A DNA stretch of 39,376 nt. Source: Patescibacteria group bacterium (GTDB lineage: Bacteria > Patescibacteriota > Minisyncoccia > Phycocordibacterales > PALSA-1337). Of the stretch, positions 1-39,376 are shown piece by piece. The position numbers were made by a program, and so were the translations under genes. Each line of letters opens with the position of its first letter. Within the stretch, counting starts at the first letter, position 1. The notes under the pieces are model-generated. The model worked only from the letters and a program-made list of their open reading frames with translations, did no database searches and was not told where the DNA came from. The stretch spans positions 1-39,376 of the forward strand of contig JAGWJT010000003.1 of assembly GCA_028865615.1 (NCBI GenBank), written 5' to 3'.

Positions 1-987
1 CTCATCATCGCAATCGTAGTCTCCGAGCTTGCTGGCATTATTGGCTCGGTGTTTACCACGCCGTCCATCGCTGGTTGGTATGCCGGGATCGTAAAACCGG
101 CTCTGAATCCGCCAGCGTGGGTGTTTGGACCGGTTTGGACGACATTGTTTGTCCTGATGGGTATTTCGGCGTTCTTGATCTGGAAGAAAGGTATTGAGCG
201 CAAGGATGTAAAAATCGCTCTCGGCATATTTATCGGTCAGCTCATTTTGAACACGCTTTGGTCAATTATCTTTTTCAGTTTGCATTCTCCGGCCGGTGCT
301 TTCTTTGAACTGATTTTCCTCTGGCTCGCCATTCTTGCAACGATCATTTCTTTTGTAAAAATCTCCCGGCCAGCCGCTTGGCTTCTTTTGCCATACATTC
401 TCTGGGTAAGCTTTGCCGGCTATTTAAATTTCAATATCTGGCAACTCAATAAAACAACTGGTTCCGGACAAGTTGCCTGCACGCAAGAAGCCAAACAATG
501 TTCGGACGGATCGTATGTAAGTCGAACAGGACCTAAGTGTGAATTTGCCCAGTGCCCGGGAGAAAATAACGATCTTTGGAAAACTACGACGGATAGCAAA
601 ACGGGTATCACATTTAAGTATCCGGAAACTTTGCTTACCACATACATCCACGCGCAAGACTGGCCACCGCAGATTCAGGTTTTGAACCAGCCGTTTACTT
701 GCACTGAAGCCGGATCGGAAACCGCCCGGGCCGGGATTACCATGAAGCGCATGGTTGATGACAGGACCTATTGCGTAACTAAAGAAAGCGAAGGCGCGGC
801 CGGCAGTATCTATACTAACTATGCCTATGCTTTTCCGATGGACGGCAAGACAAGCGTTTTCACATTTAGCTTACGATCTGTGCAATGTTTCAATTACGAC
901 GATCCGCAAAAGACTGCTTGTGAGAACGAACGGTCAGCATTCGATCTCGATAGCACGGTTGATAGGATAGCAAGAAGCATAAAATAA
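1..987 (+). CDS. TspO/MBR-family membrane protein with an extra C-terminal extracytoplasmic domain (5' truncated by window start)
   Basis: Frame 1 is open from base 1 (LIIAIVVSELAGIIGSVFTTPSIAGWYAGIVKPALNPPAWVFGPVWTTLF), matching the TspO signature; after the last TM segment a Cys-rich CTQEAKQCSDGSYVSRTGPKCEFAQCPG stretch and a further domain follow. Confidence 0.8.
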   Translation, partial: LIIAIVVSELAGIIGSVFTTPSIAGWYAGIVKPALNPPAWVFGPVWTTLFVLMGISAFLIWKKGIERKDVKIALGIFIGQLILNTLWSIIFFSLHSPAGAFFELIFLWLAILATIISFVKISRPAAWLLLPYILWVSFAGYLNFNIWQLNKTTGSGQVACTQEAKQCSDGSYVSRTGPKCEFAQCPGENNDLWKTTTDSKTGITFKYPETLLTTYIHAQDWPPQIQVLNQPFTCTEAGSETARAGITMKRMVDDRTYCVTKESEGAAGSIYTNYAYAFPMDGKTSVFTFSLRSVQCFNYDDPQKTACENERSAFDLDSTVDRIARSIK

Positions 988-1024
988 CAGCAATGAAAAA
1001 AATGAAATCCGCAATTTAATAATT

Positions 1025-1558
1025 ATGAAAAAACCTACCATCTTTACCATTGGTCACTCCACACATCCGATCGAGGAGTTTGTTGAGATACTTAAGACTC
1101 ATGGTATCAAAGAAGTGGCCGATGTCCGCACGATTCCGAAGTCGCGCCACAATCCGCAATTTAACGAAGATGACTTGAAACAATCTTTGCAAAAGGCGCA
1201 CATCCGATACAAACATTTGAAAAAACTCGGGGGACTACGCCACACGACAAAAGATTCTATAAACCTCGGCTGGCACAATACTTCGTTTAGAGGATTTGCC
1301 GATTATATGTCGAGCGAGGAGTTTGAGGAAGGACTTCAAGCGCTTATCAAGATTGCAAGCGTTAGAAACACCGCGATTATGTGCGCTGAAGCCGTGCCGT
1401 GGCGATGCCATCGTTCGCTCATTGGTGATGCGCTTACCAAAAAAGGCTGGATGGTAGAGGACATCATGAGCCGTACCTCTATTACAAAACATCGGCTAAC
1501 ATCTTTTTTGAAAGTGAGAAAAGGGCAACTCATATATCCCGAACCTAAAAATGATTAA
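1025..1558 (+). CDS. DUF488 family protein
   Basis: FTIGHSTHPIEEFVEILKTHGIKEVADVRTIPKSRHNPQFN N-terminus and MCAEAVPWRCHRSLI motif are typical of DUF488. Confidence 0.88.
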   Translation: MKKPTIFTIGHSTHPIEEFVEILKTHGIKEVADVRTIPKSRHNPQFNEDDLKQSLQKAHIRYKHLKKLGGLRHTTKDSINLGWHNTSFRGFADYMSSEEFEEGLQALIKIASVRNTAIMCAEAVPWRCHRSLIGDALTKKGWMVEDIMSRTSITKHRLTSFLKVRKGQLIYPEPKND

Positions 1559-2069
1559 GTATAGACACAAAAAATCAAGAATACTTTTTGTCGGGATTAA
1601 CCCACACCCCGGGTCATTTAATCGTAGCGTGCCTTTTTCTAATAATAAATTGTTTTGGTATCTCCTATCAGAAGCCGGTCTTATCAAAGAGACGAGAGAC
1701 GAATTGCGCGATGATAAAACATTAGCGCGTATGTACCGAGAAAAATTCAATGCAGAATACGGGCTTGGACTCGTTAATATCATTGACCGGCCGACGGTAG
1801 ATATTACAGGAATCAAGAAACACGAAGAATTGCCCGGCCGTAAAAAAATTTCTCGTATTATAAAAGCCGAGATACCGATGGTAGTTTGCTTCATTGGCAA
1901 AGTAGCATACGAAAAATATATAGGATCAAAGGATTTCACTTTCGGCTGGCAAGAAAATATAGGCGCATCAAAAGCTTTCGTTATGCATTTTCCTTTACGT
2001 GGAGAAGCCGTTATCAGAGTTCGAGAACTACAGGAGATTAAGCGAACTGCATTCACAAAAAGTCGCTAG
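1551..2069 (+). CDS. Mug/TDG-like uracil-DNA glycosylase superfamily protein
   Basis: ILFVGINPHPGSFNRSVPFSNNKLFWYLLSEAGL and GLGLVNIIDRPTVD resemble Mug (GINPG...RFW; VDRPT); overlaps the DUF488 stop by 8 nt. Confidence 0.75.
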   Translation: MIKYRHKKSRILFVGINPHPGSFNRSVPFSNNKLFWYLLSEAGLIKETRDELRDDKTLARMYREKFNAEYGLGLVNIIDRPTVDITGIKKHEELPGRKKISRIIKAEIPMVVCFIGKVAYEKYIGSKDFTFGWQENIGASKAFVMHFPLRGEAVIRVRELQEIKRTAFTKSR

Positions 2070-2086
2070 AGTAATATAATGTATAT

Positions 2087-2779
2087 ATGAAACTAACTCT
2101 TATTCGCAGAAAAACTGAGGCTCCAAATGTTGAATCGTTTGTTTTCAGTCCCGCAGAACCGCTTGTATGGAAAGCCGGACAATTTCTACATTATGTACTC
2201 CATCATGAGCCGACTGACAATCGTGGCTCGGATCGTTGGTTTACCGTAGCATCGGCTCCGTTTGAGAAAGAAGTGATGATTACGACAAGGTTAACAAAAG
2301 AAAAAGGGAGCAGTTTTAAGACCGCTCTCGACGGCTTAAAGATAGGCGAATATATCGAAATATCCGACATAGACGGCGATTTTATCGTGGATGACCCGAC
2401 ACAGGAGTATGTCTTCATTGCGGGAGGCATCGGTATCACGCCATTTCATTCTATACTCAAAGAAGCAGACCGCGCAGGGATAAAACTGCACGCGACGTTA
2501 TTATACGCCAACCGCGATCAGAATATCTCTTATAAGGATGAATTCGAAAAATTTGCACAAAATAATGCCTCACTTGATATTCGCTATATAATCTCTCCGG
2601 AGCGAATAGATGAAAATTTGATTAAAAAACTTGTACCGGATTTATCAAAACCCATTTTTTATGTTTCCGGGCCGGAGCCCATGGTGGAAAGTTTGGGCAA
2701 TACTTTGGAAAAAATAGGCATTGCAAAAGACCATATTAAACAAGATTATTTCCCAGGCTATGCTGGTATGGTATCTTAA
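2087..2779 (+). CDS. FAD/NAD(P)-binding oxidoreductase, ferredoxin-NADP reductase-like
   Basis: KAGQFLHYVL, RWFTVASAP, FIAGGIGITPFHSIL, FYVSGPEPMVESL motifs. Confidence 0.88.
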   Translation: MKLTLIRRKTEAPNVESFVFSPAEPLVWKAGQFLHYVLHHEPTDNRGSDRWFTVASAPFEKEVMITTRLTKEKGSSFKTALDGLKIGEYIEISDIDGDFIVDDPTQEYVFIAGGIGITPFHSILKEADRAGIKLHATLLYANRDQNISYKDEFEKFAQNNASLDIRYIISPERIDENLIKKLVPDLSKPIFYVSGPEPMVESLGNTLEKIGIAKDHIKQDYFPGYAGMVS

Positions 2780-3224
2780 TTTTATAGTCGCCGAATTTTC
2801 CAAAAATATTAAAAGGATCAAATTGTCGTTGACAGTGGTGTATTGCTGTCATATTTGCTTAAGTTAAGCAAATCGTCCCAAGGGTTCAAATTTGTTCAAA
2901 CCGGTGGTCGAGGGTGCAAGCTGGGTCAAACGTCGATCCTCGGCACAAAGCTCGCCACAAGGGCAAACAGTGGGCGAAAAATCGGTTACTTACCGGCATT
3001 TAGGAAGTCGTAATTGTAAAACTTGGCAACTTTCTTGATATTGTTCATTTTTTCGCGTACTGTAACCATATACTCTTTATCCTCGAGCACTGTTATAAGA
3101 CCCGACAGTGCCTGACCCTCGTATTTAGACCTTACATACAGCCGTATTATATCGTACCCAGTGAAGGGAATCGAACCAGTCTTGTGTGGCAACATGGGTT
3201 CGATTGAAGTATAATAATTCCATT

Positions 3225-3869
3225 ATGTCATGGTTCAATCATATCATCGTCTCCATTGGAGCATTTGTGTCGTTATTGTTAGGCAATCATGGCGCTGTTA
3301 GTAATGTTGATGTTATCGCTACTTCAAGTCAGCAAGTCCAGTCCACCGCTTCAAGTACTAATCCAAATCAATCTGCAATAGATAAGTACAACCAAGCTAT
3401 GGCACAAAGAAAAGCTGAAGAGCAGTCTAATCCTCCTCAAGGTTTTCTTGTTCCGGCCAGATTGCCTTCAGGGTACACTTTGACTCAATCAAGATTCACT
3501 TCTTATTCAACGTTTTGGTTGTATCACGCTAAGATAGCAAGTTCATTTGGTCCGCAAGATGTTGTTTTGGGATACGATGAGACAACTAAAGACACATTTG
3601 ATCACTACCTGAAGACAGAAGGGAATAACACTTCTTCAGTTGAGATAACTAGAGATGTCAAAGATTTTACCTGGAATGGATCAAAGGGAGCTGTGCTAGG
3701 CACGTTTGTTAATGAAAAGAGCTTCGAGATCAATCCATTGCAAGCTGGAGAATACTGGCTCATTTATGACCACCAAGGACGATTGGTTAGAATCCATCGA
3801 GCAGGCGATCCGAAATTAACGCCAGATGCCATGATCAGTCTGCTTGAGCAGATGACTATCGCTAAATAG
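3225..3869 (+). CDS. hypothetical secreted/membrane-anchored protein
   Basis: ORF track starts at 3186 but ATG at 3225 follows TATAAT (3210-3215); N-terminal hydrophobic segment, no recognised domain. Confidence 0.6.
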   Translation: MSWFNHIIVSIGAFVSLLLGNHGAVSNVDVIATSSQQVQSTASSTNPNQSAIDKYNQAMAQRKAEEQSNPPQGFLVPARLPSGYTLTQSRFTSYSTFWLYHAKIASSFGPQDVVLGYDETTKDTFDHYLKTEGNNTSSVEITRDVKDFTWNGSKGAVLGTFVNEKSFEINPLQAGEYWLIYDHQGRLVRIHRAGDPKLTPDAMISLLEQMTIAK

Positions 3870-4042
3870 TTTTTATGTGCGCCAATGAGTAATCACTGAT
3901 CAAGTCAACCTTCTCTTTTACGCCCGACATGTACTCAGTGTCCGCCAGAATAGCTAAACACTCAGCTGTACTTTCCGTTCGATTTGTCGCACCCCTCTGG
4001 CCCTTGGATTTTAGACTGGGCTCCGTGCTAGAATGATGCCGT

Positions 4043-4357
4043 ATGGGAGATTATACAAAGATCATCTTGCTCATCATAGTAGCTTTCATAGGCGCGGGAG
4101 CCATAGCTTATTTCTATATGTCCGCCGATATATTCGCGGACGTGCTCAAGCGGCCTTTGAGGATAGTTTCCATGGGCATGCTGTCCATCGATATCGGCGT
4201 GCTCGCCGTAGCCCTGGTCACGTATCAGTCTATTACAGGCGGGAGTCTGGCCGTATACGGAGTGCCGTTGTCATGGTCGTTCTATATATTTTACGGCCTT
4301 GGGTCGGCTCTCATAATAGCCGGTTCAAGCAAATTTGCCCGCAAACCGAAGCAGTGA
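4043..4357 (+). CDS. small integral membrane protein, unknown
   Basis: 104 aa with three hydrophobic segments; preceded by TGCTAGAAT 8 nt upstream of ATG. Confidence 0.6.
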   Translation: MGDYTKIILLIIVAFIGAGAIAYFYMSADIFADVLKRPLRIVSMGMLSIDIGVLAVALVTYQSITGGSLAVYGVPLSWSFYIFYGLGSALIIAGSSKFARKPKQ

Positions 4358-4407
4358 TATATGGGTGCTTTGCGCTGTAGGCATATCATGAAGTATAATC
4401 AGGCCTT

Positions 4408-5052
4408 ATGAAACGCATAATATTCTGGATCATATTCCTGTTGGTGCTCGTCCTTATCATATGGGGTTTGTTCGTGGCCATGCAGAAGGGTTCTCGCAAC
4501 GGCGTTCCGAATCTCGGTGCGCCCGCGCCGGTCACGGCGGCCGACCACACGGAGGGCCCTGCCGATGCGCCCGTCACTCTCATAGAGTACGGCGATTTTG
4601 AGTGTCCGGCTTGCGGCGAATACGCGCCTATGGTGGAGCGCCTGTTCCAGCAATCTTCTACGACCATGCGCCTGGTCTTCAGGCACTTCCCGTTGCCGCA
4701 GCACCTGAATGCTCCTATAGCCGCCCAAGCTTCCGAGGCCGCCTCCGACCAAGGTAGATTTTGGGATATGTACAAGCTTCTGTACGCCGGACAGGATTCA
4801 TGGGCTAACTTGTCCGTATCCGATGCGGCAAAAGTCTTTGACGGTTATGCCCGGTCTCTGGGTCTGGATATCGCGCAATTCGACACTGACATAAATAGCA
4901 CCACTACCAAGGCCTTCATCCAGAGCGAGCTTTCGGAAGGTCAGCAGCTGGGCATAGACTATACGCCGACTTTCTTCGTCAACGGCAAGATCATCCAGAA
5001 CCCGCAAAGCTATGACTCCTTCAAATCCATCATCGATTCTGCCGCTAAGTAA
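4408..5052 (+). CDS. DsbA-family thiol:disulfide oxidoreductase (membrane anchored)
   Basis: EYGDFECPACGEYAPMVERLF (CPAC active site), YTPTFFVNGKII; N-terminal TM anchor. Confidence 0.92.
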   Translation: MKRIIFWIIFLLVLVLIIWGLFVAMQKGSRNGVPNLGAPAPVTAADHTEGPADAPVTLIEYGDFECPACGEYAPMVERLFQQSSTTMRLVFRHFPLPQHLNAPIAAQASEAASDQGRFWDMYKLLYAGQDSWANLSVSDAAKVFDGYARSLGLDIAQFDTDINSTTTKAFIQSELSEGQQLGIDYTPTFFVNGKIIQNPQSYDSFKSIIDSAAK

Positions 5053-5536
5053 GCCCTTCAACAGGGTCCACACGGGCGCGGTCTGCTTGATGCTCGCAGT
5101 AGCCGTCCTCGGCTTTGCGGATGCTTCTTACCTGACGTTGGAGCATTTCCTGGGCGCCATACCGCCTTGTTCTCTGGTCGGCGGCTGCGAAAAGGTCCTC
5201 ACCAGTTCTTATTCAACGGTATTAGGGGTGCCGGTCTCGCTCCTGGGAGCGCTGTACTATCTAGCCGTCTGCATCGGCTGCCTCATATTCCTGGAATCCC
5301 GGCATTTGTCCAAGAATGTCCAGGCCCATCATTTTGCCATACTCAAATGGACTCTGGCCGTCACTATAGTAGGGTTCCTGGCCTCTGCTTGGTTCTTCTA
5401 CATACAGGCTTTTGTCATTCATTCGTTCTGCGAATACTGCCTAGGCTCCGCCGCGACCTCTACTATCCTCTTCATCGTCGCCATATTCATGCTTCGGCAC
5501 GGTCTGGAGAGAGATGTTCCGGAAAGCCTGGGATAA
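5012..5536 (+). CDS. vitamin K epoxide reductase (VKOR) family protein
   Basis: SYLTLEHFLGAIPPCSLVGGCEKVLTSSYSTVLGVPVSLLGALYY plus CEYCLGSAATS CXXC; exact start uncertain (overlaps dsbA). Confidence 0.9.
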   Translation: MTPSNPSSILPLSKPFNRVHTGAVCLMLAVAVLGFADASYLTLEHFLGAIPPCSLVGGCEKVLTSSYSTVLGVPVSLLGALYYLAVCIGCLIFLESRHLSKNVQAHHFAILKWTLAVTIVGFLASAWFFYIQAFVIHSFCEYCLGSAATSTILFIVAIFMLRHGLERDVPESLG

Positions 5537-5613
5537 CTGGCGCATCACGGCGCATCCCGACAGGCGCATCCTGACGCTGGGAGCTTGGATATAGGTGTGA
5601 TAGAATCCCCCCA

Positions 5614-6489
5614 ATGAATTCACCGGAAATACTGGTCACTACTCCTTCAAAGGATTATGAGCTCATAGACTCCGGCGACGGCGAGAAGCTCGAGAGATTC
5701 GGCAGGTTCGTCCTGTCCAGGCCTGATCCGCAAGCCTTGTGGCCGAAACGATTGCAGGAGAAGGTATGGAAGAAAGCCGATGGCCGCTTCATCCGCGCCG
5801 CCGAAAAAGGCGACTGGTCTCTCGGAAGCAGCTTGCCGGAGCGTTGGCCGGTAGAGTTGGGCGGCCTCAAATTTTGGGTCAAGCCGACAGCCTTCAAGCA
5901 TACAGGCCTTTTCCCGGAGCAGGCGCCGAACTGGGATTGGTTGAGGTTACAGATCGAAAGAGCGCCGGCAGGCGCTCCCGAGATCCTGAACCTGTTCGGC
6001 TATACCGGCGGCGCCACGCTGGCTTGCGCCCGGGCCGGGGCCAAAGTCACTCATATAGACGGTTCGAAAGCCGCCGTGACATGGGCCAAGGACAATGCCG
6101 AGCTGTCGGGTTTGAGGGATAAGCCCGTCCGCTGGATCGTCGAGGACGCGCGGACCTTCGCGGAGCGGGAGATCAAGCGAGGCCGGTCATACGACGGCAT
6201 CATCATGGATCCGCCCGCCTTTGGTCACGGTCCGGCCGGTGAATTGTGGAAGATCGAGGAGCACTTCCTGCCGCTCATCGAGTCATGCATGAAGCTGCTC
6301 AAGCCCAAGCCGCTGTTCTTCCTCATAAACGGCTATTCCGCCGGATATTCGGCCCTGGCATACGGGAACAGCCTTTTGCCTTTGACGGAAAAATACGGCG
6401 GCAACATAGAGATAGGGGAGCTGACCATAGAAGAAGCCTCAAAAAGACTGTTGCCCGCCGGCATATTTGCCAGGTGGACGGGTGTCTGA
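5614..6489 (+). CDS. class I SAM-dependent methyltransferase, RlmI/RlmK-like
   Basis: NLFGYTGGATLACARAGAKVTHIDGSKAAVTWAKDNAELSG, IIMDPPAFGHGP motifs. Confidence 0.85.
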   Translation: MNSPEILVTTPSKDYELIDSGDGEKLERFGRFVLSRPDPQALWPKRLQEKVWKKADGRFIRAAEKGDWSLGSSLPERWPVELGGLKFWVKPTAFKHTGLFPEQAPNWDWLRLQIERAPAGAPEILNLFGYTGGATLACARAGAKVTHIDGSKAAVTWAKDNAELSGLRDKPVRWIVEDARTFAEREIKRGRSYDGIIMDPPAFGHGPAGELWKIEEHFLPLIESCMKLLKPKPLFFLINGYSAGYSALAYGNSLLPLTEKYGGNIEIGELTIEEASKRLLPAGIFARWTGV

Positions 6490-6619
6490 CGCCCATGTAC
6501 ATTTCGGTCAAAATGAAAGTTGTGGATTATCTTACAGTCGGGATGGTATATAATATGTAGCACAAACGTCATATGGAACGTTTGACTTGGCCGGTATCAT
6601 TATTCGATTAAAAAATAAC

Positions 6620-7528
6620 ATGACACACAAAAAATTCATATTGTTCCCTGTAGCAATGCTGGTCGTAGCGGTTTCGGTCTCGTTGGCCGCTTCGGCGCAG
6701 GCGGCGACGACATCGGCACTTTATAATGCGCCTCTGTACCGGCCTTATAGCACGTCACTGGATTCCTATAGCAACATACCGTGTAAATATCCGAACGTCA
6801 TAGATATACCTACGGCACGAGCTTTGATCTCAGCTTTGAATTTGAATGCCACCCAAACAGCCGCTCTTCTCAATCCCGCGGATCTTTATCTGTACAAGAC
6901 GGTGGTATTTCCCGGCGCTACTACTTACGTCCAAAACGGCCCTGATACCATGACCACTATAGGCTTGTGCATATCACCGGGATTTGTGTCCAATCTGCCG
7001 GTCGGTATAAGTCCGTCTACTATCCTCAATGCCGGCACTCCGCTCAAAATATTCTCCAATACAACTACTGATTATACGGACGGCAATCATCTCGGCTTGA
7101 CCTCCGGCAATTTCTCGACGACGGTTCAGACAGCCTCGGCGGCTACCGTCAGTAGCCATGTCAGTTATTCCGTCAACGTCAACTACAACCAGTTCACCTC
7201 TGAAGCTCAGAAATACGGATACAATGACGTGTATAGCACTACCGGCACAAAGACGGTGTCCATCACTGTTTTGAAATTCTCCGGCAGCCAATATGTCACC
7301 GCTCAGCAAGCGCTGTCTCTCATGAGCGCTGCAGGTTACAGGCCGGCCACCTTGTCCGAAGTCTACGCCTTGAAGAGCCAGGCAGGCAGCAATATCGTAG
7401 GTCTCGGCACGCTCCTCGGCACCAATTGGGGCTACCCCATAACAGGCGGTTCCGGCTCAGCCGGCATGTCCTTGTCCAAAGGCCCGTTCAACACCTCGGT
7501 GCTCAGCTTTGCGGCGGTGGCGCAGTGA
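6620..7528 (+). CDS. hypothetical secreted protein
   Basis: ATG at 6620 followed by signal peptide (KFILFPVAMLVVAVSVSLAASAQA); no known domain recognised. Confidence 0.65.
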   Translation: MTHKKFILFPVAMLVVAVSVSLAASAQAATTSALYNAPLYRPYSTSLDSYSNIPCKYPNVIDIPTARALISALNLNATQTAALLNPADLYLYKTVVFPGATTYVQNGPDTMTTIGLCISPGFVSNLPVGISPSTILNAGTPLKIFSNTTTDYTDGNHLGLTSGNFSTTVQTASAATVSSHVSYSVNVNYNQFTSEAQKYGYNDVYSTTGTKTVSITVLKFSGSQYVTAQQALSLMSAAGYRPATLSEVYALKSQAGSNIVGLGTLLGTNWGYPITGGSGSAGMSLSKGPFNTSVLSFAAVAQ

Positions 7529-7554
7529 TCTCATATCCCAGTAGTCGATCATTT

Positions 7555-7590
7555 ACAAAAGGCTCCATCGAGGGGCCTTTTGTTTTTACT
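7555..7590 (+). terminator. intrinsic terminator
   Basis: ACAAAAGGCTCC-atcga-GGGGCCTTTTGT hairpin followed by TTTTTA. Confidence 0.75.
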
Positions 7591-7773
7591 TATTTATAGG
7601 ATGCAGATTTGACGATTAAGAAACAATCATGGATATCAACTAAAATTTGCAGACATAAAAAAGTGTTTATGGCTGCAACTCGATCTTAATAATTTCTTTG
7701 TTTTACATACAATGGAACGATACTGTGGTTGTGCTATACTTTTTACCACATTAACCATTAACACGACAAACAC

Positions 7774-10700
7774 ATGAAACTCCTATCGGCGCGCGCTGTG
7801 CTTCTTGCATCATTCGTCTTGCTATGGTTGTTTGTCGGGGTACAGGGGGTATCTGCCGCCTCTGCTCCCGTATTATGTGCCAACTCCTCGGGTTTGAAAG
7901 GGTATATTGATGCAACGGGTCAATGTGCGGCAAATGCCGAAACAAATACGGCATTGAATGCGATGTATACTATCTCATTCGGTTCTTATCAATATGCGTA
8001 TACAGATGTTTACAATCCTTTCTCTATATACGCTATTCCAGGTTCCTATACTCCTTTTGTAACTTACCATGTCAGTGGTGCGCAGTTACTAGGCGGATAT
8101 AAGTTTCCGGCAGGAGGCGATGCGTATTCGATCCATGTAGGTTCTTTGAATATGTCGAACAATGCCAGTGTCATAGTTTCATGCGATCTTGGAAGCACCG
8201 TATCAGTTCCGGTAATACTTTCCAACCAATCGTCATATCCGCCTTCCGGCAACACTCTCACCGGTCCCGGTACATTCCTACCTACTTATGGTAATCCGAT
8301 TCAATCATGCGGAGGTCGGTATAGCGATACAACTATAAATCCTAATTATTACAGTCATGGAAATCTTACGTACACCCTTATACTTCCTACGGTAACGATT
8401 GCTACCACCTCAGCCCCAACTCTAACCGCCGCCTCGTACTCGTCTTCAAATCAAACGGTGATAGTGACAGGTAGTGGTTTTAGTGCAACGGGGAATACGG
8501 TACAGGTCAATGGCCCTTCAGGATCATACATATCTCAGACATCGACGAATGTTTCTAGCAACGGAACATCGTTGTCAGTTGTCTTACCGGCAAATTTTCC
8601 GACCGGCGTCTCAACCGTACAAGTGAAGGCGTCCGGTGGGACGACTTTTAGTAATATGGTTGGCTTTAGCATAGCTGCCTGCGTGGCTTTGGGCGGATCT
8701 GGACCGGACAAGATCGTATTCATGCGCGGCGATGGGTGGAATTCCAGCGACGGCGACTACCTCGCCCAAGTAAATGACATCATCAACAACGGCTTCAAGG
8801 CAATCGATCCTTTCAAGACGCACATCGGCCAGCTCTCGTTCTATGCGGATCTCGAAAAAGTGGATGAATTAATAGATGCAACAAGAGATTCTATCGTTAC
8901 CAATTCAAGTTGTGGAAGTTCCGCAATGGAGTATGTGTATATGTTTGGTTACAGGAGTACTGATTTCCCGCACGCTTTCGTTTATGAAAAAGGCGACAAA
9001 CTTGTCAATTTAAATATGCCGTTGATATCGTCGCAACCTATTTACAAGTCGAATTTGCCTTTTACTGTAATACACGAAAGCGGTCATGCGATAGGCAGTC
9101 TTCAAGATGAATATACTGCCGGAAGTTTTATAGATAAGCCAGCGCCCTCAGATTATAATGATGTGGTTGGCTATCCTAATGGTTCATTTGATATAAATAC
9201 AAACTGTAGTGCTGACCCATGGACTGACTACAGCTACGGCGGAAATATGTATGGAAGCGTTGATTCCACAACATGTTTTAAGGCGTTTTCTCCTGATGCC
9301 CAACAAATATATTATCGTCCAAGCAATGATAGTATCATGAATAGTTCAACTGTTAATCATAAATTCAACATCATCTCCTGCGGATATGTATTGGCGGCGA
9401 TCGATGGTCAAGCCCCGACCAAAGCCAACGCTTCTACTCACTGGCCGGAATGCAAAAATCTCGATACTGTCGGCAAAGACGAATTGCCCACGGTCGGGCC
9501 GCCGCCGGTGGTGGTGACGGTGGGAGGCGTGTTGACTACTGAAGACAGTGCTATATTTTCTTGGGTAGATCAACAATTGCCGACTTCAGTAGAGCAGGTT
9601 CGTATACCGGTCCCGGGCATTTCACCGGGCAATACCGAATGGTCTATACGTGACGCCATAAACAATGCTCTTGCCGGCCATCACCCCGTGATAGTCGTGG
9701 GTCATTCTCTGGGCGCATTCCTGGCATACGAAGTATCGTCTGAATATGCCGGGAAAGACGTCAAATTCATATATGTCGATCCCCCGTACAATTCGCCCAT
9801 GGTCAAACTTAGTGGCCTTTCTGCCATAGCGAATGCCGTCAAAAATGCCACCGATCTCTTATGGACCAACGGAGATTCTATTATCTTGGGGCATATCTAT
9901 TACCATAACGCTTTCGGTTATCCAAATCTTCCCAGTACAGCTCCCAACGGCAAAACCAATGCCGCTAATTTGACTCAATTGGCTACGGAATTGACGAGCG
10001 ACCTTGCGTCGGCGAGCGATAATCCTTCCGGCGGCAGTTTCGCATCGTCGCCCAACCCGTCTCTTTCGTCGCCGCCGAGCATTGCGGCTATCAACCCGTC
10101 TTCTGCCGGTCCGGGACAAAATGTTACTCTAACAGGTTCATTTGATCCGAACGGCAACGACGTATACATAACCAATACTGCCGATAACAGCGTTTATTAC
10201 AGCTTTTACGATGTTTTGCCTCAGAACGGCAATTCATCGCTCAGTTTCACTCTGCCCCAGGCTTTTGACTGGTCCGGCTCTCTGAGCGACACGGTACCGG
10301 GGACTTACACGGTCCAAGTTGCAGGATCCAACAGTCTGTGGGCAAATGCGGGCACCATAAACGTAACATCTTCAGCTTCATTGCCGCCGATCCCGACCGG
10401 CGTCGACTTCAATGCGAGCACAGGGGAAGGTCAAGTCACAGGATCTAACTTCTCGTCGACAGGCAACAGCGTCGGCCTCACCTTGGCGCCCGGCGCGGCG
10501 GCGTCGGCTCCCGGTTGGAACGCGGCTTCCGTATGGGATGCGGTAAAGCGCCTGCTCCAATCATTGTTCTCATTCAAGAAAGCGTCCGCCCAGACAACCA
10601 CCGCTCCCGCATATGTCATCCCGGGCTTGTCGAGCAGCGGCGGGACGATATCGTTCCAGGTGCCATCGAATGTGCCCAACGGAATATATACGGTATCAGT

Positions 10701-12849
10701 CCGATCGGCCAACACTGATTGGGTGACTACGTCGTATACGATCACGGTGACAGGGAACAGCGTGACAGCGCCCACGCCCACGCCCACCCCAACCACCGGG
10801 ATACCGACCCTCACATCGGCTTCGTTTTCTCCGAATACAAATACCATTACCGTGCAAGGTAGCGGCTTCAGTCCTTCCGGGAACTTCATACATATAACCG
10901 CTCTGGACGGTAAATATATCCAAGTAAACGGCAGTAGCTACTCCGCGATCTCCGCATCACAAGTCTTGCCGGCCGGAGGCGGGGCTTCGTTGAGCTACGC
11001 TTTTCCGCAAAATACAATCTTCCTACCGGGTACGTATTCGGTAGGAGCGGCCCAGGCAGCCGCCAATACAAGCGCCGGCACGTATAGCAATGCTCTTCAG
11101 TTTGTCGTCACTTCCACCTCCAGTGGAGTAGTCTCCAATTCCTCCGGTGCTCCGGCCGCTGTCTCCGCTACCCCGCACTATGCCTGCTCGCAGGGGACAC
11201 TCAATGCGGCCGACGGCACCTGCCTTGTGAGTACGACCAATACCATGAGCTACGGCGCGGCTTCCATAGCCAAGAGCTGCTCTAGCGGCTTCCAGAAAGT
11301 CGCTACCATGGACGCCTGCACACCCGTCTACGGATCAGGCTATGTGCCGCTCTCCCTCTTTTATTCATGCCCTTCAGGCGGGACGGTAGACTACGGTACA
11401 GGCTGGGTATATGAATCCTTGTCAGGTTCCATCAATGTCTCGTACTACAACTATAAGTGCACCACCAAGACTACTTCCACCAACACCGTCCAAGCCACCA
11501 TATCGTCATACTCATGTCCTACCGGATACACCCTGAACGCCTCGCACGGTTGCGACCTCAACCAAGGTCCGGTCAACCTCAAAGCTACCGCGCTTACCGG
11601 AACCAATGCCGGGAAGGTATCGCTCACATGGAGCAACAACAGCGTTCTCAACGTATCAGGTGTAGAGGTCGATCGCAGTACCTCCACCGATCCGACGACG
11701 TTTTCTGTGGCGGCTTCTCTCGGTTCGACCACCTCGTCATATACTGATTCATCTCTCATCCCGCTTGCCACCTACTACTACAGCGTGCGCCTGAAGTACC
11801 AGAACGGCAACTATTCCACGTCGACGAGCGTAGTATCGGTCACAACGTCCGCCGCATACACCCCGGCTCCGACATATCCGAGCATATCTTCCGGTGTAAA
11901 CGGCCAGATCAGCCTGTCATGGCACAATCCCACAGCTCCCAACTTGTCTGCCATATCGATATCCAGATCGACTTTGAGCACTTCAGGCTTTACGGGCATC
12001 GCCACCACCTCTGCCGCCACTGCCTATACAGACACAGGCCTCCTGCCAGCCAAGAGGTATTACTATCGCTTGAAAGCTTACTACTCAGTCGGACAGTATT
12101 CGGCATATAGCCCCAATAGCACTACGGTGAGCGCCGTCACCCTGACCCCTTCCAAGCCTGTAGCCTCCATACTGACCGCCTCTACGACGCCATCGTCCGT
12201 GACGGTGAAATGGACGGATGGCAGTCCGGGCATATCGTACTACTCCGTATCGGAGACTATCCCGACCCCGACTTTCCTGGGCTCCACCACGGCCAAGATA
12301 TATGCCGCCACCAGCCTTGATCCCTCAACCAAGTATTGCTTCTCCGTCCAGGCAGTGGTCAATTGGCAGAACGTTTCGGCTTCAAGCACGGCCGTATGCG
12401 CCACTACCAAGGCCGGTACGGTCGCTCCGCCCCCGGTGGCTACAACGACCTCGACTACAACCTCTACTACCACTACGCCGTCAAACTCTCCGGTTCAGAC
12501 AAGTACAGAGTCATCATATCCTTCCAACTACTATCCCGCCCCAGCACCTTCTCCGACCTCGAACCCGCTGTCACCCAACCCTTCTCCTTCACCCAGTCCA
12601 TCCCCCACATCATCGCCGTCGCCGACCCCGTCTCCGTCACCAAGCCCGTCGCCAAGCCCCTCTCCGACTCCCATATCGCCACCTACTCAGTCCCCGGCAT
12701 CATCCCCGTCTCCTTCTCCCAGCCCCAGCCAGAGCTCTGCCCCCATAGAGTCATCGCCGGTATCTTCTCCCCAATCTTTCCAGGCGGACAACTACAGCTT
12801 CACCGCCGCGGTCATCGACTTCCTGAAGGCGCTCATAGGGTGGCACTAG
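7774..12849 (+). CDS. giant multidomain secreted protein: Peptidase_M64-like zinc motif, alpha/beta-hydrolase-like GHSLG segment, IPT/TIG-like and fibronectin III-like repeats, Pro/Ser-rich stalk
   Basis: Signal peptide at N-term; HESGHAIGSLQDEY (9073-9114), VIVVGHSLGAF (around 9700), repeated SSSNQTVIVTGSGFSATGN IPT-type motifs, fn3-type YYYSVRLKY / YYYRLKAYY, PSPSPSP tail. Confidence 0.85.
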   Translation: MKLLSARAVLLASFVLLWLFVGVQGVSAASAPVLCANSSGLKGYIDATGQCAANAETNTALNAMYTISFGSYQYAYTDVYNPFSIYAIPGSYTPFVTYHVSGAQLLGGYKFPAGGDAYSIHVGSLNMSNNASVIVSCDLGSTVSVPVILSNQSSYPPSGNTLTGPGTFLPTYGNPIQSCGGRYSDTTINPNYYSHGNLTYTLILPTVTIATTSAPTLTAASYSSSNQTVIVTGSGFSATGNTVQVNGPSGSYISQTSTNVSSNGTSLSVVLPANFPTGVSTVQVKASGGTTFSNMVGFSIAACVALGGSGPDKIVFMRGDGWNSSDGDYLAQVNDIINNGFKAIDPFKTHIGQLSFYADLEKVDELIDATRDSIVTNSSCGSSAMEYVYMFGYRSTDFPHAFVYEKGDKLVNLNMPLISSQPIYKSNLPFTVIHESGHAIGSLQDEYTAGSFIDKPAPSDYNDVVGYPNGSFDINTNCSADPWTDYSYGGNMYGSVDSTTCFKAFSPDAQQIYYRPSNDSIMNSSTVNHKFNIISCGYVLAAIDGQAPTKANASTHWPECKNLDTVGKDELPTVGPPPVVVTVGGVLTTEDSAIFSWVDQQLPTSVEQVRIPVPGISPGNTEWSIRDAINNALAGHHPVIVVGHSLGAFLAYEVSSEYAGKDVKFIYVDPPYNSPMVKLSGLSAIANAVKNATDLLWTNGDSIILGHIYYHNAFGYPNLPSTAPNGKTNAANLTQLATELTSDLASASDNPSGGSFASSPNPSLSSPPSIAAINPSSAGPGQNVTLTGSFDPNGNDVYITNTADNSVYYSFYDVLPQNGNSSLSFTLPQAFDWSGSLSDTVPGTYTVQVAGSNSLWANAGTINVTSSASLPPIPTGVDFNASTGEGQVTGSNFSSTGNSVGLTLAPGAAASAPGWNAASVWDAVKRLLQSLFSFKKASAQTTTAPAYVIPGLSSSGGTISFQVPSNVPNGIYTVSVRSANTDWVTTSYTITVTGNSVTAPTPTPTPTTGIPTLTSASFSPNTNTITVQGSGFSPSGNFIHITALDGKYIQVNGSSYSAISASQVLPAGGGASLSYAFPQNTIFLPGTYSVGAAQAAANTSAGTYSNALQFVVTSTSSGVVSNSSGAPAAVSATPHYACSQGTLNAADGTCLVSTTNTMSYGAASIAKSCSSGFQKVATMDACTPVYGSGYVPLSLFYSCPSGGTVDYGTGWVYESLSGSINVSYYNYKCTTKTTSTNTVQATISSYSCPTGYTLNASHGCDLNQGPVNLKATALTGTNAGKVSLTWSNNSVLNVSGVEVDRSTSTDPTTFSVAASLGSTTSSYTDSSLIPLATYYYSVRLKYQNGNYSTSTSVVSVTTSAAYTPAPTYPSISSGVNGQISLSWHNPTAPNLSAISISRSTLSTSGFTGIATTSAATAYTDTGLLPAKRYYYRLKAYYSVGQYSAYSPNSTTVSAVTLTPSKPVASILTASTTPSSVTVKWTDGSPGISYYSVSETIPTPTFLGSTTAKIYAATSLDPSTKYCFSVQAVVNWQNVSASSTAVCATTKAGTVAPPPVATTTSTTTSTTTTPSNSPVQTSTESSYPSNYYPAPAPSPTSNPLSPNPSPSPSPSPTSSPSPTPSPSPSPSPSPSPTPISPPTQSPASSPSPSPSPSQSSAPIESSPVSSPQSFQADNYSFTAAVIDFLKALIGWH

Positions 12850-12909
12850 GAACGCATCAAAGGGCGTCCAGTGCGCGACAATGCCGGCCCGATCTGCTAT
12901 CTTTGAGGC

Positions 12910-13917
12910 ATGAATGGGGAAGGAGAACCAACCATATTATCCGGCCTTGTCGCCAGGGACCGCTTGAAAGGCGAGCTCATCGAGCGTATCTCGGGCCTCA
13001 AGGCAACAGGGATGACGCCTGCCCTGGCTATCATCCAAGCCGGCGATCGGGCCGATACGACTTCATATGTGGATAGCAAGAAAAGATTCGCGGCAGGCAT
13101 CGGCGCGGATGTCCGGCATGTTCATATGGATGCGGATGCCCGACAAGAGGATGTCATAGGTCATATCAAAACCTTGAATGCCGACAGGTCTGTCCATGGG
13201 ATCATAGTCCAATTGCCGTTGCCCGAAGGGTTGGATCGCGACGCGGCCATGGCCGCCATCGATCCCGCCAAAGACGCCGACGGGTTGGCTCCGACCAATG
13301 TAGCTATATGGTCGGCCGGCGGCTCCCATGTCGTTTGGCCGGCTACGGCTAGAGGGGTGGGGGAGCTTCTGGATTTCTACGACATAGTCTTGAAAGGCAA
13401 GAATGTCTGTGTCATCGGCCGATCGGCATTGGTGGGGGCGCCGGTAGCCGCATTGTGCCGCGCCAAAGGGGCTATAGTGACAGTGTGCCATTCCAAGACC
13501 GGAGACCTGAAGAAAGAAACCCTGGCCGCAGACGTCATCATATCCGCCGTCGGTAAGCCGGGGCTTGTGACGGTTGACCATGTGAAGCCGGGACAGGTGA
13601 TCGTCGACATAGGTATCAGTGAGGTCGGTGCCGACCATCAGTCGAAGAACATTTCGCAGGAATTTTCCAGCGAGAAAATTCCGAGACATAGGGCGAGCCC
13701 TGCAGGGCCCGACCCGTGTTCTGAGACTGATGGTCGGCACCGACCCGGCCGCTCGCAACCGAAGCGCAACCTCATAGGAGATGTCGATTTCAAAGCGGTC
13801 AAGGCTGTCTTGGGGCCCAATGGAGCCATTTCGCCGGTGCCCGGCGGTGTCGGTCCCATGACCGTCCTAGCCCTGTTCGAAAACTTGGCGGATTTATGTG
13901 ATAGAATGTCATCGTAA
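12910..13917 (+). CDS. folD: bifunctional methylenetetrahydrofolate dehydrogenase/methenyltetrahydrofolate cyclohydrolase, with a ~45 aa insertion
   Basis: TTSYVDSKKRFAAGIGADV, VQLPLPEGLD, PVPGGVGPMTVLALFENL; insertion between VDIGISEV and NLIGDVDF. Confidence 0.93.
   Translation: MNGEGEPTILSGLVARDRLKGELIERISGLKATGMTPALAIIQAGDRADTTSYVDSKKRFAAGIGADVRHVHMDADARQEDVIGHIKTLNADRSVHGIIVQLPLPEGLDRDAAMAAIDPAKDADGLAPTNVAIWSAGGSHVVWPATARGVGELLDFYDIVLKGKNVCVIGRSALVGAPVAALCRAKGAIVTVCHSKTGDLKKETLAADVIISAVGKPGLVTVDHVKPGQVIVDIGISEVGADHQSKNISQEFSSEKIPRHRASPAGPDPCSETDGRHRPGRSQPKRNLIGDVDFKAVKAVLGPNGAISPVPGGVGPMTVLALFENLADLCDRMSS
13623..13745. repeat. 123 bp palindromic element inserted in frame in folD
   Basis: 21 bp perfect terminal inverted repeat GGTCGGTGCCGACCATCAGTC (13623-13643) / GACTGATGGTCGGCACCGACC (13725-13745), plus internal GGAATTTTC/GAAAATTCC hairpin and GCCCTGCAGGGC palindrome. 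Confidence 0.9.
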
Positions 13918-13953
13918 TATCATTTATAAGCAGCTATAAAACATAAACACAAC

Positions 13954-14787
13954 ATGAACGCCCCAGCCAAATTTTGGAATGCCGCCACTATATTTGTCTT
14001 CGTCCTCATAGCCTCAGCCGCCGTATGCATGATAGCCGTTTTGAAGTCCATCAATTATATAGGCACTAACCGCAATCAGACCAATACCATCAGCGTCCAA
14101 GGTACCGGAGATGCATTGGCTACACCAGACGTGGCCACGTTCAGTTTTACCCTTTCTGATACGGAAAAGACCGTAGCTGCCGCTCAGGCCAAAGTGACCG
14201 CCGCTGAAAATTCGGCCCTCAAAGTGGTCCGTGACGCAGGCGTGGCGGACAAGGACATTCAGACCGCTTCATACACCATCAATCCGCATTACACTTACCA
14301 GAACGCCATTTGTCCTCAGCCGGCTGTGTACAATGCTTCGTCCGGTGTATCCGGCGCTTCTTCCGTCGCATATTGCCCTCCCGGCAAACAAACTCTGACA
14401 GGTTATGACGTCTCCGAAACTATCCAGATCAAATTGCGCGACCTATCCAAGGCCGGTTCGCTCTTGACCGCCCTAGGTGCGGCCGGCGTGAGCAATCTGA
14501 ACGGTCCGAATTTCACAGTGGACAACCCCGATAGCGTCCAGGCCGAGGCCCGCGCTAAGGCTATTGCCGACGCCAAAACGAAGGCGGACGAATTGGCCAA
14601 AGAGCTCGGTGTGACGATAGTGGGCGTGACCAGCTTCTATGAGAACAACGGCCCCATGCCCGTATATGCCAAGATGTTGGGTGCAGGCGCTGCCGCTCCG
14701 GAATCCGCCGCCACACCGTCTCCGTCCGTGCCGTCCGGCGAGCAGAAAGTGACGGATAGCGTGACTATCACGTACGAGATAAGGTAG
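13954..14787 (+). CDS. SIMPL (DUF541) domain protein
   Basis: ISVQGTGDALATPDVATFSFTLSDTEKTVAAAQ, TASYTINPHYTY, GYDVSETIQIKLRDLSKAG. Confidence 0.87.
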   Translation: MNAPAKFWNAATIFVFVLIASAAVCMIAVLKSINYIGTNRNQTNTISVQGTGDALATPDVATFSFTLSDTEKTVAAAQAKVTAAENSALKVVRDAGVADKDIQTASYTINPHYTYQNAICPQPAVYNASSGVSGASSVAYCPPGKQTLTGYDVSETIQIKLRDLSKAGSLLTALGAAGVSNLNGPNFTVDNPDSVQAEARAKAIADAKTKADELAKELGVTIVGVTSFYENNGPMPVYAKMLGAGAAAPESAATPSPSVPSGEQKVTDSVTITYEIR

Positions 14788-14943
14788 AAATTAGTGCTTG
14801 GGATTTGTTTAGAAATTAGGTCAATTAGATCAACTAGAAATTTTTCAGGCGCTTGCGCTTTTGGCACCGGGCGTGCTACTATGGGGGCGTTACCGGCCCC
14901 GCAGGGGTTTTTTAATAGGAAAAGGCCGTAGGCCATTCATGTC

Positions 14944-15126
14944 ATGAATAGATTCGCAAATTACATCAAAGACACGCGTGCCGAGATGAACCACGTCAAC
15001 TGGCCGACCAGGCAGGAGACCGTCAGGTTCACTCTATTGGTCATAGCCGTATCTATAGGAGTTGCCGTGCTTCTCGGCGTATGTGATTTCGTCTTTTCCA
15101 GATTGCTCACCTTGCTTATCCCGTAG
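14944..15126 (+). CDS. secE: preprotein translocase subunit SecE
   Basis: 60 aa, YIKDTRAEMNHVNWPTRQETVRFTLLVI; upstream of nusG. Confidence 0.92.
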   Translation: MNRFANYIKDTRAEMNHVNWPTRQETVRFTLLVIAVSIGVAVLLGVCDFVFSRLLTLLIP

Positions 15127-15180
15127 ATGTCATTATTATTCGTAGCATTCGCATAAATTCGTTGATTCGTATTATATATC

Positions 15181-15726
15181 ATGGCCAAACAACAGATAAC
15201 AGGCGAGCGCAATTGGTACGCCATACATACGTATGCGGGCTATGAGAACGCGGTCGCCCGCAACCTGAAACAGCGCATAGAGTCGCTCGGCATGGAGGAC
15301 AAGATATTCGCGGTCATCGTCCCGACCGAAAAGAAGATCAAGGTCAAGAGCGGCAAACGCGTCGAGGAAGAGGAGAAGATATACCCGGGCTACGTCCTGG
15401 TGGAGATGATAGTGACCGATGATAGCTGGTATGTGGTTCGGAACACCCCTCGCGTGACAGGTTTCGTCGGTTCCGGCCTCTATCCGGTGCCTCTGGAGAA
15501 GGCCGAAGTCGATTCGCTCTTTGCCCGCATGAATAAGGCGGAGACCGAACATGCCATAGACTTGACGGCCGGCGATCTGGTCAAGGTCACGGACGGTCCG
15601 TTCAAGGACTTTGAGGGCAAGGTAGGGGAAGTGGACACCCAGCGCGGCAAGATCAAAGTCCTGGTCTCCATGTTCGGCCGCGAGACGCCTGTGGAGCTGG
15701 ACTTCTTGCAAGTGAAGAAGGTTTAA
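15181..15726 (+). CDS. nusG: transcription termination/antitermination protein NusG
   Basis: WYAIHTYAGYENAVARNLKQRIES, KIYPGYVLVEMIVTDDSWYVVRNTPRVTGFVG, GPFKDFEGKVGEVD. Confidence 0.97.
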   Translation: MAKQQITGERNWYAIHTYAGYENAVARNLKQRIESLGMEDKIFAVIVPTEKKIKVKSGKRVEEEEKIYPGYVLVEMIVTDDSWYVVRNTPRVTGFVGSGLYPVPLEKAEVDSLFARMNKAETEHAIDLTAGDLVKVTDGPFKDFEGKVGEVDTQRGKIKVLVSMFGRETPVELDFLQVKKV

Positions 15727-15757
15727 GTATAATACGAATCTACGAATATAAACTCAA

Positions 15758-16180
15758 ATGGCAAAAAAGATAATCAAAAAAGTGAAAGTGATCGCTCCGG
15801 CTGGCAAGGCTACGCCTGCGCCTCCGCTCGGACCTACTCTCGGTCAGGCCGGCGTCAACATAGGCGATTTCACCAAGAAGTTCAACGACGCCACCAAGGC
15901 CATGGGCAATGACATGATCCCGGTCGTCATAACAGTCTACGAAGACAGGACTTACGATTTCAAGCTCAAGACTCCTCCTACTTCGAGCCTCATCCTGAAG
16001 GCCATCGGCAAAGAGAAGGGTAGCGGCAAGCCGAACCTATCGAAAGTAGGCACGATGACCAGGGCTCAACTCAAAGAGATAGCGGAACGCAAGATGCCTG
16101 ACCTGAACGCCAACGACGTCGAGGCGGCCATGAAGGTCGTGGCGGGCACGGCTAGGCAGATGGGAGTAGAAGTTAAGTAA
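15758..16180 (+). CDS. rplK: 50S ribosomal protein L11
   Basis: [54 protein letters not shown]. Confidence 0.97.
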
Positions 16181-16183
16181 AAC

Positions 16184-16402
16184 GCAGCACGGAGAAAGGC
16201 GAATAACCATCACGCAAAGTGCTTTTGTGGTTACCTGTCTCAGGCGGTGATTGTTGCGTGATGGTTATTCGCCTTTCTCCGTGCTGCTTGTACAAAACAC
16301 CCAAGCGGATGTTTCCGAATGACGACGCAACGTGGCACCCCTGACGTGGATAACCACAAAAGCACTTTGCATCGGAATGAGGGAATATCCGCTTGGGTGT
16401 TT
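16184..16402. repeat. composite nested inverted-repeat region downstream of rplK
   Basis: 34 bp perfect inverted repeat 16184-16217/16254-16287; 16 bp perfect inverted repeat 16295-16310/16387-16402; 20 bp cross inverted repeat 16214-16233/16351-16370. Confidence 0.9.
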
Positions 16403-16419
16403 CCAGTATGGCCACGATC

Positions 16420-16923
16420 CTACTTCACAGGGAAATCGACGTCGTATTCGAGCAGTAGGGTGCCATTCTCGGCTTGGCCGGCGCTTTTGAGCTTCAAGGC
16501 ATAGTGCATCTCATCGTCGAAAAGGCGCATGCCCTTGCCGAAGACGAGCGGCTCTATCGTGAGATATATCTTGCCGACCACGCCCGCCTTCATGAACATG
16601 GTATAGATATGCGAGCCGCCGCATACGGCAACCTCCTTGAATCCGCGGCTTTCCAATTCTTGCAATAGCTCCAATGGCGGTTTTTGGGTCGTCTCTACGC
16701 CCTCGAACGTCTTGTCGTGCGAATATACGATGTTCAGGCGTTCCTTGAGCGGCTTGCCTATGGTGGCGTAAGTCTTCGAGCCCATGACGACTACGCCGGC
16801 CTTCTTGGAGAGCTCTATGAAGCGCTTTTTGTCTTCCTTGGATGTCCAGCCAAAAGGCGAGTGGGCATCATCCTTGGCTATATACCCGTCCGCCGTCATG
16901 GCCGCTATGAGGAAACATTTCAT
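16420..16923 (-). CDS. dihydrofolate reductase / RibD C-terminal-like protein
   Basis: MKCFLIAAMTADGYIAKDDAHSPFGWTSKEDKKRF, VVMGSKTYATIGKPLKERLNIV, VCGGSHIYTMFMKAGVV. Confidence 0.85.
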   Translation of the reverse strand: MKCFLIAAMTADGYIAKDDAHSPFGWTSKEDKKRFIELSKKAGVVVMGSKTYATIGKPLKERLNIVYSHDKTFEGVETTQKPPLELLQELESRGFKEVAVCGGSHIYTMFMKAGVVGKIYLTIEPLVFGKGMRLFDDEMHYALKLKSAGQAENGTLLLEYDVDFPVK

Positions 16924-17006
16924 GTCTCCATTCTACATCATTCCGCTACAGGTTTCAGCTGTTGTCATCATTGTTTTTAGTTGGCGCAGGGTTATAATCT
17001 AAAGCC

Positions 17007-17684
17007 ATGAAGACATACGAAGTAGAGATAAAGAGCCTGCTCGGCTCAAAAGAAAATGCCGATAAACTCAAGACCGCTATCTCCGGCGCGTATCCGTCCA
17101 TGAAGCTCGTGTCCAAAGGCAAACAACTGAACCACTATTTCAATGTCCCTGCCGATCTGGTCGCGTTGGAAAAGGCTCTGAAGCCATTGGTACCGGCCGG
17201 CCGGGAGAACGAATTTGCTAACGCTATCAGCCACAGCAAAAAAGTGTCATTGCGAACGCGTCAAACTGACACAGAGGTTTTGTTAGTCATGAAGATATCC
17301 GTCGGCGATGGCACAAGCTCTAACGGCGTCACTAGGGTCGAGTTTGAATTCCCGGTGAGTATGAGTTTGCAGGCACTCGATCGTATATTGTTAGATTCAT
17401 GCTGTACCTACCAGGCCAAATGGTCCCGTGAAAGGGAAGAGTACGCGGACGAAGGCATGCATGTGTGCATAGACAAGAACGCAGGCTACGGTTATCTGGC
17501 GGAATTCGAGAAAGTCACGACAGACGAGGCTTCTCTGGCGGCAGTCAGGCAGGAATTGTTGGGCGCAATGAAAAAGCTTGGTTTTGCAGAATTGCCGCAG
17601 GATCGACTGGAGAGGATGTTCGCCCATTACAATGCCCACTGGCCGGAATATTATGGGACTGACAGGACTTTTGTAGTAGAATAG
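17007..17684 (+). CDS. CYTH-like (class IV adenylate cyclase/thiamine-triphosphatase superfamily) protein
   Basis: YEVEIKSLL start and VSLRTRQTDTEVLLVMK pattern plus YLAEFEKV are CYTH-like. Confidence 0.65.
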   Translation: MKTYEVEIKSLLGSKENADKLKTAISGAYPSMKLVSKGKQLNHYFNVPADLVALEKALKPLVPAGRENEFANAISHSKKVSLRTRQTDTEVLLVMKISVGDGTSSNGVTRVEFEFPVSMSLQALDRILLDSCCTYQAKWSREREEYADEGMHVCIDKNAGYGYLAEFEKVTTDEASLAAVRQELLGAMKKLGFAELPQDRLERMFAHYNAHWPEYYGTDRTFVVE

Positions 17685-17694
17685 AGAGACCAAC

Positions 17695-18273
17695 ATGTAT
17701 CTATCAGATAGAGATATCAAAAAGGCCGTCGATAAGGGTGACATAGTCATCCAAGGTTTTGAGGAAGAACGTCTCCAGCCGGCAAGCTACGATATCCTGC
17801 TCGGTAATAAATTCATCGTACACAATACCGAGTCGACTATGGCCATAGATCCGGTCAAGAAGATCTTTCCGGAGACCAAGGAGTTGATCGTGCCAGACAC
17901 CGGCTTGTTCGTTCTCCATCCGGGCATAAGCATCCTCGGTACATCCGTCGACTATTTCGGTTCCGACAAATATCTCATCCACCTTTCTGGCAAGAGCAGT
18001 TTGGCTAGGTTGGGTCTCATTATCCACAATACCGCAGGCATCATCAATCCGGGCCACTTCCTGAATATAACTTTTGAATTGGCCAACCTGAACCATATAC
18101 CGATCATACTTCGTCCGGGCATGCGTATCGGACAGATCCTATTCTCAGAATTGACTAGCCGGCCGGCCAAAGACTACAAGACCACCGGCAGGTATCACAA
18201 TCGAGATTGGCAGCACTTTGTGGATCCAAAGGAAGAAGAGGTCAAAACGGCATCCAAGAGCAAAAAAAGATAA
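17695..18273 (+). CDS. dcd: dCTP deaminase
   Basis: LSDRDIKKAVDKGDIVIQGFEEERLQPASYDILLGNKF, HLSGKSSLARLGLIIHNTAGIINPGH. Confidence 0.93.
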   Translation: MYLSDRDIKKAVDKGDIVIQGFEEERLQPASYDILLGNKFIVHNTESTMAIDPVKKIFPETKELIVPDTGLFVLHPGISILGTSVDYFGSDKYLIHLSGKSSLARLGLIIHNTAGIINPGHFLNITFELANLNHIPIILRPGMRIGQILFSELTSRPAKDYKTTGRYHNRDWQHFVDPKEEEVKTASKSKKR

Positions 18274-18287
18274 TCCAATCCGCTAAA

Positions 18288-19292
18288 ATGCAATCGTCGC
18301 AAAACAACAGACATCCCGAGTATCAATATCTAGATCTTCTTCGGGATATTCTTGACAATGGCACGGTCAAGCATGACCACAATACTGGTATGGGCCTGAC
18401 AAGCGTCTTCGGCAGGCAAATGAGATTCGACTTGTCCAAAGGATTTCCGCTGCTTACGACCAAGAAGGTGCCATGGAACAGCATCATAAGCGAGCTGGCT
18501 TGGTTCATCACGGGTCAGACCAACATCAAGTTCCTAGTCGATCACAAGACGCCCATCTGGAACGATTATCCCTACAAGATTTACAAGAAGAAGGCGGACA
18601 AAGGGGGGTTGCCACAGCTTTCTCTGGAGGAATTTGTCGAGAAGATCAAGACCGACTATGATTTTGCCAAGGCTCACGGCGAACTGCCGCATATATACGG
18701 AGAACAATGGCGCGCCTGGCCAGCGGCCGATGGCAGGAAGATAGACCAGCTGGCTTGGATAGTGGATACCCTGAAGAATTTTCCGGAGAGGAAGCATGCC
18801 GTTCTGTCAGCCTGGAATCCGCAATTCCTATACGCCATGGCGAGGCCCGGCGAAGCTCTTTCATTCCCGCTCTGCCATATCCTTTTCCATTTCAATGTGT
18901 CAGGGAACAAGCTATCGTGCATGCTCTACCAGCGCTCCTGCGATACTTTCCTGGGAGTGCCGTTCAACATAGCCAGTTATTCGGCGCTCACTATGATCAT
19001 AGCCAAGATCGCCGGATATGAACCGGGCGAATTTATACACAACTTGGGCGACGTGCATATCTATCATGATCATTTGGAGCAAGTGAAAGAGCAGCTTACG
19101 CGCGAGCCGAGGCCTTTCCCGAGACTGGTATTGAGCGATCAGGTCAAAGACTTGGACTCATTCAGGCCGGAGATGGCGACCATAGAAGGCTACGATCCGC
19201 ACCCGCCGCTCAAAGCCAAGATGACCGTGGCGGGAGGGTTTGACGAGAAGGATCGCAAAGATTCAGGCCGGTCATGCGTAGTGCCGAAGTGA
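18288..19292 (+). CDS. thyA: thymidylate synthase
   Basis: EYQYLDLLRDILDNG, GLTSVFGRQMRFDL, LSCMLYQRSCDTFLGVPFNIASYSALT, HNLGDVHIYHDH; ORF-track start 18207 overlaps dcd, ATG 18288 preferred. Confidence 0.95.
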   Translation: MQSSQNNRHPEYQYLDLLRDILDNGTVKHDHNTGMGLTSVFGRQMRFDLSKGFPLLTTKKVPWNSIISELAWFITGQTNIKFLVDHKTPIWNDYPYKIYKKKADKGGLPQLSLEEFVEKIKTDYDFAKAHGELPHIYGEQWRAWPAADGRKIDQLAWIVDTLKNFPERKHAVLSAWNPQFLYAMARPGEALSFPLCHILFHFNVSGNKLSCMLYQRSCDTFLGVPFNIASYSALTMIIAKIAGYEPGEFIHNLGDVHIYHDHLEQVKEQLTREPRPFPRLVLSDQVKDLDSFRPEMATIEGYDPHPPLKAKMTVAGGFDEKDRKDSGRSCVVPK

Positions 19293-19329
19293 TAGGAGAA
19301 ATGCGTGAGCGGGGGCACTCTCTATATCA

Positions 19330-19355
19330 TGCCACTCTCATGCATGAGAGTGGCA
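19330..19355. repeat. 26 bp perfect palindrome between convergent thyA and toxin gene
   Basis: TGCCACTCTCATG|CATGAGAGTGGCA. Confidence 0.9.
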
Positions 19356-19358
19356 CAG

Positions 19359-19637
19359 TCATTGATAGATGTCGTGATCGCCGACGGAAAGGAGAGACAC
19401 CGTACTCTTTCCAAGATATTCAAATATGATCCGACATCTGTAATTTACTGAAAATGCCCACTGATCATAGAGCTTTCCGTGGAGTTTGTGAACTTTAAGT
19501 GCTTTATGGTTCGATCGACTGCCAAAAAGCAAGATCTTTTCTCTGATCTCATCCTGCAGATCTTTTGGCAGGTCTCGATATTTTCGTACAAATCTGGATG
19601 CATATGTGACCTTGATGATATCATCGCTCATCGCCAT
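19359..19637 (-). CDS. type II toxin, RelE/ParE superfamily mRNA interferase-like
   Basis: VTYASRFVRKYRDLPKDLQDEIREKILLF...HKLHGKLYDQWAFSVNYRCRIIFEYLGKSTVSLLSVGDHDIY. Confidence 0.85.
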   Translation of the reverse strand: MAMSDDIIKVTYASRFVRKYRDLPKDLQDEIREKILLFGSRSNHKALKVHKLHGKLYDQWAFSVNYRCRIIFEYLGKSTVSLLSVGDHDIYQ

Positions 19638-19858
19638 GGCTTGAATTGCTTGGCTAACTTGTCAAGATCGCCTTCCAAGTACTTTCCTTCGCGAACTTCT
19701 CGCGAGGCCTTGAGGACTTCCTCTATGGCTTGGTTCTCGCGATATTTCATGAGGGCGCGACGGACGACGTCGGCTTTGTTGGCCGCTTCGCCGCTCTTGA
19801 CCATGTCGTTGATAAATTCCTCCAGGACTGCCGGGAGGGGAACAGATATAGTGCTCAT
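19628..19858 (-). CDS. type II antitoxin, ribbon-helix-helix (ParD/CopG-like)
   Basis: Overlaps and precedes the RelE-like gene; ISVPLPAVLEEFINDMVKSGEAANKADVVRRALMKYREN. Confidence 0.8.
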   Translation of the reverse strand: MSTISVPLPAVLEEFINDMVKSGEAANKADVVRRALMKYRENQAIEEVLKASREVREGKYLEGDLDKLAKQFKPWR

Positions 19859-20060
19859 TGGTTTGGTTAGTTATATGATAATGTAATATGATGATATCAT
19901 ACGACGGCTGGTGATGTAAAGCGTCGATGCTGGAACCGTTAATGCGAGAATGATGCGAGAGTAGATGTAGTGGTGGTTGTCCGAAATGTCGTTTTGAACG
20001 ATGTGAATGTGGTTTCACCGTTGCGGCCAACTCAATGGTAAGGGCCTGATAATCTGTTCT

Positions 20061-20100
20061 GTCTCACCGGTCTGCTCTCTCATGAGCGGGCCTTTTTTGT
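20061..20100 (+). terminator. intrinsic terminator upstream of tmk
   Basis: GGTCTGCTC-tctcat-GAGCGGGCC hairpin (two wobble pairs) followed by TTTTTT. Confidence 0.6.
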
Positions 20101-20113
20101 TACAATCATCTCC

Positions 20114-20755
20114 ATGAATAGTCTACGACCAAAATTCATAGCTATTGAAGGCGGTGAAGGTTCTGGAAAGACAACTTTGATGGCGGCTTTGAAGGAAGAA
20201 TTTGACGATGAAGCTTTCTACACCCGAGAGCCCGGCGGGTCGCCGTATGCGGAACTCATACGGGAAGCGGCCATCAAGAATCCATTGGCCAAGACGGCAC
20301 CTGCAGAGACGACTCTATGTCTCATGTTCGCCGCGCGGTTCGACAATGTGGTCAATGCGGTCAAGTCGGCTCTAGAGCGCGGATTGCTGGTCATTGCGGA
20401 CAGGTTCGACGGCTCTTCCTATGCCTACAACGTGGCGGCGCAATCCGACTACGCTCTGGAAGATATATTCTGGAAATTGCGCGAGCGGCTCACTATTGTT
20501 CCGGACGCTTACATCTTCTTAGATGTTGCCCCGGAAGAAGGCCTGCGCCGGGTCAATGCCAGGAATCAGTCTCTGATCAAAGGGCAGTACGATCATTTCG
20601 ACGACCGCGAGCTCGGTTTCCACCGCAAAGTCCGTGAAGGCTACCTCAAATTTTTGCAAAAAGTGCCGCACATCGTCATAGACGGCAACAAGCCGCTCGA
20701 AGAGGTCAAAAATGCCTTTTTGGAGGCTGTGCATAAGTCGGTTGACATAAAGTAA
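20114..20755 (+). CDS. tmk: thymidylate kinase
   Basis: FIAIEGGEGSGKTTLMAAL Walker A, REPGGSPYAELIRE, VIADRFDGSSYAYN, PDAYIFLDVAPEEGLRRV. Confidence 0.94.
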   Translation: MNSLRPKFIAIEGGEGSGKTTLMAALKEEFDDEAFYTREPGGSPYAELIREAAIKNPLAKTAPAETTLCLMFAARFDNVVNAVKSALERGLLVIADRFDGSSYAYNVAAQSDYALEDIFWKLRERLTIVPDAYIFLDVAPEEGLRRVNARNQSLIKGQYDHFDDRELGFHRKVREGYLKFLQKVPHIVIDGNKPLEEVKNAFLEAVHKSVDIK

Positions 20756-20769
20756 AGCGGGTGTAGTAT
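20742..20769 (+). promoter_or_regulatory. sigma70-type promoter overlapping the 3' end of tmk
   Basis: TTGACA (20742-20747), 16 nt spacer, TAGTAT (20764-20769). Confidence 0.6.
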
Positions 20770-20775
20770 TGTCTC

Positions 20776-21215
20776 CGAAGCGCCGTTTCAACTATTCCTC
20801 GGCGCACGTTCATTGAATCCGCGAAAATTAGCATTAAGCATGGCCTTGATAAGCTAAGTTAGTCGCCGCCCTCCCAGGCGCCATCTGGGAAACAAAGGAC
20901 GAAAATATCCAATCGTCCCGGTGCATAAGGTCGCATCGAACTGCCGCACGCTTTGGCTATCCCATATTGTTTAAAATGCCATCAGGCTAATTCTGGGAAT
21001 GTGCCGCATGTGCGTCAATAGAGTCAGTCGGCCCCAGCGCCAAATGAGCCGGTGAAGCTTCCGTTCACCACATCTCGTGAGATCGATCGGTCCCCCGGCT
21101 CCAATTTGCCAGCTGATCCCTTTGGTGGATTCGCCTGCCATCATAGGTTCATCTGGTTCCTCCCCGCCCGTCACAGCAACTTTTTGGGTTTGTTGCTGTG
21201 GCGGGCATGTTTTTT
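20776..21215 (+). ncRNA. candidate structured noncoding RNA (~440 nt), class unknown
   Basis: No convincing ORF; own promoter and strong terminator; hairpins GCGCCG/CGGCGC, TCCCAG/CTGGGA, GGACGA/TCGTCC, and GAGCCGG/CCGGCTC. Confidence 0.5.
21166..21215 (+). terminator. strong intrinsic terminator
   Basis: GCCCGTCACAGCAAC/GTTGCTGTGGCGGGC 15 bp stem (one G-U) then a T6 run. Confidence 0.85.
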
Positions 21216-21548
21216 CTCATGGTATTTGCCAGCTCATGCCGGCATTTTTTGTTTATAAATGTGCCGATAGCCGGGTGGAACACGTGCTATGTAATTCATA
21301 GGTGTCGAAAAAAGTTGGAATCCGGCTAAAAATGAGGGATTCCAGGATTTTTCGACACCCCCGTTTTGGGGTAATGTATCACGTCGGCCCGACGCCTGTT
21401 GTTTCTCAACTTTGGCCATCAATGATACAATCGTTCTATGCTTATGAATTCTACAAGGCGGACATGGTCCAGCTACGTCTAGGCGACGCTTGTTGTGGCC
21501 AGTCGTTTTCGATCCGACTGCTTTAATTCAAGCTAATAAAATACTCCA

Positions 21549-22802
21549 ATGAAAGACCCGCAAATAAAGAAACTGATAGAGGCCGAGAAGAAGCGTCAGA
21601 AGAAGGTCGTGAACCTGATCGCTTCGGAGAATTATGTTTCCAAAGACGTGCTCGAAGCGCTAGGCTCCGAGCTCACCAACAAATACGCCGAGGGATATCC
21701 GGGCCGGCGCTATTACGGCGGCAATGACATCATGGACAAAGTAGAGAGCCTGTGCCAGGAAAGGGCATTGGCGCTCTTCGGTTTGCCGGCCCATGAATGG
21801 CACGTCAACGTCCAGCCTTTGTCCGGTTCGCCCGCCAACATGGCCGTCTACACGGCCCTGCTGTCCAATCCATCAAAGGCACCGACCGATTCCGGCTCCA
21901 CACCCTACAACCCTGCATCCCTACAACCATCCAAGATCATGGCCATGTCTCTCGACCACGGCGGCCATCTCACCCACGGCCACAAAGTCTCGGCTACGGG
22001 CAAATTCTGGCAGCAGGTCCCCTACGGTATCGACCCCGTGACTGAGACTCTCAACTACGATCAGCTCCGCGAAACGGCCATGAAGGAGAAGCCTGCCATC
22101 CTGGTCACGGGGTACACGGCGTACCCGCGCGTCATAGATTGGGCGCGCATGAAAGAAGTGGCCGAAGCCGGCGGCGCTCTACTCATGGTGGACATGTCTC
22201 ATATCGCCGGTTTGGTGGCGGGGGGAGCTTACCCGTCGCCTTTTCCGTATGCGGACATAGTCACTACCACTACTCACAAGACTTTGCGAGGGCCGCGCGC
22301 GGCGCTCATATTCGTGCGACGCGATATGCGCGAGCTGGACAAGAAGATAGACAAGGCCGTTTTCCCGGGCTTACAAGGCGGTCCTCACATGAATGCCATA
22401 GCAGGCGTAGCCGTGGCTCTGCGCGAGGCCGCTACGCCGGCTTTCCGTCGCTATGCCGCTCAAGTAGTCAAGAATGCAAAGACTTTGGCCGGAGAGCTCC
22501 GCGATCGCGGTTGGAGGCTCATATCGGGAGGTACGGATTCGCATCTCATCCTGGTCGACACTTGGATGAGCGACGTGGTCAACGAAAAGGGCGCCGGCGG
22601 CGTGCCCGGCCGCGTAGCTAGCGAGCGTCTGGAAAAGGCGGGCATCATAGTGAACAAGAATGCCATACCTTTCGATTCTAGGCCGCCTGCTGATCCGAGC
22701 GGCATCAGACTTGGTACTGCCGCCGAAACCACTCGCGGCAAGAAAGAGGCTGACATGAAGAAGATCGCAAAGAGGATCGATGAAGTTCTGCGCAAGAAGT
22801 GA
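21549..22802 (+). CDS. glyA: serine hydroxymethyltransferase
   Basis: NLIASENYVSKDVLEALGSELTNKYAEGYPGRRYYGG, VTTTTHKTLRGPRAALIF. Confidence 0.96.
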   Translation: MKDPQIKKLIEAEKKRQKKVVNLIASENYVSKDVLEALGSELTNKYAEGYPGRRYYGGNDIMDKVESLCQERALALFGLPAHEWHVNVQPLSGSPANMAVYTALLSNPSKAPTDSGSTPYNPASLQPSKIMAMSLDHGGHLTHGHKVSATGKFWQQVPYGIDPVTETLNYDQLRETAMKEKPAILVTGYTAYPRVIDWARMKEVAEAGGALLMVDMSHIAGLVAGGAYPSPFPYADIVTTTTHKTLRGPRAALIFVRRDMRELDKKIDKAVFPGLQGGPHMNAIAGVAVALREAATPAFRRYAAQVVKNAKTLAGELRDRGWRLISGGTDSHLILVDTWMSDVVNEKGAGGVPGRVASERLEKAGIIVNKNAIPFDSRPPADPSGIRLGTAAETTRGKKEADMKKIAKRIDEVLRKK

Positions 22803-22807
22803 TCGCC

Positions 22808-22936
22808 GTAAGGGAAAGGGACATGCTCCCTCGGAAGCGTTCGGAGCTCTGCAGAGCTCCTCACTCGGTTCTCGGCGATTTTCCTGCTGGAAAATCGCCT
22901 GCGAGTGTTCCTCGAGAGCATGTTCCTTTCCCTTGC
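22808..22936. repeat. palindromic element between glyA and argS (same family as the folD insertion)
   Basis: Outer arms AAGGGAAAGGGACATGCTC (22810-22828)/GAGCATGTTCCTTTCCCTT (22916-22934, one G-T); inner palindrome GGAGCTCTGCAGAGCTCC (22843-22860); hairpin GGCGATTTTCC-TGCT-GGAAAATCGCC (22874-22899). Confidence 0.9.
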
Positions 22937-22964
22937 TTATCAGATATCTGCTACAATATTTGCC

Positions 22965-24704
22965 ATGAAAGAACAACTGTTGAAGATTCTAGTTCGTGCG
23001 GTAGCATGGCTTGATGTTGAGCCATCTTCTGTTCATCTAGATTATCCTGAAGATCCGGCTCACGGTGATTTATCGACCAATGTGGCAATGGCGAACGCCA
23101 AGGCCCTGAATATCTCGCCGCGCGCTTTGGCCGAGAAGATCGTGGCGGAATTCGAAAAAGCCGCGCCGGATTTTGTGGCCAAAGTCGAGATTGCCGGGCC
23201 CGGTTTCATCAATTTCACCTTGAAGGACGAGGCTATAGCAAGAGCGGTTGTGAGATTTTCTGATGCAGCCAAACCGGAACCCGCCACCGCCGCGCCAAAA
23301 GTGATGGTCGAGTACACGGATCCGAATATATGCAAAGTCTTCCACGTAGGCCACTTGATGGCCAATGCCATAGGCGAATCGTTATCCAGGCTGATTGAAT
23401 TTTCCGGCAACGAAGTGATCAGAGCTTGTTATCCCAGCGACGTAGGCTTAAATGTGGCCAAAACCGTCGCAGCCATATTGAAATCGGATAAGGCCGATAT
23501 GCCGGCTGAATCCGCGGAACCGCGCAAAAAGGCCGAATATCTCGGTAAAATGTACGTGGTCGGCACAAAGATGTACGATGAAAGCGACGACCTGAAATCG
23601 TTCGTTATCGAGACGAACAAGAAGATATTCGCACGATCAGACAAGGAAGTGTCGGATCTCTATGACACATGCAGAAAGTGGAGCTTGGAATATTTCGAGC
23701 TCATATATGCGCGCCTCGGCACGAAGTTCAATGTGACCATATACGAAAGCGATGTGGCTGAACCGGGCATGAAGATCGTTCGCCAATTCTTGGGTAAAGG
23801 CGTTTTTTCGGAAAGCGACGGCGCCGTAGTCTTCAAAGGCGAGGATCATGGTTTGCATACCCGAGTATTTATCACTTCGCAAGGTTTGCCTACGTACGAA
23901 TCGAAAGAAGTTGGCCTGAATGTAAAGAAATTCCAGCTTTACCCGGATCTGGCCGAATCCATAGTGGTTACAGCCAATGAGCAGGACGATTATTTCAAAG
24001 TGTTGCTCAAAGCCATGTTTCTGGTCAGGCCTGATATAGCCGGCAAGACGAAGCATTTGAGCCATGGCCTGTTGAGATCCGTTGCGGGCAAGATGTCATC
24101 CAGGACCGGACAGGTTATGGCGGCGGAGACTCTGATAGACGAGATCAAGGATATGGTAAAAGAAAAAATTCAAAGCTCAAAGCTCAAAGCTCAAAATTCT
24201 AATCAAGAACGTGATTTTTCCGGCCATGATTTAGAAGAGATCGCCGACCAGGTAGCCATCGCCGCCATCAAATACACTATTCTCCGCCAGGGCATAGGCG
24301 GCGACGTCATATTCGACAGCGCCAAGTCCATATCGTTCGAGGGCGATTCGGGGCCGTATCTGCAATATTCGGCGGTCAGGGCGAAGTCGGTATTGGAAAA
24401 GTCAAAAGTCAAAAATCAAAAGTCAAAAGTTGAGACATATCCTGAAAAAGTGGGTATTTTGGAGAGACTCATTATCAGATTCCCGGATATTGTAGAACGA
24501 GCTAGGACAGAGTATGCGCCGCAGGTTGTGGCCGGCTACCTGATTTCGTTGGCGTCCGCTTTCAATAGTTTCTATGCGGGCAATACCATCGTGGACGAAA
24601 AAGAGCCGCTGTCGCCGTATCGCGTCGCTCTCACCCGCGCATTCCGGGATGTCATGACCGAAGGGTTGTGGCTTTTGGGCATCGAAGTGCCAAGGAAGAT
24701 GTAA
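22965..24704 (+). CDS. argS: arginyl-tRNA synthetase
   Basis: VEYTDPNICKVFHVGHLMANAIGESLSRLIEFSGNEVIR, KMSSRTGQVM; ATG at 22965 preferred over ORF-track 22905, which lies in the palindromic element. Confidence 0.93.
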   Translation: MKEQLLKILVRAVAWLDVEPSSVHLDYPEDPAHGDLSTNVAMANAKALNISPRALAEKIVAEFEKAAPDFVAKVEIAGPGFINFTLKDEAIARAVVRFSDAAKPEPATAAPKVMVEYTDPNICKVFHVGHLMANAIGESLSRLIEFSGNEVIRACYPSDVGLNVAKTVAAILKSDKADMPAESAEPRKKAEYLGKMYVVGTKMYDESDDLKSFVIETNKKIFARSDKEVSDLYDTCRKWSLEYFELIYARLGTKFNVTIYESDVAEPGMKIVRQFLGKGVFSESDGAVVFKGEDHGLHTRVFITSQGLPTYESKEVGLNVKKFQLYPDLAESIVVTANEQDDYFKVLLKAMFLVRPDIAGKTKHLSHGLLRSVAGKMSSRTGQVMAAETLIDEIKDMVKEKIQSSKLKAQNSNQERDFSGHDLEEIADQVAIAAIKYTILRQGIGGDVIFDSAKSISFEGDSGPYLQYSAVRAKSVLEKSKVKNQKSKVETYPEKVGILERLIIRFPDIVERARTEYAPQVVAGYLISLASAFNSFYAGNTIVDEKEPLSPYRVALTRAFRDVMTEGLWLLGIEVPRKM

Positions 24705-24742
24705 TTGACAAATTTAATACCTTTGTTAGTATAACGGTATTA
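24705..24742 (+). promoter_or_regulatory. TA-operon promoter with operator-like inverted repeat
   Basis: TTGACA at 24705; TAATACC (24715-24721)/GGTATTA (24736-24742) inverted repeat overlapping the spacer/-10 region. Confidence 0.5.
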
Positions 24743-24766
24743 GTCGTCATATAATGCATTATTGTT

Positions 24767-25039
24767 ATGGACACCACTTTAACCATCAAAACTAACGGTA
24801 CTTTACGTCAAGAAGCCAAGAAAATGGCCGAAGAATTAGGTCTAACTCTGACTGCCGTGGTCAACGCATATCTGCGTCAATTCGTCCGTGAGCGTAAATT
24901 TTCAGTTTCCGCCACATCGACTCCTACCAAACGTAGTCTAGCTCTCTGGGAACGGATCAGTCGTGATATGGACAAAGGCATGGATTCATCGGGACCATTT
25001 TCTCAAGCTTCTGATCTGATCGCCCACCTCAAAATATAA
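24767..25039 (+). CDS. type II antitoxin, RelB/DinJ family
   Basis: TTLTIKTNGTLRQEAKKMAEELGLTLTAVVNAYLRQFVRERKFSV. Confidence 0.85.
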   Translation: MDTTLTIKTNGTLRQEAKKMAEELGLTLTAVVNAYLRQFVRERKFSVSATSTPTKRSLALWERISRDMDKGMDSSGPFSQASDLIAHLKI

Positions 25040-25308
25040 TGTCCATGCTAGTCGTCTCTAGCCGCAATTTCAGTAAGGCGGCGGCTAGACTGCCGTCCAA
25101 GGTTAAAGCCGTGCTCAAAAATAGGTTGGAGATGTTCATGTCGGATCCGTATGCCTCAGTCCTCAACAACCATCGTTTGCATGGGTCTATGCGACACTAC
25201 AGGAGCATCAATATCACCGGAGATTATCGTCTGATATATGAAGAATATGATGATGTGACTATACGTTTGATAGATATCGGGACTCACGGGCGCATTTATG
25301 GAAAGTGA
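25039..25308 (+). CDS. type II toxin, YafQ/RelE-like
   Basis: Overlaps antitoxin stop; FSKAAARLPSKVKAVLKNRLEMF...HRLHGSMRHYRSINITGDYRLIYEEYDDVTIRLIDIGTHGRIY. Confidence 0.85.
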   Translation: MSMLVVSSRNFSKAAARLPSKVKAVLKNRLEMFMSDPYASVLNNHRLHGSMRHYRSINITGDYRLIYEEYDDVTIRLIDIGTHGRIYGK

Positions 25309-25332
25309 TAGAAAATGCTAGAATAGCTCATT

Positions 25333-28300
25333 ATGAATGAGAAAAAGCCGACCAAGTCCAACCATGCGGAGCGCGAAGAACGCATACTGAAGCTCTGGAA
25401 GGAGAAGGACATATTCGAGAAGAGCCTGAATAAGCCGGCACCCAAAGGCGAATTTGTGTTCTATGAAGGTCCGCCGACGGCCAATGGCCGGCCGGGCATA
25501 CATCACCTGGAGGCTCGCGCATTCAAGGACGCCATCCCGCGCTATAGGACCATGCGCGGCTATCATGTGCGCAGGAAGGGAGGCTGGGACACGCACGGCT
25601 TGCCCGTGGAGCTGGCCGTGGAAAAGGCTCTAGGCCTCAAGTCCAAGAAGGAGATAGAGTTATACGGCATAGCGGCCTTCAACGAGAAATGCAAAGAGGA
25701 CGTCTGGAAGTACGTCCATGAATGGGAACAGTTCACCGACCGCATGGGATACTGGGTCGACCTCAAGGATCCGTACATCACGTATAAGCCTGACTATATA
25801 GAGTCCGTATGGAACGTGGTCAAAGAGACAGACAAACGCGGCCTTCTATACAAGGACTACAAAGTCGTGCCGTGGTGCCCTCGTTGCGGCACCGCTCTGT
25901 CTTCGCACGAGTTGGCGCAGGGCTATGAGGACAGGAAGGATTTGGCGCTGACGGTGAGATTCAAGATTCAGGATTCAAGATTCAAGAATGGAGACGGAAA
26001 TGTTTACCTTTTAGCCTGGACGACGACGCCGTGGACATTGCCAGGCAATGTGGCGTTAGCTATTAACCCGGGCATCGATTACATAAAAGTAAAAGACGCA
26101 CACATTGACCAATTAGTGCAAATGCCATTAGACAAGACAGTGACACCGCCTTCTTCGAAAGAGATTGTCGAAATATTTATCCTTGCCAAAGATCGTTTCG
26201 ATAGTTTAAGACACTTGTTCAAGAATCCGGTGGTAATCGAGACCTTCAAAGGTTCTGACCTGGTCGGCCTCGAATATGAGCCGCTGTATCCATTCTTGAA
26301 AAACAATGCGAGCGGCGCGGAGAAAGACAAGCTGAAGAATGCATTCAAGGTATATGCCGGAGATTTCGTCACCACCGAGGACGGCACGGGCATAGTACAT
26401 ATAGCGCCCATGTACGGCCAAGACGACTTTGAGCTGGGCACGAAGGCAGGCTTGCCGAAATATCACCTGGTCAACGACGACGGCACATTCAAGAAAGAGG
26501 CCGGATTCCTGGCGGGGAAATTTGTCAAAGATGAAGCCACTGATGTGGAGATCATCAAAGACTTGGCCGGACGGTCCGGCGGCAGTCTGTTATTCCATAA
26601 GGAGAAGCATCAGCACTCATATCCCACATGTTGGCGCTGCCACACGCCGCTCATATATTTCGCTCGAGACAGCTGGTATATAGCCATGTCCAAGCTCCGC
26701 AACAACATGGTCAAGGAGAATGAGGGCATACATTGGGAACCGGACTATATCAAGGAGGGCCGCTTCGGCGAGTGGTTGCGCGACATAAAGGATTGGGCTA
26801 TTTCCCGCGAGCGATATTGGGGCACACCACTGCCTGTATGGGCTTGCGACAAATGCGGCAAGCGCCGGGTAGTTGGTTCCGTTGCCGAAATCGCCAAGAA
26901 GCCCCGCAACAGCTACTGGGTCATGCGGCACGGCCAGGCAGACAACAATGTCCAGAATATATTGGATTCTGAAGAGAGAGACGTAAAAGTTCCGTCACAT
27001 CTGACCGATCTTGGGAAGAAGCAGGCGTTGGAAGCCGTGGCGGTATTGCAAAAGATAAAGCCAGACTTGGTTTTCGTGTCGCCGCTTATGCGGACTAGGG
27101 AGACTGTAACTGTGTTGAAAGAAAAGCTTGGTTGGTCGGATGATATGGTGATTTTTGATGATCGTATCCGCGAGATGGGCATGGGCGAGTGGAACGGACG
27201 CAATATCAACGATTTTTACAAAGAGGCCCACTATGAAGAACGGTTCGTCAAATGCGCTCCTAGCGGCGAGACTTATGCCGATATCAAGAAGCGCATGGGT
27301 GATTTCCTCTATGACATCGAGACCAAATATGAAGGCAAAAAAATATTGGTCATCTCGCATGAGACGCCGGTATTCCTGATCATGGCGGCCGCTATGGGAT
27401 TGGATCGCACACAATCGCTGTCGTTCAGGGGCCGCAGAGACTTCATAGGCAATGCCGAGGTCAGGCCTGTAGATTTCCGCGTAGTGCCTCACAACTCGGA
27501 ATACGAGCTCGACTTGCACAAGCCGTTCATAGACGAGGTGAAGCTGGCCTGTGTGTGCGGCGGGGAAATGAAGCGTGCGAAGGAAGTCATGGACGTGTGG
27601 TTCGACAGCGGGTGCATGCCGTTCGCGCAAGATCATTATCCTTTTGAAAGTCAAAAGTCAAAAGTCAAAAGTCAAAATTTAATCGCAAAATTATTCAATC
27701 TGAAGGACGGATTAACGTATCCGGCGGATTTTATCTCTGAAGCCATAGACCAGACTCGCGGCTGGTTCTACACCTTGCATGCCGTGGGCGCTCTCATGGG
27801 GCGCGGCAAGGCCTACAGGAATGTCATATGCCTCGGTCACATACTTGATGCCGAGGGCAAGAAGATGTCCAAGCACATAGGCAACGTCGTATCTCCTTGG
27901 GACATGATGGACAAGTATGGCGCAGATGCATTGCGCTTCTGGATGTATTCCGTCAACCAGCCCGGTGAGCCCAAGAATTTCGACGAGAAGACGGTAGATG
28001 AAGTGGTCAAGAAAGTGTTCAACTTGGCGGCTAATGTGTTGTCGTTCTACAAGATGTATGAGGATAAAGATTCAGGATTCAAGATTCAGGATTCAAGAAT
28101 GGAATCGCAAAATGTCTTGGACAGGTGGATTGTGGCCAGACTGGATCAATTGATAGAAACTGTCACGAACGGATTGGATGCTTATGTATTCTTGGAATCG
28201 ACACGGGCAATAAGGGACTTCATAGGAGATCTGTCGCAATGGTATTTGCGCAGGTCGCGCGACAGATTCAAGGGGGATGATGAGGCTGACAAGAATGCCG

Positions 28301-28908
28301 CTCTGGCGACCACTCGATACGTCCTGTTGACCTTGGCCAAAGTCATGGCGCCATTTGCGCCGTTCTTTGCGGAGGAATTGTACGCCGAAGCCGGCGGACC
28401 ATCGGAGAGCGTTCACCTGGAGGAGTGGCCTGAAATAGATTCAAGATTCAAGATTCATGATTCAAGACTCGTCGCGGACATGGCAATGGTGCGCCATGTT
28501 GCGTCAAAAGGTCTTGAAGCGCGCATGAAGGCCAAGATCAACGTCAGGCAACCGCTTGCCAGATTAAAAGTCAAAAGTCAAAATGTAAAACTGCCGGAAG
28601 AATTCATGGAGCTGATCAAAGATGAGGTCAATGTCAAAAATGTTGTATTTGACGACGGCGTTGAAGGCGATGTAGAGCTAGACACGGTCGTGACCCCCGA
28701 ACTCAGAGAGGAAGGCGAACTGCGGGAGCTTTTGCGCAAGATCCAAGACTTGCGTAAAGAAGCGGGCTTATCCATGAAAGACAAGGCATCTTTAACGATT
28801 ACGGCTGATTTGAATGGTTTGGCACACAAACATGAAGACGAGATCAAGAAGATCACAAATATCACGGATATCAGGATCGGCGAGATGTTGACGGTTATGG
28901 CCGAATGA
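25333..28908 (+). CDS. ileS: isoleucyl-tRNA synthetase with embedded histidine phosphatase domain
   Basis: FYEGPPTANGRPGIHHLEARAFKD (HIGH region), GWDTHGLPVELAVEKALG, WTTTPWTLPGNVALA, VMDVWFDSGCMPFAQ, KKMSKHIGNVV (KMSKS); codons from about 525 to 720 encode a histidine phosphatase fold. Confidence 0.95.
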   Translation: MNEKKPTKSNHAEREERILKLWKEKDIFEKSLNKPAPKGEFVFYEGPPTANGRPGIHHLEARAFKDAIPRYRTMRGYHVRRKGGWDTHGLPVELAVEKALGLKSKKEIELYGIAAFNEKCKEDVWKYVHEWEQFTDRMGYWVDLKDPYITYKPDYIESVWNVVKETDKRGLLYKDYKVVPWCPRCGTALSSHELAQGYEDRKDLALTVRFKIQDSRFKNGDGNVYLLAWTTTPWTLPGNVALAINPGIDYIKVKDAHIDQLVQMPLDKTVTPPSSKEIVEIFILAKDRFDSLRHLFKNPVVIETFKGSDLVGLEYEPLYPFLKNNASGAEKDKLKNAFKVYAGDFVTTEDGTGIVHIAPMYGQDDFELGTKAGLPKYHLVNDDGTFKKEAGFLAGKFVKDEATDVEIIKDLAGRSGGSLLFHKEKHQHSYPTCWRCHTPLIYFARDSWYIAMSKLRNNMVKENEGIHWEPDYIKEGRFGEWLRDIKDWAISRERYWGTPLPVWACDKCGKRRVVGSVAEIAKKPRNSYWVMRHGQADNNVQNILDSEERDVKVPSHLTDLGKKQALEAVAVLQKIKPDLVFVSPLMRTRETVTVLKEKLGWSDDMVIFDDRIREMGMGEWNGRNINDFYKEAHYEERFVKCAPSGETYADIKKRMGDFLYDIETKYEGKKILVISHETPVFLIMAAAMGLDRTQSLSFRGRRDFIGNAEVRPVDFRVVPHNSEYELDLHKPFIDEVKLACVCGGEMKRAKEVMDVWFDSGCMPFAQDHYPFESQKSKVKSQNLIAKLFNLKDGLTYPADFISEAIDQTRGWFYTLHAVGALMGRGKAYRNVICLGHILDAEGKKMSKHIGNVVSPWDMMDKYGADALRFWMYSVNQPGEPKNFDEKTVDEVVKKVFNLAANVLSFYKMYEDKDSGFKIQDSRMESQNVLDRWIVARLDQLIETVTNGLDAYVFLESTRAIRDFIGDLSQWYLRRSRDRFKGDDEADKNAALATTRYVLLTLAKVMAPFAPFFAEELYAEAGGPSESVHLEEWPEIDSRFKIHDSRLVADMAMVRHVASKGLEARMKAKINVRQPLARLKVKSQNVKLPEEFMELIKDEVNVKNVVFDDGVEGDVELDTVVTPELREEGELRELLRKIQDLRKEAGLSMKDKASLTITADLNGLAHKHEDEIKKITNITDIRIGEMLTVMAE

Positions 28909-28970
28909 TGTATATGAAGTAGCCCGTATCCATTCCTGAATCATGAATCTTGAATCTTGAATCTGCTACC

Positions 28971-29555
28971 ATGTATGCCGTCCACACAACTCCCGGATTT
29001 GTAATAGGTTCCAAACCTTACGGCGAGGCCGGCAAGCTGCTCTCCATATTTACCCGTGACTTTGGTCTGGTGACCGCCACGGCCCAAGGCATAAGGCTGG
29101 AAAGATCAAAGCTGCGCTATCATGCCCAGGATTATAGTCTCGGAGAATTTTCGCTGGTGCGCGGCCGTGAATTCTGGCGGCTGACCAATGCCCGCCCGTA
29201 TGCCGATTTCCTATTGCCGACAGGAGTCGGTCCAGAGCCGGTCATACGCGCGGCTCTGCTTTTGAGGCGGTTGTTGCATGGAGAAGAATCAAACCCGCTC
29301 CTATTTGGACACGTATACGAATGCACTAGGTTTTTGGCGGGCAACCCGGATCTAGACGAGCGGCAAATGCAGGCCGCGGAGTCCCTGGTGGTGTTTAGGA
29401 TACTCGATGCCCTTGGTTATATAGGGGATAATCACGATCTGAACGGAGACCTGTTGTCATCTGTTTTGTCCGTCGGCTTGTTGGAGACCGCAAGCGGGCA
29501 GAGGATAGCCATAAACAAGCACATAAATACGGCCCTGCGCGAGAGTCATTTATAG
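28971..29555 (+). CDS. recO: DNA repair protein RecO
   Basis: VIGSKPYGEAGKLLSIFTRDFGLVTATAQGIRLERSKLRYHAQDYS. Confidence 0.88.
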   Translation: MYAVHTTPGFVIGSKPYGEAGKLLSIFTRDFGLVTATAQGIRLERSKLRYHAQDYSLGEFSLVRGREFWRLTNARPYADFLLPTGVGPEPVIRAALLLRRLLHGEESNPLLFGHVYECTRFLAGNPDLDERQMQAAESLVVFRILDALGYIGDNHDLNGDLLSSVLSVGLLETASGQRIAINKHINTALRESHL

Positions 29556-29564
29556 AGACCAATG

Positions 29565-29677
29565 AGAGACCCAAGGAACTTGCTCCTCAGGGCACGCGAT
29601 TTCTCTGCTGAGACATCGCTCAGTTCGAGCGCCAGTCGCGCTCGAAAGTCACTTCGGAGCAAGTTCCTTGGGTCTCT
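29565..29677. repeat. palindromic element between recO and the next gene
   Basis: 22 bp perfect inverted repeat AGAGACCCAAGGAACTTGCTCC (29565-29586)/GGAGCAAGTTCCTTGGGTCTCT (29656-29677); inner GCGATTTCTC-TGCT-GAGACATCGC and TTCGAGCG/CGCTCGAA hairpins. Confidence 0.9.
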
Positions 29678-29692
29678 GGTATAATTAAACAC

Positions 29693-31630
29693 GTGCCTCC
29701 GGGAGACAAAAGCCGCATAGAAGACTTGAAGCGCTCCATGTACGACAGGAACGCCCCGGAAGTACGCACCAGGCGCAAGCTGCGGTTCATGGACAATACG
29801 CCCCGGGACGTAAAGACCGATTGGGAGCATCCGCCCGAGGAAGACGATAAGCCCCAAGAATTGAACCAGCATTATGAAGACCATTCCATGTCATTCTTCG
29901 CGAAATTGCTCATAGCCTCCGTCATATTCTGTATCGGCGCAATAGGTCTGGGCGCTTATCTATTCTTGAATGGGGCCAATCTGATATCCGCCAATAACAT
30001 AGATATAAACATAAGCGGGCCCGTATCCATACCGGGCGGTACCCCGGTCACGCTCTCCATAACGGTCACCAACAAGAACAGCGTCGATCTGGAGGGGGCA
30101 GACCTGGAAGTCGATTTTCCTGCGGGGACCACAGATCCAAATGACACCACGAAATCCCTCGATACTTACCAGCAGCTGCTCGGCAACATAGCGTCAGGAG
30201 CTTCGGTCACCAAGTCGGTCAAGGCCGTCATATTCGGCCAGGAGAATCTCCAGAAGGAGATTTCGGCCAAGGTCACTTATGGCATAAAAGGCTCCTCTTC
30301 CGTGTTTACCAAGGTGCAGACGTACGATGTCCTCATCAATTCATCCCCGGTAACGCTATCCGTTTCGTCATTCAGCCAGATAACTTCCGGTCAGCCTTTC
30401 GATATGACGGTAGACGTCAAGTCCAATTCGCAAAATACCTTGAAGAACATCGTACTCAAGGCTACATATCCGTTCGGATATTCATTTGGGCTGTCTTCCG
30501 TCAAACCGTTGTCCGACAATGCCACATGGGTCCTTGGAGACATGCCGCCCGGAGGGGACAGATCCATAGTCATACACGGCACTCTGTCCGGCGAAGATAG
30601 CGACCTGCGGGCGTTCCATTTCACGGTAGGGACTCAAAGCCAAGCCAAGCCGGGCATCATAAGCACGGCTTATATGGATACGGAACAGGATGTGACCATA
30701 GAGAAGCCTTTCCTGTCGTTCTCTTCGGAGATCAACAACAATCCGGTATCGTCCGATTTTGCGGCCAATTTCGGCCAGCCGTTGGAAATAAGCCTGCATT
30801 GGACCAACAATCTCGCCGAATCCCTGTCGAATGTGAATATAGTCGCCCACCTTTCCGGTTCGGCCTACGATCCTTCGGTGGTGTCGGCCCAGGGCGGATA
30901 TTTCCGGTCCGCGACGAACGATATCGTATGGAACCAGCAGACCGATCCGGAATTGGCTTCGGTGCCGGCCGGCGCCAGCGGCAATGTGACATTTTCGATC
31001 ATGCCGACCGATATCGGCATGTCCATGAATCAAGTAGTCGATCCGGAGATAACTTACTCCGTATCCGCTACCGGAGATAGGGCCAACGAATCAGGCGTAC
31101 CTCAACAGACTACGGCCGTAGTCACCAACATCAAGATATCTTCAAATGTCAGCTTGTCCGGACGGGTCGTCAGGGACCAGGGACCGTTCGTCAACACTGG
31201 CCCCATACCGCCCAAGGCCAACGTGAATACCACATACACGGTCATATGGACGGTCGACAACACATCCAATGCGGTGACGGATGCCGTGGTTACGGCGGTT
31301 TTGCCGCCATATGTCTCATGGGTTGGCACCAGCAGTCCCTCTACCGAGGACGTGTCGTATGACAGCAATAGCGGCACGATCACATGGAATATAGGCAATG
31401 TCGATACATACACCATAGGATCTTCGCAAAGGAGGCAGGTGGCTTTCCAGTTGTCGCTCTTGCCGTCAGTGGATCAGATCAGCAAGGATCCGACTTTGAT
31501 CAACCAGGCTACGTTGACAGCCACAGACGGCTGGACGGGCGCGTCTTTGCAGAGCAAACAAAGCTATTTGACTACCAGGTTCAGCACCGACCCATCGTTC
31601 AAAGTCGGCGATGAGATAGTCGGCCAATAA
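29693..31630 (+). CDS. large membrane-anchored protein with DUF11-like extracellular repeats
   Basis: GTG start; N-terminal cytoplasmic stretch, TM (FAKLLIASVIFCIGAIGLGAYLF), repeated Ig-like segments (VSIPGGTPVTLSITVTNKNSVDLEGADLEVDFPAGT; YTVIWTVDNTSNAVTDAVVTAVLPPYVSW). Confidence 0.75.
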   Translation: MPPGDKSRIEDLKRSMYDRNAPEVRTRRKLRFMDNTPRDVKTDWEHPPEEDDKPQELNQHYEDHSMSFFAKLLIASVIFCIGAIGLGAYLFLNGANLISANNIDINISGPVSIPGGTPVTLSITVTNKNSVDLEGADLEVDFPAGTTDPNDTTKSLDTYQQLLGNIASGASVTKSVKAVIFGQENLQKEISAKVTYGIKGSSSVFTKVQTYDVLINSSPVTLSVSSFSQITSGQPFDMTVDVKSNSQNTLKNIVLKATYPFGYSFGLSSVKPLSDNATWVLGDMPPGGDRSIVIHGTLSGEDSDLRAFHFTVGTQSQAKPGIISTAYMDTEQDVTIEKPFLSFSSEINNNPVSSDFAANFGQPLEISLHWTNNLAESLSNVNIVAHLSGSAYDPSVVSAQGGYFRSATNDIVWNQQTDPELASVPAGASGNVTFSIMPTDIGMSMNQVVDPEITYSVSATGDRANESGVPQQTTAVVTNIKISSNVSLSGRVVRDQGPFVNTGPIPPKANVNTTYTVIWTVDNTSNAVTDAVVTAVLPPYVSWVGTSSPSTEDVSYDSNSGTITWNIGNVDTYTIGSSQRRQVAFQLSLLPSVDQISKDPTLINQATLTATDGWTGASLQSKQSYLTTRFSTDPSFKVGDEIVGQ

Positions 31631-31736
31631 AACCTCTAGAAAACATAAAACCGCAAAGAAAACCGCGAAGATTGACAACAGGCTTCAACTTTGCTAAGTT
31701 TCTGCTTAGCTTTTGCACCATAAGAAGCATTTGATT

Positions 31737-31965
31737 TGCTCGACAGTCGGTTCCTCAGAGGAATTTCCAATTCCTTAGCGAATTGTCGAGCATGCCCGGC
31801 CGGGCCATCGAGACGTGCGATGCACGACGCCTAGAAAGCGACTGATGTTCCCGGCCGGGCGCGGCCGATTTCCTGCCCGCCTCAACTTACGGACAGGCGC
31901 CCCCGCAAAGTCACTACGAACCGCCGATTCTTCCCAATTCCGTGGCGGTCAGACTTTGTGGGGGC
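31737..31965. repeat. three consecutive inverted-repeat structures upstream of glyS
   Basis: TGCTCGACA/TGTCGAGCA (31737-31792); two copies of CCCGGCCGGGC at 31794-31805 and 31850-31860; GCCCCCGCAAAGT/ACTTTGTGGGGGC (31899-31965, one G-T) with inner ACCGCC/GGCGGT. Confidence 0.8.
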
Positions 31966-32009
31966 TTCACTTTGGCCGAATAGGCGCATATGGTGTAGAA
32001 TGCTTTTTA

Positions 32010-33422
32010 ATGAAAGAGACCAACAAAGCTCCCGCTCCGGATCTGATGGACAAGATAGTGGCGCTCTCCAAGCGCCGCGGCTTCATATACCGGGGCTCCG
32101 AGATATACGGCGGCTTGGCCGGCACATGGGATTACGCCCATTATGGCGTGGCTCTGAAGAACAACGTCAAAGCCATCTGGTGGAAGCGTTTTGTCACAGA
32201 CAGGGAAGACATATACGGCATGGATGCGGCTATACTCATGAATCAGAAGACCTGGCAGGCCAGCGGCCACGTCAGCGGTTTTTCCGATCCGCTAGTCGAG
32301 TGCAAGAAGTGCAAGCAGCGATTCCGAGCCGATCATGTCAAGAAAGTGCCGGCTGATCCGGTCGAGCACGGTTTGATTGGCAAGGCGTTGGAGTTAAAAG
32401 GGAGTATTGCTTATTGGGAGTGTGAGGATTGTGGCACTACCAATGTTGTGAATACGCGCCAATTCAACATGATGTTCAAGACAAATGTCGGAGCCGTCGA
32501 AGACGACGATTCGATATCGTATCTGCGTCCGGAGACCGCCCAGGGCATGTTCGTCAATTTCAAGAATATCGTAGACAGCTTCCATCCCAAGCTGCCTTTC
32601 GGCATGGCTCAGATAGGCAAGGCCTTCAGGAATGAGATCGCCCCGCGCGATTTCCTGTTCCGCTCGCGCGAATTCGAGCAGATGGAGATAGAGTATTTCG
32701 TGAAGCCGGCCGGATGGGAGAAGTCATTCGAGGACTTCCGCAAAGAAATGCACGCTTTTGTCGGAGACGTAGGACTTGATGACAAGAAAGTCCATGAATT
32801 GGAAGTGCCTGACGGCGAGCGCGCCCACTACTCCAAGCGCACCATAGATTTCGAGTTTGATTATCCTTTTGGCAAGAAGGAGCTGTACGGCTTGGCATAT
32901 CGAACCGATTTCGATCTATCCGCACATGCAGGTATGTCCAAGGCCAATCTTGAATATTACGATGAAGAGACCAAGGAGCGATACATACCGCATGTCATAG
33001 AGCCTTCATTTGGCGTCGATCGCACTGTGTTGGCGATACTTTCTAACGCATACACGGAGGATGAAATGGGCGGGGAGAAGAGGACTTACTTGAAACTAGC
33101 TCCGTCTGTCGCGCCGGTCAAAGTAGCAGTATTTCCACTTCTCAAGAACAAGCCGGAATTGATCAAGAAGGCCCGCGAAGTCTATGAAGCGCTCAAAAAA
33201 GAGCCGGCCTTCGGTGGCGCGGTGGAATTTGACGACAACGGCAATATAGGCAAGCGCTACCGCAGGCAGGACGAGATAGGCACGCCGTACTGCGTCACCG
33301 TGGATTTCGACACCATCGAGAAGGGTGCCGGCGTCACCGTGCGAGATAGGGATAGTGGGAAGCAGGAACGTGTTCCTGAGAATGAGCTGTCAAAATATCT
33401 CTCAAAGCACCACACGATTTGA
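32010..33422 (+). CDS. glyS: glycyl-tRNA synthetase (class II, single-chain type)
   Basis: RRGFIYRGSEIYGGLAGTWDYAHYGVALKNNVKAIWW, RPETAQGMFVNFKNIVDS, RNEIAPRDFLFRSREFEQMEIEYF; true start 32010 not 31815. Confidence 0.95.
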   Translation: MKETNKAPAPDLMDKIVALSKRRGFIYRGSEIYGGLAGTWDYAHYGVALKNNVKAIWWKRFVTDREDIYGMDAAILMNQKTWQASGHVSGFSDPLVECKKCKQRFRADHVKKVPADPVEHGLIGKALELKGSIAYWECEDCGTTNVVNTRQFNMMFKTNVGAVEDDDSISYLRPETAQGMFVNFKNIVDSFHPKLPFGMAQIGKAFRNEIAPRDFLFRSREFEQMEIEYFVKPAGWEKSFEDFRKEMHAFVGDVGLDDKKVHELEVPDGERAHYSKRTIDFEFDYPFGKKELYGLAYRTDFDLSAHAGMSKANLEYYDEETKERYIPHVIEPSFGVDRTVLAILSNAYTEDEMGGEKRTYLKLAPSVAPVKVAVFPLLKNKPELIKKAREVYEALKKEPAFGGAVEFDDNGNIGKRYRRQDEIGTPYCVTVDFDTIEKGAGVTVRDRDSGKQERVPENELSKYLSKHHTI

Positions 33423-33440
33423 ATCCAGCGTAATCAATTC

Positions 33441-34091
33441 ATGCACATCAAGAAGCTCCGACATTGCGCCATGGTCATAGATATCCCCAAGAAGGGGGGC
33501 GAGGCCGTGCGCGTGCTCACGGATCCGGGCATATACAGTCTCGAGGAGCACGACAAAGTGAAAGGCGTAGACATCGTGCTCATAACCCACGAACATGCCG
33601 ACCATTTCCACATAGAGTCGCTGAAAGCGTTGATCAAGCGCGAGCCCGATGTACAGATCGTCACCGATGTTGGAGTCGGGACTATTCTTGCCAAAGAAGG
33701 CGTCGCGCATCATGTCATGGAGCACGGCGATGCTGTCGACCTGAAAGGTGTACGCATAGAAGCCTACGGCAAAGACCACGCTTTTCTGCACGAGTCCTTG
33801 CCGCCCATGTCCAATGTCGGGTTTTTCCTGGAGAACAAGTTATTCTTCCCGGGCGACGCTTTTACAGATCCCAAGAAACCTATAGACGTCTTGGCTTTAC
33901 CGGTCGCAGGACCGTGGATGAAGATATCGGAGGCGGTGAATTATGCGTTGGAAGTAAAGCCTCGCCTGGCTTTTCCGGTGCATGACGCCGTCCGTATAGC
34001 CACTGCCCATCGTATCCCGGAAATGATCCTGCCAAAAAACGGCATAGAGTTCGTAAAACTCGAAGAAGGCGGGGAATTGGATGTGAGATAG
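33441..34091 (+). CDS. MBL-fold metal-dependent hydrolase (UlaG-like)
   Basis: VLITHEHADHFHIESL metal-binding motif, LFFPGDAFTDP, FPVHDAVRI. Confidence 0.85.
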   Translation: MHIKKLRHCAMVIDIPKKGGEAVRVLTDPGIYSLEEHDKVKGVDIVLITHEHADHFHIESLKALIKREPDVQIVTDVGVGTILAKEGVAHHVMEHGDAVDLKGVRIEAYGKDHAFLHESLPPMSNVGFFLENKLFFPGDAFTDPKKPIDVLALPVAGPWMKISEAVNYALEVKPRLAFPVHDAVRIATAHRIPEMILPKNGIEFVKLEEGGELDVR

Positions 34092-34239
34092 GTCAGCAAT
34101 CATCTTCATACGTCATTGCGACACATCTTTCGTCGCTTGTGAGCTTGTGCGGTTTCCGGCGAGGAGTATAATTTTGTCACCTGCCAAATATTACCAGTGC
34201 GCATACCGTTGCATGCGTGGATGTTTAACGCACAATAAC

Positions 34240-34617
34240 ATGAAAGATCAAATAGAATTACCAGAAATAACCGTGGATCAATTGGCCGAAGCAGTGGCTA
34301 GGGGTTTTCGGGAAACTGACAGACAATTTGCCGCTGTCAACGTCAGATTCGACGATCTTGAATTGCGGTTTGATAGCCTTGAATCAAGGTTCGACAAACT
34401 CGAGACTAGATTTGATGGACTCGAATTGCGATTCGATAACCTCGAATCCAGATTCGATAGATTAGAAGTTAGATTTGATAGCTTCGAATCCAGGTTCGAC
34501 AGCTTTGAGAATGAGATGAGAAAGAGCGTCAAAGATATATGCGCCAGCGTCGAAGCCATGAAAAGCCACGTTGTAACGCGTCTGCACAGAGTGGAACGCA
34601 AATTGCAATTAGCTTAA
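34240..34617 (+). CDS. small coiled-coil protein with 8 tandem RFDxLEx heptads
   Basis: RFDDLELRFDSLESRFDKLETRFDGLELRFDNLESRFDRLEVRFDSFESRFDSFEN; ATG 34240 preferred. Confidence 0.8.
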   Translation: MKDQIELPEITVDQLAEAVARGFRETDRQFAAVNVRFDDLELRFDSLESRFDKLETRFDGLELRFDNLESRFDRLEVRFDSFESRFDSFENEMRKSVKDICASVEAMKSHVVTRLHRVERKLQLA

Positions 34618-34696
34618 GGCATCCGACATTACGCGGCGATAACATGGCGATGACGCAGTGATTCCCAATGAGCCGCCGGCGTGGTACATTCATGCC

Positions 34697-35965
34697 ATGA
34701 AGTTCAACAAGACGACCCTGTCGAGCGGTCTGCGGCTGGTGACCATACCCATGCCGGACAACCCGTCCGTGACCGTCCTCGTCATGGTCGAGGCCGGGTC
34801 GAAGTATGAGACCAAAGCCGAGAGCGGCATGTCGCATTTCCTCGAGCACATGGTCTTCAAAGGCACGCCCAAGCGGCCCAAGGCCAGCGACATTTCGCGT
34901 GAGCTAGATTCTATAGGCGCCCAGTACAATGCCTTTACTGCCCAGGAATTCACGGGCTATTACGCCAAGGCCGATGCCAGGCATTTGGATATCATACTGG
35001 ACGTTATATCCGATCTGTACCAAAATCCGCTCTTCGACGAGAAGGAGATGGAAAAGGAGAAAGGCGTCATCGTAGAAGAGATCAAGATGTATCGCGATCT
35101 GCCGCAAAAGCACGTACAGGACGTGCTCATGGAGCTGGTCTATGGCGACCAGCCGTCAGGCTGGAATATCGCCGGTACGGAAGAGAACGTCAGATCGTTC
35201 AGCCGGGCGGCATTGTCCGATTATCGTTCCAGGCACTATGTAGCGCCGGCTACGGTAGTATTCGTAGCCGGTTCATTTGATGAGCAGGCTATAGCCGTGA
35301 AGGTCAGAGCCGCTTTCAATGGATTGGATGACGGAAGCAAGGCCGGCAAACCGTCGGTATCGGAAGCGCAGGACAGGCCGGCCATCAGGATCGAAGCGAA
35401 AGAGACCGATCAGACCCATTTGGTATTCGGTTTCAGGTCATTCCCGATCAAGGATCCGCGCATGCCCGCCATGCAAGTCCTGTCCGGCGTCCTCGGCGCC
35501 GGCATGAGCTCCCGCTTGTTCTCGAAGATGAGGGACGAGCTCGGCATATGCTATTACATCCGGGCCGCCAATGATCCGTTCACTGATCATGGCCTTTTCA
35601 CCATATCTGCCGGCGTGGACAATGCCAGGGTAGGAGAAGCCATAAGGGAGATCTTGCAAGAATGCATCCGCTTGAAAACCGAGCTTGTTCCCGAAGCGGA
35701 GCTCCGGAAGGTGAAAGATTACTTGGCTGGCACGACTATGCTGGAGTTGGAGACCTCGGAGGCGCGCGCCGAATTTGCCGGCTACCAAGAGATACTGAAA
35801 GGCTCCATAGAGATGCCGGATGCCGTCATATCAAAGATAAAGACCGTAACGGCCGCGGAAGTGACGGCGCTGGCAAAAGACCTATTCAAGGAAGAAAGGC
35901 TCAATCTGGCCATGGTCGGGCGGGCCAAAACCGCGGACATCGAAGGCCTTTTGAGATTGTCTTAG
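34697..35965 (+). CDS. M16 family zinc peptidase (processing-peptidase-like)
   Basis: HFLEHMVFKGTPKRPKASDISRELDSIGAQYNAFTAQEFTGYY. Confidence 0.93.
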   Translation: MKFNKTTLSSGLRLVTIPMPDNPSVTVLVMVEAGSKYETKAESGMSHFLEHMVFKGTPKRPKASDISRELDSIGAQYNAFTAQEFTGYYAKADARHLDIILDVISDLYQNPLFDEKEMEKEKGVIVEEIKMYRDLPQKHVQDVLMELVYGDQPSGWNIAGTEENVRSFSRAALSDYRSRHYVAPATVVFVAGSFDEQAIAVKVRAAFNGLDDGSKAGKPSVSEAQDRPAIRIEAKETDQTHLVFGFRSFPIKDPRMPAMQVLSGVLGAGMSSRLFSKMRDELGICYYIRAANDPFTDHGLFTISAGVDNARVGEAIREILQECIRLKTELVPEAELRKVKDYLAGTTMLELETSEARAEFAGYQEILKGSIEMPDAVISKIKTVTAAEVTALAKDLFKEERLNLAMVGRAKTADIEGLLRLS

Positions 35966-35983
35966 ATGCGCTACAATAGCCTC

Positions 35984-37069
35984 ATGTCAGAGACCTCTCC
36001 CAACCGAACCATCATATCGACCGGGACGATAGTCAGGTTCTTCCTTATCGGTGTGTTGCTCTTGGCTCTTTACTATATATCCGATGTCGTGCTTGTTGTA
36101 GTCGCCGCTATCGTCTTTGCTTCCGCCATAGAGCCTATGATACGCCGTCTGGTCCGGTATCGTATCCATAGAGTCATAGCCGCCATCCTCATATATGTGG
36201 TCATCGCCGCTATATTGGCCGGTCTGCTCATATTCTTTGTGCCTATAGTAGCCAATGACGCCATATCCTTCTTGAGCAATATACCCAGGACCATATCGGT
36301 CGAGTATCTATGGAGCCCTATCAGGGACATCGGTACGACCATAGGCTCGTCGAGCATCGGTCCCAATACCATATCAATCGGCGATTTCGTGAGCGGCTTG
36401 CGCTCGCTCCTCGTAGGCACGTCGAGCGGAGCTTTCCAGACGGCCAGCTTCATATTTGGCGGCGTGCTCGGATTTATCCTGATCGTGGTATTGTCGTTCT
36501 ATCTGGCGGTACAGGAAGAAGGCGTGGCGGATTTTCTCCGCATAGTCACGCCCGTCAAACATCATGACTACATCATCGATCTCTGGCGCAGGTCGCAGAG
36601 GAAGATAGGCTACTGGCTTCAGGGACAGATACTCCTAGGTCTTGTCGTGGGGGTGCTTGTCTACCTGGTCCTTATGATAGTGGGCATACCATACGCTCTG
36701 GTTTTGGCTCTCCTGGCGGCGGTATTTGAGATCATACCGGTCTTTGGTCCGGTCATATCTTCCGTGCCGGCCATATTGATAGCCTTTGCGGACAAAGGAG
36801 TGGGCACCGGCCTCTTGCTCATCGGCCTTTATATCATCATATATCAGTTCGAGAGCCAGCTGTTCTATCCTTTGGTGGTCAAGAAGATAGTGGGCATATC
36901 GCCTATAGTGGTCATCCTGGCGTTGGTCATAGGGGCCAAGCTCGCGGGTATCCTGGGGGCCATCATAGCCGTGCCTTTGTCGGCCGCCCTCATGGAATAT
37001 CTGCATGACATAGAGAAATACAAGAAAGCGGAGATCGCGGAGAGGATGACGATAGGGAAATCCGGTTGA
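35984..37069 (+). CDS. AI-2E family transporter (PerM-like)
   Basis: Multi-TM; IPVFGPVISSVPAILIAF, LFYPLVVKKIVGISPIVVILALVIGAKLAGILGAIIAVPLSAAL. Confidence 0.88.
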   Translation: MSETSPNRTIISTGTIVRFFLIGVLLLALYYISDVVLVVVAAIVFASAIEPMIRRLVRYRIHRVIAAILIYVVIAAILAGLLIFFVPIVANDAISFLSNIPRTISVEYLWSPIRDIGTTIGSSSIGPNTISIGDFVSGLRSLLVGTSSGAFQTASFIFGGVLGFILIVVLSFYLAVQEEGVADFLRIVTPVKHHDYIIDLWRRSQRKIGYWLQGQILLGLVVGVLVYLVLMIVGIPYALVLALLAAVFEIIPVFGPVISSVPAILIAFADKGVGTGLLLIGLYIIIYQFESQLFYPLVVKKIVGISPIVVILALVIGAKLAGILGAIIAVPLSAALMEYLHDIEKYKKAEIAERMTIGKSG

Positions 37070-37153
37070 TGCCGTGGACAAGGCATCCGTGGCCGGATTA
37101 TTCATGTCGCAGACGATTGCCGATAACCGGCTTTGGCTGTACACTGGCAAAAC

Positions 37154-38629
37154 ATGAGCCACATCAATCGAAACGAGGGACAGAAATTCTATGTCACAAC
37201 CCCGATATTTTATCCCAATGCCAAATTGCACATGGGGCATGCTTATTCTGCGACGATTTCTGATATATTTGCTAGATATAGCAGATTGCTAGGCAAAGAC
37301 ACCTATTTTCTTACAGGGTCGGATGAGAACACGGAAAAAGCAGTCAGGGCCGCTGCCGGCGCCGGACAGCAAGTCTTCCCGTATCTCGACGGCATAATAG
37401 GCGGTTTCAAAAACCTATATAAGAGGCTGGATATCTCATACGACCAATTTATACGCACGACCGACAAAGACAATCACTGGCCCGGTGTCGAAGCGTTCTG
37501 GAAAAGGATGGTTGACTCCGGGGATATAGAAAAGCGGTCTTATGAAGGCCTGTATTGTGTCGGTCATGAATCGTTCATCACGGAGAAAGATCTTGTTGAC
37601 GGCAAATGTCCGGATCATAGGGAAACGCCCCAGCGCATAAAAGAGGAGAATTATTTCTTCATATTGTCCAGATACGCGGACAAGATACGGGATATCATTG
37701 CATCCGATGCCATACGTATAGTTCCGACTTCCAGGAAAAATGAGATCCTGGCTCTTTTGAAGGACGGATTAGAGGATGTAAGTTTTTCCAGGCCGGCCGA
37801 CAAGATGACTCTCGGCATCCCTGTGCCGGGGGATAATACTCAAAAGATATATGTCTGGGGAGATGCCCTTACGAACTACTTGACCGCTCTGGGGTTTGGC
37901 AGGAAAGATCATGCTTTGTACGACAGATTCTGGCCGGCCGACCTGCATGTCATAGGCAAAGACATCTTACGCTTCCATGCCGCAATATGGCCAGGTATGC
38001 TTCTATCCGCCGGGTTGCCTTTGCCGAAGAATATACTTGTGCACGGGCTCATCACCTCCGGTGGCCTAAAGATGTCAAAAACTCTCGGCAATGTGATAGA
38101 TCCGGTCCGGCTCATCGATGAATATGGAGCGGATGCGGTCAGATATTTCGTAGCCAGGCACATATCGCCGTTTGAAGATGGAGATATGACCATGGATTCT
38201 TTCAAAGAAGCCTACAATGCCGGTTTGGCCAATGGCATAGGCAACTTGGTCAGCCGCATTCTCAAGCTTACAAGCGATCACCGCGTGTCTTCGGATCTGC
38301 CGTCGAAAGAGGATGTCTTTGCGGATGAGACCGTACAGTCATACGCCCAAAGCTTCGATGAGTTCGACATCCAGAAAGCCTGCAACCATATATGGACCAG
38401 GATCGCTTCAATGGACAGGGAAATACAGGAGACCCAACCGTTCAAATTGGTCAAATCCGCCGACGCCGCTTCAGCGGCAAGAGGGAAGGCCATACTGTCC
38501 AAGCTTTACAGAGAATTATGGATCGTGGCAGTGCTTCTTGAACCCATCATACCGGCGACGGCCGCAACGATCCAAGGTCTGATAAGGAGCAACAAAATGC
38601 CGTCTGCGCCGCTTTTCGCTAGGAAATAA
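37154..38629 (+). CDS. metG: methionyl-tRNA synthetase
   Basis: FYVTTPIFYPNAKLHMGHAYSATISDIFARYSRL, FLTGSDENTEKA, LKMSKTLGNVIDP. Confidence 0.95.
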   Translation: MSHINRNEGQKFYVTTPIFYPNAKLHMGHAYSATISDIFARYSRLLGKDTYFLTGSDENTEKAVRAAAGAGQQVFPYLDGIIGGFKNLYKRLDISYDQFIRTTDKDNHWPGVEAFWKRMVDSGDIEKRSYEGLYCVGHESFITEKDLVDGKCPDHRETPQRIKEENYFFILSRYADKIRDIIASDAIRIVPTSRKNEILALLKDGLEDVSFSRPADKMTLGIPVPGDNTQKIYVWGDALTNYLTALGFGRKDHALYDRFWPADLHVIGKDILRFHAAIWPGMLLSAGLPLPKNILVHGLITSGGLKMSKTLGNVIDPVRLIDEYGADAVRYFVARHISPFEDGDMTMDSFKEAYNAGLANGIGNLVSRILKLTSDHRVSSDLPSKEDVFADETVQSYAQSFDEFDIQKACNHIWTRIASMDREIQETQPFKLVKSADAASAARGKAILSKLYRELWIVAVLLEPIIPATAATIQGLIRSNKMPSAPLFARK

Positions 38630-38810
38630 GCCGCCGTTTTCTTCATTCGGATTTGAGACTTTTTTTATCCGGATTTGAGACTTTTTTGAACGTTTCTTGA
38701 GCTTTGCCGTGATATCCTTGCCATGCCTCGCCGCTATGCTCTTGCGGAAGAGCCATTGCCGTGGTAGTCTCGTGCCATAGCATCGATTAACAATTAATCG
38801 CAGTAAGCCC

Positions 38811-38841
38811 TCCACTGCCTCTGCCGCGGCGGAAGCAGTGG
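38811..38841 (+). promoter_or_regulatory. stable hairpin in the rpsF leader
   Basis: CCACTGC (38812-38818)/GCAGTGG (38835-38841) closing a CTCTGCCGCGGCGGAA apical region, 45 nt before rpsF ATG. Confidence 0.4.
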
Positions 38842-38885
38842 GGGTCCTGTCGATCCATTTCGATGGGCCGCTGACTGCAAAAAAC

Positions 38886-39376
38886 ATGAACGAGACAGAC
38901 AAAGATAAGACGTCGATCTATGAGATCGGCTATCTGATAGCAGGAGTACCGGAAGAGCGTGTCACTGCCGAGGCGGACGCCATAAGGAGCGCCGTATCTG
39001 CCGCCGGCGCATCTATCATGGCGGAAGAAACGCCCAAGCATGAACGCCTGGCTTATACCATGCGCAAGAAGACCATGTCCGGTTCTTATGACAAGTTCGA
39101 TTCGGCCCATTTCGGCTGGCTCAAATTCGAGGCCGTTTCCGACAAGGTCGAAGCTTTGAAGAAGCAGATCGAGGCCATGCCCGCCGTCCTGCGCATGCTC
39201 CTCATATCGACGGTCAGAGAAAATACATATCTTGGCAAGCATGCCCCGGTCGTTTCCGCCATAGGATCGAGGAGACAAGCTTTTGCTCCGGCCGACAAGG
39301 TCCAGAGCGATCCTGTAGAGGCGGGCGTACCGGCACCGGCAGCCTCCGTAGAGGAGATGGACAAGAGCATTGACGA
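38886..39376 (+). CDS. rpsF: 30S ribosomal protein S6 (3' truncated by window end)
   Basis: Read directly: MNETDKDKTSIYEIGYLIAGVPEERVTAEADAIRSAVSAAGASIMAEETPKHERLAYTMRKKTMSGSYDKFDSAHFGWLKFE; not in ORF track because no stop lies in the window. Confidence 0.9.
   Translation, partial: MNETDKDKTSIYEIGYLIAGVPEERVTAEADAIRSAVSAAGASIMAEETPKHERLAYTMRKKTMSGSYDKFDSAHFGWLKFEAVSDKVEALKKQIEAMPAVLRMLLISTVRENTYLGKHAPVVSAIGSRRQAFAPADKVQSDPVEAGVPAPAASVEEMDKSID

What the first reader, a model, noticed from the sequence alone, without database searches (positions are those of the whole stretch)
13600..13780. Palindromic element inserted in frame within FolD, adding about 45 residues to an essential-type enzyme
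Seen: a 123 bp (41 codon) element with 21 bp perfect terminal inverted repeats lies between VIVDIGISEV and NLIGDVDF, which are adjacent in normal FolD. The reading frame stays open and the conserved PVPGGVGPMTV end follows normally. The encoded insert (GADHQSKNISQEFSSEKIPRHRASPAGPDPCSETDGRHRPGRSQPK) looks non-native. Established: Rickettsia palindromic elements (RPE) behave this way, inserting structured repeats in frame into protein genes. Inference: an RPE-like process operates in this lineage.
Basis: partly seen in the sequence, partly recalled or inferred. Interest (0 to 1): 0.78.

Follow-up and report, generated by a model that had tools for sequence, protein, structure and literature searches.

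The report
Foldable selfish DNA inside bacterial enzymes
A 123-base DNA element that folds into a Y sits in frame inside an enzyme gene of a tiny, probably Taylorbacteria-like bacterium; it belongs to a family of at least 26 loci in this genome and is found across its relatives, resembles the protein-invading palindromes of Rickettsia, and differs from them in that every copy has its own, almost perfectly matched pair of ends.

Summary
Window 13623-13745 is a 123-bp element with 21-bp perfect terminal arms, in frame in FolD. It folds as a three-way junction (-80.8 kcal/mol, z -11.9). It is not unique: a covariance model plus DNA search finds at least 26 loci in the 711-kb genome (three in the window) and matches in 39 of 197 related genomes. 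There is no Rfam match.

Related copies are fused in frame to other conserved genes (uvrB, ligA, mnmA in six species, a comF-like gene in three, recG). Most intergenic copies (50 of 61) lie within 30 bp of a stop codon. In the FolD model the insert is a disordered loop between two strands.

The new point: among G000 copies whose cores are 98% identical, the outer 11 bp of the arms are only 37% identical, yet 98% Watson-Crick paired, and pairing stops sharply at the element's edge. G-T and A-C mismatches are about equally common, which points to DNA-level copying rather than RNA selection. RecG relatives with empty sites show host codons on both sides recruited into the arms. I favour a non-autonomous mobile palindrome whose arms are renewed by template switching. 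The mobilising enzyme is unknown.

The parts
13623..13745 (+). the palindromic element (123 bp, type-1 core) inside folD
   Evidence: inverted repeats, fold z -11.9, covariance model 123.3 bits
13623..13643 (+). left outer arm, 21 bp: outer 11 bp locus-specific, inner 10 bp usually subfamily-specific
   Evidence: pairs perfectly with 13725-13745; arm and core identities compared
13725..13745 (+). right outer arm, reverse complement of the left arm
13644..13652 (+). 2-nt side of the internal loop (13644-13645) and left strand of the 7-bp inner stem, paired with 13716-13722; opposite loop side 13723-13724
   Evidence: fold; pair counts over 20 copies
13659..13682 (+). hairpin 1 (GGAATTTTCC / GGAAAATTCC type), flanked by conserved TTCGCA and GAGA
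   Evidence: 5 of 10 pairs change on both sides, 99% of cells paired
13691..13715 (+). hairpin 2 (loop TGCA)
   Evidence: 6 of 10 pairs change on both sides, 98.5% of cells paired
12910..13917 (+). folD, 335 aa, both FolD domains, insert in frame; residues about 242-281 modelled as a disordered loop between strands 236-239 and 287-290
   Evidence: Pfam PF00763 and PF02882; AlphaFold2 mean pLDDT 87.8, below 50 only at 242-251 and 253-281
22810..22934 (-). second copy (another core type) between the end of a glyA-like ORF and an argS-like ORF
   Evidence: covariance model 69.7 bits; sequence and arms; gene names from sequence reading
29566..29676 (-). third copy (another core type) downstream of the recO-like ORF 28950-29555
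   Evidence: covariance model 52.7 bits; fold -80.2 kcal/mol for the 165-nt stretch; gene name from sequence reading

Best explanation
It is a copy of a non-autonomous, palindromic, mobile repeat family of these Patescibacteria (a MITE-like element that behaves like Rickettsia palindromic elements). Copies sit at the 3' side of genes and, less often, in frame in variable loops of proteins, where they are translated as disordered loops and tolerated. SHOWN by sequence: dispersed copies with similar cores, empty sites in sister species (recG), in-frame open copies in several conserved genes, locus-specific complementary arms. INFERRED: the peptide is translated and retained; the arms are renewed and kept complementary at the DNA level by intrastrand template switching (quasipalindrome correction), which recruits host flank sequence into the arms; mobility is supplied in trans by an unidentified enzyme.
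For: Dispersed repeat: DNA hits, at least 26 loci with DNA query and covariance model, 39 of 197 relatives. Structure: 97.6% of cells paired, 24 of 28 long-stem pairs changed on both sides, slid controls at most 46% paired. In-frame copies; domains confirmed by Pfam for FolD, UvrB, LigA, MnmA, RecG. Empty recG sites in G063, G074, G075; G069 carries 99 bp between GLA and RAPHLL; G073 keeps a shortened copy at the same site with 13-bp perfect arms of different sequence. Arms against core: pairs of copies with core identity of at least 95% (mean 98%) have inner arms 90% and outer arms 37% identical; outer arms 151/154 Watson-Crick, the 8 bp outside 31/112. Mismatches in arms: G-T 41, A-C 34. Disordered loop in FolD. 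Open frames exceed shuffled sequence even in intergenic copies, 34% against 15%.
Against: No mobilising gene was identified: a Y1 transposase is in this genome, but the element-rich genome G010 (70% complete) has none and no element was found beside the Y1 genes checked. No clean target-site duplication was seen by eye. No DNA-level empty site exists for the FolD copy itself (best relative about 59% protein identity). Template switching alone does not explain why outer arms in this genome end so sharply at 21 bp. Residence at orthologous gene ends in several species could also reflect a function there.
Confidence: 0.74

Rival explanations
1. Insertion-coupled inverted target copying: the element inserts and an enzyme copies a fixed length (about 11 bp) of target flank in inverted orientation to the other end, so that the locus-specific arms are made at insertion, not later.
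For: In 14 G000 type-1 copies the locus-specific part ends sharply at the same position (outer 11 bp 151/154 paired, the next position outward 4/14). Left-arm codons in FolD fit the G usual at that place in several relatives (GISxxG).
Against: In recG host codons lie on both sides of the insertion and no extra residues remain for a one-sided copy. A net gain of 112 bp would break the frame in FolD and the ComF-like gene. Arms in other genomes are 18-39 bp, not fixed.
Confidence: 0.3
2. The element inserts into the centre of pre-existing short palindromes (for example bidirectional terminators), and the target's half-sites become the outer arms.
For: recG of G074, without insert, has GGACTCG-CC-CGAGCTCC at the site; uvrB flanks of the G000 insert read GGCCTATA...AAAGGCC. 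Some relatives without the element carry a terminator-like hairpin at an orthologous convergent site (G005, G008, G015, G018).
Against: Natural palindromes would vary in length, whereas G000 arms stop at the same position. Empty recG genes of G063 and G075 and several empty intergenic sites show little palindrome.
Confidence: 0.3
3. The copies are functional RNA or DNA structures at gene ends (bidirectional terminators or mRNA 3'-end protectors) kept by selection; the in-gene copies are side effects.
For: 50 of 61 intergenic copies lie within 30 bp of a stop codon; orthologous convergent intergenic sites carry elements in several species; 5' arms are purine-rich.
Against: At the same orthologous site other species have an ordinary hairpin or nothing. 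Arms show no clear preference for G-T over A-C. Copies inside coding genes have no such use.
Confidence: 0.25
4. Assembly artefact or decayed gene: the insert is not in the real chromosome or FolD is dead.
For: The genome is a draft of 55 contigs.
Against: Related elements recur at different loci in dozens of independent genomes. Outside the loop FolD matches both Pfam domains and is modelled with high confidence.
Confidence: 0.02

Closest known systems
Rickettsia palindromic elements (RPE, ten families) and Wolbachia palindromic elements
   Same: About 100-150 bp palindromic repeats, intergenic and in frame inside unrelated conserved protein genes, in solvent-exposed loops, often at the same gene site in sister species, sometimes with a different element group there; mobiliser unknown (PMC10969869, PMC2229807, PMC3767692).
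   Different: Different phylum; no enrichment of the RPE-4/6/7 motif (ATGAC 8 times against 18.9 in shuffled sequence). Here the core is a three-way junction with covariation and the ends are locus-specific; RPE is listed with a 12-bp TIR (PMC2229807). That RPE ends are shared between copies is my understanding and was not tested.
MITEs (Correia/NEMIS, RUP, ERIC, YPAL)
   Same: Short non-autonomous repeats with terminal inverted repeats; some give in-frame fusions; YPAL targets span or lie next to dyad symmetry (PMC2229807).
   Different: MITE ends are conserved for transposase recognition and most give a target duplication; here the outer arms differ at every locus and no clean duplication was seen.
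REP/BIME with RAYT transposases
   Same: Hairpin-forming, largely extragenic, repeated; a Y1-type transposase exists in this genome.
   Different: REPs are 20-40 bp (PMC3733652, abstract). Elements are absent beside the Y1 genes examined and Y1 presence does not follow element number.
Quasipalindrome template switching
   Same: Copies one arm onto the other, homogenises inverted repeats and gives multi-base compensatory changes (PMC8794818, PMC8604942).
   Different: Described as a general mutation process, not tied to a mobile element family with renewed ends.

Membership tests
Rickettsia palindromic elements (as a way of working) | palindromic repeat of about 100-150 bp in many dispersed copies | tested here: met
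   copies of about 95-165 bp; at least 26 loci in G000
Rickettsia palindromic elements (as a way of working) | in-frame insertion in unrelated conserved protein genes | tested here: met
   FolD, UvrB, LigA, MnmA, ComF-like, RecG; empty recG sites
Rickettsia palindromic elements (as a way of working) | insert lies in a solvent-exposed loop | tested here: met
   FolD model: disordered loop 242-281 between strands; exposure inferred, and only FolD was modelled
Rickettsia palindromic elements (as a way of working) | peptide retained in an active enzyme | not testable with these tools
   needs proteomics or enzyme assay
Rickettsia palindromic elements (as a sequence family) | ATGAC motif of RPE-4/6/7 | tested here: not met
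   8 occurrences in 85 elements, shuffled mean 18.9
Rickettsia palindromic elements (as a sequence family) | sequence similarity to one of the ten RPE families | not tested
MITE | terminal inverted repeats shared between copies | tested here: not met
   outer 11 bp 37% identical between copies with 98% identical cores
MITE | target-site duplication | tested here: inconclusive
   none evident in the G000 type-1 flanks printed; a possible TATAAA repeat around the uvrB copy (L114); judged by eye
REP/RAYT | Y1 transposase gene flanked by the repeats | tested here: not met
   no element near six Y1 loci including that of G000
Curated RNA family (Rfam 15) | match to any covariance model | tested here: not met
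   only an unrelated tRNA found at E up to 1
Arms maintained by DNA template switching | compensatory changes without excess of G-T over A-C mismatches | tested here: met
   G-T 41, A-C 34 in 1877 pairs of 85 elements; the arm detection slightly favoured G-T

The most novel reading that the evidence does not exclude
A mobile DNA system in Patescibacteria whose insertion creates a fixed-length inverted copy of target sequence at its ends, in place of the usual direct target-site duplication, so that every copy carries a unique perfect stem; such elements add disordered loops to conserved enzymes.
Probability: 0.28. Interest if true: 0.88.

Novelty: new variant of a known kind. Interest (0 to 1): 0.72.

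Why it matters
Large-scale in-frame invasion of proteins by palindromic DNA is best known from Rickettsia and Wolbachia; finding it in ultra-small Patescibacteria suggests that it arises independently in reduced genomes. Locus-specific but near-perfect arms are hard to reconcile with ordinary transposition and make a testable case for DNA-level arm renewal. The inserts also matter for annotation: they put long disordered loops into conserved genes and produce covariation that looks like structured RNA.

Tried and rejected
Rfam: no family. Viral contigs: no element and no near FolD relative. Genome-contig pattern scan: eight stretches, seven of them Patescibacteria records. IS200-type Y1 transposase as mobiliser: no proximity, and element-rich G010 has none. 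DNA-level empty site for FolD: none, relatives too distant. Arms as purely native flank on one side: contradicted by recG. Arms evolved as RNA stems: not supported, G-T and A-C counts are about equal. Spliced-out intervening sequence: considered; the frame is open in every coding copy read, which splicing would not require. Mechanical counts of copies inside ORFs (24 of 85) include spurious ORFs; only the named genes are relied on.

Full report
What is there. Window 13623-13745 is a 123-bp unit inside a 335-codon folD (12910-13917) with both FolD Pfam domains. Its outer 21 bp are a perfect inverted repeat. Single-strand folding gives a three-way junction: a 21-bp outer stem, a 2x2 internal loop, a 7-bp stem, and two hairpins (z -11.9). 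Related FolD proteins lack the segment; they have a short variable linker there. An AlphaFold2 model has high confidence except for residues 242-251 and 253-281, a disordered loop between two strands.

It is a family. The element matches 8 other places of the 711-kb genome by DNA similarity. Twenty aligned copies from three genomes show 97.6% paired cells; 24 of 28 long-stem pairs and 11 of 20 hairpin pairs change on both sides, while slid controls pair at most 46% of cells. A covariance model finds at least 26 loci in this genome when combined with the DNA search, three of them in the window, and matches in 39 of 197 genomes searched, most of them in the same genus. Named public records of such copies are Candidatus Taylorbacteria and Patescibacteria MAGs. 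Several core types exist, some in opposite orientation. No Rfam family matches.

Where copies sit. Of 85 elements, 61 were classed as intergenic; 50 of these are within 30 bp of a stop codon, and the convergent arrangement is commonest. Orthologous intergenic sites carry elements in several species with different arms and sometimes another core type. At one convergent site four species have the element, others an ordinary hairpin or nothing. In-frame copies were read in uvrB, ligA (two species), mnmA (six species), a comF-like gene (three species) and recG. DnaE- and DnaG-like genes also appear to carry one; those names rest on my reading of the sequence. Even intergenic copies have more open frames than shuffled sequence (34% against 15%, mononucleotide shuffle).

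Empty site. In genus g31, recG of G063, G074 and G075 reads KDxxG(L/Q)ARAPHLL without an insert. G069 reads KELVGLV-[33 residues]-RVPHLL: 99 bp inserted between two conserved residues, and the host codons on both sides (GTGGGACTCGTG and CGAGTCCCCCAC) now match as the outer arms. G073 has a shortened copy at the same place with 13-bp perfect arms of different sequence. This shows that host flank is part of the arms, and that arms at one site can diverge between species while staying complementary.

The unusual feature. Among G000 type-1 copies whose cores are 98% identical on average, the inner 10 bp of the arms are 90% identical but the outer 11 bp only 37%, no better than between distant copies; those outer bases are 151/154 Watson-Crick paired, and pairing falls to 31/112 just outside. 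Over 85 elements G-T and A-C mismatches are about equally common (41 and 34; the arm detection slightly favoured G-T), so there is no sign of selection for an RNA helix on one strand. Copying at the DNA level fits best. Template switching is known to create and homogenise inverted repeats (PMC8794818, PMC8604942). It does not by itself explain the sharp common border in this genome; a fixed-length step at insertion, or insertion into existing palindromes (suggested by recG of G074 and the uvrB flanks), remain open.

Comparison. In-frame palindromic inserts in conserved genes, at the same sites in sister species, sometimes with different element groups, in exposed loops, are the hallmark of Rickettsia palindromic elements (PMC10969869, PMC2229807, PMC3767692). 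The way of working agrees. Sequence membership is not claimed: the RPE-4/6/7 motif is under-represented, the RPE consensuses could not be compared, and the unshared ends differ from the MITE definition. I found no paper on such elements in Patescibacteria in the held library, which lacks most subscription journals.

Limits. The mobilising enzyme is unknown. Translation of the FolD insert is inferred from the open frame. Element counts depend on a model built from this genome and two relatives, and weak matches may include other long inverted repeats. Taxonomy of the window is inferred from relatives.

Noticed in passing
G000:C22:12428-12531 (in L112), G028:C10:7045-7173, G028:C24:10428-10555: Other long, near-perfect inverted repeats (32-38 bp arms, unrelated loop of 40-60 nt) in the same genomes; possibly a second family with locus-specific arms.
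   Followed up: no
L131 and L132 (G063, G069): A block of roughly 250 bp holding a tRNA-like gene and an element is nearly identical between two species whose adjacent gene is about 79% identical; possible recent transfer or conversion.
   Followed up: partly
G069:C7 (in L285): A differently structured long inverted repeat occupies the intergenic site where G068 has an element.
   Followed up: no
G065:C7:17130-17855: recG appears to carry a much larger in-frame expansion (about 370 bp) at the site where G069 has the element.
   Followed up: no
G000:C16:4976-5347: A Y1 (IS200-type) transposase gene of about 147 aa, apparently intact.
   Followed up: partly
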